This document shows positions 1 through 64,000 of a stretch of DNA of 64,000 bases, piece by piece. The DNA is from Bauldia litoralis. GTDB lineage: Bacteria > Pseudomonadota > Alphaproteobacteria > Rhizobiales > Kaistiaceae. The stretch lies in NCBI GenBank assembly GCA_945882315.1, contig CAMCWB010000010.1:1-64000 (forward strand). The letters are read 5' to 3'. A program made the translations under genes and the position numbers. The notes beneath the pieces were generated by a model. It saw nothing but the letters and a program-made list of their open reading frames with translations. It ran no database searches and had not been told where the DNA came from. The first letter of the stretch is position 1; each line of letters starts with the position of its first letter.

Positions 1-348
1 GTGCGGCTGTGGAAGGTCGAGCTGCAGAGGCTCGCCGACGAAACCGGCCTGACCCTCCATGTCCACCACTATCCGCCGGGCACGTCCAAGTGGAACAGAA
101 TAGAGCACCGCCTGTTCTGCCACATCTCGCAGAACTGGCGCGGCCGGCCACTGACCGATCGTGTCGCGGTGGTGGAATTGATCGGCGCGACGACAACCAA
201 ATCCGGTCTCAAGGTCGAGTGCGCACTCGACACCCGCATCTATCAAAAGGGCAACAAGGTAAGCGACGCCGAGACGGTCGACCTCGACATAACCGGAGAC
301 CCGTTCCATCCCGAATGGAACTACACAATCAAGCCCCGAAGCTCGTAG
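1..348 (+). CDS. ISAzo13-family transposase, C-terminal part (runs off the left edge)
   Basis: The 115 residues visible are the C-terminal part of a DDE transposase of the ISAzo13 family. The stretch around residues 19-40 (HVHHYPPGTSKWNRIEHRLF) is the catalytic-core end of this family, and the WNYTI motif near the end is its usual C-terminal signature. The window opens inside the frame, so the GTG at base 1 is probably not the real start, and neither the other half nor the terminal inverted repeats can be seen. It sits about 720 bases beyond the 3' end of tRNA-Ser, as mobile DNA often does. Whether the element is complete cannot be judged here. Confidence 0.8.
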   Translation: MRLWKVELQRLADETGLTLHVHHYPPGTSKWNRIEHRLFCHISQNWRGRPLTDRVAVVELIGATTTKSGLKVECALDTRIYQKGNKVSDAETVDLDITGDPFHPEWNYTIKPRSS

Positions 349-508
349 CAATTATTGTGCGGCGTGGCCTTAGCCGGACAGGCGGTCACCGTTCAGCATT
401 ATTGCGAGCGAGTCTGTGTCCGGCGGGAAGAAGCGAACTCCTGCGTAAACGAGCCTGAATGGGGTGCCTCATAGTCGAGAGCTATGGCTTTCGGAGCGTC
501 CATCTCGA

Positions 509-736
509 CTATCTGTCTTTCACGCTCACGCCCATGGCGGCCGCTTCCAGCCTGATCAGCGACCGGACATCCTCGATAGCGCGGGTGTCGCCCCATCGCT
601 CGAACTCAGCGACAAGAGCGTCGGCGATGTCCAGCGTGTCAGCGACGCCCCCCGGCGGCATGTGCCGGAGGATTTCCCTGATTGTCAGGATCAGTTCGTT
701 GTCTGTCGGTATTGCTCGCCCTGCGACGCCCGCCAC
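509..736 (-). CDS. small hypothetical protein, 75 aa
   Basis: A 75-residue acidic, mostly helical protein starting with GTG. It has no signal peptide, membrane segment or recognised motif. The amphipathic pattern LTIREILRHMPPGG followed by DIADALVAEFERWGD looks like a compact helical domain rather than an out-of-frame shadow, and nothing on the other strand competes convincingly. It lies between the transposase fragment and tRNA-Ser, so it may belong to the same accessory insertion. Function unknown. Confidence 0.45.
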   Translation of the reverse strand: MAGVAGRAIPTDNELILTIREILRHMPPGGVADTLDIADALVAEFERWGDTRAIEDVRSLIRLEAAAMGVSVKDR

Positions 737-1069
737 ACGTCAATAGAAGCGATTTTCTTGGCCTCCGGCTAGGGTGGTCGCCAAGAAGTGAAAACGATCG
801 CCCTGTGTCCTTCCTGCGCAGTACGCGCGCGTGCGCGCGGCCGCGTGATTCAATCGATGTAGCGCGCTTCATCTCTAAAGAAGTCACAGTAGGCGCGCCT
901 ACTCGTTTCAAATTGGTCGGGCCGGGTTTGCCAGGTTTGCCACCCGCGCCGCCTACAGCGACGGCTCGACAAGGTGCGCGGCCCCAGGGCCCGTTGGTGG
1001 CTAGGATTGTGGGTAGGAAACACTGCTGTTCGGAAAAGTGGCAGAAAATATACGGTATCGGAGCATCAG
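737..1069. other. gene-poor stretch between a small ORF and tRNA-Ser
   Basis: I see no convincing gene in these 333 bases. The sequence is less regular in codon phase than its surroundings and includes an alternating CG run near 825-845 (gcgcgcgtgcgcgcggccgc). It lies immediately beyond the 3' end of tRNA-Ser, where integrative elements usually join the chromosome, but I found no repeat of the tRNA 3' end in it. Confidence 0.4.
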
Positions 1070-1162
1070 TGGCGGAGAGGATGGGATTCGAACCCACGAT
1101 ACGGCTTTACACCGTATACCCGCTTAGCAGGCGGGCGCCTTCGACCGCTCGGCCACCTCTCC
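1070..1162 (-). tRNA. tRNA-Ser(GCU)
   Basis: A full class II tRNA of 93 nt including an encoded CCA. The acceptor stem pairs GGAGAGG at the 5' end with CCTCTCC before the G discriminator base. The anticodon loop reads CTGCTAA, giving anticodon GCU, which decodes AGC and AGU. There is a long variable arm (about ATACGGTG...CCGTAT) as expected for serine, and a canonical T-loop GGTTCGAATCC. An IS fragment lies downstream of its 3' end. Confidence 0.96.
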
Positions 1163-1169
1163 AAGGCCG

Positions 1170-1199
1170 GAGATAGCCGGTCAGCCACTGCCATAGCAA
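1170..1199 (-). promoter_or_regulatory. putative promoter of tRNA-Ser
   Basis: On the minus strand a TTGCTA (-35) and a TATCTC (-10) are separated by 18 bases and lie just upstream of the mature tRNA 5' end at 1162. The match to the housekeeping sigma consensus is moderate. Confidence 0.5.
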
Positions 1200-1504
1200 G
1201 TGCAAATACCCGGCCGACGCGAGTAATCCAAGCGCTCCGCCTTCGCCCGTGGGCGATATTGAGCCTGTGTTCGGCGAGTTCACCGCTAAGGCTTCGATTC
1301 ACCGCGCTGTTGCGGCTATGCCGCAGGCGGGCCATCGCCTTGACGGGAAACGGACCAATTCTTCGAACCCGATTCGCGGAAATCCGTGACACTCACGCAG
1401 GCACCGCTCTGTTTCACCGCCTCCGATTTGCCACAAGCCTTGTGCCTTTTGCGCCGCATGCGTTTCCTGGCCGGTCTTTTCACGTCTGGCCGTGCGGCAT
1501 ATTT

Positions 1505-1528
1505 TAGGTAGAATCAAAGAGTTACCTA
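1505..1528. promoter_or_regulatory. inverted repeat upstream of the BON-OmpA gene
   Basis: TAGGTA and TACCTA form a perfect 6-base inverted repeat separated by 12 bases, in an AT-rich stretch 65 bases upstream of the operon start. It could be an operator. A related GGTAGG/CCTACC repeat sits ahead of ldtR at 29308, but the spacing differs, so a shared regulator is only a guess. Confidence 0.3.
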
Positions 1529-1592
1529 TCGCGGCCGGTTTTCTCGAATCGGATTTCGCGATAGAAGCCGGCATCGGCGGGGTTGGAGAGCC

Positions 1593-3812
1593 ATGCTCAA
1601 CTGGCGGAGATGGATTCGTCCGGGCCTGGTCATGACCGGGCTTTTGGCCGTTTTCGCTGTCTTTCTGCGATCCGGCGCTGTCGAGGAGGACCTGATCGCG
1701 CGTGCGTTGCAGCACCTCGCGGCCGACGGCCAGAACTGGGCAACGGTCGACGTCTCCGGCCGCACCGTGACGGTTCATGGCACCGCTCCTTCGACGGAGG
1801 CGCAAGAGGCCGCCATCGAATCCGCCGCGGACGTTGCCGGGGTCAGCCGCGTCTCCGATGCGAGCGACCTTCTGCCGATCGCGTCTCCCTATTTCTGGTC
1901 CGTGCGGAAGGCCGGATCAGTCCTGACGCTCGTCGGCTTCGTTCCGTCTGAAGGGTTCCGGACGTCGCTCCTTGCCGCCGCGCGGCGCGCCATGCCGGCC
2001 GCCGAGATCCATGACCAGTTGCAACTCGCACGCGGTGCGCCGGCTTCCTTCAACGGCGGCACTTCCTTCGTGCTCGACCGTCTCAAAACGCTCGCCGACG
2101 CTACCGTGACGATGACCGACGCGACGCTTGCCGTGTCGGGAGTCGCCGCAGACCCGGCCGCCTTCGCCGCATCGCGCAATATCTTCCGCGTCGATGTGCC
2201 GGCCCAGTTGACGCTCGGTCCGATCGACATTCTTCCACCGCGTGCCGATCCCTTCGTGTGGTCGGCGAGCTATGACGGTTCGCGCGTGACGCTCGCCGGC
2301 TACGCACCGAACGAGATCATCGAGGACTCGCTTCTGTCTACGGCCCGCCGCGCGCTGCCCGGTGCGACTGTCGTCGACGACATGAACGTCGCCTCCGGCG
2401 CCCCGGACGGCTTCGCCGATGCCGCGGCTTTCGCCATCGGCGCGCTGACGCGATTCGAGAATGGCGGCGTTGCCCTCGACGGCATGAATCTCGACATCAG
2501 CGGCACCGCGAAGACGGTCGACGATTATGAATCCGTCGAAGCCGCCTTCGCCGGCGCTCTGCCGCGCGGCATGCGCGTCGTGTCGAGCGCCATCGCACCG
2601 GCAACGGTTGCCTCCTATGGCTGGCGCGGGGAGAGGGCCGCCGACGGAACCGTAACGCTCGTCGGCTATGTTCCGACACCGGAAGCCAAGCGAGATCTTG
2701 CCGGGCTCGCCAAGGAGCTTTTTGTCGGAAGCAGCGTCACCGACAATGTGCGCATCGCCGCCGGCGAGCCGCGGATCGACTGGATCGGTGCGATAAAGTT
2801 CTCGATGAGCCAACTGGCCCGCCTTGGCCGCGGCTCGGTGGTTCTTGGTGAGCGCCAGTTCTCGATCGAAGGCGAGGCGGCGAGCCCGCAGGCCTATACC
2901 GATATGCTCCGCGCCAATGCCCAGACGCTGCCGTCCAATCTCGAGCTCGAAAGCGCCGATGTTACACCGCCGCGTGTCTCTCCCTTCCGCTTCGTCGCGT
3001 CGCGAAAGCCGGATGCGGTCACGCTCGACGGCTACGTCTCATCCGAAGATGAGCACGAGTCGATCGTATCTGAGGTCAAGAGCAAATTCGGCGGCGTCAG
3101 GCTGGTCGACAATCTGATTTTTGCGAGCGGCGCCCCGGACGGCTTTCGCGATGCGGCGACCGTCGCCGTCGCCGCGGTGAGCCGCCTGGCGGGAGGGCAT
3201 TCCGAAATCAGTGACGGCACGATCAATATCGCCGGCAACGCCTATCACGCCGGCGCGGCGGGCGCCGTCGTCGACGAGATCGGCGAAGCGATGCCGGGCG
3301 GCTTCGATGTCGCGGTGTCGATCATGGTCCGGCAACCGGCGCAGCCGGTGACGCCGCTCCGCTGCCGCGACCTGCTGCAGAAGGTCCTGACCGTCGGCCG
3401 CATCGAGTTCGACGGCGGCAAGGCGGATGTTTCCGAGGACAGTTTTGGAATTCTGGATCGTGTCGCCGCGACGATCGAACGGTGCCCTGACGCTATGGTG
3501 GAAGTCGGTGCGCACACCGATGCGGATGGCTCGACGCAGGGCAACCTCAACCTGTCGCAGGAACGCGCCGACGCGATTGTCGAATTCCTCGTCGATGCGG
3601 GCATCAGGCGGGAGCGGCTGACGGCGGTCGGCTATGGCGAGGCGAAGCCGATCCGCGACAATGACTCGCCGGAAGGAAAAGCCGCCAATCGAAGGATCGA
3701 ATTCGCGCTGACCGCCGCCGAAGCGGTAGGATCGACGGCGGAATCGGCTTCGGAGGCGACCGGGATCGAGGAAGAAAACGCAGAAACCGACGAAGAGGCG
3801 GGCGGCCGGTAA
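1593..3812 (+). CDS. membrane-anchored tandem-BON / OmpA-C domain protein (Rv0899/ArfA-like layout)
   Basis: A 739-residue envelope protein. A hydrophobic segment near residues 10-26 follows a basic start, so it is either an uncleaved inner-membrane anchor or a signal sequence. The middle holds four tandem units of about 120 residues, starting near residues 97, 219, 340 and 463. Each unit has a DG-x-VTL-x-GYVP-type strand, then an ASGAPDGF-type motif and a BON-like fold. Residues of roughly 590-710 form an OmpA C-terminal peptidoglycan-binding domain with the motifs GAHTDADGS, LSQERADAIVEFL and GYGEAKP. An acidic tail of about 25 residues follows. It likely spans from the inner membrane to peptidoglycan. 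It is first in a three-gene operon; the next start codon is 1 base after its stop. Confidence 0.88.
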   Translation: MLNWRRWIRPGLVMTGLLAVFAVFLRSGAVEEDLIARALQHLAADGQNWATVDVSGRTVTVHGTAPSTEAQEAAIESAADVAGVSRVSDASDLLPIASPYFWSVRKAGSVLTLVGFVPSEGFRTSLLAAARRAMPAAEIHDQLQLARGAPASFNGGTSFVLDRLKTLADATVTMTDATLAVSGVAADPAAFAASRNIFRVDVPAQLTLGPIDILPPRADPFVWSASYDGSRVTLAGYAPNEIIEDSLLSTARRALPGATVVDDMNVASGAPDGFADAAAFAIGALTRFENGGVALDGMNLDISGTAKTVDDYESVEAAFAGALPRGMRVVSSAIAPATVASYGWRGERAADGTVTLVGYVPTPEAKRDLAGLAKELFVGSSVTDNVRIAAGEPRIDWIGAIKFSMSQLARLGRGSVVLGERQFSIEGEAASPQAYTDMLRANAQTLPSNLELESADVTPPRVSPFRFVASRKPDAVTLDGYVSSEDEHESIVSEVKSKFGGVRLVDNLIFASGAPDGFRDAATVAVAAVSRLAGGHSEISDGTINIAGNAYHAGAAGAVVDEIGEAMPGGFDVAVSIMVRQPAQPVTPLRCRDLLQKVLTVGRIEFDGGKADVSEDSFGILDRVAATIERCPDAMVEVGAHTDADGSTQGNLNLSQERADAIVEFLVDAGIRRERLTAVGYGEAKPIRDNDSPEGKAANRRIEFALTAAEAVGSTAESASEATGIEEENAETDEEAGGR

Positions 3813-3813
3813 G

Positions 3814-3954
3814 ATGCTATATGTGATTTTTGCATATTGGCCCTATCTGGTGGCGGTACTTCTCCTCGGCATGGCCGTTGGCTGGTGGTATCAGGATCCC
3901 CGCAGCGCCGATGACGAGACGGCCTGGCTCGAACGCGGATTCGACGAACCGTGA
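3814..3954 (+). CDS. 46-aa single-helix membrane protein
   Basis: A short ORF of 46 residues: a hydrophobic helix over about residues 4-27 (YWPYLVAVLLLGMAVGWWY) and an acidic soluble tail rich in D and E. It starts 1 base after the stop of the BON-OmpA gene, and its TGA overlaps the GTG of the next gene by 4 bases (GTGA at 3951-3954). This close coupling on both sides is strong evidence that it is translated. It resembles the small middle gene (arfB) of the mycobacterial Rv0899 operon in size, position and topology; sequence homology was not tested. Function unknown; a membrane adaptor is an inference. Confidence 0.78.
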   Translation: MLYVIFAYWPYLVAVLLLGMAVGWWYQDPRSADDETAWLERGFDEP

Positions 3955-4694
3955 TCTGGCACTTCCTCGAGGTCTGGCTTTTCTTCGTGCTCGCCTTTGC
4001 CTTGGGCTGCACACTCGGCGCCTATCTCTATGGCGGTCTTGCACGGAGCCCGCTCGCCGCCGCGCAGGGCTACGTCGCCGACAAGGTTGGCGATGCGATC
4101 GACGAGATCAAGACGCGGCTAGGCATCGGCCCCGATTGGCGTCCGGTGCTTCAGCCGGCGATCGAACGCCCCTCGCCAAAATCCGCGCGGCCGCCGGAGC
4201 CGGTCGAAGTCGAGCCGCCGCCGATTGCGCTTGCGCCGCCGTCCTGGAGCGGCGACGCACCGCGTGACGGCGACGCCTGGGACGACGATCATGCCTGGAC
4301 GGACGAGCCGGCAGACAAGCCGGTCGACACTGCCTATGCCGCGGAATTGAAAGCGGCTGCCGCCGAAAGTATTGCCGGACCTGCCGACGACGACAGCATG
4401 ATGCGTCCCGCCGGCCTGTCGTCGCCGCGTTCGGGTGTACCCGACAATCTGCAGAGAATCCGCGGTATCGGCCGGCGCAACGAGGAACTGCTGCACGGTC
4501 TCGGCATCTTTCACTTTGGCCAGATCGCCGCCTGGACGCCGGCCGAGGTCAGGTGGATCGCGGTGCATCTCAAATTCCCCGAGCGGATCGAGCGCGACGA
4601 CTGGATCAGCCAGGCGACCGTGCTCGCCAGCGGCGGCGCACCCTCGCAGGAGAAAGAGCGCCGCCGGAAGGCCGACGCCGACGAGTATGGCTAG
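3951..4694 (+). CDS. membrane-anchored helix-hairpin-helix protein
   Basis: A 247-residue protein starting with GTG that overlaps the upstream stop. Residues 5-30 form one membrane helix. Residues 65-100 are a Pro/Ala/Glu-rich linker, followed by an acidic stretch. Residues of about 160-225 form a helix-hairpin-helix domain of the flap-endonuclease-like or 41-kDa-complex-I-associated type: PDNLQRIRGIGRRNEELLHG, then IFHFGQIAAWTPAEV and a DDWISQA helix. Such domains bind DNA or proteins; no nuclease active site is visible. It is the last gene of the operon. The tail is highly charged. The family is often annotated only as hypothetical. Confidence 0.75.
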   Translation: MIWHFLEVWLFFVLAFALGCTLGAYLYGGLARSPLAAAQGYVADKVGDAIDEIKTRLGIGPDWRPVLQPAIERPSPKSARPPEPVEVEPPPIALAPPSWSGDAPRDGDAWDDDHAWTDEPADKPVDTAYAAELKAAAAESIAGPADDDSMMRPAGLSSPRSGVPDNLQRIRGIGRRNEELLHGLGIFHFGQIAAWTPAEVRWIAVHLKFPERIERDDWISQATVLASGGAPSQEKERRRKADADEYG

Positions 4695-4715
4695 CGGCTT
4701 GCGGCGTGCGCCGGT

Positions 4716-5684
4716 CTATCCCGCATCGAGGTCGAACACGGGCGGCTGACGCGGAACGACGGCGTCCGCGGGCGGACCTGATCCCTCGATCCCGGAAATG
4801 AATGCCGAAATCCGGTTGAGCAGATTGGCTCCTGCCAGGATGGGCGGATGTCCTTCGCCCGGCACCGTCAGCGATTCGAGAAGCTGGTGTTCCGCGGCCA
4901 TCGCCGCCACGGTCGCCGTGGACAGGAGATCCGAATTGCCGCCCCGGATCGAAAGCACCGGCACGGACTTCAAAGCCCGGAATTCGTTCCACAGATTGGG
5001 CAGCGGCTCGTCGAACTCGATGCTGTCGAGCGTCCGCGCGAGGGCAGGGTCATAGTCGGGCACGGGCCGCCCGTCCTCTTCGCGATAGGTCGTCCGGGCG
5101 AAGGCCATCCACTGCTCTTCGTTCAGCGACGTGAAATGGCCGCCATGCAGCCGCTTGAGGATGCGCACCGCATCTGCCCAGTCATCGGGCAGCGGCGTCC
5201 GGCCGACATAGGTCTTGATGCGGGCGAGGCCGACGGCCTCCAGCGTCGGGCCGATATCGTTCAGCACGAGGCCGGCGAGCACCGAAGGCCGGACGACGCC
5301 CATCAGCATGCCGAGGATGCCACCGCGCGAGGTGCCGACGATGACGGCGCGGCTGACGCCCAACGCCGCCATGCCGTCGAAGACATCGTTAATCTCGGTC
5401 AGCGGATTGTAATTCTCCGTCCGCCGGTCCCGGTCGGACTTGCCGCGGCCGCGATAGTCGAAGCAGAGCACGCGCCGCGGCCGGTGCCGATGCGTCGAGA
5501 GATAACGGGCCAACTCGTGGAAATCGCGATGGCTGCGGCTCAGTCCCGGCAGGCAGACCACCGGAAGCCACGGATCCTGCGGGTTGCCGAAGTCGCGGAT
5601 GAAGAGCGACAGCCCATCCGAGCTTCGGTAGGTGGTATCCCGATATCCTGGGATCGGCGCGTCTTTACCGTCGGCCGGGCTCAT
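4716..5684 (-). CDS. alpha/beta hydrolase
   Basis: A 322-residue cytoplasmic alpha/beta-hydrolase-fold protein. The nucleophile elbow is GTSRGG with Ser119, the FDYRGRGKSD motif lies at 75-84, and an oxyanion-side PGLSRSHRDF lies near 46-55. The candidate catalytic His is in GEGHPPIL close to the C-terminus. No signal peptide is present. The substrate cannot be told from sequence; esterase or lactonase-type chemistry is typical. It is downstream of the lytic transglycosylase gene on the same strand with a gap of 34 bases, so the two may be co-transcribed. Confidence 0.85.
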   Translation of the reverse strand: MSPADGKDAPIPGYRDTTYRSSDGLSLFIRDFGNPQDPWLPVVCLPGLSRSHRDFHELARYLSTHRHRPRRVLCFDYRGRGKSDRDRRTENYNPLTEINDVFDGMAALGVSRAVIVGTSRGGILGMLMGVVRPSVLAGLVLNDIGPTLEAVGLARIKTYVGRTPLPDDWADAVRILKRLHGGHFTSLNEEQWMAFARTTYREEDGRPVPDYDPALARTLDSIEFDEPLPNLWNEFRALKSVPVLSIRGGNSDLLSTATVAAMAAEHQLLESLTVPGEGHPPILAGANLLNRISAFISGIEGSGPPADAVVPRQPPVFDLDAG

Positions 5685-5718
5685 AGCACTGGCGCTTTCG
5701 TGATTGCGTGAAGGGCGG

Positions 5719-8064
5719 CTAGCCGCCGCGCTTCAGGTCTTTTTCGATGGTCAATGCAGGCGAGCCAAGGCGCGCCTCGTACACCTGCACATTTTCCATG
5801 ATGCGCTGGACGTAATTGCGCGTCTCGGTGAACGGGATCGACTCGATCCAGTTGACGACGTCGACCTTCGGATCGCGCGGATCTCCATAGAGACGGATCC
5901 ACTCGGTTACGCGTGACGGACCGGCGTTGTAGGCGGCGAAGGTCATCACATAGGAGCCGTTGTAGCGGTCGATGAGATGGCCGAGGAACGCCGCACCGAG
6001 CGTCGCGTTGTAGCCGGGATCGCTGGTGAGCCTCGCCTGCGAGTAGGAAACGCCAGCCTTCTTTGCCATCTGCTTGGCGGTTGCCGGCATAAGCTGCAGC
6101 AGCCCGCGGGCGCCAGCCTTGCTGATCGCGCCCGGGTGAAACGAGCTTTCCTGGCGCGCGATGGCATAGACCACGGCACGGTCGACGGAGCCGGTATTCG
6201 CCGATTTCGGGATGGCCGAGGTCGGGAAGGCGAGGCTATCGACGCGAATGCCGCGCGACGCCGCTGTCTTGCCGAGTTGCAGGGCCAGCGTGTGATCGTC
6301 CTTGACCATGCCGGTCAGGAGCGCCAACTGCGTCGGATCGGTCAGCGTGTCGGCGAGGTAGCGCATGAAGATCGTGTTGCGATCGTCGTATTTGATGTCC
6401 GTCAGGCGCTGCATCACCTGGACGAGTTCAAGGCTGGCAAAACGTTTCTTGTCCGAAGCATCCGGCTTGGGCGGCGCCGCGATCGGTAGCGATTTCACCC
6501 CAAGTTTGGCGAGCGCCAACTGGCCGTAGAAAGTCGTCGGATAGGCGGCGGCGAGTTGGTATTGCCGTCCGGCTTCGCCGCGATTGCCCGCGGCCTCGGC
6601 GGCGCGCCCGAGCCAGTATTCGGCACGCGACTGGCTGAGCGGCATCTTGGAGATGGTCTGGATCACCGCGAAATGCCGGGCGGCTGCCTTCGGATCGTTG
6701 AGATATTCGAGCGCCAGCCAGCCGGCATGGAATTCCGCCTCAGCGCGTTGGCTGCTCGACTCGGCCGCGTGGGCCGCGGCGATGCGATAGGCGTTGCGAT
6801 AGTCTTTCAGCTCGAAGAGCTCGCGCGTCATCACGCGCCGTTCCACCCACCAGGCATCCGGGTCGACGAGCAGGTCGCCGTCGCGCGGCGCCGAAAGCAT
6901 CAGCTCGGCCGCCGCCGTGATCTTTTCGGCACGGCGGAGTTGCTGGATGCGGGCATAAGTGTAGAGGGGATCCTTGCGCACCGCCTTCGGCACGCCGTCG
7001 AGCGCCGCTCCGGCCTTCGGATCGCGCTTGATCACCGCGATCACCGCCTTTGCAAGAGCCTGCTGGTTGGCATCGAGCGAGGCAGCGGCCCGCAGCGCAC
7101 GGGTCGACTGCTCTTCGTAGAGCATCCGGTCCATGCGGGCTTTGTGGTCAGCTTTGGAGAGGACGCCCCCGAAATCCTTGCGGATCGTGGCCTCGAATGA
7201 ATCGTCCAGCGTTTCGGTCCGCCATTTCGGGCGAAGCAGAGCGGCGGCGGCCGCCTTCTGGCCGGTCGCCAGATAGGAGCGGGCGAGAAGCAGCGTGCCG
7301 TCATTGCTGACGGGTTCGCGCCCGCCGAAGGCCTGAATGACGGCCTCGGCGCCCGGCTTCTCACGCTCGATCGCTTCTTCGAAGCGGGTGCGCAGCAGCG
7401 TCTGGCCGGGCCAGTCGGAAAGGTCGCGCGCAATCTGGTCGAGCTTCGACGACGCCACGAATTGCGACTTGTAGACCGCGACCAGCCATTTGATGATCTT
7501 GGCGTCGACCGGATCGGGCAGCGCATAGGCCGCCAGAAGCGCGTCATTGGGATTGTCGGTATCGAAGAGGCGTACGGCAAGCTTGAAGCCCGCCTCGGAG
7601 AGTATCGAACGCTGGGTCGAGACGATCGTCGGCGGCGCCGCGGGAGCGATGGCCGATGCGGTCTGGATGGGCGGCGCGACGGGCGCGGCCAGAGGCACCG
7701 GCGCCGCGATGGGCGCCTGAACCGCCGCCGGCGCTTCATTGGCGTAGGACAGCGGATCGAAAGAGCCGCCGATCAGCGCCGTGATGGAATCGGGCGTAGC
7801 GGCGGTCTGGGCGAGCCAGGGATTCGGACGCGGCAGCGGGACGGCTTCAGCCGCAAGCGGGCCGGCCAGCGGACCGACGAGCACCGACAAGGCGAGGGCG
7901 GAGATGCCGGCGCGCCGCGCCAGGCTGCGTGCTCCGCTCGAATTCCCCTGATCAGCCCGGGGATTAGCTCCCCGATCGGCTTGTCCCCCGATGCCTCGGA
8001 ATTTCCGCAATGGTCTGGCCCTTCTGTCGGATCGCGCCCTAGACGCGAGACCGTATAATGTCAT
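5719..8064 (-). CDS. soluble lytic murein transglycosylase (Slt70-like)
   Basis: A 781-residue periplasmic enzyme that cleaves peptidoglycan between MurNAc and GlcNAc to give anhydro ends. The C-terminal third is a GH23 SLT domain with catalytic Glu639 in ARQESSFHPGAISKAGARG, then the LLQLMPATAKQ and YNATLGAAFLGHL motifs and the YNAGPSRV/ETRNYV region. The middle is an alpha-helical superhelix like the Slt70 U-domain. The first 55 residues are odd: a basic stretch precedes the hydrophobic signal segment (GISALALSVLVGPLAG), so the real start may lie further in than the ATG at 8064, but no better ATG is seen. It is divergent from dapA. Confidence 0.9.
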   Translation of the reverse strand: MTLYGLASRARSDRRARPLRKFRGIGGQADRGANPRADQGNSSGARSLARRAGISALALSVLVGPLAGPLAAEAVPLPRPNPWLAQTAATPDSITALIGGSFDPLSYANEAPAAVQAPIAAPVPLAAPVAPPIQTASAIAPAAPPTIVSTQRSILSEAGFKLAVRLFDTDNPNDALLAAYALPDPVDAKIIKWLVAVYKSQFVASSKLDQIARDLSDWPGQTLLRTRFEEAIEREKPGAEAVIQAFGGREPVSNDGTLLLARSYLATGQKAAAAALLRPKWRTETLDDSFEATIRKDFGGVLSKADHKARMDRMLYEEQSTRALRAAASLDANQQALAKAVIAVIKRDPKAGAALDGVPKAVRKDPLYTYARIQQLRRAEKITAAAELMLSAPRDGDLLVDPDAWWVERRVMTRELFELKDYRNAYRIAAAHAAESSSQRAEAEFHAGWLALEYLNDPKAAARHFAVIQTISKMPLSQSRAEYWLGRAAEAAGNRGEAGRQYQLAAAYPTTFYGQLALAKLGVKSLPIAAPPKPDASDKKRFASLELVQVMQRLTDIKYDDRNTIFMRYLADTLTDPTQLALLTGMVKDDHTLALQLGKTAASRGIRVDSLAFPTSAIPKSANTGSVDRAVVYAIARQESSFHPGAISKAGARGLLQLMPATAKQMAKKAGVSYSQARLTSDPGYNATLGAAFLGHLIDRYNGSYVMTFAAYNAGPSRVTEWIRLYGDPRDPKVDVVNWIESIPFTETRNYVQRIMENVQVYEARLGSPALTIEKDLKRGG

Positions 8065-8196
8065 AGTGAACGTTTGCTTGACGACGCGAAACCCAAGCTA
8101 CCGCAAGGCCTAGCGGTTCTTGTCGCGGCGTCAACCACGGAATAGTGTCCCCCAATCAAGCAAAACGCCAATTTTGGCGATAAATCGGCCAGGAAC

Positions 8197-9072
8197 ATGC
8201 TCAAGGGCTCAATAACAGCACTTGTCACGCCAATGCGCGACGGCAAGCTCGATGAAGATGCGTTTCGTGCCTTCGTGGAATGGCAGATTTCCGAGGGAAC
8301 GCATGGGCTTGTGCCGGTCGGCACGACCGGCGAGAGCCCGACGCTCAGCCATGCCGAGCATAACCGTGTCGTCGAGATCTGCATCGAGGTCTCGGCCGAC
8401 CGCGTGCCGGTGGTTGCCGGCGCCGGCTCGAACAATACGAGCGAGGCGATCGAGCTGTCTCGCCATGCCGAGAAGGCCGGCGCCAACGCACTCCTGATCG
8501 TGACGCCATATTACAACAAGCCGAACCAGGAAGGCCTGTACCAGCATTACAAGGCGATCAACGACGCCGTCGGCATCCCGATCATCATCTACAACATCCC
8601 GCCGCGCTCGGTGATTGACATGTCGGTCGAGACGATGGCCCGGCTGTTCGAGCTGAAGAACATCGTCGGGGTCAAGGACGCGACGGCGAAGATCGAGCGT
8701 GTCAGCCTGCAGCGCCACGCCATGGGCCCGGATTTCGTCCAGCTCTCCGGCGAGGATGCGACAGCGCTCGCCTTCAATGCGCATGGCGGCCACGGCTGCA
8801 TCTCGGTGACGTCGAATGTCGCGCCGAAGCTCATTTCCGAGTTTCAAACGGCGTGCCTCGCCGGCGACTACGCCAAGGCGCTCGACTATCAGGACCGCCT
8901 CATGCCGCTGCATCGCGCCCTGTTCCTCGAGCCCAACCCGACCGGTGTCAAATATGCGCTCTCGGTCATCGGCAAGATGAACGATGACGTCCGGCTGCCG
9001 CTCGTCAAGGTCTCCGAGCAGACCCGCACCGAGATCCGCTCGGCGATGGTTCACGCCGGGCTGATCAACTGA
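8197..9072 (+). CDS. dapA: 4-hydroxy-tetrahydrodipicolinate synthase
   Basis: A 291-residue class I aldolase that condenses pyruvate with aspartate semialdehyde, the first committed step to lysine and meso-diaminopimelate for the cell wall. The Schiff-base lysine is Lys160 in GVKDAT. Tyr132 in IIYNIPPRS and the VGTTGES motif at 41-47 complete the active site, and the length is typical. smpB follows after 7 bases and is probably co-transcribed. Confidence 0.97.
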
Positions 9073-9079
9073 GACGATA

Positions 9080-9553
9080 ATGGCCCCCAAGAAGGAAGCG
9101 GCGCCCCGCAGCGCGGCGGTCAACCGGCGTGCCAGGTTCAATTACGAGATCGGACAGGTTTTCGAGGCCGGCATCCAGTTGACCGGCACTGAGGTCAAGT
9201 CGCTGCGAGAGGGCAAGAGCAATATTGCCGACTCCTACGCCGGCGATAAGGACGGGGAGCTCTGGCTCTACAACTCCTATATACCGGAATACCTCCAGGC
9301 CAACCGCTTCAACCATCAGCCGCGGCGGGCCCGTAAGCTGTTGCTCCACCAGAGCGAGATCAATCGGCTGATGGGCGCCGTGCAGCGCGAGGGCATGACG
9401 ATCGTGCCCCTGAAGATCTATTTCAACGATCGCGGCCGCGCCAAGGTCGAGATCGCGCTCGCCCGTGGCAAGAAGCTCCACGACAAGCGCGAGACCTCCA
9501 AGCAGCGCGACTGGGACCGCGAGAAGAGCCGCGTGCTGCGCGACAAGGGCTAA
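9080..9553 (+). CDS. smpB: SsrA-binding protein SmpB
   Basis: A 157-residue tmRNA partner for rescue of stalled ribosomes. It has the conserved [10 protein letters not shown] start, the [18 protein letters not shown] core, and the basic C-terminal tail ([19 protein letters not shown]) that enters the ribosomal decoding centre. It sits right behind dapA, a common alphaproteobacterial pairing. Its 3' end overlaps the convergent uracil-DNA glycosylase gene by 4 bases. Confidence 0.97.
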
Positions 9554-10200
9554 CCGAGGCCGGCGCGGATCTTGGCGAACACGGAGCGGAACATGTCCGG
9601 CGTCAGCACGCCGGTATTCGTGTTGTAGCGGGAGCAGTGGTAGCTGTCGTAGAGGCGCCTGCCGCCACCGATCTCATGGACGGCCCCATGCCCGAAGGGA
9701 TGCGCGGCGCGGCGGAGGCCGAGCGCCGGCAGCGTGCTCTCGTGGGCGATGCGGCCCAGCGCCAGGATCGCCCGGACATTCGTCATCGCAGCCATCGTCG
9801 CGACCAGGAATTGCCGGCAGGTGTTGATCTCGACCGGCAGCGGCTTGTTCTGTGGCGGTACGCAGCGCACGGAATTGACGATCGCCGCATCGACCAGTGT
9901 CAGCCCGTCATCCGGCGTGGCGCGATAGGTGCCGCTGGCGAAACCATATTCGATCAGCGTCGCGTAGAGGAGGTCGCCGGCATAGTCGCCGGTGAAGGGA
10001 CGGCCGGTGCGATTGGCGCCGCGCAGGCCGGGCGCCAGCCCGACGATCAGGAGCTTGGAGTCAGGCGGGCCGAAGCTTGCGACCGGCGCGTTGTGCCAGG
10101 CCGGCTCGGCGGCCCGCCATGTCTCGCGAAAGGCGACGAGGCGGGGGCAGAGGGGGCAGTCGCGATCCGGCTCGGCTGAGGGGGCAGGGGATACGATCAG
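9550..10200 (-). CDS. uracil-DNA glycosylase, family 5 (UdgB)-like, without a standard start codon
   Basis: The frame encodes about 216 residues of a Fe-S uracil-DNA glycosylase. Motifs in order are [12 protein letters not shown] (two of the cluster cysteines), [19 protein letters not shown] (active-site motif of the UdgB type), [12 protein letters not shown] (third Cys), ILALGRIAH and HPFGHGA, then [12 protein letters not shown] with the fourth Cys. It would excise uracil and related lesions from DNA. In this frame no ATG, GTG or TTG occurs between the first motif and the upstream in-frame stop near 10400. The best candidate is a CTG at 10200 overlapping the stop of the NYN gene. An N-terminal frameshift is the other possibility. 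Confidence 0.82.
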
Positions 10201-10856
10201 AGGACTTCGTCTTCTTCGAAATCGTCGTCGAAGGTCTCGGCCGGCGGACGGTCCGCCTGGCGCGGTGACCGCTCGGACGGGTCGCGCCCGACCTTGTCGC
10301 GGAGATGGGCAAGATCGACGAAATGGTCGGCCTGGCGGCGCAGTTCGTCGGCGATCATCGGCGGCTGCGTCGACAGCGTCGAGATGACCGTGACCTTGCG
10401 TCCCTTACGCTGGACGGCCTCGACCAGTGAGCGGAAGTCGCCGTCGCCGGAGAAGAGCACGATATGGTCGATCGTTTCCGCCATCTCCATCACGTTGACG
10501 GCAAGCTCGATGTCCATATTGCCTTTGATCTTGCGCCGGCCGGTCGCGTCGACGAATTCCTTTGTCGGCTTGGTCACGACCGTATAGCCGTTGTAGTCGA
10601 GCCAATCGATCAGTGGGCGGATCGAGGAGTATTCCTGATCTTCCGCCAGCGCCGTGTAGTAGTAGGCGCGGAGCAGATAGCCCTTTGACTGGAATTCGGT
10701 GAGAAGACGCCGGTAATCGATGTCGAACCCGAGGGACTTCGCGGCGGCATAAAGATTGGCGCCGTCGATGAACAGGGCGATCTTTTCGCGTTGATCAAAC
10801 ATCGTGGGACCGAAAACCGGTGCTTGGCGTTGATTTGCTGCCATACGGTCGAGCAT
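10197..10856 (-). CDS. NYN domain protein (LabA/DUF88 family)
   Basis: A 219-residue protein with a PIN-like NYN nuclease fold. Acidic residues are in place at IALFIDGANLYAA, MDIELAVNVMEMA and LFSGDGDFRSLVE, which form the metal-binding centre of this family. The C-terminal 35 residues are charged and disordered-looking. Members are predicted RNases; bacterial LabA-like proteins are poorly characterised. A second ATG at residue 19 (MFDQREK) would match many homologues better. The 3' end overlaps the uracil-DNA glycosylase frame by 4 bases, so the two may be translated together. Confidence 0.85.
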   Translation of the reverse strand: MLDRMAANQRQAPVFGPTMFDQREKIALFIDGANLYAAAKSLGFDIDYRRLLTEFQSKGYLLRAYYYTALAEDQEYSSIRPLIDWLDYNGYTVVTKPTKEFVDATGRRKIKGNMDIELAVNVMEMAETIDHIVLFSGDGDFRSLVEAVQRKGRKVTVISTLSTQPPMIADELRRQADHFVDLAHLRDKVGRDPSERSPRQADRPPAETFDDDFEEDEVL

Positions 10857-11179
10857 CCTGTCGAAATCGCAAAAGCGCGGATGTGATTGCGGCCGCCGGT
10901 CGGCCTACCCGATATCGTTCATATGTGATCCGCGAGCAAAACGCCTGAAATATTAAATATTTAAATCAGAAATCTGACGCCCGGCCCGCCGGAATCGAAT
11001 GCATCATTCAAAGCGTTACTATGCATATACCGCCGCCCTTGTTGGGGTCCAGCGCGAAAATTGAGCCGGCTTTGTGGAAGTCTTCTCGCGACTTCTTGGC
11101 CAAAGCCCTTCGGAAAGCTTGCTTTTGCCACTTTCGCGGCCTATCTCTCCGCCCTCAAATACCTTCAGGAGACAGTTGT
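10857..11179. other. divergent promoter region between the NYN gene and rpoZ
   Basis: This 323-base stretch separates the minus-strand NYN gene from plus-strand rpoZ and should contain promoters for both. It has an AT-rich block at about 10946-10966 (tgaaatattaaatatttaaat) and a short inverted repeat TCAGA-AA-TCTGA right after it. A frame continuous with rpoZ is open from 11021 but its residues do not look like protein. No gene is supported. Confidence 0.5.
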
Positions 11180-11569
11180 ATGGCCCGGGTGACCGTGGAA
11201 GACTGCATCGACAAGGTCGAAAACCGCTTCGAGCTGGTGCTTCTCGCCAGCCATCGGGCGCGCATGATCTCCAGTGGCGCGCCGCTGACCGTCGATCGGG
11301 ACAACGACAAGAACCCCGTCGTCGCGCTCCGCGAGATCGCCGATTCGACCGTCCAGCCGGACGATCTCAAGGAAGACCTGATCCACTCGATGCAGAAATA
11401 TGTCGAGGTGGACGAGCCTGAGGCAGAGGCCGTTCCGATGATCGCTTCGCCGAATTCGGCCAGCGGCGCTGGCGACAGCGGCGAGGTCGCCTTCGACCGC
11501 ATGTCGGAAGAAGAACTGCTCCGCGGCCTCGAAAGCATGGTCCCGCCGGACAAGACCGAGGACTTCTAG
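11180..11569 (+). CDS. rpoZ: DNA-directed RNA polymerase omega subunit
   Basis: A 129-residue small RNA polymerase subunit that aids assembly of beta-prime and takes part in the ppGpp response. The core [20 protein letters not shown], then [11 protein letters not shown] and [13 protein letters not shown], is canonical. The ATG at 11180 is chosen because it has a good ribosome-binding site (AGGAGA) and begins exactly at the family N-terminus, although the frame stays open upstream. The C-terminal 50 residues are acidic, as in other alphaproteobacteria. rsh follows, the usual partner. Confidence 0.96.
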
Positions 11570-11683
11570 CCGCCGGATTCGTCCGGCCGCTATCGCGCGT
11601 AAACCTTCGCGACACTATATTCCTGAAATGATAGGCTTTTCCCGGCTTCCCCGGGGAAGGCCCTGTCACCGGAAAAACGCGCC

Positions 11684-14002
11684 ATGATGCGCCAATATGA
11701 ACTCGTCGAGCGGGTGACGCGCTACAACCCGAACGCTGACGAGAGCCTGCTCAATAAGGCGTATGTCTACGCCATGCAGAAGCATGGCACGCAGCGGCGT
11801 GCCAATGGCGACCCCTATTTCTCGCATCCGCTTGAAGTCGCCGGCATCCTGACCGACCTCAAGCTCGACGACGCGACGATCGCCGTGGCACTGCTCCACG
11901 ACACGATCGAGGATACCGACGCGACCCGTACTGAAATCGACGAGATGTTCGGCGAGGATATCGGCAAGCTTGTCGAGGGCCTGACCAAGATCGGCAAGCT
12001 CGACTTCGTGTCGCGGAAGGCCGCCCAGGCCGAAAATCTCCGCAAGCTGCTGCTGGCGATTTCCTCCGACGTCCGCGTCCTTCTCGTGAAACTCGCCGAT
12101 CGTCTGCACAACATGCGCACGCTCGAGCACATGCCGGCCGAGGCGCGGGCCCGCATCGCCGAGGAGACGCTCGAGATCTACGCGCCGCTCGCCGGCCGCA
12201 TGGGCATGCATGACATGCGCGAGGAGCTCGAAGAGCTCGCCTTCCGCACCGTCAATCCGGAGGCGCATGCGACCATCGCCGGCCGGCTCGCCGAGCTTCG
12301 GTTGCGCAACCGCAGCCTCATCCAGAAGATCGAGAACGAACTCACCGAGCGCTTCGACCACAGCGGCATCAGCGCCCATGTCTGGGGACGCGAGAAGCGG
12401 CCCTATTCGATCTTCCGCAAGATGGAACGGAAGGCGGTCAGCTTCGAGCAGCTTTCCGACATCTACGGCTTCCGGGTGATCGTCAACACGCTCGGCGAAT
12501 GCTACTCGGCGCTCGGCATCGTCCATACGACCTGGCCGACCGTGCCGGGCCGCTTCAAGGACTACATCTCGACGCCGAAGCAGAACGACTACCGCTCGAT
12601 CCATACGACGGTGGTCGGCCCGGGCAGCCAGCGCGTCGAGTTGCAGATCCGCACCGAGGATATGCACCGCATCGCCGAATACGGCATCGCCGTCCACGCC
12701 CTCTACAAGGACGGCGTTCGTCCGCATGGCGCCAAGGCGAATGGAGCGGCCACCGGAGCGGCAGCGTCGGCGAACGGTGCTGCCCCGACCAATGGCGCGG
12801 CGCCTGTCAACGGAGCGAAAGCGCCGGCGCGCCCCGGCTTCAACGACGAGATCCGCGCCTATGAATGGCTACGGCGCACGATCGAGATGCTTTCCGAAGG
12901 CGACACGCCCGAAGAATTCCTCGAACACACCAAGCTTGAGCTCTTCCAGGACCAGGTCTTCTGCTTCACGCCGAAGGGGCGCCTCATCGCACTGCCGCGC
13001 GGTGCGACGCCGATCGATTTCGCCTATGCGGTTCATACCGACGTCGGCGATACCTGCGTCGGCTGCAAGATCAACGGCCGCAACATGCCGTTGATGACCG
13101 AACTGAACAATGGCGACGAAGTCGAGATCGTCCGCTCGCAGGCACAGGTGCCGCCGCCGGCCTGGGAATCGATGGTCGTCACCGGCAAGGCACGCTCGGC
13201 GATCCGGCGCGCGACGCGGGCGGCGGTCCGCAAGCAGTATGCCGGCCTCGGTCGGCAGATTCTCGAACGCGCCTTTAGCCGCGCCAAGCGGCCCTTCTCG
13301 GATGCGCTCGCCAAGGCGGCGCTGCCGCGGCTGGCGCAGCACAACACCGAGGACATGCTGGCCGCCGTCGGGCGCGGCGAAATCCCCTCGACCAATGTGC
13401 TCCGCGCCATCTACCCGGACCACAAGGAAGAGCGCACCGCGCGCAGCACCGCCAAGAGCGAAGAGGGCTGGTTCGGCCTGAAGCGCGGCGCCGGCATGAT
13501 CTTCAAGGTGCCCGGCCTGTCGCGCCGCGGCGAAAAGCCGGTCAAGCCCGAAAGCGCCATTCCGATCCGTGGCCTCGACGGCGAGATGGCGGTGCGCTTC
13601 GCCGAGGGCGGCGCCGTGCCCGGCGACCGCATCGTCGGCATCACCAATCCGGGCGAGGGGATCACGATCTACCCGATCCACTCGGCGGCGCTGAAGGAAT
13701 TCGACGACCAGCCGGAGCGCTGGCTCGATGTCCGCTGGGACATCGACGACGCGGCCCGCAAGCGCTTTGCCGCGCGCATCGAGGTGACCGCGATCAACGA
13801 GCCCGGCACGCTCGCCCAGATCGCGCAAGTCATCGCCGAAGGCGACGGCAACATCTCCAACCTGCGCATCGCCACCAGCGCACCGGATTTTTCGGTGATG
13901 GTCATCGACATCGAAGTCTGGGACCTTAAACATCTCACCCGCATCATCGGGCAATTGCGCGCGAGGCCGGTGGTGAGCGCAGTCACGCGCATCAACACAT
14001 AG
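11684..14002 (+). CDS. rsh: bifunctional (p)ppGpp synthetase/hydrolase (RelA/SpoT family)
   Basis: A 772-residue stringent-response enzyme. The N-terminal HD hydrolase is intact ([20 protein letters not shown]). The synthetase domain has YGFRVIVNT and the RFKD motif in [19 protein letters not shown], which is the RXKD type found in bifunctional enzymes. A TGS domain ([20 protein letters not shown]) and a C-terminal ACT domain follow. Between the synthetase and TGS domains there is an unusual low-complexity insert of about 35 residues built from Asn-Gly-Ala-Ala units (residues of about 348-385). It is the single long Rsh seen, as is usual in this order. Confidence 0.97.
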
Positions 14003-14018
14003 AAGACGAAGGCGACGC

Positions 14019-14600
14019 ATGACCGAATCCGAAGTCATCGACATTTTCCGCGCGTCAGGCGCCATCATGGAAGGTCACTTCATCCTGAGTTCCGGATTGC
14101 GGAGCCCGGTCTTCATCCAGAAGGCGCGGGTCTTCCAGTATCCGGATCGCACCGAGGCGCTCTGCAAGGCGCTCGCCCAGAAGGTGAAGGCCGCCGATCT
14201 CGGGCCGATCGACATCGTCGTCTCGCCGGCCGTGGGCGGCATCATTCCGGGCTACGAGACGGCGCGCCATCTGTATGTGCCGGCCGTCTGGGTCGAGCGC
14301 GAGGACGGCCAGTTCCGACTGCGCCGTTTCGAACTGCCGAAAGGCGCCCGCGTCCTCATCGTCGAGGACATCGTCACGACGGGGCTCTCGAGCCGCGAAA
14401 CGGTTGCCGCGGTCGAGATGCTCGACGCCGAAGTCGTCGGCTGCGCCTGCCTGATCGACCGTTCGGGCGGCGAGGCCGATGTCGGCGTGCCGCTGGTCTC
14501 GCTGGCCCGCTACCGCGTGCCCGCCTATCCCGCCGACCAGGTCCCGCCCGAGATGGCGGCGATCCCGGCGGTGAAGCCCGGCAGCCGGGGGCTGGCATGA
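14019..14600 (+). CDS. pyrE: orotate phosphoribosyltransferase
   Basis: A 193-residue enzyme converting orotate and PRPP to OMP in pyrimidine synthesis. It shows the PRPP-binding motif [14 protein letters not shown] and the flexible-loop region near residue 90-100. Its stop overlaps the ATG of pdxJ (ATGA). It lies 16 bases after rsh, so the nucleotide and stringent-response genes are probably in one transcript. Confidence 0.96.
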
Positions 14601-15355
14601 CCGGTAAGCTTCGTCTCGGCGTCAATATCGACCATGTCGCGACGATCCGGAATGCGCGCGGCGGCGATCACCCCGATCCGATCCGCGCCGCAGAACTCGC
14701 GGCCGCGGCCGGCGCCGACGGCATCACCGCGCATCTCCGGGAGGACCGCCGCCATATCGGCGACCGCGACATCGAGCGGCTGATGGAGCGCATCGCACTG
14801 CCGCTCAATCTCGAAATGGCGGCGACCGACGAGATGCTGTCGATCGCGCTCCGCCACCGGCCCCATGCCGCCTGCATCGTGCCGGAACGGCGCGAGGAGC
14901 GGACGACCGAAGGCGGCATCGACGCGGCCGGCCAGATCGACCGGCTCCGCCCGATCGTCGGGGCGCTCGGCGAAGCCGGCATCCGCGTCTCGCTTTTCAT
15001 CGAGGCGGACCGGAAGCAGCTCGATGCGGCAAAAGCGCTCGCAGCCCCGGTTGTCGAACTCCATACGGGCACCTATTGCGAGGCATGGCACTCGGGCGCC
15101 GATGCCTTCGAGCGCGAGCGCCGACGGATCGCCGAGGGCGCCAGCTACGGCCGGGCGCTCGGCCTCGAAATCCATGCCGGCCATGGCCTTTCCTTCGATA
15201 CGGTGAAGCCCGTCGCGCGCCTGTCGGAAGTGGCGGAGCTCAATATCGGTCATTTTCTCATTGGCGAGGCGATCTTCATCGGCCTTTCGGACTCGGTCCG
15301 GGAGATGCGGCGCCTCATGGATGAGGCCCGCGCCGAAGCCGAGACCTCTGCATGA
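14597..15355 (+). CDS. pdxJ: pyridoxine 5'-phosphate synthase
   Basis: A 252-residue TIM-barrel enzyme that joins 1-deoxyxylulose 5-phosphate and 3-amino-2-oxopropyl phosphate to form pyridoxine phosphate. It begins with the family motif [17 protein letters not shown], and HLREDRRHI and the [10 protein letters not shown] phosphate loop are present. It overlaps pyrE upstream and acpS downstream by 4 bases each, indicating translational coupling. The pdxJ-acpS pair is widespread in Proteobacteria. Confidence 0.97.
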
Positions 15356-15750
15356 TTGTCGGAATCGGCAATGATCTCATAGACATAAGGCGAGTGGAGA
15401 AGACCCTCGACCGTTATGGCGAGCGATTCGTTGCCTGGATCTTCACCGAAACCGAGCAAAGAAAATCCGACCAGCGGCGGGAAAGGGCGGCCTCTTACGC
15501 CAAGCGCTTCGCCGCCAAGGAAGCCTGCGCCAAGGCGCTCGGTACCGGCATGAGTTCGGGTGTTTTCTGGCGCGACATGGGCGTCGTCAACCTGCCGTCC
15601 GGCAAGCCGACAATGGCGCTGACCGGCGGCGCGGCGGCAAGGCTGAAGGCCCTTTTGCCGGCCGGCCACCGTGCCGAGATCCACGTCACCATCACCGATG
15701 ATTTCCCGACCGCCCAGGCTTTCGTCATCATCGAGGCGGTGCCGGCGTGA
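15352..15750 (+). CDS. acpS: holo-[acyl-carrier-protein] synthase
   Basis: A 132-residue 4'-phosphopantetheinyl transferase that activates acyl carrier protein. The Mg-binding Asp in [13 protein letters not shown] and the glutamate of [16 protein letters not shown] are in place, and the length is normal. It overlaps pdxJ by ATGA. A gap of 115 bases then precedes lepB. Confidence 0.97.
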
Positions 15751-15865
15751 ACGCCGCAATAAGGCCGCGTTTCAGCCCGACAGCGTTGCGCCGGCCCCTC
15801 CTTGCCGGTATTAACCGGAGCCGCCGCGAACCGCGGCGCTATCCCCCTCGCGCTGGACAGAGAGC

Positions 15866-16603
15866 ATGAGCGTGGCATCCCAAAAGACGCATGCACAAAG
15901 CAGCGGTTTCGGCGAAACCGTGAAGATCGTCGTTCAGGCGCTGCTGCTCGCGCTCATCGTCCGCACGTTTCTTTTCCAGCCCTTCAACATTCCGTCGGGC
16001 TCGATGAAGGAGACGCTGCTGGTCGGCGACTACCTCTTCGTCTCGAAATTCTCCTATGGCTACAGCCGCTATTCCTTCCCCTTCGGCCTCGGCTTCTTCG
16101 AGGGCAGGGTATGGGCCGCTGCGCCGGAGCGCGGCGACGTTGCCGTCTTCAAGCTGCCGCGCGACAACTCGACCGATTACATCAAGCGCGTCATCGGATT
16201 GCCCGGCGACAGGGTCCAGATGATCGACGGCGTGCTCCAGATCAACGGCGAGCCGGTGAAGATGGAGCGGCTCGACGCGGGCTCGGACGAGGACGGCGAT
16301 TTCGTCCGCTACCGCGAGACCCTGCCAAACGGTGTCGAGCACATCATTCTCGATCGCGGCCATGTCGGGCTCGACGATACGCGGGTCTATGAAGTGCCGG
16401 CCGGCCACTATTTCATGATGGGCGACAATCGCGACAACTCGACCGACAGCCGCGTGCTCGATGCCGTCGGCTACGTTCCCTTCGAGAATTTTGTCGGCTG
16501 CGCCGAGATCATCTTCTTCTCGGTTCAGGAAGGCGCGGCGGCCTGGGAGTTCTGGAAATGGCCGTGGACCGTCCGTTCCGACCGGATCTTCCAGCTTCTG
16601 TGA
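15866..16603 (+). CDS. lepB: signal peptidase I
   Basis: A 245-residue inner-membrane protease that removes signal peptides from exported proteins. One membrane helix at about residues 19-38 is followed by the catalytic Ser46 in NIPSGSM and the catalytic Lys107 in DYIKRVIGLPGD. The GHYFMMGDNRDNSTDSR box is near the end. It has a single N-terminal helix rather than the two of E. coli LepB, common in alphaproteobacteria. Its end overlaps rnc. Confidence 0.96.
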   Translation: MSVASQKTHAQSSGFGETVKIVVQALLLALIVRTFLFQPFNIPSGSMKETLLVGDYLFVSKFSYGYSRYSFPFGLGFFEGRVWAAAPERGDVAVFKLPRDNSTDYIKRVIGLPGDRVQMIDGVLQINGEPVKMERLDAGSDEDGDFVRYRETLPNGVEHIILDRGHVGLDDTRVYEVPAGHYFMMGDNRDNSTDSRVLDAVGYVPFENFVGCAEIIFFSVQEGAAAWEFWKWPWTVRSDRIFQLL

Positions 16604-17319
16604 GAGCTGGAAGCGATCCCGACATCGAGGCGCTCGAGCGCCGGCTCGAACACCGGTTCGCCAATCGTGAATTGCTCTACACCGCGCTGACCCATGCCAG
16701 CGCGACCGGCGGCTTCGCATCGCCGGTTCCGACCAACTACCAGCGGCTGGAATTCCTCGGCGACCGGGTCCTTTCCCTGGTCATCGCCGATATGCTGCTG
16801 CGTGCCTATCCGCGCGCCGACGAAGGCGAATTGCACCGGCGCCATGTCGCGCTGGTTCGCAAGGAGACCTGTGCGCTTGTCGCCCGCAGCATCGACCTCG
16901 GCGCCGCGATCCTTCTCGGCGGTGGCGAGGCGAGGGCCGGCGGCCGCGCCAACGATTCGATTCTCGGCGACGTCTGCGAGGCGGTGATCGGTGCCCTCTA
17001 CATCGAGGCCGGCTATGAGACGGCAAGGAAATTCGTCGACGAGCATTGGCGTCCGCTGATGGCCGACCAGCGCGCTGCTTCGCCCAACGCGAAATCCGTG
17101 TTGCAGGAATGGGCGCAGGGCAAGGGACTGCCGACGCCGAGCTATGCCATTGTCGGCCGCCGCGGGCTCGACCACGCGCCGGTCTTCATCGTCGAGGTGA
17201 CGGTGGAGAATGTGCCGCCGGAGCGCGGCGAGGGCCATTCGCGGCGTGAAGCCGAGCAGGAAGCCGCGGCCGCTATTCTGCGCCGCGCAGGGGTTTGGAG
17301 CGCTGACCAGAATGCCTGA
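16558..17319 (+). CDS. rnc: ribonuclease III
   Basis: An endonuclease of up to 253 residues that cuts double-stranded RNA in rRNA and mRNA processing. The RNase III signature YQRLEFLGDRVLSLVI and the catalytic Asp/Glu in DSILGDVCEAVIGALY are present, with a C-terminal dsRNA-binding domain (NAKSVLQEWAQGKGL ... EGHSRREAEQEAA). The ATG at 16558 lies inside lepB and has a GGGAG upstream. A GTG at 16600 that overlaps the lepB stop (GTGA) gives 239 residues and is an equally possible start. The lepB-rnc-era order is conserved. Confidence 0.95.
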   Translation: MAVDRPFRPDLPASVRAGSDPDIEALERRLEHRFANRELLYTALTHASATGGFASPVPTNYQRLEFLGDRVLSLVIADMLLRAYPRADEGELHRRHVALVRKETCALVARSIDLGAAILLGGGEARAGGRANDSILGDVCEAVIGALYIEAGYETARKFVDEHWRPLMADQRAASPNAKSVLQEWAQGKGLPTPSYAIVGRRGLDHAPVFIVEVTVENVPPERGEGHSRREAEQEAAAAILRRAGVWSADQNA

Positions 17320-18226
17320 CGAGACCCCCACGACCGAAACGCGCTGCGGCTTCGTCGCGCTGATCGGCGCCCCCAATGCCGGCAAGTCGACGCTGATCAA
17401 CCGCGTCGTCGGCACCAAGGTTTCGATCGTCAGCCACAAGGTTCAGACGACCCGTTCGATCGTCCGCGGCATCGCGATGTTCGATGCTTCGCAAGTCATA
17501 TTCGTCGATACGCCCGGCATTTTCCGGCCGCGACGGCGGCTCGACCGGGCGATGGTCGACACCGCCTGGAGCGGCGCCCATGACGCCGATCTCGTCGCTG
17601 TGCTGATCGATGTCAGCCGCGGCATCGACGAGGATGCGCGCGCGCTTCTCGGCAAAGCCGGGCAGGTCGCGCATCCGAAGATCCTGCTGCTCAACAAGAT
17701 CGACACGGTGAAGCGGGAGGAACTGTTGGGCATTGCGGCCGAAGCCAACCAGGTCACGAATTTCGATCGCACCTTCATGATCTCGGCGCTCTCCGGCGAC
17801 GGGCTCGACGACCTGACGGCCTATCTCGCCGGCGCCGTGCCGGTCGGGCCTTACCTCTACCCGGAGGACGAAGTTTCCGACGTGCCGATTCGCCAGCTTG
17901 CCTCCGAGGTCACCCGCGAGAAGCTCTTCCAGCGGTTGCACCAGGAACTGCCCTATGCTTCGACGGTCGAGACGGAAAGCTGGAAGGAACAGCCGGACGG
18001 TTCGATCAAGGTCGAGCAGGTGATCTTCGTCGAGCGCGAGAGCCAGAAGAAGATCGTCATCGGCAAGGGCGGCGAGACCATCAAGGCGATCTCGATGGCG
18101 GCCCGGCGCGAGATCGGCGAGATCGCCGAAAAGACCGTGCACCTCTTCCTGTTCGTCAAGGTCCGCGAGAACTGGGGCGACGACCCCGAGCGCTACCGGG
18201 CCATGGGAATCGAATTTCCGAAGTAG
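17312..18226 (+). CDS. era: GTPase Era
   Basis: A 304-residue ribosome-assembly GTPase acting on 16S rRNA and the 30S subunit. G1 is GAPNAGKS, G3 is DTPG and G4 is NKID, and the C-terminal KH domain carries IGKGGETIKAIS. The ATG at 17312 overlaps rnc by 8 bases and fits the family N-terminus; the frame is open further upstream inside rnc but that part is not homologous. Normally recO follows directly, but here a toxin-antitoxin module lies between. Confidence 0.97.
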   Translation: MPDETPTTETRCGFVALIGAPNAGKSTLINRVVGTKVSIVSHKVQTTRSIVRGIAMFDASQVIFVDTPGIFRPRRRLDRAMVDTAWSGAHDADLVAVLIDVSRGIDEDARALLGKAGQVAHPKILLLNKIDTVKREELLGIAAEANQVTNFDRTFMISALSGDGLDDLTAYLAGAVPVGPYLYPEDEVSDVPIRQLASEVTREKLFQRLHQELPYASTVETESWKEQPDGSIKVEQVIFVERESQKKIVIGKGGETIKAISMAARREIGEIAEKTVHLFLFVKVRENWGDDPERYRAMGIEFPK

Positions 18227-18243
18227 GATATTGGCTTGTTGCG

Positions 18244-18264
18244 TATGTAGCGTTATGCTACATA
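18244..18264. promoter_or_regulatory. palindromic operator of the toxin-antitoxin module
   Basis: TATGTAGC and GCTACATA form a perfect 8-base inverted repeat with a 5-base spacer (GTTAT), ending 8 bases before the toxin ATG. A perfect palindrome over the likely promoter is what an autoregulating HTH antitoxin would bind. Local AT content is much higher than in the flanking genes. Confidence 0.65.
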
Positions 18265-18271
18265 ACATGCA

Positions 18272-18525
18272 ATGATGCGGATTGCTTACAGCAAGGAAGC
18301 GCTGAAGACGCTTCGCCGAATTCCGGTCAATACCGCGCGTACAATCCGGGCGAAGATCGAGCAATATGCGGCGAAGCCATCGAGCTTGGCTAACAATGTG
18401 AAGAAACTACGCGGACGTCCGGGCTTTCGATTGCGGGTCGGTGACTGGCGCGTGTTTTCGACGAGGACGGAAACGTCTTGTCGATTCTGCACATCGGGCC
18501 CCGCGGCGGAATCTATGAGGACTGA
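18272..18525 (+). pseudogene. RelE/ParE-family toxin, frameshifted
   Basis: Residues 1-65 read as a RelE-like mRNA interferase (MRIAYSKEALKTLRRIP ... KKLRGRPGFRLRVGDWRV). At about 18453-18458 the sequence gtgttttcgac lacks one base compared with the expected gtg-attttcgac. Restoring it gives the normal family end (FDEDGNVLSILHIGPRGGIY) and a TGA at 18523, for a total of 84 residues. As written, translation leaves the toxin frame and runs straight into the antitoxin frame, forming one 210-residue ORF (18272-18904). The toxin is therefore probably inactive, unless this is a sequencing error or a programmed shift. Confidence 0.75.
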
Positions 18526-18529
18526 TCCT

Positions 18530-18904
18530 ATGGGAAAGCCGAATATCATCACCTCACCGGATGGAGAGCGGATGGCCGTGATCCCGCTTGCCGATTACGA
18601 GCGTCTTGTCGCGGCGGCCGAGGATGCGGCCGACTTGCGCGCTTATGACGAAGCCCGGCGGCGTCTCGATACGGGGGAAGAAGAGCTGATGCCTGCCGAG
18701 TTCGCGGATCGGCTTCTCGACGGCGAGAGTCCGATCCGGGTCTGGCGTGAGTATCGCGGGATGACGGCGGCAAAACTCGCCGGAAAGGCAGGAGTAGCCC
18801 GCGCTTATCTCACGCAAATGGAGACCGGAAAGCGCACCGGTACGGTTGAGACGATGCGACGTATCGCCGACGGGCTGGGCGTCTCGATCGACGATCTGAT
18901 CTAG
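18530..18904 (+). CDS. HTH-type antitoxin
   Basis: A 124-residue antitoxin. The N-terminal half ([20 protein letters not shown] ... DYERL) resembles a toxin-binding segment, and the C-terminal half is a Xre-type helix-turn-helix ([20 protein letters not shown] followed by [21 protein letters not shown]). The ATG at 18530 has GAGG upstream; an in-frame ATG at 18515, overlapping the toxin stop, is the alternative. It follows the broken RelE-like toxin and is expected to repress the operon through the palindrome at 18244. The module interrupts the usual era-recO junction. Confidence 0.85.
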
Positions 18905-18927
18905 CCGGAGCTGATGGTTCCTTAGAG

Positions 18928-19665
18928 ATGCATTGGACCGATGAAGGCGTGATCCTGGCGACGCGGCGGCATGGCGAGACGAGCCTGATCGTCGAGCTGA
19001 TGACGCCGACGCGTGGTCGCCATCTCGGCCTCGTGCGCGGCGGTCGCTCGCGCCGGCACCAGCCGGCCCTGCAGCCCGGCAATTCGGTCTCGGCCACCTG
19101 GCGGGCGCGGCTCGACGAGCATCTCGGCAATTACACGATCGAGGCGACGACCTCGCGCGCTGCGAAGTTGATGGAGAGCGCCGCCGGCCTCTACGGCATC
19201 CAGATCATCGGCAGCCTGCTCCACTTGCTGCCCGAGCGCGACCCGCATCCGCGGCTCTATGGGGCGCTGACCACCATCGTCGACTGGCTGGATGATCCGC
19301 TGACGGCCGGTGCGATGCTCGTCCGCTTCGAGGCCGGCATTCTCGAGGAACTCGGATTTGGCCTCGACCTCGAGCGCTGCGCCGCCACCGGAACGACCGG
19401 CGAGCTCGTCTATGTCTCGCCGAAGACGGGCAGGGCGGTGAGCCGCACGGCTGGCCAGCCCTACAATGACCGCCTGCTGACCCTGCCGCCTTTCATGGTG
19501 GCCAATGGCCCCAACGCCACGCCCAATATCGCCGATGTTGTCGCCGGCTTCCGGCTGACCGGCTACTTCCTCGCCCGCCACGTCTACGAGCCGCGCGGTA
19601 TAGAACCGCCGGAGGCGAGGTCGAGCTTTCTCGCGCTTATCGGCCGGACCGCCGGCGCCGCCTGA
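18928..19665 (+). CDS. recO: DNA repair protein RecO
   Basis: A 245-residue recombination mediator that works with RecR and RecF to load RecA on gapped DNA. The OB-fold N-terminus ([20 protein letters not shown], then LVRGGRSRR) is typical, and [21 protein letters not shown] marks the family's zinc-site region, which here has a single Cys instead of the usual cluster. Its normal neighbour era is separated from it by the TA module. Confidence 0.95.
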
Positions 19666-19720
19666 CCCCGACCCCCTCAGCTTGCTTGAATCCCTTGGAA
19701 TCGCGGGATAATCCAGACCC

Positions 19721-21964
<2,244 letters not shown>

Positions 21965-22079
21965 CCCGCCTCTCGCGCAAGCCGGTTTTGGCTTCACGGG
22001 GTTGCGCCGGCCGCTCCGGCCTGATTTTTAGGAGGCGAGATTCGCGAGAGCATCGACGAAAGGACGGAACTGAGCGCCT

Positions 22080-23882
22080 ATGGAGCATGATACGCCGCTG
22101 ATCACGACGATTGCCGTGGGTCTGGGCGCAGCTTTCATCCTCGGTGCCCTCGCCAATCGTCTGAAAGTGTCGCCGCTCGTCGGTTATCTGCTGGCCGGCG
22201 TCATGATCGGCCCGGCCACGCCGGGCTTCGTCGCCGATCCCGACATCGCCCCCGAACTCGCCGAAATCGGCGTGATCCTCCTGATGTTCGGCGTCGGCCT
22301 GCACTTTTCGGTCAAAGACCTCCTGTCGGTGAAGTGGATCGCCATTCCCGGCGCCGTCGGTCAGATTGTCATCGCCACTCTGATGGGGATGGGCCTCGCC
22401 TGGACGCTGGGCTGGCCCGTGCCGGCAGGCCTCGTCTTCGGCCTGGCGCTCTCGGTTGCGAGTACCGTCGTCTTGCTGCGCGCCTTGCAGGAGCATCACC
22501 TCCTCGATACGACGCGCGGCCGTATCGCCATCGGCTGGCTGATCGTCGAGGACCTCGCCATGGTCTTTGCTCTCGTGCTGCTGCCGGCGCTGGCCGATAT
22601 CGCGACGGAGAGCGCGCCGGACCAGGGGGCGTTGCTGATGGCAATCGGCATCACGTTCGGCAAGGTCGTCGCTTTCATCGCCTTCATGCTGATCATCGGG
22701 CGCCGGGTCATTCCCTGGGTCCTGCATTGGGCCGCCCATTCCGGCTCGCGCGAGCTGTTTAGGCTGGCGGTGCTGGCCGTCGCGCTCGGCATCGCCTATG
22801 GCGCCGCCGAGCTTTTCGGCGTTTCCTTTGCGCTCGGCGCCTTCTTCGCCGGCATGATCCTGTCGGAATCTCCGCTGAGCCAGCGCGCGGCACAGGAATC
22901 GCTGCCGCTCCGCGACGCTTTCGCGGTGCTCTTCTTCGTCTCGGTCGGCATGCTCTTCGATCCGGCGATCCTGATCGAGCGGCCCGTTTCGGTCCTGATG
23001 ACCGTGCTCATCATCGTCTTCGGCAAGTCGCTCGCCGCCTATCTGATCGTTCGCGCCTTCCGCTATTCCAGTGGCGTCGCGCTGACCATCTCGGCGAGCC
23101 TTGCCCAGGTCGGCGAGTTCTCCTTCATTCTGGCCGGGCTCGGGACGACGCTCGGCATCCTGCCGCAGGAAGGGCAGGATCTCGTGCTCGCCGGGGCGAT
23201 CGTCTCGATCCTGCTCAATCCGGTTATTTTCGATCTCCTCGGCCGGCGACGGGTTGCGGCTTCTGCCGTAATCGCGGAATCGGCGGCCGCGGCAACAGCA
23301 TCCGCCGAGGCCGCCTCGGAAGCCGCTGCCGTCGAAAATGCGGCGGCCAAGGCCGCATCCGCCAGATCGCCGTCGCCCGCGGATGACGACGATGGCCTGA
23401 TTGCGACGGCGCTGACCGGCCACGCGATTGTTATCGGCTATGGCCGGGTGGGCAGCCTCGTCGCCAAGGACATGACGGCAACCGGAACGCCGGTGCTTGT
23501 CGTCGAAACCGACACGGATCGCGTCTCTGCGGCGTGGGCGGACGGATTCGAGGTCATCGTCGGCAACGCGGCCGACGTCGATATCCAGGCGGCGCTCAAC
23601 GTTGCCGGCGCGAAATGGTTTTTCGTCGCCATCGCTGAATCCTTCGAGGCCGGCTCGGTGATCGCCGACGCCCGCAAGGCCAATCCCATCTTGCCGATCG
23701 TCGCGCGCGCTCATTTCGACGCCGAGGTCCATCACCTGAAGGCGCAGGGCGCGACCGCCGTCGTCATGGGCGAGCGCGAGATCGCCCGGAGCATGGTCGA
23801 TGTCGCGACCGCCAAGCCCGAAGAGCCGGCGAGCGAGCCGCCGGCCGCGCCGGAGGCGGGTGCCGGCGAGGGCATAACCTAG
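22080..23882 (+). CDS. CPA2-family monovalent cation:proton antiporter (KefB/YbaL-like)
   Basis: A 600-residue inner-membrane antiporter. The first 390 residues hold about 12 membrane helices with the family motifs VSPLVGYLLAGVMIGP, SVASTVVLLRAL and GWLIVEDLAMVFALVL. A TrkA-N/RCK nucleotide-binding domain begins near residue 443 with GYGRVGSLVAKDM and ends in ARAHFDAEVHHLKAQGA. The two are joined by an alanine-rich linker of about 50 residues (390-440) ending in SPADDDDG. It probably exports K+ or Na+ for H+ under NAD(H) control. The ion is not certain. Confidence 0.9.
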   Translation: MEHDTPLITTIAVGLGAAFILGALANRLKVSPLVGYLLAGVMIGPATPGFVADPDIAPELAEIGVILLMFGVGLHFSVKDLLSVKWIAIPGAVGQIVIATLMGMGLAWTLGWPVPAGLVFGLALSVASTVVLLRALQEHHLLDTTRGRIAIGWLIVEDLAMVFALVLLPALADIATESAPDQGALLMAIGITFGKVVAFIAFMLIIGRRVIPWVLHWAAHSGSRELFRLAVLAVALGIAYGAAELFGVSFALGAFFAGMILSESPLSQRAAQESLPLRDAFAVLFFVSVGMLFDPAILIERPVSVLMTVLIIVFGKSLAAYLIVRAFRYSSGVALTISASLAQVGEFSFILAGLGTTLGILPQEGQDLVLAGAIVSILLNPVIFDLLGRRRVAASAVIAESAAAATASAEAASEAAAVENAAAKAASARSPSPADDDDGLIATALTGHAIVIGYGRVGSLVAKDMTATGTPVLVVETDTDRVSAAWADGFEVIVGNAADVDIQAALNVAGAKWFFVAIAESFEAGSVIADARKANPILPIVARAHFDAEVHHLKAQGATAVVMGEREIARSMVDVATAKPEEPASEPPAAPEAGAGEGIT

Positions 23883-23897
23883 GCGGAACGGCGTCGC

Positions 23898-24692
23898 CTA
23901 CGGGACGACCACGCGTCGGTAGAGATGCCAGGTCGCGTGGCCGAGGATCGGCATGACGATGGCAAGGCCGATGAGGCAGGGAATCGAGCCGATCGCCAGC
24001 AGGGCCGCAACGATCAATCCCCACGCCGCCATCGTCACGGGATTGAGGGCGACGGCACGGACGGATGTCAGGATCGCCACGATCGGGCTGACATGGCGGT
24101 CGAGAAGCAGCGGAAACGAAACGACGCTGATCGAGAGGACGAGAAAGGCGAAGAGGAAGCCGACGAGATTGCCGACGGTGATCATCCACCATCCGGCCTC
24201 GGTGCTCAGGATCTGGTCGATGAAATCCGGGATCGACGCGGCCGGCGCGTAGCCGAAGGCAGCGACATAGATCGAGTTCGCGACGCTGATCCAGACGAAG
24301 AAGATCAGGAGCAGCATCAGACCTAGCGAGACGATCGCCGGGAAGGAAGGCGACCGGAAAACCTCGAAGGCATGCTTCCAGGACGTGTCGAGTCCGGCTT
24401 CGCGGCGGCGCGAGAGTTCATAGAGCCCGAGCGCGGCGAAGGGGCCGACCAGTGCGAAGCCGGCGGTCAGCGGGAAGAGCAGGGGCAGCACGTCGAAGCC
24501 GAAGACGAGCCGCGCCAGGACGAGGCCGACAATCGGATAGACGAGCGACAGGAAGAAAAGATGCGTCGGTATTGCCCAGAAATCGGCAGCGCCTTCCTTC
24601 AGCGCGTCACGGAGATCGCCGAGCCCGATGCGCCGGACGACCGGATCGTCCCGGCCGAGAGTCGAAATCTTCAGAGGAAGGGTGGCGGCCAT
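23898..24692 (-). CDS. DUF2189 multipass membrane protein
   Basis: A 264-residue integral membrane protein with about six hydrophobic helices; examples are THLFFLSLVYPIVGLVLARL and TVGNLVGFLFAFLVLSISVV. It fits the DUF2189 family of predicted inner-membrane proteins of unknown function. The ATG at 24692 is chosen over the frame opening at 24743 because GGAGGAG lies 9 bases ahead of it. It ends 15 bases from the convergent antiporter gene. Confidence 0.85.
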   Translation of the reverse strand: MAATLPLKISTLGRDDPVVRRIGLGDLRDALKEGAADFWAIPTHLFFLSLVYPIVGLVLARLVFGFDVLPLLFPLTAGFALVGPFAALGLYELSRRREAGLDTSWKHAFEVFRSPSFPAIVSLGLMLLLIFFVWISVANSIYVAAFGYAPAASIPDFIDQILSTEAGWWMITVGNLVGFLFAFLVLSISVVSFPLLLDRHVSPIVAILTSVRAVALNPVTMAAWGLIVAALLAIGSIPCLIGLAIVMPILGHATWHLYRRVVVP

Positions 24693-24852
24693 GACAATCG
24701 TCTCCTCCGTGCCGAAACGGGGAGGAGACCGGCGCACCGGCACGAAGCGCGCCGGTCTGTCGCGCTGCGAGTGCCTTTAGGAGGTTATAGGGCGGGAAAA
24801 GATAACGGCCGGTCACATTTCGCTGATGGCCCGCATCCGCTCGGCGGTAGGG

Positions 24853-25602
24853 TCAGTCCGCCCGCTCCCAGCCGCGCGGGCCGAGATGTTCCTGCGGGCC
24901 GAAGCGCCGCTTGTAGCCCATCTTGCGCGAGCCCTCGACCCAGTAGCCGAGATAGAGATAGGGCAGCCCCATGCGGCGGGCGCGGACGACGTGGTCGAGG
25001 ATCATGAAGGTTCCGAGGCTGCGGTCTGCATAGTCGGGTTCGAAGAAGGAGTAGACCATCGACAGGCCGTCGGCGAGCACGTCGGTGAGCGCCGTCGCGA
25101 TCAGCGGTCCCTGGCCGCGGCCGTTGATCGCCGTGTCCGGTCCACGGAAACGATATTCGATGACCTGCGTGTCGACATAGGAGTCGCCGACCATCATCGC
25201 GTAGTCGAGAACCGACATGTCGGCCATGCCGCCTTCGGAATGGCGGGAGTCGAGATAGGCGCGGAACAGCGAATACTGCTCGGAAGAGGGGCTCGCGGTC
25301 GTGATGTGTCCGACGAGGTCGCTGTTTGCTCTCTTTATGCGGCGGAAGCTTCGCGTCATGTCGAAGGCGTCGACGAGGACCCGCACCGAGATGCAGGAGC
25401 GACAGGCCTCGCAGGCCGGGCGATAAGCGATGTTCTGGCTGCGGCGGAAGCCGCCTTGCGTGAGGATGTCGTTCAGCGCACCGGCACGCTCACCGACGAG
25501 ATGGGTGAAGACCTTCCGCTCCGCCTTGCCCGGCAGATAGGGGCAGGGCGCCGGCGCGGTCAGGAAGAATTGCGGTGTCTCGCTCCGGTGGTGTGTCGTC
25601 AT
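24853..25602 (-). CDS. bpt: aspartate/glutamate leucyltransferase (arginyltransferase family)
   Basis: A 249-residue N-end-rule transferase that adds leucine from tRNA to proteins with N-terminal Asp or Glu, marking them for ClpAP. It shows the family start [16 protein letters not shown], the Cys cluster CEACRSC, and the GNAT-like core [17 protein letters not shown]-type region (here [19 protein letters not shown]). The length matches bacterial Bpt. Confidence 0.93.
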
Positions 25603-25713
25603 GTCCGATGCGCCGTGACAGGCGGCTCCGGCTCGGAGCCTAATCCCAAGACCTGTCCGACGAAAAGCGGCTTCGCGCGAAATGGATAAAGCTTGGGGAT
25701 AATTGTGCCTTTC

Positions 25714-26226
25714 TCAGGCCACAACCTGCCGTGACGGATGGTGCAGCGGCCAGAAATTTACCACGACGGTGCCAAGCAGGAGATCCTGGAGGAGTTGCCG
25801 CCGCTTGGTGAACAGGCCGACCAGCAGGATGAGCGGCGTCAGCAGTCCGACCGAAAACCAGAAGACCAGCGCGTGCATGACGGCGAGCAGGAAAAACATC
25901 GGCGCGCCGCTCCAGGTCCGCATCTCGAGACCGGACATGCGCATACCCACGGTCGCCGAAGACGGACCGCCGAGGGTCAGGCCGACATAGCCGATGGCGA
26001 CGACTGCGAAGAGAACGGGATAAAGGAACCAGGCCAGGCCGAGCGTGACGATGCCCAGCACGAAGACGATCAGCGCTGCCGGTATCATCAGCGCGACGAT
26101 GAGAACGGCGTCGATCAGGAAGGCGATGAGCCGCTTCGACAGGACGCCGTCGAAGAGTTCCGGCTGGGTGTCCGGGTCATAGGCGAAGCGGTCGCTCCGC
26201 GCCGCCTGGGCTGTCCGATCAGTCAT
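25714..26226 (-). CDS. RDD family membrane protein
   Basis: A 170-residue protein with the RDD-domain layout: FDGVLSKRLIAFLIDAVLIV at residues 22-41, a second helix at about 43-75, then a third around 110-135 ending before TKRRQLLQDLLLGTVVV. RDD proteins are small inner-membrane proteins thought to act in transport or to be linked to membrane partners. No specific role is visible. It lies between ilvA and bpt on the same strand. Confidence 0.88.
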   Translation of the reverse strand: MTDRTAQAARSDRFAYDPDTQPELFDGVLSKRLIAFLIDAVLIVALMIPAALIVFVLGIVTLGLAWFLYPVLFAVVAIGYVGLTLGGPSSATVGMRMSGLEMRTWSGAPMFFLLAVMHALVFWFSVGLLTPLILLVGLFTKRRQLLQDLLLGTVVVNFWPLHHPSRQVVA

Positions 26227-26319
26227 AGTTCAACTCCGCATCAAATCGCGCGCCCGAACATGCAAAGCCCGAACACGCAAAAAAGAACGGGCGTTCGGGG
26301 CCCCGGTTACAAGAGCCGG

Positions 26320-29207
<2,888 letters not shown>

Positions 29208-29252
29208 CAGCGGCCAATTCATTCAAATTTAACGCCAAAAGGTAAGTGGCCA

Positions 29253-29269
29253 TTAAGCGTGCCGCTTAA
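29253..29269. promoter_or_regulatory. palindrome upstream of ldtR
   Basis: TTAAGCG and CGCTTAA form a perfect 7-base inverted repeat around a TGC centre, in the 142-base gap before ldtR. Its size and symmetry suit a winged-helix dimer such as a MarR protein. No binding data are implied. Confidence 0.45.
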
Positions 29270-29307
29270 GCTGATTTTCAGCCGGCGTCGCTATTGTCTG
29301 CCTCACA

Positions 29308-29326
29308 GGTAGGACGAATACCTACC
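29308..29326. promoter_or_regulatory. second palindrome just ahead of ldtR
   Basis: GGTAGG and CCTACC form a perfect inverted repeat with a 7-base spacer, ending 23 bases before the ldtR start. Being this close to the start, a bound regulator would block transcription or translation initiation, so autorepression is a reasonable inference. Confidence 0.4.
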
Positions 29327-29349
29327 GGGGAACAGAGAGGCTTATCAAA

Positions 29350-29865
29350 ATGGTCGGTGCAAAAAGGGCAGTGGCGGCGGTTAGCGCCCCCGTACAGGGA
29401 TCGGCGGACCTCAAGCCGCTTTACCTGGAGGCGCTGACGCTCGTCGAGCGTCTTCATCGTCGTCTTCTCGACGTGATCAAGGACGAGTTCGACAGGTCGG
29501 GCCGCTCGGACGTGAACAGCGTGCAGGCGCTTCTGCTGTTCAATATCGGCGACTCGGAATTGACGGCGGGCGAGCTCCGGACCCGGGGCTATTATCTCGG
29601 CTCGAACGTCTCCTATAATCTCAAGAAGCTGGTCGAGATGGGTTATATCCACCACCAGCGCTCGCGCATGGATCGCCGTTCGGTCCGTGTCAGCCTGACG
29701 GAAAAGGGGACGGAAGTCGCCCAGATCGTCGGCGCCCTTTATGACCGCCACATCCGGTCGATCGACCAGGTCGGCGGCATCGACGCCGAGGATTTCCACG
29801 CCTTGAACCGCTCGCTGCAGCGTCTCGAGCGTTTCTGGACGGACCAGATCCTCTACCGGCTCTGA
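29350..29865 (+). CDS. ldtR: MarR-family regulator LdtR
   Basis: A 171-residue winged-helix regulator. The DNA-binding part runs through NSVQALLLFNIGDSELTAGE, YYLGSNVSYNLKKLVEMGYI, and the wing with SRMDRRSVRVSLTEKG. It closely resembles LdtR of Liberibacter and rhizobia, which controls the L,D-transpeptidase gene ldtP and osmotic tolerance there. Here too it lies directly before an L,D-transpeptidase gene, from which it is separated by a clear terminator, so each has its own promoter. Confidence 0.9.
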   Translation: MVGAKRAVAAVSAPVQGSADLKPLYLEALTLVERLHRRLLDVIKDEFDRSGRSDVNSVQALLLFNIGDSELTAGELRTRGYYLGSNVSYNLKKLVEMGYIHHQRSRMDRRSVRVSLTEKGTEVAQIVGALYDRHIRSIDQVGGIDAEDFHALNRSLQRLERFWTDQILYRL

Positions 29866-29892
29866 TCCGACCTGCGCATTCCACGATTTCAA

Positions 29893-29916
29893 AGCCCGGC
29901 TTCGGCCGGGCTTTTT
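29893..29916 (+). terminator. rho-independent terminator after ldtR
   Basis: AGCCCGGC and GCCGGGCT form an 8-base perfect stem with a TTCG tetraloop, followed by a T run (TTTT). It lies 27 bases after the ldtR stop. Confidence 0.9.
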
Positions 29917-30011
29917 GCATTTCGGGGGCGAGCGGATGTGGTATTCACGCCACATATCCCGCACATATTGAAGGGTCCCCCCTGGCGACACGAAAGCGCC
30001 ACATTAGATTA

Positions 30012-30021
30012 GCCAATTGGC
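30012..30021. promoter_or_regulatory. 10-base palindrome upstream of ldtP
   Basis: GCCAATTGGC is a perfect palindrome 72 bases ahead of the ldtP start, in a locally AT-rich stretch (cattagattagccaattgg). It could be part of an operator for LdtR; it does not match the two repeats ahead of ldtR. Confidence 0.3.
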
Positions 30022-30093
30022 AGACATATCCGCCGGAATCCTGCCGATTTGCGGACGTCATCCGGCCCAACCTCTGGTCAGACATCGCAGCCC

Positions 30094-31392
30094 ATGATCA
30101 AGCTCACCGACCGTATTGTCTCTCGTTTTGCCGCCCGGCTTTCGAGACTGGCGCTTGCCGCGCTCCTGGCCGGCTCGTCCCTGTCGCTTTATCCGACCGG
30201 GGCAGGGGCGCAGGATCCGATCTCGCAGGTGCTTGGCGGCTCGACCGAGTGGTCGGACGGCTTCGATTCGGCATCGGCCGGTGCCAATGACGTCAGGACG
30301 AATACGCCGATCCTGTCGCCCGAGATCGTCAGCGCTCTCGAGATTGCGATTGCGCAATATTCCGACATCGTCGCCCGCGGCGGCTGGCCGGTCATCCCGG
30401 CCGGCAAGACGCTCCGCCTCGGCGCGCGTGACCCGGCCGTCGCGACGCTTCGCGAGCGCCTCACCATCTCAGGCGACATGCAGCGCGCCGCCGGCGTTTC
30501 CGAGTCTTTCGATTCCTACGTCGAGGACGCGGTCAAGCGCTTCCAGGCGCGCCACGGCATTCCGGCCGACGGCATCGTCGGCGAATCGACCCTAAATACG
30601 ATGAACATTCCGGCTGCCGTCCGCCTGACGCAGCTTTCCACCAACCTGACGCGCCTGAAGTCCCTGACCGCGGTGCTGCCGACCGGCCGTTTCGTGGTGG
30701 TCAACATCCCGGCGGCCGCGGTCGAGGCCGTCGAAGGCGGCCGCGTCGTGTCGCGCCACACCGCCGTCGTCGGCAAGGTCGACCGGCCGTCGCCGATCGT
30801 CAATTCCAAGATTTCGGAGATCAATTTCCATCCCTTCTGGACGGTGCCGGAAAGCATCATCCGCAAGGACCTGATCCCGCTGATGCAGAAAGACCCGGAA
30901 TATCTGACCAAGCAGAAGATCCGGATCTACGACCCGGCCGGCAATCCGCTGGCCCCCGAGCAGGTCAACTGGACGACGGATGAAGCGGCAAAATACCTGT
31001 TTCGCCAGGATCCGGGCGACTTAAATTCGATGGGCCTCGTCAAGATCAACTTCCCGAGCCCGGACGGCGTCTACATGCACGACACGCCCAACAAGGGCCT
31101 GTTCAACAATGAAGAGCGTTTCAACTCGTCGGGCTGCGTGCGTATCCAGAACATTCGCGAACTGGTCGTCTGGCTGCTGCGCGACAACCCGGAGATGACG
31201 CCGGACCAGGTCGAGTGGGAATTCCGCTCCGGCGAGCGGCATGACGTGAAGCTGACGCAACTGGTCCAACTCTACTGGACCTATATTACGGCCTGGGCGG
31301 CGACCGCCGGCGTGGTCCAGTTCCGCAACGACATCTACAATCTCGACGGGCTCGACATTTACGCCGCCCAGCAGACCGAGATCCCGCTCTAG
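30094..31392 (+). CDS. ldtP: L,D-transpeptidase (LdtP/YcbB-like)
   Basis: A 432-residue periplasmic enzyme that makes 3-3 (meso-DAP to meso-DAP) crosslinks in peptidoglycan or attaches proteins to it. A signal peptide covers about residues 10-40 (LALAALLAGSSLSLYP, cleavage near AGAQD). A peptidoglycan-binding helix domain (SYVEDAVKRFQARHGIPADG) precedes the YkuD catalytic domain with HDTPNKGLF and nucleophile Cys348 in NSSGCVRIQN. The ATG at 30094 fits the signal peptide; the frame opens 45 bases earlier. The adjacent ldtR probably regulates it. Confidence 0.92.
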   Translation: MIKLTDRIVSRFAARLSRLALAALLAGSSLSLYPTGAGAQDPISQVLGGSTEWSDGFDSASAGANDVRTNTPILSPEIVSALEIAIAQYSDIVARGGWPVIPAGKTLRLGARDPAVATLRERLTISGDMQRAAGVSESFDSYVEDAVKRFQARHGIPADGIVGESTLNTMNIPAAVRLTQLSTNLTRLKSLTAVLPTGRFVVVNIPAAAVEAVEGGRVVSRHTAVVGKVDRPSPIVNSKISEINFHPFWTVPESIIRKDLIPLMQKDPEYLTKQKIRIYDPAGNPLAPEQVNWTTDEAAKYLFRQDPGDLNSMGLVKINFPSPDGVYMHDTPNKGLFNNEERFNSSGCVRIQNIRELVVWLLRDNPEMTPDQVEWEFRSGERHDVKLTQLVQLYWTYITAWAATAGVVQFRNDIYNLDGLDIYAAQQTEIPL

Positions 31393-31515
31393 CTTTTCCT
31401 CTGCAAAGCGCTTTGCCGGCCCGCGTTCTTGGCGCGTGTCGGCACTTGTGTTACGCCGGGCCGGCGGGCCCTGAGCCGGCCGTGCTATGCCGCCCGCTGA
31501 TAGGATCGACAGCCG

Positions 31516-32826
31516 ATGTCTCTGACCGAACAAGCGACGGGTTCCCGTCTTTATCCCGGTTTTTTCTCAGCCAGCCTCGCCGAGGCCGATCCCCAGATCG
31601 CCGATGCGATCGCGAAGGAGCTCGGCCGCCAGAATCATGAAATCGAGCTGATCGCCTCGGAGAACATCGTCTCCCGCGCCGTCCTGGAAGCCCAGGGCTC
31701 GGTGATGACCAACAAATATGCCGAGGGCTATCCGGGCAAGCGCTATTACGGCGGCTGCCAGTTCGTCGACATCGCCGAGCAACTCGCGATTGACCGGGCG
31801 AAGCAGCTCTTCGGCTGCGACTTCGCCAACGTCCAGCCCAATTCCGGCAGCCAGATGAACCAGGCCGTCTTCCTGGCGCTGCTCAACCCCGGCGACACCT
31901 TCATGGGTCTCGATCTGGCCGCCGGCGGCCATCTCACCCACGGCTCGCCGGTCAACATGTCGGGCAAGTGGTTCAAGGTGGCGCCCTATGGCGTGCGCCG
32001 CGAGGACCAGCTCCTCGACTATGACGAGATCGCCCGCATCGCCGAGCAGTCGAAGCCGCGGCTGATCATCGCCGGCGGCACCGCCTATTCGCGCCTCTGG
32101 GACTTCAAGCGCTTTCGCGAGATCGCCGATTCGGTCGGCGCCTATCTCATGGTCGACATGGCGCACTTCGCCGGGCTCGTCGCCGGTGGCGTTCATCCGT
32201 CGCCGATCCCGCATGCCCATGTCGTCACGTCGACGACGCACAAGTCGCTCCGTGGTCCGCGCGGCGGCCTGATCCTCACCAATGACGAGGAGATCGCCAA
32301 GAAGATCAATTCGGCGGTCTTCCCCGGCCTGCAGGGCGGCCCGCTGATGCATGTCATCGCCGCCAAGGCGGTGGCCTTCGCCGAAGCACTTCGCCCCGAT
32401 TTCAAGGTCTATGCCAAGAACGTCGTCGAGAACGCCCGGGCGCTCGCCGAGACGCTGCGCGTCTCGGGCTTCGACATCGTCTCCGGCGGCACCGACAATC
32501 ACCTGATGCTGGTCGACCTGCGGCCGAAGAGCCTCAAGGGCAATGTTTCGGAGAAGGCGCTGGTCCGCGCCGGCCTGACCTGCAACAAGAACGGCGTGCC
32601 CTACGATCCCGAAAAATTCTTCATCACCTCCGGCATTCGCCTCGGCACGCCGGCGTCGACGACGCGCGGCTTCGGCGTTGCCGAATTCCAGGAGGTCGGC
32701 CGCCTGATCGCCGAGGTGCTCGCCGCCGTGGCGCAATCGGAAGACGGTGCCGCGCCGCTGGTCGAAGCCGCGGTCAAGCAGAAGGTGAGGGCACTCGCCG
32801 ACCGGTTCCCGATCTATCAGGCGTAA
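31516..32826 (+). CDS. glyA: serine hydroxymethyltransferase
   Basis: A 436-residue PLP enzyme interconverting serine and glycine and feeding methylene-tetrahydrofolate. The PLP lysine lies in [30 protein letters not shown] and YGGCQFVD are conserved. It heads the glyA-nrdR-rib-nusB-thiL run typical of alphaproteobacteria, with nrdR starting 8 bases after it. Confidence 0.98.
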
Positions 32827-32834
32827 GGCACTCC

Positions 32835-33308
32835 ATGCGCTGCCCCTATTGCGGCAATGTCGATACGCAGGTGAAGGACTCGCGTCCCTCCGACGATAAT
32901 TCCGCGATTCGCCGCCGTCGCGTCTGCCAGGATTGCGGCGGCCGCTTCACCACCTTCGAGCGCGTCCAGCTCCGCGAGCTGATGGTGTCGAAGCGGAGCG
33001 GCCGGCGCGTGCCGTTCGATCGCGACAAGCTCGTCCGCTCGGTCCAGGTGGCGCTCCGCAAGCGCTCCGTCGATCCCGACCGGGTCGAACGCATGGTGTC
33101 CGGCATCGTCCGCCAGCTCGAGAGCGCCGGCGAAAGCGAGATCACCTCCGAGCAGATCGGCCATCTCGTCATGGCAGGCCTTCGCGGCCTTGACGATGTT
33201 GCCTATGTCCGCTTCGCTTCGGTCTACCGCAACTTTCGCGAGGCGAAGGATTTCGAGACCTTCGTCGGCGAGCTTTCCGGCGAACCGGGCTCGGACCGTA
33301 ACGACTGA
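32835..33308 (+). CDS. nrdR: transcriptional repressor NrdR
   Basis: A 157-residue repressor of ribonucleotide reductase genes that senses ATP/dATP. The N-terminal zinc ribbon has [18 protein letters not shown] and [16 protein letters not shown], followed by the ATP-cone domain ([16 protein letters not shown]). It is between glyA and ribD. Confidence 0.97.
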
Positions 33309-33322
33309 TTGTGAGGCGGCCC

Positions 33323-34477
33323 ATGGCGACACGGAAGCCGAACTCCACCGATGCCGCCGAAATCGATCCGGCGCTCGACCGCCGTTTCATGGCCGCGGCC
33401 ATGCGCCTCGGCCGTCGCAATCTCGGCCAGACCCATCCCAATCCGGCTGTCGGCGCGCTTGTCGTGCGAACCGATGGCGAGACGCCAGTCGTCGTCGGCC
33501 GCGGCTGGACGGCGGCGAGCGGCCGGCCGCATGCCGAGACCATGGCGCTTGCAGAGGCCGGCGCCGCCGCCAAGGGCGCAACGGTCTATGTAACGCTCGA
33601 ACCCTGCTCGCATGAGGGCCAGACGCCTCCCTGCGCCAACGCCCTCATTGCCGCGGGTGTCGCTCGCGTCGTCACCGCAATGGAAGACCCCGACGAGCGC
33701 GTCGCGGGCAGGGGCCACCAGATGCTGCGCGACGCCGGCATCGCCGTCACCACCGGCGTGCTTTCCGGCCAGGCCAGGATCACCCATGCCGGCCATATCT
33801 CACGCGTCACGCGCGGTCGCCCGCATGTCGTCCTCAAGCTTGCCGTCTCGGCCGACGGCATGATCGGCCGCCGCGAGGGCGAGCGCATGATGATCACCGG
33901 CCGCGCCGCCTTCGATGCGGTGCAGGCGATGCGTATCGAATCCGACGCGGTCATGATCGGCATCGGCACGGCGCTGATCGACGATCCGCGGCTGACGGTT
34001 CGCTTTGCCGGCCTCGCCGGGCGGACGCCGCTCCGGATCGTTCTCGATGCGACGGCGCGCCTGCGGCTGAATTCCAATCTCATCCAGACCGCCCGCGACG
34101 TGCCGCTGGTTGTCGTGGTCGGCCCGGAGGCGCTCGACGAGCGCAAGGCCGCTCTTGCCGATGCCGGCGCCCGCATCGTCGAAGTCGGCGGCGGCCCCGG
34201 CGGCCTCAACATCAACGAGGTCTTTGCGAAGCTCGCCGGAGAAGGCTTGACCCGTGTTCTCGTCGAGGGCGGCTCCCAGCTCGCCTCGACGCTGGTCGCC
34301 GAGGATCTTCTCGACGAGGTCGTGCTGTTCCGCGCACCCGTCGTCGTCGGTCCCGACGGGGTGAGGGCGCTGGACGGCTACGCCTTGTCCGCGATCGAGC
34401 GCACGCCGCGCTACCGCCAGATCGAGTCGGCAATGGTCGGCGACGACCAGATGCGCCGCTACCTTCGCGCCGCCTGA
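33323..34477 (+). CDS. ribD: bifunctional riboflavin biosynthesis deaminase/reductase RibD
   Basis: A 384-residue enzyme for two steps of riboflavin synthesis. The N-terminal deaminase has the zinc motif HAETMAL and EPCSHEGQTPPC. The C-terminal reductase domain begins near PHVVLKLAVSADGMIG and includes VLVEGGSQLASTL for NADPH and substrate. The ATG at 33323 has GAGGCGG before it and is preferred over the GTG at 33311. ribE follows 2 bases later. Confidence 0.95.
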   Translation: MATRKPNSTDAAEIDPALDRRFMAAAMRLGRRNLGQTHPNPAVGALVVRTDGETPVVVGRGWTAASGRPHAETMALAEAGAAAKGATVYVTLEPCSHEGQTPPCANALIAAGVARVVTAMEDPDERVAGRGHQMLRDAGIAVTTGVLSGQARITHAGHISRVTRGRPHVVLKLAVSADGMIGRREGERMMITGRAAFDAVQAMRIESDAVMIGIGTALIDDPRLTVRFAGLAGRTPLRIVLDATARLRLNSNLIQTARDVPLVVVVGPEALDERKAALADAGARIVEVGGGPGGLNINEVFAKLAGEGLTRVLVEGGSQLASTLVAEDLLDEVVLFRAPVVVGPDGVRALDGYALSAIERTPRYRQIESAMVGDDQMRRYLRAA

Positions 34478-34479
34478 TC

Positions 34480-35082
34480 ATGTTCACCGGAGTCGTCACC
34501 GATATCGGAAGGGTCGCTGCGGTTCGCGAGAGCAACGCGGTGCGCCGCATTGCGATCGACAGCGCTTATGACGCGCAGACGATCGCCATCGGCGCGTCGA
34601 TCGCCTGTGCCGGCATCTGCCTGACGGCGGTCTCTGTGGAAGCCATCGCCGGCGGCGCCCGTTTCGAGGTCGACGCCGCGCCAGAAACGCTTCGCCTGAC
34701 CAATGCGGGCCACTGGACGATCGGCATGCCGCTCAATCTCGAACGCTCCTTGCGCATGGGGGATGAACTCGGCGGCCATCTCGTCAGCGGCCATATCGAC
34801 GGCCTCGCGACGATCCTCGAGCGGACCGACATCGGCGACGCCGTCCGCTTCGTTTTCGAGGCGCCCCGCGACCTTTCGCGCTTCATCGCGACCAAAGGCT
34901 CGGTCGCGCTCGATGGCACGTCACTCACCGTAAACGGTGTCGATGGCGCGCGATTTACTTGCCTCCTCATCCCCCATACGCTTCAGGTAACGACCTGGGG
35001 CGATCGTCAGGCGGGCGACACGGTCCATCTCGAGATCGACCAGTTGGCCCGCTATGTTGCGCGCCTCGCCGAGGCGGGCTAA
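34480..35082 (+). CDS. ribE: riboflavin synthase, alpha subunit
   Basis: A 200-residue protein with two lumazine-binding repeats: the first starts MFTGVVTDIGRV and the second around LGGHLVSGHIDGLATI. It dismutates two 6,7-dimethyl-8-ribityllumazine molecules to riboflavin. SLTVNGVDGARFTCLLIPHT closes the second barrel. It lies between ribD and ribH. Confidence 0.96.
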   Translation: MFTGVVTDIGRVAAVRESNAVRRIAIDSAYDAQTIAIGASIACAGICLTAVSVEAIAGGARFEVDAAPETLRLTNAGHWTIGMPLNLERSLRMGDELGGHLVSGHIDGLATILERTDIGDAVRFVFEAPRDLSRFIATKGSVALDGTSLTVNGVDGARFTCLLIPHTLQVTTWGDRQAGDTVHLEIDQLARYVARLAEAG

Positions 35083-35111
35083 AGCCTTCCGCCGACATTG
35101 GAATTCAATAA

Positions 35112-35564
35112 ATGACCGATAAGCCTCTCCATCTCCTCGTCATCGAGGCGCGCTTCTACGACGACCTTTCCGACGAACTCTTCCGCGGCGCCCTTGCCAC
35201 GCTGGAGCGGGCCGGCGCGACGCATGACCGCGTCACGGTGCCCGGTGCGCTCGAGATTCCGGCCGCGGTTTCGATGGCGCTCGATGCGATGGAAGGCGGC
35301 GACGTGCATTATGACGGCTTCGTCTGCCTCGGCTGCGTGATCCGCGGCGAGACGGCGCATTTCGATATCGTCGCCCAGCAGTCGGCGCGCGCCCTGATGG
35401 ACCTTTCGGTCAGCGAGAGCCTAGCCCTCGGCAACGGCATCCTCACCGTCGAGAATGAAGCCCAAGCCTGGGCGCGGGCCCGCGTCGGCGAGCAGAACAA
35501 GGGCGGTGCCGCAGCCGAAGCAGCGCTCGCCATGATCGCTCTTCGCCAGCAGCTTGGGCTGTGA
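35112..35564 (+). CDS. ribH: 6,7-dimethyl-8-ribityllumazine synthase
   Basis: A 150-residue subunit of the oligomeric lumazine synthase. The motifs [15 protein letters not shown] and [14 protein letters not shown] form the substrate pocket, with the catalytic His in the latter. It is followed after 1 base by nusB, the usual order. Confidence 0.96.
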
Positions 35565-35565
35565 G

Positions 35566-36072
35566 ATGAAGGCGGCGGAAACCACCCCATCGACGCGGCC
35601 CCCCCGACCGGCCAACCAGCGCGGCGCGGCTCGGCTTGCGGCCGTGCAGGCGCTCTATCAGATGGATCTCGGCGGCGCCTCGCTTCCCGACGTCCTCGCG
35701 GAATTCGAATCCTACCGCCTCGGCAAGGAAATCGACGGTGACCAGTATCGCGACGCCGATTTCGCTTTCTTCCGTGATGTGGTCGGCGGCGTCGTCCGGG
35801 AACAGCAGGCACTCGACCCGGTCGTTCACACGACCCTTTCCGCGGGCTGGCCGCTGGCGCGTATCGACGTGACGCTGCGGGCGATCCTGCGGGCCGGCGC
35901 CTATGAACTGGCAGGCCGCACCGATGTGCCGGCGCGCGTCGTCATCGCCGAATATGTCGATGTCGCCAAGGCTTTCTTCGAGGGCGACGTGCCGGCTATG
36001 GTCAACGGCGTGCTGGATGCGATCGCCCGCCGGTTGCGGCCGGCGGAATTCACGCCGACGGAGGACGCCTGA
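35566..36072 (+). CDS. nusB: transcription antitermination factor NusB
   Basis: A 168-residue all-helical RNA-binding protein that acts with NusE in rRNA antitermination. [19 protein letters not shown] is the conserved first helix and [20 protein letters not shown] the late one. The ATG at 35566 lies directly after the ribH stop; an upstream ATG at 35554 inside ribH is less likely. Confidence 0.95.
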
Positions 36073-36076
36073 CACG

Positions 36077-37066
36077 ATGGCAACGCGCAAGAGGCGGGCA
36101 GGCGAGTTCACGCTGATCGAGCGTTACTTTCGCCCGCTGGCGACGAGCGCGGGCGCGTTCGGGCTTTTGGATGATGCAGCGCTCCTGACGCCGCCGAGCC
36201 GCGAGGAACTGGTGCTCACCGTCGATACGGTGGCCGCTGGCGTCCACTTCTTCTCCGACGATCCGGCGATTTCGATCGCCCGCAAGGCGCTCCGCGTCAA
36301 TCTTTCGGATCTCGCCGCGAAGGGCGCGACGCCGCTCGGCTATCTTCTCTCGCTGGCGCTGCCGAAGAACTGGACAGAGAAATGGGTCCAGAATTTTTCC
36401 AAAGGGCTCGCCGAGGACCAGGCTGAGTTCGGCATCTCGCTTCTGGGTGGTGATACGACGCGGGCCTCCGGCGGCCTGACCATCACTATCACCGCGATCG
36501 GCACGGTCCCGAAAAAGGGGATCGTCCGGCGTGCCGGCGCCAGGATCGGCAACGCGGTCTTCGTTTCCGGAACCGTCGGCGACGCGGCGCTCGGCCTCGC
36601 GGTCAAGCGCAGCAAGCTCAAGGTGCCGAAGAAGGACGAGATTTTCCTTCGCGACCGTTACCTCCATCCGCAGCCGCGGGTGCAACTGGCGCCGGTCCTC
36701 CGCGACTATGCGACGAGTGCCATGGACGTCTCGGACGGGCTCATCGGCGATCTTGCCCATATCTGCCGGGCGTCCGGGGTCGGCGCGACGATCGAGGTCT
36801 CGCGCCTGCCGCTCTCGGATGCGGCGCGAAACGTCATCCTCCGCGACCGCAAGAAGCTCGCGACCGTGCTGACCGGCGGTGACGATTACGAGATTCTTGC
36901 GACCGTCGAGCATCGCAATATCGGCAGGTTCGTCGCCGACGCCTTCGCCAGCGGCGTTCCTGTGGCGCAGATCGGCTGGGTCGGGGAGGGCAATCCGCTG
37001 CCCATCGTGCTCGGCGCCAAGGGGCGGCCCCTGCGGCTCAAGGAATTGAGCCACACGCACTTTTGA
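36077..37066 (+). CDS. thiL: thiamine-monophosphate kinase
   Basis: A 329-residue AIR-synthase-fold kinase making thiamine diphosphate. GEFTLIERYFRPL and LLDDAALL at the N-terminus, the metal site VLTVDTVAAGVHFF, and LLGGDTTRASGGL are conserved. The ATG at 36077 matches the family N-terminus although the frame continues upstream into nusB. It ends the rib-nusB-thiL run. Confidence 0.96.
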   Translation: MATRKRRAGEFTLIERYFRPLATSAGAFGLLDDAALLTPPSREELVLTVDTVAAGVHFFSDDPAISIARKALRVNLSDLAAKGATPLGYLLSLALPKNWTEKWVQNFSKGLAEDQAEFGISLLGGDTTRASGGLTITITAIGTVPKKGIVRRAGARIGNAVFVSGTVGDAALGLAVKRSKLKVPKKDEIFLRDRYLHPQPRVQLAPVLRDYATSAMDVSDGLIGDLAHICRASGVGATIEVSRLPLSDAARNVILRDRKKLATVLTGGDDYEILATVEHRNIGRFVADAFASGVPVAQIGWVGEGNPLPIVLGAKGRPLRLKELSHTHF

Positions 37067-37143
37067 CGGATTCCAGTCTCGAATCCGGCTAAGGTCGCGG
37101 CGAATTGGCTCGCCAGCAAGAAGCCGCGCCGGAAGAGACGTCG

Positions 37144-38370
37144 ATGGATCAAACGGTTCCGGTTTCGGAATTGGCTCACGAAGCGGATGCGCGCTGGAAT
37201 GCGCGTCTCTATGCGGCCGCGCAGGCGATCAATGGCGCCCTGCCGCCGATCTGCTTCTCGGTCGGCTCGCTGACCGGCTACTACCTCCTGGGACCGGACA
37301 AGTCGCTGGCGACCGTGCCGGTGACCGGTTACACGGTCGGCGTCGCTATGGGTGCCATTCCGGCGGCGATGCTGATGCGGCGCGTCGGGCGGCGGACCGG
37401 CTTCGTTGTCGGCTCGGTCATCGCGATCGCGGCCGGCATTCTGTCGGCCATCGCCATCATCCAGGCCACCTTTATCGGCTTTACCGCTGCGATGACCCTT
37501 GCCGGTATCTCCGGCGCCTTTGTCCAGCAATACCGTTTCGCAGCCGCCGACAGCGGCAATCCGGATGCCCGCGCGCGCGCCATCTCCTGGGTTCTGGCCG
37601 GCGGCGTCGTCTCCGCCGTGGTCGGTCCGCAAACCGTCATCCACACCCATGACCTGTTCGACCCGATCCCCTTCGCGGGTTCCTTTCTGGCCATGTCCGG
37701 CCTTGCCGCGCTGGGGCTGGTCATTCTTCTGTTTCTCAAGGGCGAGGCCCGCTTTCCGGCCCGCGTCATGGCGGGCAGCGGCAAGGGGCGGCCGCTTTCC
37801 GAGATCGCCCGTCAGCCGCGCTTCCTCGTGGCGGTGCTCTGCGGCATGGCTTCTTACGCCCTGATGAGCCTGACCATGACCGCGGCGCCGCTTGCGATCG
37901 TGTCCTGCGGCCTCGGCGAGACCAATGCGGCGCTGGGCATCCAGTGGCATGTGCTCGCCATGTTCGGCCCGAGCTTCTTCACCGGCCGGCTCATCGCCCG
38001 GTTCGGCAAGGAAAAGGTCATCGTCGCCGGGATGCTGCTTCTCGGCTGCGGCGCCGTCGTGGCGCTTGACGGCATCGATCTCTTCAATTTCTGGGGGGCG
38101 ATGGTCTTCCTCGGCGTCGGCTGGAATTTCGGCTTCATCGGCGCGACCGCGATGCTGACCGAGGTTTACCGGCCCGAGGAAAAGAGCCGAATTCAGGGAA
38201 TCAACGATTTCTGCGTCTTCGCGGCGGTCGCGGTCGCGTCCTTCTCGTCCGGGCAACTCCTCAGCACGGTCGGCTGGACCTGGATGAATTACGGGTCCTT
38301 CCCGATCATCGCGCTGTGCCTCGCGGGCCTCGCCTGGCTCGCCCTTGTCGCCCGCCGGCGGACCGCCTGA
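37144..38370 (+). CDS. MFS transporter
   Basis: A 408-residue inner-membrane protein with about 12 helices and the major facilitator signature loop around MLMRRVGRRTGFVVGSVI (between helices 2 and 3). The second half repeats it with RLIARFGKEKVIVAGML. The substrate is not predictable. The ATG at 37144 has GGAAGAG ahead and is chosen over a TTG at 37105. A second open frame on the opposite strand (36886-38256) is a shadow with hydrophilic, repetitive residues. Confidence 0.88.
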   Translation: MDQTVPVSELAHEADARWNARLYAAAQAINGALPPICFSVGSLTGYYLLGPDKSLATVPVTGYTVGVAMGAIPAAMLMRRVGRRTGFVVGSVIAIAAGILSAIAIIQATFIGFTAAMTLAGISGAFVQQYRFAAADSGNPDARARAISWVLAGGVVSAVVGPQTVIHTHDLFDPIPFAGSFLAMSGLAALGLVILLFLKGEARFPARVMAGSGKGRPLSEIARQPRFLVAVLCGMASYALMSLTMTAAPLAIVSCGLGETNAALGIQWHVLAMFGPSFFTGRLIARFGKEKVIVAGMLLLGCGAVVALDGIDLFNFWGAMVFLGVGWNFGFIGATAMLTEVYRPEEKSRIQGINDFCVFAAVAVASFSSGQLLSTVGWTWMNYGSFPIIALCLAGLAWLALVARRRTA

Positions 38371-38387
38371 GCGGCTTTCGGCGGGTC

Positions 38388-38416
38388 TTGACGCGCCGAA
38401 ATGCCGCGTTCATATC
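38388..38416 (+). promoter_or_regulatory. putative promoter of hppA
   Basis: TTGACG (-35) and CATATC (-10) are spaced by 17 bases, a close match to the housekeeping consensus. Transcription would start near 38423 and leave a leader of about 113 bases before the hppA start. Confidence 0.6.
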
Positions 38417-38436
38417 CTAGCCGCGATTCATGAGGG

Positions 38437-38465
38437 GGGCGTCTACGGGGAGTCGCGCCCTTTTT
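38437..38465 (+). promoter_or_regulatory. terminator-like hairpin in the hppA leader
   Basis: GGGCG pairs with CGCCC at 38456-38460 across a 14-base loop, followed at once by TTTTT. It lies between the promoter and the hppA start, so it could act as an attenuator. The stem is only five GC pairs, so this is tentative. Confidence 0.3.
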
Positions 38466-38535
38466 CCCTTACGCTCTGGCCGGTCCCGGTGTCGTCTCGA
38501 CGGCTCTTCCGGTGAGATATGGAGGAAATAACAAG

Positions 38536-40647
38536 GTGTTGCTTTATCTCATCATTCTTTGCGGGCTCCTGTCGGTTGCCTATGGCATCTGGGCAGCGCG
38601 TGACGTCCTTGCCGCCGACGCCGGTAATGCGCGGATGCAGGAAATCGCCGCCGCCATTCAGGAAGGCGCTACCGCCTACCTGACGCGGCAGTACACCACG
38701 ATCGCCATCGTCGGCGTGGTCATCTTCGTCATCGTCGCCTGGCTGCTCTCGCTGACCGTCGCGATCGGCTTCGCCATCGGCGCGGTGCTCTCCGGGATGG
38801 CCGGTTTCATCGGCATGATGGTGTCGGTACGCGCCAACGTCCGCACCGCGCAGGCCGCCAGCCAGAGCCTCGCCGCCGGCCTCGGCATCGCCTTCCGCTC
38901 CGGCGCGATCACCGGCCTTCTGGTCGCCGGCCTCGCGCTCCTCGGCGTCACCGTCTACTTCGTCATCCTGACGCGGGTCGCCGGCTACGCCCTCGGCGAC
39001 CGTGTCGTCATCGACGCGCTGGTCGCTCTCGGCTTCGGCGCTTCGCTCATCTCGATCTTCGCCCGTCTCGGCGGCGGCATCTTCACCAAGGGTGCGGATG
39101 TCGGCGGCGATCTCGTCGGCAAGGTCGAAGCGGGAATTCCCGAAGATGACCCCCGCAACCCGGCCACCATTGCCGACAATGTCGGCGACAATGTCGGTGA
39201 CTGCGCCGGCATGGCGGCCGACCTCTTCGAGACCTATGCGGTGACCATCGTCGCCACCATGGTTCTCGCCTCGATCTTCTTCGCCGGCACCGATCTGGTT
39301 GCCTCGGCGATGACCTACCCGCTCGCGATCGGCGGCGCCTGCGTGATCACCTCGATCATCGGCACCTTCTTCGTGAAGCTCGGCTCCAACAACTCGATCA
39401 TGGGCGCCCTCTACAAGGGCTTCATCGCGACGGCCGTTCTGTCGCTGATCGTGCTTTACCCGGTCACCATGCTGGTCTTCGGCGATATGTCGGTGACGCT
39501 TGCCGGCCAGGCTTTCACCGCGACGGATCTCTTCCTGTGCGGTTTCGCGGGTCTGGTCGTCACCGGCCTGCTCATCTGGATCACGGAATACTACACGGGC
39601 ATCGGCTACCGCCCGGTTCTGTCGATCGCCAGGGCGTCGGTCACCGGCCACGGCACCAACGTCATCCAGGGTCTCGCCGTCTCGCTCGAGGCGACCGCGC
39701 TGCCGGCCCTCGTCATCATCGCCGGCATCCTCGTGACCTACTCGCTCGCCGGCCTGTTCGGCATCGCGATCGCCGTCACCACCATGCTGGCGCTAGCCGG
39801 CGTCGTGGTGGCGCTCGATGCCTTCGGCCCGGTCACCGACAATGCCGGCGGCATCGCCGAGATGGCGGACCTGCCCCCGGAAGTGCGCCGCACGACCGAC
39901 GCCCTCGACGCCGTCGGCAACACCACAAAGGCGGTCACCAAGGGCTACGCGATCGGCTCGGCCGGTCTCGGCGCACTGGTGCTCTTCGCGGCCTACACGG
40001 AGGACCTCAAGTTTTTCGCGGCCAATCCGACCGAGTTCCCGTATTTCGCCGATGTCGGAACGGTCGACTTCTCGCTGTCCAACCCCTACGTCGTGGTCGG
40101 CCTGCTGTTCGGCGGCCTGCTGCCCTACCTCTTCTGCGGCATCACGATGACCGCCGTCGGCCGGGCAGCCGGCGCGATCGTCGAGGAAGTCCGCCGGCAG
40201 TTCCGCGAGAAGCCGGGCATCATGGAAGGCCGCGAGAAGCCGGACTACGGCCGTGCGGTCGACATCCTGACCCGCGCCGCGATCAAGGAAATGATCGTGC
40301 CGTCGCTCCTGCCGGTCCTGTCGCCGATCGTCGTCTTCTTCGTCATCAACTTGATCGGCGGAAAGTCGGCGGCCTTCTCGGCGCTCGGCGCGATGCTTCT
40401 CGGCGTGATCGTCACCGGCCTCTTCGTCGCCATCTCGATGACGGCGGGCGGTGGCGCCTGGGACAATGCCAAGAAATACATCGAGGACGGCAATTACGGC
40501 GGCAAGGGCTCTGAAGCCCACAAGGCCGCGGTTACCGGCGACACTGTCGGCGACCCCTACAAGGACACGGCCGGTCCGGCCGTCAATCCGATGATCAAGA
40601 TCACCAACATCGTCGCGCTGCTGCTGCTGGCAGTTCTGGCGCACTAG
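38536..40647 (+). CDS. hppA: K+-insensitive proton-translocating pyrophosphatase
   Basis: A 703-residue inner-membrane pump with about 16 helices that uses PPi hydrolysis to export protons. The substrate site is [20 protein letters not shown] followed by [20 protein letters not shown]. Lys465 in [10 protein letters not shown] stands where K+-dependent enzymes have Ala, so this is the K+-independent type. The GTG at 38536 with GGAGG upstream suits the family N-terminus; the frame opens 24 bases earlier. Two hairpins follow the stop. Confidence 0.95.
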
Positions 40648-40653
40648 AAAAAA

Positions 40654-40684
40654 GGCCTGTCCCGGACTTCTTCCGGGACAGGCC
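40654..40684. terminator. strong hairpin after hppA
   Basis: GGCCTGTCCCGG and CCGGGACAGGCC form a perfect 12-base stem with a 7-base loop, 7 bases after the hppA stop. It has an A run on the left side (reading as T run on the minus strand), so it could also end the minus-strand transcript. Confidence 0.8.
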
Positions 40685-40692
40685 GCCTAAAC

Positions 40693-40727
40693 AAAAGCCC
40701 CGCCGGTGATGCCGGCGGGGCTTTTTT
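40693..40727. terminator. bidirectional rho-independent terminator
   Basis: AAAGCCCCGCCGG and CCGGCGGGGCTTT form a 13-base stem with loop TGATG and end in a T run on both strands. It sits between the convergent hppA and BamE-like genes and should stop both. Confidence 0.9.
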
Positions 40728-40748
40728 GATTCCGGCAGCGCAGGTGGG

Positions 40749-41243
40749 CTACAGGCCGAAGGGCGAACCCATGCCGACGACGCCGCTCAGCACCTGCTGG
40801 AGGAAATTGTCGTCCTTGCCGCGGGTCGGCGTGGTCTTGGTGATGAAGTCGAAGACCTTGCCGTCCTTCATCCCGTAATCGGCGATCCGCTCGACATTCT
40901 GTTCCTTGGTGAAATAGACGGCGAGCACCCGCTGGTCGACGACCTTGTCGGGAAGGAAGGCAGCCGACTGCTTCCGCGTCTGGCTGATGTAGTAGAAGAC
41001 CTCGCCGCCATAATTGGCGGTCGTCGACGGCGAGCCGAGGGCGATCAGCACCTGGTCCTTGCTCGAGCCGACCGGCACCTGTTCGAGGGCCGTCTGCGAC
41101 ACCACATAGCCATGATAGGATGTCTTGGAGATACCGCCGCCGCCACCCGTCGAACAGGCGGCGAGCGGCAGGACCAGGGCAAGCGCCAGGGTCGCCGGAC
41201 GGCGGACCGGCTTGCGGATCGATTTCACCGGCATGCGGCTCAT
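40749..41243 (-). CDS. bamE: BamE-family outer-membrane lipoprotein
   Basis: A 164-residue lipoprotein. The signal peptide ends in the lipobox LPLAACSTG, so the mature N-terminal Cys is at residue 30. The mature part has the SmpA/OmlA fold of BamE: TALEQVPVGSSKDQVLIALG followed by EVFYYISQTRK and VLAVYFTKEQNVERI. It likely belongs to the BAM complex that inserts outer-membrane barrels. The ATG at 41243 is chosen because the frame upstream looks non-coding. It is divergent from the cytochrome chaperone gene. Confidence 0.88.
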   Translation of the reverse strand: MSRMPVKSIRKPVRRPATLALALVLPLAACSTGGGGGISKTSYHGYVVSQTALEQVPVGSSKDQVLIALGSPSTTANYGGEVFYYISQTRKQSAAFLPDKVVDQRVLAVYFTKEQNVERIADYGMKDGKVFDFITKTTPTRGKDDNFLQQVLSGVVGMGSPFGL

Positions 41244-41357
41244 TGAGATGTCCTTGCTCGGAAGCTTGGCATTTCCCCTAGCGTGGGCTAGTCCAGCTTG
41301 CAACTTTGGTGGGCAAGAAAGGGCCGAAAATCGGTCCTGTACCCGCGGAGAAAGACC

Positions 41358-41915
41358 TTGTTTGGCCGATTCTTCAACCGCGATCGCCCCAGCGAGCGCA
41401 TAGCATCCGCGCTTTACGGCGCGATCGTGGCACAGGCCCGCCAGCCGGCGCTTTATTCGGAACTCGGCGTTCCGGACAACGTCTCCGGCCGTTTCGAGAT
41501 GATTGTGCTGCACCTCGTCCTTGTCTCGCGCCGCCTCAAGACGGCTGGCGAGCCGGCGCGAAAGGCCGGGCAGGACGCTTTCGACCTGTTCTGCAACGAG
41601 ATGGACAATTCGCTGCGGGAGTTGGGCGTTGGCGACCTGAAGGTGCCGCGCAAGATGCGCGAGGTCGGCGAAGCCTATTTCGGCCGGGCCGCGGCCTACG
41701 AGCCGGGCCTTGCCGTCGGCGATGGCGAAGCGCTCGCCGCCGCCTTCGGACGCACCGTCTTCGGCGATGCCGTGCCGCCGGGAACGGCGCTTGCTCTGGC
41801 CCGCTATGCGCTCGCCGCCGCCGGTGAACTGAACCGGCAGGATGAAGGGTCGATCGTCGCGCGCCCGTCCTTTCCCGATGCGGCCCGCTTCGCGCTCGAG
41901 GAGAAAACCGCATGA
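41358..41915 (+). CDS. ubiquinol-cytochrome c chaperone family protein
   Basis: A 185-residue protein of the Cbp3/UQCC1 type that assists assembly of the cytochrome bc1 complex. Typical motifs are YGAIVAQARQPALYSELGVP, RFEMIVLHLVLVSRRL and DLFCNEMDNSLRELGVGDL. The TTG at 41358 with GGAGAAAG ahead is chosen: it gives the family N-terminus, while the longer frame adds unrelated residues. It overlaps the DUF177 gene by 4 bases. Confidence 0.9.
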   Translation: MFGRFFNRDRPSERIASALYGAIVAQARQPALYSELGVPDNVSGRFEMIVLHLVLVSRRLKTAGEPARKAGQDAFDLFCNEMDNSLRELGVGDLKVPRKMREVGEAYFGRAAAYEPGLAVGDGEALAAAFGRTVFGDAVPPGTALALARYALAAAGELNRQDEGSIVARPSFPDAARFALEEKTA

Positions 41916-42463
41916 TCGATTTGCCGCTCTTGCCGCGTCCGGTCGCTGCGGTGTCGATAACCGTCAATCCGCAGATACGGAAGATCGAGACGAGTCTGGC
42001 GGAGCGGGCGGCGATTGCCCTGACCCTCGATATCGTCGAAATCCCTGCCTTGACCGCGGTGCTTGAACTTTACCGGGGCGCTCGCGGCCGGATCCATGTC
42101 GAAGGCCGCATCGTGGCCGACATCGTCCAGAGCTGCGTCGTCAGCCTGGAGCCGGTGCCGCAACATATCGACGAGCCGATCTCCAGGCTGTTCTTCGAAG
42201 GCGCGGCCGAGAGCGCCGACGAGCCGAAGCCGGGATCCGAGATCAGGGTCGACCTGACCGAGGAGGACCCGCCCGAGCATCTGACCGGTTCCACCCTCGA
42301 CCTTGGCGGGATCGTGATGGAGCATCTGGTCCTGGCGATGGACCCCTATCCGCGGGCCCAAGGCGCCGAGCTGTCCGGCCCGGAGGAGGGGGATGCCACC
42401 GATTTGCCGGAATCGCCCTTCGCAATCCTCGCCAGATTGAAGGAAAAACCCCGCGGTAAATGA
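41912..42463 (+). CDS. DUF177 (YceD) protein
   Basis: A 183-residue protein of the YceD family, linked to 23S rRNA and ribosomal protein L32 metabolism in other bacteria and plants. The core EGRIVADIVQSCVVSLEPVP and the later DPYPRAQGAEL are recognisable. In many bacteria it is followed by rpmF, but here plsX comes next and rpmF is absent. The ATG overlaps the upstream stop. Confidence 0.88.
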   Translation: MIDLPLLPRPVAAVSITVNPQIRKIETSLAERAAIALTLDIVEIPALTAVLELYRGARGRIHVEGRIVADIVQSCVVSLEPVPQHIDEPISRLFFEGAAESADEPKPGSEIRVDLTEEDPPEHLTGSTLDLGGIVMEHLVLAMDPYPRAQGAELSGPEEGDATDLPESPFAILARLKEKPRGK

Positions 42464-42594
42464 TCTGCCTTTGCGCGAGTCAGGCCCTTTGTCTGCCTTC
42501 GCTAAGCCTGTATGGTTCGGTGTTTCGCCGACGCTCTCAGCGTGCCGGCCCGCGCCACTCAATTTGGTCACGATCTCCAATATCCAGGGTTTGA

Positions 42595-43665
42595 ATGGCG
42601 GCTACGATTACCACTGCGCTTGACGTGATGGGCGGGGACGAAGGTGCCGCGATTGTCATTCCCGGCGCGGAGATGGCGCTCGCCAAATGGAGCGAGCTTC
42701 GCTTTCGCCTCTATGGCGACGAGGCCATCGTCATGCCGCTTCTCGATCGCCATCCGCGGCTGAAGCAGGCCTCGATCTTCGAGCATTGCGACGTCTCCAT
42801 CCGCATGGACGACAAGCCGAGCCAGGCGCTGCGCCATGGCCGCGGCCGCTCCAGCATGTGGCGCGCCATCGAGGCCGTCCGCGACGGCAACGCCGGTTTC
42901 GCGGTCTCGGCCGGCAATACCGGCGCGCTCATGGTCATGGCGAAATTTTGCCTGCGCACGGCGGGCGCGGTTGACCGGCCGGCGATTGCCGGCCTGTGGC
43001 CGACACTCAAGGACAACTGCGTCGTGCTCGATCTCGGCGCCACGGTCGGCGCCGACGCGCAGCTCCTCTTCGACTTTGCCGTGATGGGCGCGGCGATGTT
43101 CCGGGCGCTGACCGGCAAGGCGCGGCCGAAGGTCGGCCTCCTCAATATCGGCGTCGAGGAAGTCAAAGGCCTTGAGCAGATCCGCGATGCCGGCCAGAAG
43201 CTACGCGACGCCAATCTCGCCAATCTCGATTATGTCGGCTTCGTCGAGGGCACCGACATCGGCAAGGGCGATGTCGACGTCATCGTCACCGAGGGCTTCA
43301 CCGGCAATATCGCGCTGAAGACCGCCGAGGGCACGGCCCAGCAGATCGCCGGCTATCTCCGCGACGGGATGCGGCGAACGCTGATGGCGCGGATCGGCTA
43401 CCTCCTGGCCCGCGACGCCTTCACCCGGCTCCGTAACAAGATGGATCCGAAGCGCGTCAATGGCGGCGTCTTCCTCGGCCTGAACGGCATCGTCATCAAG
43501 AGCCACGGGCACACCGACCCGGAAGGCTTCGCCGCGGCGATCGGCGTCGGGCGCTCGATCGCCGCCGACGGCCTCGTCCACAAGATCAATCAGGAACTTT
43601 CCTTGCTGCACAGCGCACGGATCGCTGCCAGCGAGGCTGAGGCCGCGGAAACGGGTGCAATGTGA
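42595..43665 (+). CDS. plsX: phosphate acyltransferase PlsX
   Basis: A 356-residue enzyme making acyl-phosphate from acyl-ACP for phospholipid synthesis. Conserved parts are [35 protein letters not shown] and [20 protein letters not shown]. Its stop overlaps the GTG of fabH (GTGA), the standard plsX-fabH coupling. Confidence 0.97.
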
Positions 43666-44639
43666 GTTTGGTTCGTTCTGTCGTTCTTGGCGTCGGCGGC
43701 TATCTTCCCGAAAAAACTCTGACCAATGCCGAACTCTCGACCATGGTCGATACGTCGGACGAGTGGATCACGCAGCGGACCGGCATCAAGGAACGGCATA
43801 TCGCCGCCAAGGGCGAACTGACGTCCGACCTGGCCACGGCGGCGGCGCGGGTGGCGCTTGCCAATGCCGGCGTGTCGATCGCCGAGATCGACCTGATCAT
43901 TCTTGCCACCGCGACGCCGGACAACACCTTTCCCGCATCCGCGGTGACCGTCCAGGAAAAGCTCGGCATGCGCCATGGCGCGGCTTTCGATATCCAGGCC
44001 GTCTGCTCGGGCTTCGTCTTTGCGCTTTCGCAGGCCGACGCCATGATCCGTAGCGGCCAGGTGAAGAAGGTCATCGTGATCGGCGCCGAGACCTTCTCGC
44101 GCATCGTCGACTGGACCGACCGCGGCACCTGCGTTCTCTTCGGCGACGGCGCCGGCGCCGTCGTTCTTTCCGGCGAGCCGCAGCCCGGAGATACCCACGA
44201 CCGTGGCGTCCACGCTTCGCGGCTTCGCTCCGATGGCCACTACAAGGAAATGCTCTACGTCGATGGCGGCCCGTCCTCGACCGGCACCGTCGGCCACCTC
44301 CGCATGGAAGGCCGCGAAGTCTTCAAGCATGCGGTGGGCATGATCACCGACGTCATCGAGGATGTCTTCGCGACGACCGGTTTCTCAGCCGCCGACATCG
44401 ACTGGTTCGTGCCGCATCAGGCGAATATGCGGATCATCGACGCCAGCGCCAAGAAGCTCGGCATCGAATCGGAGAAGGTGATCCGCACGGTCTCGCTGCA
44501 CGGCAACACCTCGGCGGCCTCGATTCCCTTGGCGCTGTCGGTCGCGAGCGCCGATGGTCGCCTGAAGAAGGGTGATCTCGTCCTTCTGGAATCGATGGGG
44601 GGCGGCTTCACCTGGGGCGCCATACTGCTGCGTTGGTGA
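43662..44639 (+). CDS. fabH: beta-ketoacyl-ACP synthase III
   Basis: A 325-residue condensing enzyme that starts fatty-acid synthesis from acetyl-CoA and malonyl-ACP. The nucleophile Cys is in [13 protein letters not shown], His in [11 protein letters not shown] and Asn in [14 protein letters not shown], so the Cys-His-Asn triad is complete. It starts with GTG overlapping plsX. ihfA follows after about 120 bases. Confidence 0.97.
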
Positions 44640-44670
44640 CCGCTTCGCGCCGATTCGCAACGCTAATCAG

Positions 44671-44699
44671 TTGATTCGCAAGGCTGGAAAAAATACGCT
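44671..44699 (+). promoter_or_regulatory. putative promoter of ihfA
   Basis: TTGATT (-35) and TACGCT (-10) with a 17-base spacer lie in an AT-rich gap 63 bases before the ihfA start. The -10 is imperfect. Confidence 0.45.
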
Positions 44700-44761
44700 A
44701 TCGTATTGTTAGATTGGTGATAATTTGAAGTTCCGGCGCTATCGATCGAGGTTTTGAGGCC

Positions 44762-45079
44762 ATGGGCGGCAAGACGGTGACGCGGGCCGATCTGTGCGAG
44801 GCGGTCTACCAGAAGGTAGGTCTCTCACGTACAGAGTCGGCCGAATTGGTCGAGCTTGTTCTCGACGAAATTAGTGCTTCCATTATCAGGGGCGAATCCG
44901 TCAAACTGTCGTCGTTCGGCTCGTTTGTCGTGCGCAGTAAGGGCGAACGCGTCGGCAGGAATCCGAAGACAGGCGAAGAGGTGCCGATCTCTCCGCGCAG
45001 GGTGATGATCTTCAAGCCGAGCAATGTGCTGAAGCAGCGAATCAATACCGCGCTCGAGAACGGGAGCGGCGGCGACTGA
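44762..45079 (+). CDS. ihfA: integration host factor, alpha subunit
   Basis: A 105-residue DNA-bending protein of the HU/IHF family. It starts [19 protein letters not shown] and has the alpha-subunit features [20 protein letters not shown] and the DNA-intercalating arm [20 protein letters not shown]. It lies between fabH and a MerR regulator, the usual alphaproteobacterial order. Confidence 0.96.
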
Positions 45080-45116
45080 GACTGGGAATGGTGGGGCGGC
45101 TGTTCGTAGGTATCTC

Positions 45117-45728
45117 GTGTCGAAAGGTCCTGACGCATTTCGAACGATAAGCGAGGTTGCCGAGGATCTTGATCTTCCGCAGCACGTGCTCCGCTTTTGG
45201 GAAACCCGCTTTCCCCAGATCAAGCCGCTGAAGCGCGGCGGCGGCCGGCGCTATTACCGGCCTGACGATGTCGATCTGCTGCGCGGCATCCGGCAACTCC
45301 TCTACGGCGAAGGCTATACGATCAAAGGCGTGCAGCGCATCCTGCGCGAGCAGGGCCATCGCTTCGTCATCTCTGCAGGTCGCGGCGAGATCAACGGTGC
45401 CGAGATGGCAGCGCATCAGGCGGCGGCCGAACCGGAAGAACGGGGCGGTGCCGACGAAGCCGACGCCTTCGCCATGGGCGAGAGCTACGATCCCGATATG
45501 GAGCCGGCCGATGAGGGACCTCTGCCGGTCCCCAGAGTCGATGTGAGAGTCGATTTGCCGATGCGGCCGTCGGAAGCGCCGCGCCGATTCGTCGAAAGAC
45601 TCGTCGCCGGCGCCTCGCCGCCGACGCTCGGCAGCCAGGCCAATCTCGGCGACGACGATCTCCGCCGCCTCAAGGGCACGCTCGCCGACCTTCTCGAGTG
45701 CAAGCGGCTCCTCGATCAGGCGCGCTGA
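45117..45728 (+). CDS. MerR-family transcriptional regulator
   Basis: A 203-residue regulator. The N-terminal winged HTH is [20 protein letters not shown] followed by [20 protein letters not shown] and the second helix [20 protein letters not shown]. The remaining part is acidic and not a known sensor domain. It starts with GTG. It normally follows ihfA and precedes tRNA-Pro in this order; here about 1.3 kb of extra sequence separates it from tRNA-Pro. Confidence 0.92.
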
Positions 45729-45969
45729 AGTCAATTTCTCCAGTCTGTTATGCGACGCAGCAGTACGCGCATCTCGACAACGATCCGTTCGCCGCGCCTC
45801 GATCGCCATCGGCGCGACCATCGTGACCACCATGGCGCCGGCTCGCGTGGCCTCGAACGGGCTGCCTAGATAAGCTTCCGCCACGAAACTCAGCCGCGTC
45901 GTCGACTACATTGTTAAACGGTGACTTGGTGGCTAGAGTTACTGCAGATAGTGGCTACGGGCGGTGATT

Positions 45970-46485
45970 ATGATCAGGCTTTGGTGGCTCTCTATTTCGG
46001 TTATTCTAGCCGCTGGCGGCGCTGTCGCTGAAACGCCCTCGCTTCTCCTCTTCCGGCAGGTGAATCCACCGGAGCTATTGGTTTACGATTCTGACGACTG
46101 CGATGAAGAAAGCGCGGTGGAATGTACCTCCATCGCTCTGCAATGCGCCTCAATAGGCACCCTGAGCATTACGGTCTACGGTCTCTACCGCGAGGAAATT
46201 TCGAGCTGGGCTGCTGTCGGCGGAAAGCTCAAGGTCCAAGGTATTCCCGGTCTGAACACCCTCGACATCGACGAGCCTTCCGCGAGCGACGGGGATGGAG
46301 CATGGAGCGTCAGTTTCCGCGCGAGCTATGAGAAGCCGGGCGTTCTCGACGACGAAGCCTTCGGTACCGCGTTAGCCTTTGATGCTATCTACGCGAAGGT
46401 CGCAGTAGCTCTCAATGAAGAGAACACGCAAATCTTGCGAGCGTTCCTGGCTGGCTGCGGCGACGGCCCTGCACGCACGGGCTAA
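45970..46485 (+). CDS. exported protein of unknown function
   Basis: A 171-residue protein with a signal peptide (IRLWWLSISVILAAGGAVAE, cleavage after AVA). The mature part is acidic and has cysteines at DDCDEES, VECTSIAL, QCASIG and AGCGDG that could form two disulfides in the periplasm. No domain was recognised. The base composition is lower in GC than the neighbours, and it lies beyond the 3' end of tRNA-Pro, so horizontal gain is plausible. A GTG 6 bases upstream is an alternative start. Confidence 0.65.
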   Translation: MIRLWWLSISVILAAGGAVAETPSLLLFRQVNPPELLVYDSDDCDEESAVECTSIALQCASIGTLSITVYGLYREEISSWAAVGGKLKVQGIPGLNTLDIDEPSASDGDGAWSVSFRASYEKPGVLDDEAFGTALAFDAIYAKVAVALNEENTQILRAFLAGCGDGPARTG

Positions 46486-46667
46486 GTGGATGAGGACGAA
46501 AACCAGAAAAGTGTGCCTCGAAGCCGGTGACATTCGCCCCTTCGCCCGACACATCTCGATCTGGTGTGCCGATTGTCGCGACCAAAGGGGCGTGATGAAA
46601 TTCTCGATCCTGCATCTGTTTGCACGGGTCGGGGGGATCGACAGCTATTACGTACGAGGTAGGGACC

Positions 46668-46895
46668 TTGGTTGATCACAGATCCAGACCGACCGCGCGT
46701 GACGCGGCGGAAGCCATATTCAAGAAAGCCGCGACCCCTCCGGTCGAACGTCCGGCCAAGGCTCCGGCAATTCCTGGCGCCAAGGAAATGGTCACGCTCC
46801 GCGTTGACCGGGAAGTCTTGGAGTTTTTCCAGGAGGACGGCGCCGGCTGGCAGGACCGCATGACCGCGGCACTCCGGACTGCCGCGGGAAAATAG
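46668..46895 (+). CDS. BrnA-like antitoxin-family protein, orphan
   Basis: A protein of about 75 residues starting at TTG 46668 (AGGTAGGG upstream). It begins with a short segment RPTARDAAEAIFKKA, then a Pro-rich hinge, and ends in VTLRVDREVLEFFQEDGAGW followed by QDRMTAALRTAAGK. That end is the ribbon-helix-helix-like region of BrnA antitoxins. No BrnT toxin gene lies next to it, so it may act as a free regulator. The 5' limit is uncertain because the frame opens at 46620. Confidence 0.7.
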   Translation: MVDHRSRPTARDAAEAIFKKAATPPVERPAKAPAIPGAKEMVTLRVDREVLEFFQEDGAGWQDRMTAALRTAAGK

Positions 46896-47042
46896 CCAAG
46901 ACCGGACCTGTTCTTGGTCGCCGAGATGCCAAGCGTAGGGGCTGTGAGTCGAATTGGCGCGGCGACTTATGGAGACGCGGACGATGAAGCGAAGTGGCCG
47001 ACCCATGCAGGCCGTCCATCTTGTCGATTCGTTTCGGGGATC

Positions 47043-47119
<77 letters not shown>

Positions 47120-47129
47120 ACCGGCGCGG

Positions 47130-47158
47130 ACTATAGTCAGCACATGTTCCGACTGCAA
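47130..47158 (-). promoter_or_regulatory. promoter of tRNA-Pro
   Basis: On the minus strand, TTGCAG (-35) and TATAGT (-10) are spaced by exactly 17 bases, 11 bases before the tRNA 5' end. This is the best consensus-like promoter in the window. Confidence 0.75.
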
Positions 47159-47316
47159 ACATATCCAGCCGGCTAAAAGACGATAGTCAGAGCTGAATTC
47201 GGCTCCGCGCCGGGAGCCGACCGGTCGACAAAATTGGCGGTTTCATGGCAACGCCGGAACTTGTTCGCCTGCCTGCGAATTGAGCGCTCACCCACAACGA
47301 CAACGGGAGAACGCAC

Positions 47317-47391
47317 ATGGGCCCTGGCATCCTTCTCTGGCTCCTTGGAATTCCGATTCCGATCATTATCCTTCTCGTCCTCCTTTTTTAG
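47317..47391 (+). CDS. 24-aa hydrophobic microprotein
   Basis: A 24-residue ORF, MGPGILLWLLGIPIPIIILL ending in a few more hydrophobic residues, with GGGAG 7 bases ahead of its ATG. It ends 9 bases before the next gene's ATG. Nearly all residues are Leu, Ile, Pro or Gly, so it is a single membrane helix with no charged flank. It is too short for ordinary gene callers. Similar tiny hydrophobic ORFs are known in proteobacteria, but this one's function is not known to me. Confidence 0.68.
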   Translation: MGPGILLWLLGIPIPIIILLVLLF

Positions 47392-47400
47392 GGCACCGCC

Positions 47401-48423
47401 ATGACCGATCGCACGACTGCTATCGGCGTCGAGATCGACGCCGCACCGCTTAGATCCGCGGTTTCCTGGGGTGCCGTCCTAGCCGGCGCCCTTGTCGCAA
47501 TTGCCATCACACTAGCGCTCCTCATCCTCGGCAGCGGGTTGGGCCTCACGCTGGTTTCACCGTGGTGGGAAGCGAATGCCGACGCCACCACCATCGCCGT
47601 CTCGACAATCGTGTGGCTTGTCGTGATGCAATGGGCGTCGTCCGGCCTCGGTGGCTATCTGACCGGACGGCTTCGCACCCGCTGGTCGGCGAGTTCCGAT
47701 GAGGTGTTCTTCCGCGATACTGCGCATGGGCTCCTGGTGTGGGCGCTCGCGACGGTCATCGTGGCGGGCATGGCGGGCCAAGGGCTGAAGGGCGTCATCG
47801 GCGCCGGCACCCAAGTGGCAGGGCAGGTGGCCAGTGGCGCTGCCATGGGTGCAGCGCAGGGGGCGGCGGGCTCGGTCGGAGATCCGACCAGCTATTTCGT
47901 CGACTCGCTTTATCGGCCTGCCGCAACGACCGAAGGCCAGGCCTCTGCAAGCCCGGCACCGGCGACACCGCCGGCGGTTGGCAGCGCACCGGCCGCGCCG
48001 GCTCTCGGAACGCCGCCGGTAATGTCCTCGACGCCGGCGGCGCCGGTTGCTTCATCCTGGGCAAGCGGTGCCATTCCGGCGGCGAATGGTGATGTCCGCG
48101 GTGAGACGATGCGCATCATCGTCCGCGGCATGACCGGCGACACCTTCCCGGAGGCGGACCGGGCCTATCTCGTGCAGCGCGTCGCCGCCGAGACCGGCAT
48201 GTCCCAGCAGGAGGCCGATGCCCGCGTCACCGAGGTCATGCAAGGCCTGACGCAGGCCAAGGCCGACGCCCAGGCGGCGGCGGAGAAGGCGCGGGAGGCC
48301 GCGGTGACGCTTGCCGTCATCGCTTTCGTCTCGCTCCTCGTCGGTGCCTTCATCGGTGCGGTCGCGGCGGCGCTCGGCGGCAGCCATCGCGATGACCAGC
48401 CTGACGGCGTGGTCCTCCGCTAA
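47401..48423 (+). CDS. membrane protein of the type often labelled PhnA-like
   Basis: A 340-residue protein with hydrophobic helices at about 20-50 (VSWGAVLAGALVAIAITLAL), 65-85, 110-135 and 310-333, and a soluble stretch rich in Ala/Pro (residues of about 180-220) between them. The sequence from about 235 to 300 (MRIIVRGMTGDTFPEADRAYLVQR) looks helical and charged. It is similar to alphaproteobacterial membrane proteins labelled PhnA-like; no link to phosphonate is visible here. The microprotein gene directly precedes it, and a strong terminator follows. Confidence 0.72.
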   Translation: MTDRTTAIGVEIDAAPLRSAVSWGAVLAGALVAIAITLALLILGSGLGLTLVSPWWEANADATTIAVSTIVWLVVMQWASSGLGGYLTGRLRTRWSASSDEVFFRDTAHGLLVWALATVIVAGMAGQGLKGVIGAGTQVAGQVASGAAMGAAQGAAGSVGDPTSYFVDSLYRPAATTEGQASASPAPATPPAVGSAPAAPALGTPPVMSSTPAAPVASSWASGAIPAANGDVRGETMRIIVRGMTGDTFPEADRAYLVQRVAAETGMSQQEADARVTEVMQGLTQAKADAQAAAEKAREAAVTLAVIAFVSLLVGAFIGAVAAALGGSHRDDQPDGVVLR

Positions 48424-48444
48424 AGCGGCGCAACAAGCTCAGGG

Positions 48445-48477
48445 GGCCGGCCGAGCAATCGGCCGGCCTTTTCTTTT
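48445..48477 (+). terminator. rho-independent terminator
   Basis: GGCCGGCCGA and TCGGCCGGCC form a perfect 10-base stem with GCAA tetraloop, followed by TTTTCTTTT. It ends the microprotein/membrane-protein transcript. Confidence 0.93.
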
Positions 48478-48706
48478 GAAAAAGTCAGAGCGGTGTCCGC
48501 CTATAAGTGTGCGGAGCTTCTCAAAAATGTGATGTCTTCCGCCGCACTTTGGGAAATGTCAGGCTGGTCCCGGCGACGAAAAGTGTTGTCGGAAAAGAAG
48601 GATAGGCGGCAAGCAGCCGCCGCCTCCGAGTGCCAGAAAATTTCTCCGTGAGGCTGCGGGGCGAAAAGAGGCGTGATAGCCTCGGCTTCGGTGGAGGCCA
48701 GTTTGC

Positions 48707-48922
48707 ATGAGCAATCGAACCGCCCTGCAGTCGGCGATAGAAGACCTCGTCGATGGTCTCGGGGCTGCGGGCAAAGTCATCGACTGGGGTGCGGCGCTGC
48801 AACTGTCGAGCCGATACCCGCAGAGCGGGATGACGCTCGACGATATCTGCCGGCAGATCGAACAGAGCGCCGTGAAGAGCCGCGCCACGCTTCTGAGCGG
48901 CATGAAGCCGCCAGGCCAATAA
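48707..48922 (+). CDS. small hypothetical protein, 71 aa
   Basis: A 71-residue soluble protein with a strong ribosome-binding site (GGAGG, 8 bases before the ATG). The pattern SAIEDLVDGLGAAGKVIDWG and the SGMTLDDICRQIEQSAVKSR stretch suggest two amphipathic helices. No known domain. It ends directly at the 3' end of the convergent GMC oxidoreductase gene. Confidence 0.65.
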   Translation: MSNRTALQSAIEDLVDGLGAAGKVIDWGAALQLSSRYPQSGMTLDDICRQIEQSAVKSRATLLSGMKPPGQ

Positions 48923-50533
48923 TCAGCCGCGCGCCGCGTCCTCAAGGATCATCGCCGCGCCCTTCTCGCCGATCATGATCGCGGGCGCATTGGTGTTGCC
49001 CGAAACGATCGTCGGCATGATCGAGGCATCGACGACGCGCAGCCGCTCGATGCCGCGAACCCGAAGCCGCTCGTCGACGACCGCCGCCTCGTCCGGGCCC
49101 ATCCGGCAGGTGCCGACCGGATGGAAACTGATGCCGCCGCGGCGCGTCAGGAAATCCGCCATCTCGTCCGGGGTCGCGACAGAGGGCCCGGGGTCGTGCT
49201 CCTCGACGATATAGGCGCGCATCGGCTCGGTCCGCATCACCTTGCGAGCCTCCACCATGCCCGCGACGAGCCCGTCGAGATCGCCCCGAGCGCCGAGATA
49301 GTTCGGACGGATCTTCGGCGGCGCGAAGGCGTCGGCGCTGTCGATCATCACCTCGCCCCGGCTCTCGGGCCGGAGCAGCCGGACAATGATCGAAATGCCG
49401 GGATAGGGGTGGAGTGGATCGCCGGCCTTGTCGGTGCTGAACAATGTGATGCCGAGCTGGATGTCTGGCGAGGCGACGGCCGGGTTCGACTTGAAGAAGC
49501 CCGCCGCCTGCGACGACCCCATCGTCAGGAAGCCCTTGCGCTGTATCGCGTAGCGAAGCCCCTCGCGGACCTTCCGCCAGGGGCTCGCGACCGCGTCGTT
49601 GAGCGTTGTGCGATCCTTCACGCGGTAGACCAGGCGGCCGTTGTAATGCTCCTGGAGATTGGCGCCCACCGCCGGCCGGTCGAGGATGACGTCGATGCCG
49701 AGATCGCGAAGCAGCGGCGCCGGGCCGATGCCGGAGAGCTGCAGGAGCTGCGGCGAGTTGATCGCGCCGCCGGCAAGGATGACCTCGCGGCCGGCTGAGA
49801 CGGCGCGCCGGGTACCGTCCTGCCAATACTCGACGCCGGTCGCCCGCAATCCGTCGAGGAGCAGCCGCGAGACATGCGCGCCGGTCCTGACCGTGAGGTT
49901 CGGACGCTTCTCCGCCGGGCGTAGGAAGGCGGTCGCAGCACTCGAACGGCGACCGTTCCGCAAGGTCATCTGCACATAGCCGAAGCCTTCCTGGCCGGCA
50001 CCGTTGAAGTCTTGGTTAGCCGGATAACCGCAGGCGATGCCGGCCGCGATGAAGGCGTCGGCAAGCGGATGCGTCTCGGGCGGATCGGACACGGCGAGCT
50101 CGCCATCGGCGCCGTGAAACTCGTCGGCGCCGTGCTGCTGCTTCTCGCTCTTGCGGAAGAAGGGCAGAACGTCCTCGTAGCTCCAGCCGCTATTGCCGAG
50201 TTGGCGCCAATGGTCGAAGTCCTCCCTCTGGCCGCGGACATAGACGAGGCCGTTGATCGAGGAGGAGCCGCCGAGCACCTTGCCGCGCGGTTGGCGGATC
50301 GACCGGTTGCCCGATGCCGGATGCGGCTCGGAGGCATAGAGCCAGTTCACCCTCGGATCGCCGAAATGCCGTCCATAGCCGAGCGGGATGTGGATCCAGG
50401 GATTGCTGTCGCGGCCGCCGGCTTCAAGCAGCAGGACGCGATAGCGCCCGTCCACCGTCAGCCGGTTGGCGAGCACGCAGCCGGCGCTGCCCGCGCCGAT
50501 GATGACGAAGTCGAAAATATCGTTCTCTGGCAT
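48923..50533 (-). CDS. GMC-family FAD oxidoreductase (choline dehydrogenase-like)
   Basis: A 536-residue flavoenzyme. The ADP-binding fold is FDFVIIGAGSAGCVLANRL at residues 7-25. The GMC signature GGSSSINGLVYVRG lies near residue 84, and the C-terminal active-site motif is SFHPVGTCRMG with NTNAPAIMIGEKGA. These enzymes oxidise alcohols such as choline or other polyols; the substrate is not clear. The ATG at 50533 matches the family start; upstream residues in the open frame look non-coding. It is divergent from the small ABM-like gene. Confidence 0.92.
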   Translation of the reverse strand: MPENDIFDFVIIGAGSAGCVLANRLTVDGRYRVLLLEAGGRDSNPWIHIPLGYGRHFGDPRVNWLYASEPHPASGNRSIRQPRGKVLGGSSSINGLVYVRGQREDFDHWRQLGNSGWSYEDVLPFFRKSEKQQHGADEFHGADGELAVSDPPETHPLADAFIAAGIACGYPANQDFNGAGQEGFGYVQMTLRNGRRSSAATAFLRPAEKRPNLTVRTGAHVSRLLLDGLRATGVEYWQDGTRRAVSAGREVILAGGAINSPQLLQLSGIGPAPLLRDLGIDVILDRPAVGANLQEHYNGRLVYRVKDRTTLNDAVASPWRKVREGLRYAIQRKGFLTMGSSQAAGFFKSNPAVASPDIQLGITLFSTDKAGDPLHPYPGISIIVRLLRPESRGEVMIDSADAFAPPKIRPNYLGARGDLDGLVAGMVEARKVMRTEPMRAYIVEEHDPGPSVATPDEMADFLTRRGGISFHPVGTCRMGPDEAAVVDERLRVRGIERLRVVDASIMPTIVSGNTNAPAIMIGEKGAAMILEDAARG

Positions 50534-50641
50534 TGCGGCGTTTCCCGGCGGTCTCGTTTCTTGTCGTCGATTTTGTGTGTAGTTTGCGCGTGCCTGCCAG
50601 GGGATCAAGAATGAAGGGGCGGGCGTCTCGGGAGGAATTCG

Positions 50642-50941
50642 ATGTTCATTCGCATTGTCGACCATTGGGCCAAGCCCGGCCAGACCGAATATGGCCGCAA
50701 TTTCATCGACGAGAACGGCGTGAAAATGGAGAAGTGGCCGGGCTTCGTCTATCGCTACCGGCTCGAGCCGACGGAGGGCCCGACGATCATCACGACGCTG
50801 ACCGCCTGGGACACCGAGGAGCACTACAAGGCGTACCGCGCCGCCCAGACGCCCTATTCGCAGGTGCCGACCTATCCGTTCGAGCGGACGGCGCATAAGG
50901 AACTCGTCGTCCAGGCGAGCAGCACCGGCGCGCCCGCCTAG
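50642..50941 (+). CDS. antibiotic-biosynthesis-monooxygenase-like small protein
   Basis: A 99-residue protein predicted to be a dimeric alpha/beta barrel of the ABM type: FIRIVDHWAKPGQTEYGRNF, then WPGFVYRYRLE and TIITTLTAWDTEEHYKAYRA. Such proteins act as monooxygenases, heme-degrading enzymes or simple binding proteins. GGAGG lies 5 bases ahead of the ATG. Its position between two oxidoreductase genes suggests a redox role but is not proof. Confidence 0.75.
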   Translation: MFIRIVDHWAKPGQTEYGRNFIDENGVKMEKWPGFVYRYRLEPTEGPTIITTLTAWDTEEHYKAYRAAQTPYSQVPTYPFERTAHKELVVQASSTGAPA

Positions 50942-51094
50942 CGTCGCATTTCCTGGTGGATGATGCCCGGTCGCGCCGCCCTGGCGCGACTATTCCGTTG
51001 AGAACACAAGCAAAAAAGCGATAGAAGAAGGCCCGCCTTCCGCTGGCGCATTCGTCTCCGCGCCGCCTCGCATCGCCGATCCGGAGTTCCTTTC

Positions 51095-52246
51095 ATGCGC
51101 CTCGACAAGGTTTTCACGATCGAAGACATGCGCCTGCAGGCGAAACGGCGATTGCCGCGCGTGATCTTCGATTTCATCGACGGCGGCGCCGGCGACGAGC
51201 AGGGCCTCGACAACAACGCTGCCCAGTTCCGTAATTTCCGGATGGTGCCGCACTATCTCGTCGACATCTCGCAGCGCACGCAGAAGCAGACGCTGTTCGG
51301 CCGGGAATATTCCAGCATGTTCGGCATCGCGCCGACCGGCTATGCCGGCCTGTGGCGGCCGGACGGCGAGCTGATGCTGGCGCAGGCCGCCGCCGATAGC
51401 GGCATTCCCTTCATCCAGTCAGGTTCGAGCGTTGCCTCGATCGAGCAGATCGGCAAGATCGCGCCCGGCAATGCCTGGTTCCAGCTCTATGCGGCGCGCG
51501 ATCCGAGCATGTCGGATGATCTCCTGCGTCGGGCCGCCGATACCGGCGTCCCCACCGTTGCGATCACCGTCGATTTGCCGGTCCCCGGTCCGCGGCCGCG
51601 CGACTCCCGAAGCGGCTGGCACATTCCGCCAAAGATGACTCCGAGGATCATCTGGGACGGCATGCGCCATCCCGGCTGGACGATGAGCTATTTCCGCACC
51701 GGCGGCCTGCCGAGCATGGGCAACTGGGCGCCTTATGCCGGCACCAAGGATCCGATCGAGATCGCCAAGTTCATGCGCGGCAATACCTACTCGACGCAGA
51801 CCTGGCGGGACATCGAACGCTACCGCAGGAACTGGAAGGGCAATCTCGTCCTGAAAGGCATCCTGCATCGCGAGGACGCGCGCCGCGCTGCCGAAGCCGG
51901 CGTCGACGGCATTCTGGTTTCCAACCATGGCGGCCGTCAGTTCGAGCGCGCCCCGGCACCGATCGAGGTCCTGCCGGGGATCGTCGAGGAAGTCGGCTCG
52001 AAGCTCACCGTGATGATGGACAGCGGCGTCTCGCAGGGTGTCGACATGCTCGTCGCGTATGCGCTCGGCGCGAAATTCGTCTTCGTCGGCCGCGCCACGG
52101 CCTGGGGCGTGATTGCCGGCGGCCTCGAAGGCGCCAAGCGTTCGATCACCATCCTCAAAGGCCAGATCGACCTTGCGATGGGGCAGGTGGGCTGCACCTC
52201 GCCCGGCGATCTGCCCAACATCACCTTGCTGCGGACGAATCGTTAG
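51095..52246 (+). CDS. FMN-dependent alpha-hydroxy-acid oxidase/dehydrogenase (LldD-like)
   Basis: A 383-residue TIM-barrel flavoprotein that oxidises 2-hydroxy acids such as L-lactate or mandelate. The catalytic His and Arg are in SNHGGRQ (about residue 277), the Lys in VLKGILHREDA, and FIDGGAGDE lies near the start. The next residues read FERAPAPIEVLP where most family members have LDGAPAPIDVLP, a substitution in the loop beside the catalytic site. Without membrane-loop data it cannot be assigned to lactate or mandelate. Confidence 0.92.
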   Translation: MRLDKVFTIEDMRLQAKRRLPRVIFDFIDGGAGDEQGLDNNAAQFRNFRMVPHYLVDISQRTQKQTLFGREYSSMFGIAPTGYAGLWRPDGELMLAQAAADSGIPFIQSGSSVASIEQIGKIAPGNAWFQLYAARDPSMSDDLLRRAADTGVPTVAITVDLPVPGPRPRDSRSGWHIPPKMTPRIIWDGMRHPGWTMSYFRTGGLPSMGNWAPYAGTKDPIEIAKFMRGNTYSTQTWRDIERYRRNWKGNLVLKGILHREDARRAAEAGVDGILVSNHGGRQFERAPAPIEVLPGIVEEVGSKLTVMMDSGVSQGVDMLVAYALGAKFVFVGRATAWGVIAGGLEGAKRSITILKGQIDLAMGQVGCTSPGDLPNITLLRTNR

Positions 52247-52331
52247 GCGCGAATCAGGCGGGCGACCGTCAAGTCTCGTTAACGAAGTCTGACTAGATTG
52301 GCCGGCAGAGTTTGCCGGCCGAGTAGTCAGT

Positions 52332-53569
52332 ATGCGTATCGCCGCAAGCAGCGAGCACACAACCGCCTATCACATTCGCAACGTCGTCTTCTTCATGGCG
52401 GTCATCGCCATGAATTACACGCTGGCGCGCCCGTCGCCAGTCGACTTTCTGTTCGTCACGGCGGCGGCGCTCTCGGTCTTCGTCAACCAGACGATCCGGG
52501 TTTCCTATCTCTGCCTTGTCCTGCTGCTCGTGACGTGGATGACGTCCTACACCGTCGCGTCGATCCCCTTCCTCGACGAGGAGGTCGTCGGCGACGAGAT
52601 GTTCAAGAAGACCTTCGTTGTCTCGCTGGGCCTCATCGCCGGCTATGTCTCGATGAGCTGGGGGCTGCGCCAGTACCACCAGTTCCTCTATGTCTACATA
52701 ACCTCGGCGACGATCGCCGCGACGATCGGCATCCTCGGCTTCATCCTCAACATTCCGCTGGTGCTGTGGGACGGCCGCGCCGCCGCCTTCATCGACGACC
52801 CGAACATGTACGGGTCCTTCCTGCTGCCCGCCGTGATCGGCTGCGTCTATCTCCTCGGCAACGGCATCGGCAACGCTGGCTGCTCATCCCCGTGACGCTG
52901 TGGCTGCTGCTCGGCGTCCTCTTCTCCTTTTCACGCGCCGCCACGGTCGGCCTTTCGGCCTGCCTGCTGCTCTATGTCGCTTTCCTCAACCGCGGCAACA
53001 TCCTCCGGCTGATCGCCTATGTCTTCGGCTTCATCATGATCGGCGCGATCATCTTCGGTTCGGCCTTCATCATCGCCCCGAACTTCAGCAGCAAGTTCTT
53101 CGAGCGCGCCACCGTCGCCAAGTCCTACGACCTCGGCCGCGAGGGGCGCTACGCCCGCTACGCCCGCAGCATCCCGATGATCCTCGACAACCCGGTCGGC
53201 ATCGGCATCGTACAGCAGGAAAAGATCTTCACGGAGCCGATCCACAACAGCTTCCTGTCGTCGTTCCTGAATTACGGCTGGGCCGGCGGCATCGCCTGGC
53301 TGACGATCTTCCTCGGCTCGATCGGCCTGTCGATCTGGAACTACCTGACGACCCGAAGTCCGATCGCGATCCTGCTGCTCTTCGGCTTCCTGTCGCCGGT
53401 GCTTTGTACATTGCTGCATGAGGGCGAGCACTGGCGCCATCTCTGGCTCTGGATGGGCTTGCTGTGGGGTTTCAACACCTGGAACTTCCCGGCGCCTATC
53501 GTCCGCCGGCTGACGGCGACGCCACTCAAGGTGACCTATCTGCCGCGCGACGCGGTGCCGGCGAGATGA
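52332..53569 (+). pseudogene. O-antigen ligase / polymerase-like membrane protein, frameshifted
   Basis: The first 178 codons encode about six helices ending in GSFLLPAVIGCVYLLGNGIG. Near 52870-52880 the frame is lost and runs to a TGA at 52893. The second half resumes in the next frame at about RWLLIPVTLWLLLGVLFSFS and gives the family's conserved stretch YARSIPMILDNPVGIGIV and IHNSFLSSFLNYGW. Adding one base restores an intact 412-residue protein of the O-antigen ligase (Wzy/WaaL) superfamily. It is either a true one-base deletion or a sequence error. It heads the exopolysaccharide cluster. Confidence 0.82.
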
Positions 53570-53674
53570 TTTCGCAGGGTGGGCAAAGGCCGAAGGCCGT
53601 GCCCACGCGCGAACCGCGATGAAACTTGCAGCGCAGGGGCTGGCTGCTTCGCAGTTTTGCCCCTGCAGTCTGCC

Positions 53675-55201
53675 TTAATATGCGTTCTGGGTGTCGAGCA
53701 GTCGGAAGGGCGTCAGCGCGAGAATGTAGAGGTCGAAGAATACCGACCAGTTCTCGATGTAATAGAGGTCGGCCTCAACGCGGCCCATGATCTTTTCCGA
53801 ACTGTCGATCTCGCCGCGCCAGCCATTGATCTGCGCCCAGCCGGTGACGCCGGGCTTGACGCGGTGGCGGGCGAAATAGCCGTCGACGACAGTCTCGAAG
53901 AGTTGGTTCGAGGTGTGGGCGTTGACCGCATGCGGACGCGGCCCGACCAGCGACAGCGAGCCGGCAAGCACGTTGAAGAGCTGCGGCAGCTCGTCGATCG
54001 AGGTCTTGCGGATGAAGCGACCGACGCGGGTGACGCGCGAATCGTTGCGGGTCACCACGGTCTTGGCCAGCGGGTCGGCCATGTGATGGTACATCGACCG
54101 GAATTTCAGCACGTCGATGACTTCGTTGTTGAAGCCGTAGCGCTTCTGCCGGAACAGGACCGGCCCGGGGCTGTCGATGCGGATCACGAACGCTGCCGCC
54201 GCCATCAGCGGCGTGAGCGCGATGATCGCCAGCGTGGCGATGACGAGGTCGAAGCTCCGCTTGGCGATATGGTCCCAGTCGGCGATCGGCTTGTCGAAAA
54301 TGTCGATCATCGGCACGGCGCCGATATAGGAATAGGCGCGCGGCCGGAAGCGGAGCTTGTTGGTGTGAGCGGACAAGCGGATGTCGACCGGCAGCACCCA
54401 GAGCTGGCGCAGCATTTCGAGGAGGCGGTTCTCGGCACGGATCGGCAGCGACACGATCAGCATGTCGATGCGCGCCAGACGCCCGAATTCGACCAGTTCG
54501 GCGATCGTGCCGAGCTTCGGGTAGCCCGCGACCATGGCCGGCGAGCGATCATCCTTGCGGTCGTCGAAGATACCGCAGATGCGGATGTCGTTGTCGGGCT
54601 GCAAATTGATCTCTCGGATCAGCGCGTCCGCCGGCTGGCCGCCGCCGACGATGACGGCGCGGCGCTCCAGCTTGCCGGTGCGGGTCCATTGCCGGACCGC
54701 GGAAGCGTAGGCCATGCGGAAAGCCGTCAAGCCAACCAGCCCGCTGATGAACCAGGTGACAAACCAGACGCGCGAATACTCCTCGCCGGCCTTGAACAGG
54801 AATGCGACGACGGCGAGTGTCGCGAAGATCAGCGTCCAGATGCTGAGCACGCGTCCGAGCCCCCTCACGCCGGAGCGAAGCGCGGGGATCGAATAGCTGT
54901 CCGACAACTGGATGGCGATGACCGCCATGCAGGCGCCCAACAGCACGGGCAGCGGATAGGTCCAGTCGAACGTGAAATTTCTGGCGAGGTAGATCGCATG
55001 GACAGCGAAGCCGAGTCCGGCCGCGATGACCAGTTCGGCGAGCCGGGCAAAACCGCGGACAAGGACCGGCGAGACCGACTGCTTGGAAAGCCCCTCGGCG
55101 ACGGTGCGGGCCTGCGCGTTGAGCTTCGGGCCAGCATCGTTGGCGGCAGCCGGCACGCGCCGAAGCAGGGCGTCCGAGGGCACCTTGGCGACGATATTCA
55201 T
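53675..55201 (-). CDS. undecaprenyl-phosphate glucose phosphotransferase (WcaJ-like)
   Basis: A 508-residue membrane enzyme that starts polysaccharide assembly by loading hexose-1-phosphate onto undecaprenyl phosphate. Four N-terminal helices, a CoA-binding-like cytoplasmic domain (ERRAVIVGGGQPADALIREI), then a fifth helix precede the catalytic domain with KRSFDLVIATLAIIAL, DSPGPVLFRQKRYGF, KTSIDELPQLFNVLAGSLSL and VGPRP. The ATG at 55201 fits the usual N-terminus. The neighbours are polysaccharide export genes. Confidence 0.93.
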   Translation of the reverse strand: MNIVAKVPSDALLRRVPAAANDAGPKLNAQARTVAEGLSKQSVSPVLVRGFARLAELVIAAGLGFAVHAIYLARNFTFDWTYPLPVLLGACMAVIAIQLSDSYSIPALRSGVRGLGRVLSIWTLIFATLAVVAFLFKAGEEYSRVWFVTWFISGLVGLTAFRMAYASAVRQWTRTGKLERRAVIVGGGQPADALIREINLQPDNDIRICGIFDDRKDDRSPAMVAGYPKLGTIAELVEFGRLARIDMLIVSLPIRAENRLLEMLRQLWVLPVDIRLSAHTNKLRFRPRAYSYIGAVPMIDIFDKPIADWDHIAKRSFDLVIATLAIIALTPLMAAAAFVIRIDSPGPVLFRQKRYGFNNEVIDVLKFRSMYHHMADPLAKTVVTRNDSRVTRVGRFIRKTSIDELPQLFNVLAGSLSLVGPRPHAVNAHTSNQLFETVVDGYFARHRVKPGVTGWAQINGWRGEIDSSEKIMGRVEADLYYIENWSVFFDLYILALTPFRLLDTQNAY

Positions 55202-55273
55202 GTGCTTGTTTTCGATCCGCTTGTTCAAATGCCCACGGCTCCGCATCGAGCGCGAATGCTTAACGCCGTTGCG

Positions 55274-56278
55274 CTAAGGGGCACCTAAATAAGTAAATCC
55301 AATTTTATCGAATTTCGCCTGGATCGTCGCGTTAGGATTAACGCACGACCTGCCGGTATAGGGCATCGACTCGGCGCGCGACGGGACGACGACGAGCCGC
55401 GTCCTGCGAAAAGCCTCGCGCGCCGGCATCGGATCGTGGAAACGCACGCTGTCCGAAAGGCCCAGGCGGCGGACCGTTTCCTGATATTTCAGCTTGTCCG
55501 GGCCGTCGCCGATGATCAGCGCGGCTGAAATCGTGCCCCGCCGCTTGCCGATCTCCGCAATGGCATCGATGAAGACATCCGTGCCCTTTAGGTCGCGGAG
55601 CATGCCGATATAGAGGAAGTCGACCGCATCCGCGTCGGGCGCGATCGTCTCGAATTCTTCCTGACGAAGGCCGTTGCGGGCAAGCGTCACCGGCGGTCTT
55701 GGCGGCCCCACCTTCTCGCGATAGGCCGTCGCCTCATAGTCGCTGACGAAGATCAGCGCCTCGGTCATGAACTCGAGAAGACGTTCCGTCGCGAAATAGA
55801 CACGGCCACCAGTCGATCTCGGATCGTAGTGCAGGCTGCCGCCATGCGGCGTGTAGATGCGGGCGACGCGCGAACCGGAAAGCCGCAACAATGCGCCAAT
55901 GACCCGTGCATAGACGCCGCCCTTGGCGCCGTGGGCGTGCAGCACATCGGGTTTGAGGGCGCGGACCTCGCGGAGCATCCGCCAGCTCGCGGCAAGATCG
56001 GAGGGCGACACCTGCCGCCGCATCGGAAAACGCTTCAGGCCGAGGGCAAGCGACGGCAGGAGCTGCTCGAAAAGCCGTTCCTCGAAAGCGCCACAGGTCG
56101 ACGAGTCGCAGACGATCCCGACGGAATGGCCGTTGCGCGCCTGCTCCCGCGTCAGGTCCGCGACATGGCGGAAGAGGCCACCGACCGGCGAGCGGAAGCA
56201 GTGGACGATGCGGAGAGGGCGGTCGGCCGGCACATTGTCGGTGTTGCCGGACTGGCCCTCGGCGCCGGCGAGCGTCAT
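55274..56278 (-). CDS. glycosyltransferase (GT4), C-terminally truncated
   Basis: 334 residues of a GT-B fold glycosyltransferase. The N-terminal domain has IVHCFRSPVGGLFRHVADLT and PDVLHAHGAKGGVYAR, and the C-terminal domain runs through FLYIGMLRDLKGTDVFIDAI, LIIGDGPDKLKYQETVRRLG and VVVPSRAESMPY. Directly after SMPY the expected EAxAxGxPVIAT nucleotide-sugar loop and last helices are replaced by about 27 unrelated residues to the stop. About 60-90 residues appear lost, which should abolish activity. It follows the wza-like gene by 3 bases. Confidence 0.85.
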   Translation of the reverse strand: MTLAGAEGQSGNTDNVPADRPLRIVHCFRSPVGGLFRHVADLTREQARNGHSVGIVCDSSTCGAFEERLFEQLLPSLALGLKRFPMRRQVSPSDLAASWRMLREVRALKPDVLHAHGAKGGVYARVIGALLRLSGSRVARIYTPHGGSLHYDPRSTGGRVYFATERLLEFMTEALIFVSDYEATAYREKVGPPRPPVTLARNGLRQEEFETIAPDADAVDFLYIGMLRDLKGTDVFIDAIAEIGKRRGTISAALIIGDGPDKLKYQETVRRLGLSDSVRFHDPMPAREAFRRTRLVVVPSRAESMPYTGRSCVNPNATIQAKFDKIGFTYLGAP

Positions 56279-56281
56279 GCC

Positions 56282-56839
56282 TCAGAATATCCGCTGGCGG
56301 ACGCTGATCGTATCGCCGGGCATCAGCGGATCGGTTGGTCGCAGCCGTGCCGTCTCGACGACGCCGTCCATGCTGCGGGTGACGTCGATCAGGGCCTTGT
56401 CGGCGCGGGGCGTGAAGCCCCCGGCAATCGCTACGCCGGCCTGCACCGTCATGCCGGCCACATAGGGATATTGACCGGCCGAATTGACTTCGCCCATCGC
56501 GAAGAAGGGCCGGTAGCGGTCGATCTCGACCGAGACGTCGGGGTCGCGGAGGTAGCCGTTGCGCAGCTTGGCGGCGACGTTCTGCTCGATATCGGCGGTC
56601 GTCAGGCCGCGGGCCGGGATGTTGCCGACCAGCGGCATGGAGATGAAGCCGGCCTTGTCGACGATGTAGGTGTTGGAGAGGTCCGCCTGGTCGAAGACGA
56701 TGACCCTGACCCGGTCGCCGCTGTCGAGCTGGTAGGGGGTGACCAGTTCCTCATGCACCGCATGGCGCGGCATGGTGGTCGTACAGCCAGTAATCGCCAG
56801 CGCACTGAGAATCAGGAGAATCCTCGGGAAAAGCCGCAT
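56282..56839 (-). CDS. polysaccharide export lipoprotein (Wza/ExoF-like)
   Basis: A 185-residue lipoprotein; the lipobox is LAITGC, with the acylated Cys at residue 19. It has the Poly_export domain (YQLDSGDRVRVIVFDQADLS, YIVDKAGFISMPLVGNIPAR) and one SLBB-like segment (FAMGEVNSAGQYPYVAGMTV). It would form or link to the outer-membrane export pore. It is shorter than Wza of E. coli, as is usual in alphaproteobacteria. It is divergent from the Wzc-like gene. Confidence 0.9.
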   Translation of the reverse strand: MRLFPRILLILSALAITGCTTTMPRHAVHEELVTPYQLDSGDRVRVIVFDQADLSNTYIVDKAGFISMPLVGNIPARGLTTADIEQNVAAKLRNGYLRDPDVSVEIDRYRPFFAMGEVNSAGQYPYVAGMTVQAGVAIAGGFTPRADKALIDVTRSMDGVVETARLRPTDPLMPGDTISVRQRIF

Positions 56840-57007
56840 CTCGAACAGGTACTCTTGGCAAAAGGGACCGCTCCGGCACCATGCGGGACTATAGTTAATG
56901 CCGGGTAAAATCCGCTGCCAGGCCAATGATTTGGCCGGTTTCTGCCAAAGTTAAGGAAATTTAACGCGACGGCGGTTGTTAAGGCCGGCGTTAACCACCT
57001 GATTACC

Positions 57008-59167
57008 ATGGCTCTTCATGATTGGGGCTCGTTCGGTAACCGAGTCTCGATGATGAAGAACGCGCAAACCGCCCCGATAACCGATGTCGAAGTCGACATG
57101 CGCTCGCTGATGCGGGCGCTGTTGCGGGCGCTACCCTATATCCTGGTCTTCGTCGCGCTGTTCGCCGGCGGCGTGTTTTTCGTGCTTCAGCAGATCGCCC
57201 CGAAATATCGCTCGCAGGCGACGATCCTCATCGAGACCGGCGAGTCGGAGTTCACCCGCTCGAACAATCCGCAACAGCCTTCGAATGAAATTCTCGGCCC
57301 GGAGGCCGTCGCCAGCCAGGTGCAGGTCTTCCAGTCGCGCGACCTGGCGCGTCGCGTTGCCGACAAGCTGAACCTTGCCTCCAAGCCGGAATTCGACTCC
57401 GCCCTGAAGGGCGGCTCGTTCTTCTCCGATATTCTGGCGGCGCTCGGCCTCGGCAAGGACCCGCTGCGGTCCTCGGCGGAAGAGCGCGTCCTCGAGCATT
57501 TCTCCAAGGAGCTCTCGGCCTACGCGGTGCCGCTGTCGCGCGTCATCATCGTCGAGTTCAATTCGGAAGATCCATATCTCGCCGCCGACACCGCCAATGC
57601 GGTCGCGGAGGAATATATCGCCCTGCAGCGCGCCGCGAAGCGCGACATGACTTCCGATGCCACCAAATGGCTCGAGACCGAGATCGAAGGCCTGCGCGTC
57701 CGCGTGCAAGAGGCCGAGGCGAAGGTCGAAACCTATCGCTCGACCAATGATCTCTTCACCAGCGGCGGCCAGAGTCCCGCGACCCTGCCGCAACAGCAGC
57801 TTTCAGACCTCAACACCGAACTGTCGCGCGTCCGCGCCGGTCGTGCCGAGGCGCAGGCCAAGGCGAACCAGATTCGCGCCAGCATCGGCAATGCCGCAGC
57901 CCTCAGCCAGACCGATGTCCTGAATTCGGCCCTGATCCAGCGGCTCGTCGAGCAGCAGGTCGCGCTCCGCGCGCAGATCGCCCAGCTCTCCGCGACCTAT
58001 CTGCCCGAGCATCCGCGCATGCGCGAAATGTCGGCGCAGGTTCTCGGCCTCGACCGGCAGATCGCACAGGAAGCACAGAAAGTCCTGGAAGGGCTTGAGG
58101 CCGAGGCACGTCTCGGCGAAGCCCGTGAGAAGGAGATTCTGCAGGGCCTCGGCGGCCTCAAATCGGCCGCGGCGCGTGCCAACGACGCCGAGGTCGACCT
58201 CCGCGCGCTAGAGCGCGAGGCGGCGGCGCAGCGCGATCTCCTCGACTCCTATCTCCGCCGCTATCGTGACGCTCTTTCCCGCCAGCAGGGCGATTACCTG
58301 CCGGCCGACGCCCGCATCATCTCGCGGGCGACGGTGGCGATCGAGCCGCATTTCCCGAACAAGACCGCCCTGACAGCCGTGACGATTATCGCGTCGCTGC
58401 TGGGCGGTATTGCCCTGACGCTGGTTCGCGAACTGGCCAGCGGCCGCTCGACGCGCCGCGTCCTCCTCGAACCGCCGCCGCCGCCGGACGACCCGCGTCC
58501 GACCCGCTGGCAAGAGGACCTCGGTGTCCGGCGCATGATGCCCTATGCACCTGGTGAGATGGCAAGGCCCGAGATCAACGCCGTGCTCGTGCCGGTCGCC
58601 AAGCAGCTCCTCGCCGACGGCTACAAGCGCATCCTCACCGTCACCGCGGAAGGCACCGAGCCGCAGCCGGTTGCGGTGACGCTGGCGCGTGCCATCGCCG
58701 CGCAGGATCGCCGGCCGGTGATCATCGACCTCCGCCGCGACGGCATGAACACCGACAGCCTCGGCGGCGGCAGCGACCTGCCGGGCTTCTCCGATCTCCT
58801 CAGCGGCAGCGCGTCCTTCGCGCAGGTCATTTTCCGCGACCGCCAGTCGCGTGTGCACTTCATTCCGCGCGGCCTGGCGCCGCTGCGCCGCGGCGAGCTT
58901 GGCGAGGACAAGGTCGACGTCCTGCTCGATGCGCTCGACCACACCTATGATCACGTCGTGCTCGATGTCGCCGACGACTCGGTTGCGGCGCTCGGCCCGG
59001 GCTGCGACGCGGTCGTGCTGGTCAGCGACTTCGAGGCGACCGACCCGCGCACGGTGACGAGTTTTGAGAAGGTCAGCGCCATGACCGATGGCAAGATCAT
59101 TCTGGTGCCGCTCGCGACAGCGAGCGAGAAGGATGAGGCAAAGGAATCGACGGGCGAGGCTGCCTAG
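57008..59167 (+). CDS. exopolysaccharide chain-length/transport protein (Wzc/ExoP-like) with degenerate kinase domain
   Basis: A protein of up to 719 residues. Two membrane helices (LPYILVFVALFAGGVFFVL and one near residue 455) enclose a Wzz periplasmic domain with a long coiled coil (residues of about 205-420). The cytoplasmic C-terminus resembles a BY-kinase, but the Walker A is TAEGTEPQPVAVTLA without a GKS/T, and no tyrosine cluster is present at the tail. It is therefore probably a structural co-polymerase, not an active kinase. Later ATGs at 57050 or 57053 are alternative starts. Confidence 0.88.
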   Translation: MALHDWGSFGNRVSMMKNAQTAPITDVEVDMRSLMRALLRALPYILVFVALFAGGVFFVLQQIAPKYRSQATILIETGESEFTRSNNPQQPSNEILGPEAVASQVQVFQSRDLARRVADKLNLASKPEFDSALKGGSFFSDILAALGLGKDPLRSSAEERVLEHFSKELSAYAVPLSRVIIVEFNSEDPYLAADTANAVAEEYIALQRAAKRDMTSDATKWLETEIEGLRVRVQEAEAKVETYRSTNDLFTSGGQSPATLPQQQLSDLNTELSRVRAGRAEAQAKANQIRASIGNAAALSQTDVLNSALIQRLVEQQVALRAQIAQLSATYLPEHPRMREMSAQVLGLDRQIAQEAQKVLEGLEAEARLGEAREKEILQGLGGLKSAAARANDAEVDLRALEREAAAQRDLLDSYLRRYRDALSRQQGDYLPADARIISRATVAIEPHFPNKTALTAVTIIASLLGGIALTLVRELASGRSTRRVLLEPPPPPDDPRPTRWQEDLGVRRMMPYAPGEMARPEINAVLVPVAKQLLADGYKRILTVTAEGTEPQPVAVTLARAIAAQDRRPVIIDLRRDGMNTDSLGGGSDLPGFSDLLSGSASFAQVIFRDRQSRVHFIPRGLAPLRRGELGEDKVDVLLDALDHTYDHVVLDVADDSVAALGPGCDAVVLVSDFEATDPRTVTSFEKVSAMTDGKIILVPLATASEKDEAKESTGEAA

Positions 59168-59379
59168 CCCGCGCCCTTCCGCGGCCGCTGCATCCAGGTG
59201 ACGATCAAGCCGGCCGGCAGCACCCAGAAGAGGCCGAGGAGAGCGTAGGCGACCGTCTGCACGAGAACCGGCAGGCCGGGCAGCTTGGCGCTCGCCACGA
59301 CCATCGCCATCAGCGCGTAGAAGGGGATGAAGAGGGCGAGCAATACCGCCCCTATGAACTTCCGCATGCGCTCCGGCAA
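59164..59379 (-). CDS. DUF2842 membrane protein, 71 aa
   Basis: A 71-residue protein with two hydrophobic helices ([20 protein letters not shown] and [20 protein letters not shown]) and a basic tail, matching the DUF2842 family of alphaproteobacteria. Function unknown. It overlaps the Wzc-like gene end by 4 bases and lies upstream and divergent from ctaA. Confidence 0.88.
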
Positions 59380-59456
59380 ATCGGCGATCCTCTGAGGCAG
59401 CGCGACGGTGTGCCGCGCGATTGCTCCTGCCGGAGGTGGCCTATATCCATTTCAGC

Positions 59457-60536
59457 ATGACCTCAAGCGCGACCCTCGACCTAGCCTCCGTGGAACCCGC
59501 CCGACGCCCGGCCGCGACCGGCGCCGTCCGGGCCTGGCTTCATGTCATCGCGCTGATGATCGTGGCCATGGTCGTGGTTGGCGGGGCGACGCGCCTCACC
59601 GAATCCGGCCTGTCGATCACCGAATGGAAGCCGATCCACGGCGTCATTCCGCCGCTCAACGAAGCCGAGTGGCAGGAGGAATTCGCCAAATACCAGCAGA
59701 TCCCGGAATACCAGGTCATCAACAAGGGCATGAGCCTCGAGGCCTTCAAGGGCATCTTCTGGTGGGAATGGGCGCACCGGCTGCTCGGCCGTCTGATCGG
59801 CGTCGTCTTTTTTGTCCCGTTCGTCTTCTTTCTGGCGACAGGCCGCATCGAGCCGAAGCTGAGGGTGCCCTTGGCCGCTCTCTTCGTACTGGGCGGGCTC
59901 CAGGGGGCCATCGGCTGGTGGATGGTGGCAAGCGGGCTCAGCGAGCGCACCGATGTCAGCCAGTACCGGCTGGCGATCCATCTCACCTTCGCCTGTGTCA
60001 TCCTGGCCTATACGGTCTGGATCGCGCGAGGCCTCGGCAGCTTCCGCCTGCCGCGCGCCGCGCCGGCTATACGCACTGTGGCGGCGCTGCTCGTCGGCCT
60101 CGTGTTCCTGCAGATATTCCTTGGCGGCCTCGTCGCCGGCCTCAATGCCGGCATGACCTTCAACACCTGGCCGCTGATGGACGGCACCATCGTGCCGTCC
60201 GGCCTGTACATCCAGGAGCCGGCCTGGCGGAACCTCTTCGAGAATGTCGCGACGGTGCAATTCAACCATCGCATGATCGCCTACCTGCTCTTCGCCGTTG
60301 CGCTCCTGCATGCGCTACAGGCGCGCGGCACCGGACACGGCCGCTTCGCCGCGCTGATCGCCGCCGCCGTCACCCTGCAGGCCGCGATCGGCATCGCGAC
60401 GCTGCTCCTCGTCGTGCCGCTGGACGTCGCGCTGACCCACCAGCTCGGTGCGGTCGCCGTCCTCTGGCTCGCCGTGGCGCATCTCCGGCGGGCGAGGGGA
60501 GCGCCAACCGTTACGGGAACATCGGCTGCTGCATGA
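59457..60536 (+). CDS. ctaA: heme A synthase
   Basis: A 359-residue inner-membrane enzyme (COX15/CtaA type 2) that oxidises heme O to heme A for cytochrome c oxidase. Eight helices are visible, with the [20 protein letters not shown] region and heme-ligand His residues in [14 protein letters not shown] and [13 protein letters not shown]. The ATG at 59457 is preferred to the one at 59421. Its 3' end overlaps the convergent argC by 26 bases. Confidence 0.96.
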
Positions 60537-61605
60537 GGCCGGTGGTCTCTTCGATCCCGAACATCAGGTTAAAGTTCTGGATCGCCTGGCCGGCGGAGCC
60601 CTTTACCAGATTGTCGAGCACCGAGATGACGATGGCGCGGCCGGGGATGCGGTCGGCGAAGACACCGATCTGCACATAGTTCGAGCCGCGGACATTCTGC
60701 GTCTGCGGCAGCACGCCCGGCTTTCCGACATGCACGAAGGTCTCGTCGCGATAGGCGTCGACAAGCGTCTTGCGAAGATCGTCAGCCGTGGCGCCGCCGG
60801 CGAGCCGCACATAGGACGTGCATAATTCGCCGCGGCTCATCGGGATGAGATGCGGCGTGAAATTGACGAGGACGTCCGCGCCGGCGGCCTTCGAGACTTC
60901 CTGCTCGATCTCGGGCGCATGCCGGTGCTTGGCGACCGAGTAGGGCGACATGCCTTCGCCGGCTTCGGTGAAGAGCACATTCTGCTTGAGGCTGCGGCCG
61001 GCGCCGGAGACGCCCGACTTGGCGTCGATGACGATGTCGCTCGCATCGACTTGGCCGCTCTTGACGATCGGCAGCAGCGCCAGCAGCGACGCCGTCGGAT
61101 AGCAGCCGGGGCAGGCGACGAGCCGCGTCGACCGGATCGCCTCGCGATAATGCTCGGTGAGGCCATAGACGGCTTCTTTCTGCAGGTCGCGCGCCTGATG
61201 CTCGTGCCCGTACCAGGTCTTGTAGGTCTCGGCATTATCGAGACGGAAGTCGGCCGACATGTCGATGAACTTGATCTTCGGATGCTCGGCGAGGACCTTC
61301 TTGGTGATCTCCTGCGTCGTGCCGTGCGGCAGGCCGCAGAACACCGCATCGACCGAGCTCCAGTCGGCGTCGTCGATCGTGGTCAGGCCGGGCAGGTCGA
61401 CGAAGCCCAGATGCGGGAAGACGTCGGCCATCGGCTTGCCGGCATGGCTGTTCGCCGTCAGCACCGTGATCTCCATCGCCGGATGGCCGAGCGCCAGGCG
61501 CACCAGGTCGGCGCCCGTATAGCCGGATGCACCAAGGACGCCGACGCGGATTTTTGGCTCGCCGGACTGGGTCTTCACGCTTGCGGAAGGAGCTGTCTGC
61601 AGCAT
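60511..61605 (-). CDS. argC: N-acetyl-gamma-glutamyl-phosphate reductase
   Basis: A 364-residue NADPH enzyme of arginine synthesis, reducing N-acetylglutamyl phosphate to the semialdehyde. The nucleotide fold is [19 protein letters not shown] and the catalytic Cys is in [18 protein letters not shown] 61605 with GAAGG ahead is taken as the start; a GTG at 61620 overlapping the speB stop is the alternative. The last 26 bases overlap ctaA on the other strand. Confidence 0.95.
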
Positions 61606-61616
61606 CGTCGTTGCCT

Positions 61617-62567
61617 TCACTTTTTGCCGGCCAGGAGGCCGAAATAATACATGGCGACCGTCGCGCCGGCGATGGCCGTGATGTCGGCATGGTCATAGGG
61701 CGGCGAGACTTCGACAACGTCGCCGCCGACGAAATCGAGCCCGCCAATCCCTTTGAGAATGCCGAGCGCCTCGCGGCTCGACAAGCCGCCGGCGACCGGC
61801 GTGCCCGTGCCCGGCGCGAAGGCCGGGTCGAGGCAGTCGATGTCGAAGGTCATATAGGCCTTGGCTGCGCCGACGCGAGCCTTGACGCGATCGATCACGC
61901 CATCGATGCCGATCCGGTCGATCTCATGCCCATAGACGATCTCGATACCGCAATCCTCCGGCGCATGCGTGCGGATGCCGATCTGGATCGAGCGGCCGGT
62001 GTCGATCAGGCCTTCGCGCGCCGCGCGGGCAACGAAGGAGCCGTGGCTGATGCCGTCGCCCTTGCTCGGCCAGGTGTCCTGATGCGCGTCGAACTGGACG
62101 AGCGCCAGCGGCCCGTATTTGGCGGCATGCGCCTTCAAGAGTGGATAGGTGACGAAATGGTCGCCGCCGAGCGTGAAGAGATGCACGCCGCGCTCGACGA
62201 TTGCCGCGGCCTCGGCCGCGATGCGCGCCGGGATCTCGGAATAGACGCCGGTCTCGAAGGCGCAGTCGCCATAGTCGATGACGGTCAGCCGCTCGAAAGG
62301 ATCGAGGCCGAAGGGGTATTGCGGGTCGCCGTCGAAGATCGCCGAGGCGCGGCGGATCGCCTGCGGCCCGAAGCGCGTCCCGGGACGGTTGGAGACGGCC
62401 GTATCAAAGGGAATGCCCCAGACGGCCGCATCGACGCCGGCGAGGTCGCGGCTATAGCGGCGCCGCATGAAGGAGAGGGCGCCGGCATAGGTCGCTTCCT
62501 CGCTGCCGGCCTTGAGCGGCCCGAGAAAGGCATTGTCGGTCGGCCCGGGTTTCTTTCCTTCGGTCAT
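61617..62567 (-). CDS. speB: agmatinase
   Basis: A 316-residue ureohydrolase converting agmatine to putrescine and urea. The binuclear Mn site is formed by TLGGDHFVTYP, VQFDAHQDTW and FDIDCLDPAFAPG, and the specificity loop GTGTPVAGGLSSRE is present. Paired with argC, which it overlaps, it links arginine and polyamine metabolism. A close ureohydrolase such as guanidinobutyrase is less likely but possible. Confidence 0.9.
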   Translation of the reverse strand: MTEGKKPGPTDNAFLGPLKAGSEEATYAGALSFMRRRYSRDLAGVDAAVWGIPFDTAVSNRPGTRFGPQAIRRASAIFDGDPQYPFGLDPFERLTVIDYGDCAFETGVYSEIPARIAAEAAAIVERGVHLFTLGGDHFVTYPLLKAHAAKYGPLALVQFDAHQDTWPSKGDGISHGSFVARAAREGLIDTGRSIQIGIRTHAPEDCGIEIVYGHEIDRIGIDGVIDRVKARVGAAKAYMTFDIDCLDPAFAPGTGTPVAGGLSSREALGILKGIGGLDFVGGDVVEVSPPYDHADITAIAGATVAMYYFGLLAGKK

Positions 62568-62633
62568 GACGGTCCACTATCCCATCGCTCGCCTCACGCG
62601 AGCATGACAGTAGCAACAACGAGGGGAACAACG

Positions 62634-62660
62634 AAAAAGGGCGGACCTTGCGGCCCGCCC
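62634..62660 (-). terminator. rho-independent terminator after rpsI
   Basis: On the minus strand GGGCGGGCC and GGTCCGCCC form a 9-base stem (one G-U pair) with loop GCAA and then TTTTT. It lies 26 bases after the rpsI stop. Confidence 0.88.
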
Positions 62661-62685
62661 CTCTGTCTCGATCCAGGCTGAAAGA

Positions 62686-63153
62686 TCAGCGCTTGGAGAA
62701 CTGGAAGGAACGACGGGCCTTGGCGCGGCCGTACTTCTTTCGCTCGACCGTGCGCGAGTCGCGGGTCAGGAAGCCGCCCTTCTTGAGCACGGCGCGAAGG
62801 CCGGGCTCGTAATAGGTGAGGGCCTTCGAGATGCCGTGGCGGAGCGCGCCGGCCTGGCCGGAGAGGCCGCCGCCGGCAACCGTCGCGATGATGTCGAACT
62901 GGCCGGTCCGGGCCGCGGCGAGGATCGGCTGCTGCACGATCATCTGCAGCACCGGGCGAGCGAAATAGTCGGTGAAGACCTTTTCGTTGACCACGATGCG
63001 GCCGGCGCCGGGCTTCAGCCAGACGCGGGCGACCGCGTCCTTGCGCTTGCCGGTGGCGTAGGCACGGCCGCGGTCGTCAAGCTTCTGGACGTAAACCGGA
63101 GCGGAGGCCGCGGCCGGGGAAAGATCCTGGAGGGACTGGAAATCGGCGGCCAT
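62686..63153 (-). CDS. rpsI: 30S ribosomal protein S9
   Basis: A 155-residue ribosomal protein. An N-terminal extension of about 25 residues precedes the core [20 protein letters not shown], and the C-terminal tail [16 protein letters not shown] reaches the P site tRNA. It starts 2 bases after the rplM stop. Confidence 0.98.
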
Positions 63154-63155
63154 GG

Positions 63156-63620
63156 TCAGGCAATCCTCGAATTCTTGCGGTTCAGCGCGGCGACGTCGAA
63201 CGCCTCGGGCTGCTGTGCCTCATGCGGATGGGTCGCGCCGGCATAGACGCGGAGATTCTTGAGCTGCTTACGGGCGAGCGGGCCGTCCGGCATCATGCGC
63301 TCGACGGCCTTCTCGACGACGCGCTCGGGGAACTTGCCCTCAAGGATGGCGCGCGCGGTGCGCTCCTTGATGCCGCCGATCCAGCCCGTGTGCCAGTAGT
63401 ACTTCTTGTCCTGGCGCTTGCGGCCGGTAAACACGACCTTGTCGGCATTGATGATGATGACATTGTCGCCGTCATCGACATGCGGCGTGAAGCTCGGCAG
63501 ATGCTTGCCGCGCAGCCGGCGCGCCACGATCGAGGCGAGGCGGCCGACAACAAGACCGTTCGCGTCGATGAGAATCCACTTCTTCTCGACATCGGCGGGT
63601 TTGGTGACGAAGGTGTTCAT
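63156..63620 (-). CDS. rplM: 50S ribosomal protein L13
   Basis: A 154-residue early-assembly ribosomal protein. [20 protein letters not shown] at residues 13-32 and [20 protein letters not shown] are conserved. The ATG at 63620 fits the family; the frame is open to 63716 but that part overlaps the promoter. It forms the usual rplM-rpsI operon. Confidence 0.98.
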
Positions 63621-63687
63621 TGGTACAACTCGTTTGGCGCGCCCTGGATGAAAGGGCAATTGGCGGTGAAACCGCCCGGATCGCGGC

Positions 63688-63716
63688 GTTCTACAGACCA
63701 CGCGGAATTCGGTCAA
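63688..63716 (-). promoter_or_regulatory. promoter of rplM-rpsI
   Basis: On the minus strand TTGACC (-35) and TAGAAC (-10) are separated by 17 bases, 68 bases upstream of the rplM start. The match to the alphaproteobacterial housekeeping consensus is good. Confidence 0.68.
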
Positions 63717-63824
63717 GCGAATTCAAAAATGAAAATACAACGAAATCAATAGGTTAGTAAAACGGTATTATGTTACCGTCATTTTTTACGACCGTCCTAC
63801 GGGGGATAACCGCTTGCCGCATAA

Positions 63825-63853
63825 GAGAAAGGCCCCGAACTTGGGGCCCTTCT
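63825..63853. terminator. hairpin with possible terminator function
   Basis: GGCCCC pairs with GGGGCC around GAACTT, extended by GAGAA/TTCTC with one mismatch. On the minus strand it is followed by a partly T-rich run (tttctcttat), on the plus strand by none. It may end a minus-strand transcript coming from beyond the window. Confidence 0.4.
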
Positions 63854-63989
63854 CCTGCAAAGGCGGAATCGATACGCAATACCACCGCCCTGCTATGCAA
63901 AGCGCAAGGCCGCAGCGACATCATCGCGGCTGTTGTGAGATCGGGAGAGACGCAAATACTATTCGGCTCCCGTTGAGAGGAACCATAAA

Positions 63990-64000
63990 ATGATCTGCTT
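63990..64000 (+). CDS. possible gene start at the right edge
   Basis: An ATG at 63990 is preceded by GAGAGG with a 9-base spacer. Only three codons are inside the window, so the product cannot be told. Confidence 0.2.

Follow-up and report, generated by a model that had tools for sequence, protein, structure and literature searches.

A three-gene locus of Bauldia litoralis that resembles mycobacterial arfABC and carries a helix-hairpin-helix third protein

The window analyzed here, a 64,000-nucleotide stretch of DNA from Bauldia litoralis, contains a three-gene locus that we call an arfABC-like operon, helix-hairpin-helix (HHH) variant. The products of its genes, designated A, B, and C, probably form an envelope complex between the inner membrane and peptidoglycan in which the helices of B and C are paired and the HHH domain of C serves as a cytoplasmic adaptor.

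Results

Layout of the operon

One base separates the stop codon of A, which ends at 3812, from the start of B at 3814. C begins with GTG at 3951 and overlaps B, whose stop codon ends at 3954, by four bases. These coordinates agree with the coupling reported in a preliminary description of the locus, and the three-gene envelope operon observed there (BON units, a 46-amino acid helix, and an HHH protein) is confirmed. A search for a sigma-70 promoter found none; a terminator search returned one weak site, inside C, which is fewer than shuffled sequence gives. The genes and two recurrent neighbors are:

1593–3812, + strand: gene A, 739 amino acids; inner-membrane helix, BON array, and OmpA-like domain; ArfA/OmpATb-like
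3814–3954, + strand: gene B, 46 amino acids; single-helix protein with the motif G19xxxG23-W24; ArfB counterpart
3951–4694, + strand: gene C, 247 amino acids; GxxxG membrane helix, flexible linker, and HHH domain; ArfC counterpart, HHH variant
4716–5684, − strand: recurrent neighbor, 322 amino acids; putative alpha/beta hydrolase, from sequence alone
5719–8064, − strand: recurrent neighbor, 781 amino acids; putative soluble lytic transglycosylase, on the same basis

Protein A contains an array of BON units and an OmpA-like domain

A has the architecture of ArfA/OmpATb, with an N-terminal membrane helix, double-BON unit, and OmpA-like C-terminal domain. Pfam identifies OmpA (6.4e-21) and BON (7.4e-19, 3 stretches) in A, and NCBIfam identifies ArfA_OmpATb_N (1.1e-39, 5 stretches). 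The AlphaFold model (mean pLDDT 85.2) reveals four full units and an N-terminal half unit:

1605–1724, + strand: N-terminal helix, residues 5–44, with membrane span (AlphaFold model; pLDDT 52–63 for residues 1–30)
1743–1859, + strand: half BON unit, residues 51–89 (domain search and model)
1881–2240, + strand: double-BON unit 1 (model)
2241–2606, + strand: double-BON unit 2, the best ArfA_OmpATb_N match of the units (46.2 bits alone)
2607–2969, + strand: double-BON unit 3 (model)
2970–3338, + strand: double-BON unit 4 (model)
3354–3716, + strand: OmpA-like domain, residues 588–708 (Pfam and structure comparison)

Each full unit of about 120 residues is modeled as strand-strand-helix-strand followed by helix-strand-strand-helix-strand, and the four units are 22–34% identical. 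The four BON-like units and OmpA end described previously are confirmed, and the half unit is added. Against the ArfA/OmpATb model NF051434 (cut-off 81 bits), A scores 135.3 bits summed over 5 stretches and 46.2 bits for its best single unit; it clears the cut-off only when repeat scores are summed. Single units of mycobacteria-like ArfA score 143.8–152.2 bits against the same model. The top fold match of A in the PDB is Rv0899 (E 3.7e-11). This match spans the whole chain with an rmsd of 19.1, which indicates that the domain arrangement of A differs from that of Rv0899. OsmY superimposes on residues 29–214 of the model (Z 11.5, rmsd 8.9); the dual-BON proteins DolP and OsmY share periplasmic BON folds with A but are without an OmpA domain.

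Four residues of the OmpA-like domain (H641, D643, N651, and R658) are invariant in 8/8 proteins and presumably have the role of such residues in OmpA-like domains. Domain content supports the link between inner membrane and peptidoglycan that had been proposed. Lysine and arginine are more frequent after than before the A helix in 18/38 proteins and less frequent in 8/38, with crude segmentation of the helix; this balance is opposite to the one expected if the N-terminus is inside. L112, L113, L116, and L127 were excluded from the charge count, which also covered B and C.

Protein B is a conserved helix under purifying selection

B is a single hydrophobic helix of 46 amino acids, as first described. 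It matches sequences in 37/61 genomes at E <= 0.1 and is found in most A loci, so that the small ORF is conserved. Purifying selection was also predicted, and pN is lower than pS in 64/64 pairs from two sets of related genomes (36/36 and 28/28), with pN/pS of 0.38 and 0.41; the pattern is reversed in the two other frames. These values come from unaligned, codon-by-codon counts limited to the initial 45 or 36 codons, with synonymous sites near saturation. GxxxG is present in 40/42 B helices (8.9 expected by shuffling; the N-extended L116 omitted).

The ArfB model NF051435 (cut-off 40 bits) does not match B of the window. Among members, this model gives weak matches in 2/25 (best E 0.011), and equally weak, unrelated TrgA matches occur in 4/25. 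In profile comparison, the B profile aligns with that of ArfB at 84.5%, with 0/150 permutations as good, and its alignment with the ArfC helix is beaten by 0/150 permutations.

Protein C joins a GxxxG helix to an HHH domain

The layout of C is the one noted at the outset, namely a helix, disordered linker, and HHH region:

4437–4634, + strand: HHH domain of C, residues 163–228 (profile match and alignment)

No Pfam family exceeds its cut-off in C (IMS_HHH, 0.039). Instead, C matches the tails of models for NuoE (E 1.2e-27), L21 (3.1e-15), S2 (1.1e-13), and the phasin PhaH (1.9e-12); these matches cover tails only and lie below whole-protein cut-offs, as expected. The C-terminal HHH domain of C is homologous to these tails. 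Among 8 aligned C proteins, residues 151–228 contain 46 invariant positions and residues 74–150 contain none. The G-I-G hairpin (G172, I173, G174) is invariant in 8/8, and in each protein one or both of the two residues that follow it are basic. The predicted structure of the HHH region is weak (pLDDT about 59–67); its best match is to SAM domains (Z 4.5), and none of 178 aligned chains reaches Z 5.

GxxxG occurs in 41/43 C helices (6.8 expected). Lysine and arginine are more common after than before the helix in 36/42 B and 35/41 C proteins, which places the C-termini inside. The ArfC N-terminal model NF051455 (cut-off 32 bits) does not match C of the window. The C helix profile, which excludes L113 and five sequences with doubtful script-chosen starts (L085, L086, L088, L089, L091), aligns with the ArfC helix at 46%, with 0/150 permutations as good; its alignment with ArfB is beaten by 1/150. 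C is without the sunset domain of the ArfC sunset variant (NF051433) and carries HHH instead; both sunset matches of the genome lie away from the operon (C28, C150).

B and C have related GxxxG helices. The profiles of B and of the C helix align at 96% (hhalign; 0/150 column permutations as good). In L113, L140, and Rhizobium lusitanum L219, a single protein joins the two, with a further helix between them. The L140 sequence ends before any tail.

The three genes remain together in relatives

Genes at the loci were found by profile searches. As anticipated, gene order is conserved rather than broken up in most relatives: A, B, and C occur together in 27/28 same-family genomes. In these loci, the HHH ORF is present in 27/27 and B in 25/27; B of the remaining pair, G021 and G025, came from separate searches. 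From other Hyphomicrobiales, 21 A loci were fetched from 19 genomes. B is separate in 17, N-extended in L116, and fused to C in L113, and the HHH ORF is present in 18/21. L112 and L127 contain A without B or HHH, while L123 contains B and no HHH ORF. L130 has a B-like match beside HHH without A, and in L094 the helix and HHH of C lie in different frames. BON-region matches of G040 and G056 are absent from the fetched loci; G029, G036, and G058 also match A, at a level too weak for the part matched to be listed.

HHH matches also occur in 11/12 same-order genomes that have no BON-part match to A, which indicates that HHH tails do not require the operon. For this reason, the idea of ArfC as hub for all HHH tails was dropped. 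A class-wide search around the window gave ArfA model matches in 5/385 genomes at E <= 1e-10 and 0 above cut-off; only four other same-order genomes are among the matches listed, so this search says little about spread.

Comparison with mycobacterial arfABC

Five mycobacteria-like genomes (L133–L137) share the three-gene layout, and curated models name ArfB and ArfC in 2/2 of those scanned (L133, L134). Together with the Rv0899 fold match, this bears out the suggested likeness to the Rv0899 operon. Mycobacterial arfABC (Rv0899–Rv0901; NF051434, NF051435, NF051433/NF051455) likewise encodes a BON-OmpA protein, helix protein of 37–51 amino acids, and helix-linker-domain protein, and shares the double-BON unit and OmpA fold. 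Three differences are evident. There is one double-BON unit there and four and a half here; the third protein ends in a sunset domain there (2/2 scanned) and in HHH here; and B and C of the window fall below ArfB and ArfC cut-offs. For ArfB/ArfC on a plasmid, the one record inspected has no annotation there.

In actinobacterial genomes, an HHH gene directly follows the BON-OmpA gene in 15/37 loci. In the class of G061, the ArfA model matches 51/395 genomes at E <= 0.001, with 0 above cut-off; 36 of these 51 were fetched, yielding 40 loci. In the phylum of G061, 5/396 genomes are above the ArfA cut-off.

HHH and sunset tails on other proteins

The preliminary description regarded an HHH domain placed at the membrane as undescribed. 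Protein-O of the Dinoroseobacter shibae reaction centre (RC-LH1; 8YY9 chain O) is a precedent: it has an N-terminal membrane part, long flexible loop, and homologous HHH (E 3.2e-19). It differs in that its membrane part is a helix-turn-helix pair and its gene lies between nuoE and nuoF; the available portion of the published description mentions no BON-OmpA partner. That portion has protein-O traced only for residues 8 to 59 and calls the functions of protein-O and related domains unknown or obscure.

Both HHH and sunset also occur as tails elsewhere, on ribosomal proteins and on subunits of energy complexes. HHH hosts include S2, L21, NuoE, and protein-O; sunset hosts include ATP synthase gamma and S2 (a sunset model). 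S2 of G006 and the L209 host were named from their sequences; in the scan of L209, only the tail part of the host matched. The idea that sunset is related to the Ada DNA-repair domain was rejected; a PDB profile search gave ribosomal protein L4 (3.6e-16), and Ada was absent from the 14 sequences found up to E 10.

Discussion

In the model that we favor, the N-terminal helix would fix A to the inner membrane, with nine BON-type folds reaching into the periplasm and the OmpA-like domain, judged by domain content and fold, holding peptidoglycan. The motif, fusions, and charge distribution suggest that the GxxxG helices of B and C pack side by side with their C-termini inside; they most likely also pack against the helix of A. 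HHH, on its flexible cytoplasmic linker, may recognize a cytoplasmic partner, in which case the complex would link the cell wall with a component of the cell interior. This domain is also a tail on S2, L21, and NuoE, so the partner is probably general and not specific to the Arf-like complex. In mycobacteria-like genomes, sunset occupies this position on the third protein.

The invariant G-I-G with its nearby basic residue, and a weak structural resemblance to the HhH domains found in DNA polymerases and RAD51, might instead mean that HHH binds DNA and that the operon serves to anchor the nucleoid at the inner membrane and the cell wall. We consider this unlikely: protein-binding SAM domains give matches that are at least as good (Z up to 4.5), although all at Z values of little meaning, and ribosomal proteins and NuoE would be an odd set of DNA tethers. 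Somewhat less likely is a function in acid adaptation, as a channel or in ammonia release, with a pore formed or gated by the BON array and the small proteins. Such a role was proposed for Rv0899, whose operon has the same layout, but nothing transporter-like is seen in A, B, or C. The available text of PMC3816664 describes the function of Rv0899 as disputed between porin and ammonia release, calls the protein a non-barrel, and terms its porin function controversial.

We give still less weight to the view that repeated domain fusion has spread HHH and sunset as mobile decorations that have no dedicated partner. Their absence from existing structures (protein-O beyond residues 8 to 59; the uL4 extension of C. 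acnes, which has no density) and the varying tail repertoire within one order would fit, yet the concentration of invariant positions in the HHH region of C and the use of an unrelated domain at the same place in another lineage argue against it. That B merely couples translation of A and C or acts as a leader, its peptide being functionless, as its shortness and the tight junctions could suggest, is highly improbable given protein-level selection, conserved GxxxG-W, in-frame fusion to C in three loci, and the ArfB-named counterpart in 2/2 scanned mycobacteria-like genomes.

The envelope complex that we favor retains part of the earlier interpretation: the Rv0899 analogy, selected small ORF, gene order, and peptidoglycan link stand, and the novelty of a membrane-tethered HHH does not. 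Such an HHH is already known, as is the Rv0899 family in nitrogen-fixing bacteria, which a 2011 report by Marassi is said to describe; judged by its title, A is the kind of protein named there. What is added is the lineage-dependent tail of the third protein (HHH or sunset), the fused and related B and C helices, and the actinobacterial HHH beside BON-OmpA.

One may speculate, with low confidence, that HHH and sunset, though unrelated, act as functionally interchangeable address tails in the cytoplasm, and that each lineage has fitted its own to hosts of the same kinds (third Arf protein, ribosomal proteins, and energy-converting complexes). If so, Arf would be one docking point in a system extending throughout the cell, by which ribosomes and respiratory complexes are kept close to the envelope. 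If two small domains share this position on similar hosts, the functions of both tails would become testable. The parts that stay constant across lineages are BON-OmpA and the paired small-residue helices, whereas the cytoplasmic tail differs. The disputed function of Rv0899 can be tested elsewhere too, since the complete layout of three genes is present in a second lineage that includes a cultured Bauldia.

Architecture of the operon and of protein A

The coordinates of the three genes, together with the 1-base gap between A and B and the 4-base overlap between B and C, are those given in the preliminary description. The operon and its surroundings comprise the following features.

1070–1162, (−) strand, tRNA-Ser (gct), upstream of the operon
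1593–3812, (+) strand, A, BON-OmpA protein
3814–3954, (+) strand, B, 46-residue helix protein
3951–4694, (+) strand, C, helix-linker-HHH protein
4716–8064, (−) strand, hydrolase-like and lytic-transglycosylase-like genes behind C (names read from sequence)

A reading frame at the start of the window reads as transposase-like.

A has 739 residues. Its BON pattern and OmpA end, previously read from the sequence, were recovered by Pfam (OmpA, 6.4e-21; BON, 7.4e-19 over three stretches), and the NCBIfam model ArfA_OmpATb_N matches five stretches (1.1e-39). An AlphaFold model (mean pLDDT 85.2, pTM 0.57), for which A was combined with seven relatives, contains the four tandem units proposed earlier and a half unit in addition.

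Anatomy of A in the AlphaFold model
Residues 5–44, helix
Residues 51–89, half BON unit
Ends at residues 214, 335, 458 and 579, four full units
C-terminal part, OmpA domain followed by an acidic end of low confidence

Identity among the units is low (22–34%). Each contains six strands and three helices, as does the Rv0899 central domain according to a review (PMC6151718). Rv0899 itself (2L26) is the best PDB match of A (Foldseek, 3.7e-11, 252 columns); the rmsd of 19.1 indicates that the domains of the two proteins are arranged differently. A unit profile, seeded by the window and refined iteratively on loci of Hyphomicrobiales, counted the full units of 48 A proteins: 31 have four, 8 have three and 3 have five; rarer counts were seven (two proteins), two (two), one (one) and none (one).

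Conservation of gene order

Gene order was followed through 61 genomes, the window's own and 60 relatives, with duplicates of same-family genomes (L003–L009) counted once. The BON part of A was matched in 27 of 28 same-family and 21 of 33 same-order genomes; the remaining 12 same-order genomes had either an OmpA-part match only (nine) or matches too weak for listing (three). G007, which is 92% complete, is the sole same-family genome without A; it has an OmpA-part match only and no HHH match.

Loci were taken from all 27 family genomes and from 19 of the 21 order-level genomes (21 loci). Conserved gene order, the check asked for in the preliminary description, was borne out: A, B and the HHH ORF stand together across the family and mostly so at the order level. 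The HHH ORF is present in 27 of 27 family loci, in one of which (L094) it and the helix lie in different frames. B passed the filter in 25 of these loci and was found by direct search, at adjacent coordinates, in the other two (G021, G025). At the order level (21 loci), B is a separate ORF in 17, has an N-terminal extension in L116 and is joined to C in L113; L112 and L127 lack it. The HHH ORF occurs in 18 and is absent from L112, L123 and L127. Two further loci count against strict coupling. A B-like match adjoins HHH without A in the stretch taken at L130 (G055:C3), and the same is seen at L131 (G052:C70), where the contig ends.

The small protein B and the anchor of C

Purifying selection on the 46-residue B, as proposed, is evident in every pair of two genome sets. 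Non-synonymous differences were fewer in 36 of 36 pairs from nine genomes (mean proportions 0.23 versus 0.61 synonymous) and in 28 of 28 pairs from eight genomes (0.21 versus 0.52), a ratio that is approximate because synonymous sites are near saturation. The pattern is reversed in the other two frames. Judged by its sequence, B is a real protein.

GxxxG occurs in the B helix of 40 of 42 loci (shuffling predicts 8.9) and in the C helix of 41 of 43 (6.8 predicted); 36 of the 42 B helices carry G...[GAS]W. The B profile matches the C-helix profile at 96%, better than all 150 column permutations, suggesting that B is a free-standing relative of the C anchor. B and C are fused not only in L113 but also in L140, where the stretch ends inside the ORF before any tail, and in Rhizobium lusitanum. 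In the latter, a natural fusion (L219 6485–7624, on a 2.4-Mb replicon), a single 379-residue protein carries the helices of B and C, an additional helix between them, and two HHH domains. This additional helix would allow B and C to remain parallel.

Relationship to mycobacterial arfABC

The ArfA model was searched through 396 genomes of the phylum of the actinobacterial genome G061, and five exceeded the cut-off. The proposed Rv0899-operon layout holds in all five: A is followed by a helix protein of 37–51 residues and then by a helix-linker protein. We call these genomes mycobacteria-like on the basis of ArfA/ArfB/ArfC model matches. Their five A proteins gave split or single matches to the unit profile; the 37 A-like proteins from a different class of actinobacteria gave zero to two. 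In the two loci scanned by NCBIfam (L133, L134), the second gene is ArfB and the third is ArfC, sunset domain variant. The tail of the third protein differs, being HHH in Hyphomicrobiales C whereas it is sunset in ArfC of these two loci. A second sunset copy in each of the five genomes (L193–L197) ends a protein with repeats, which we take to be LGFP-like.

Profiles of Hyphomicrobiales B and ArfB match at 84.5% (P 6.9e-6) and those of the C and ArfC helices at 46%, each with 0 of 150 permutations as good; because helices are easy to align, these matches are support rather than proof. B and C fall below strict ArfB and ArfC membership in the NCBIfam models, and A exceeds the ArfA cut-off only through summing of its repeats. 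An Rv0899 family in nitrogen-fixing bacteria has already been published.

The class of G061 yielded 40 loci from 36 genomes, 37 with an OmpA-type A. An HHH ORF lies directly behind A in 15 of the 37, at −4 to 2 bases in 11, at 48–69 bases in three whose HHH scores are weaker, and with an overlapping start choice in one. BON-OmpA combined with a membrane-tethered HHH is therefore not peculiar to rhizobia. A separate B was not seen in the part of these loci covered by hydropathy listing; the C proteins of L172 and L176 have a B-like N-terminal helix motif. The HHH ORF of L148 lies directly in front of A. There, as in L169 (13–915) and L173 (104–784), the HHH protein preceding the BON-OmpA gene is without a strong membrane helix; those of L169 and L173 have two HHH domains each.

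HHH and sunset tails on other proteins

C's HHH is the domain that ends the NCBIfam models of NuoE, L21, S2 and phasin PhaH, and likewise ends protein-O of the D. shibae reaction centre. Outside C, the window's genome carries it on ribosomal protein S2 only, and in G006 one further protein, S2 by our reading, has a match. HHH is found on NuoE, L21 and S2 in G045, and on NuoE, L21 and one protein matched in the tail part only in G047. Sunset variants in NCBIfam comprise L17, L4, S2, L20 and ArfC, the sunset-tailed S2 being known here from its model alone. G284 bears sunset on ATP synthase gamma and L22; the contig ends within a sunset-like stretch of its C-like protein.

Across this small genome sample, HHH and sunset tend towards mutual exclusion. 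Sunset without any HHH match is seen in G284 and G751, and in G593 it is accompanied by a single weak HHH match (4.2e-4); G304 and G392 show the converse, HHH without sunset. In the window's genome and in G006, Arf and S2 bear HHH tails and sunset matches lie elsewhere. Those of the window's genome lie away from the operon, at L190 952–1656, which by its sequence looks like a sunset-tailed secreted nuclease, and at G000:C150:3317–3463.

Both tails lack resolved density where structures exist. Excerpts of the structural reports state that only residues 8 to 59 of protein-O were traced (PMC12079452) and that the C. acnes uL4 extension is solvent exposed and without density (PMC10085706); the sunset match falls within this extension. 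Comparison of HHH folds did not separate DNA-binding from protein-binding relatives. Open-licence papers, which leave most subscription journals outside, yielded none joining a BON domain with helix-hairpin-helix, nothing relevant on "sunset domain", and none that brings together any three of HHH, L21, NuoE, alphaproteobacteria and C-terminal extension.

Orientation, neighbouring genes and proposed function

Basic residues are commoner after than before the helix in B (36 of 42) and C (35 of 41), which argues for a cytoplasmic HHH domain. For the A helix, under a crude helix definition, they are more numerous after in 18 of 38 and fewer in 8, opposite to the sign expected if the N-terminus lay inside.

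At least one of the hydrolase-like and lytic-transglycosylase-like genes was matched in the short flanks of 34 of 46 loci (L083–L128). The hydrolase of L112 is on A's strand, and in seven loci of genus g9 (L092–L097, L100) only the transglycosylase-like gene was matched within the flank. The repeated presence of a cell-wall enzyme beside the operon is consistent with a role at peptidoglycan. We infer that the three proteins assemble into a single complex with A as its peptidoglycan-binding member, and that the HHH domain recruits a partner.
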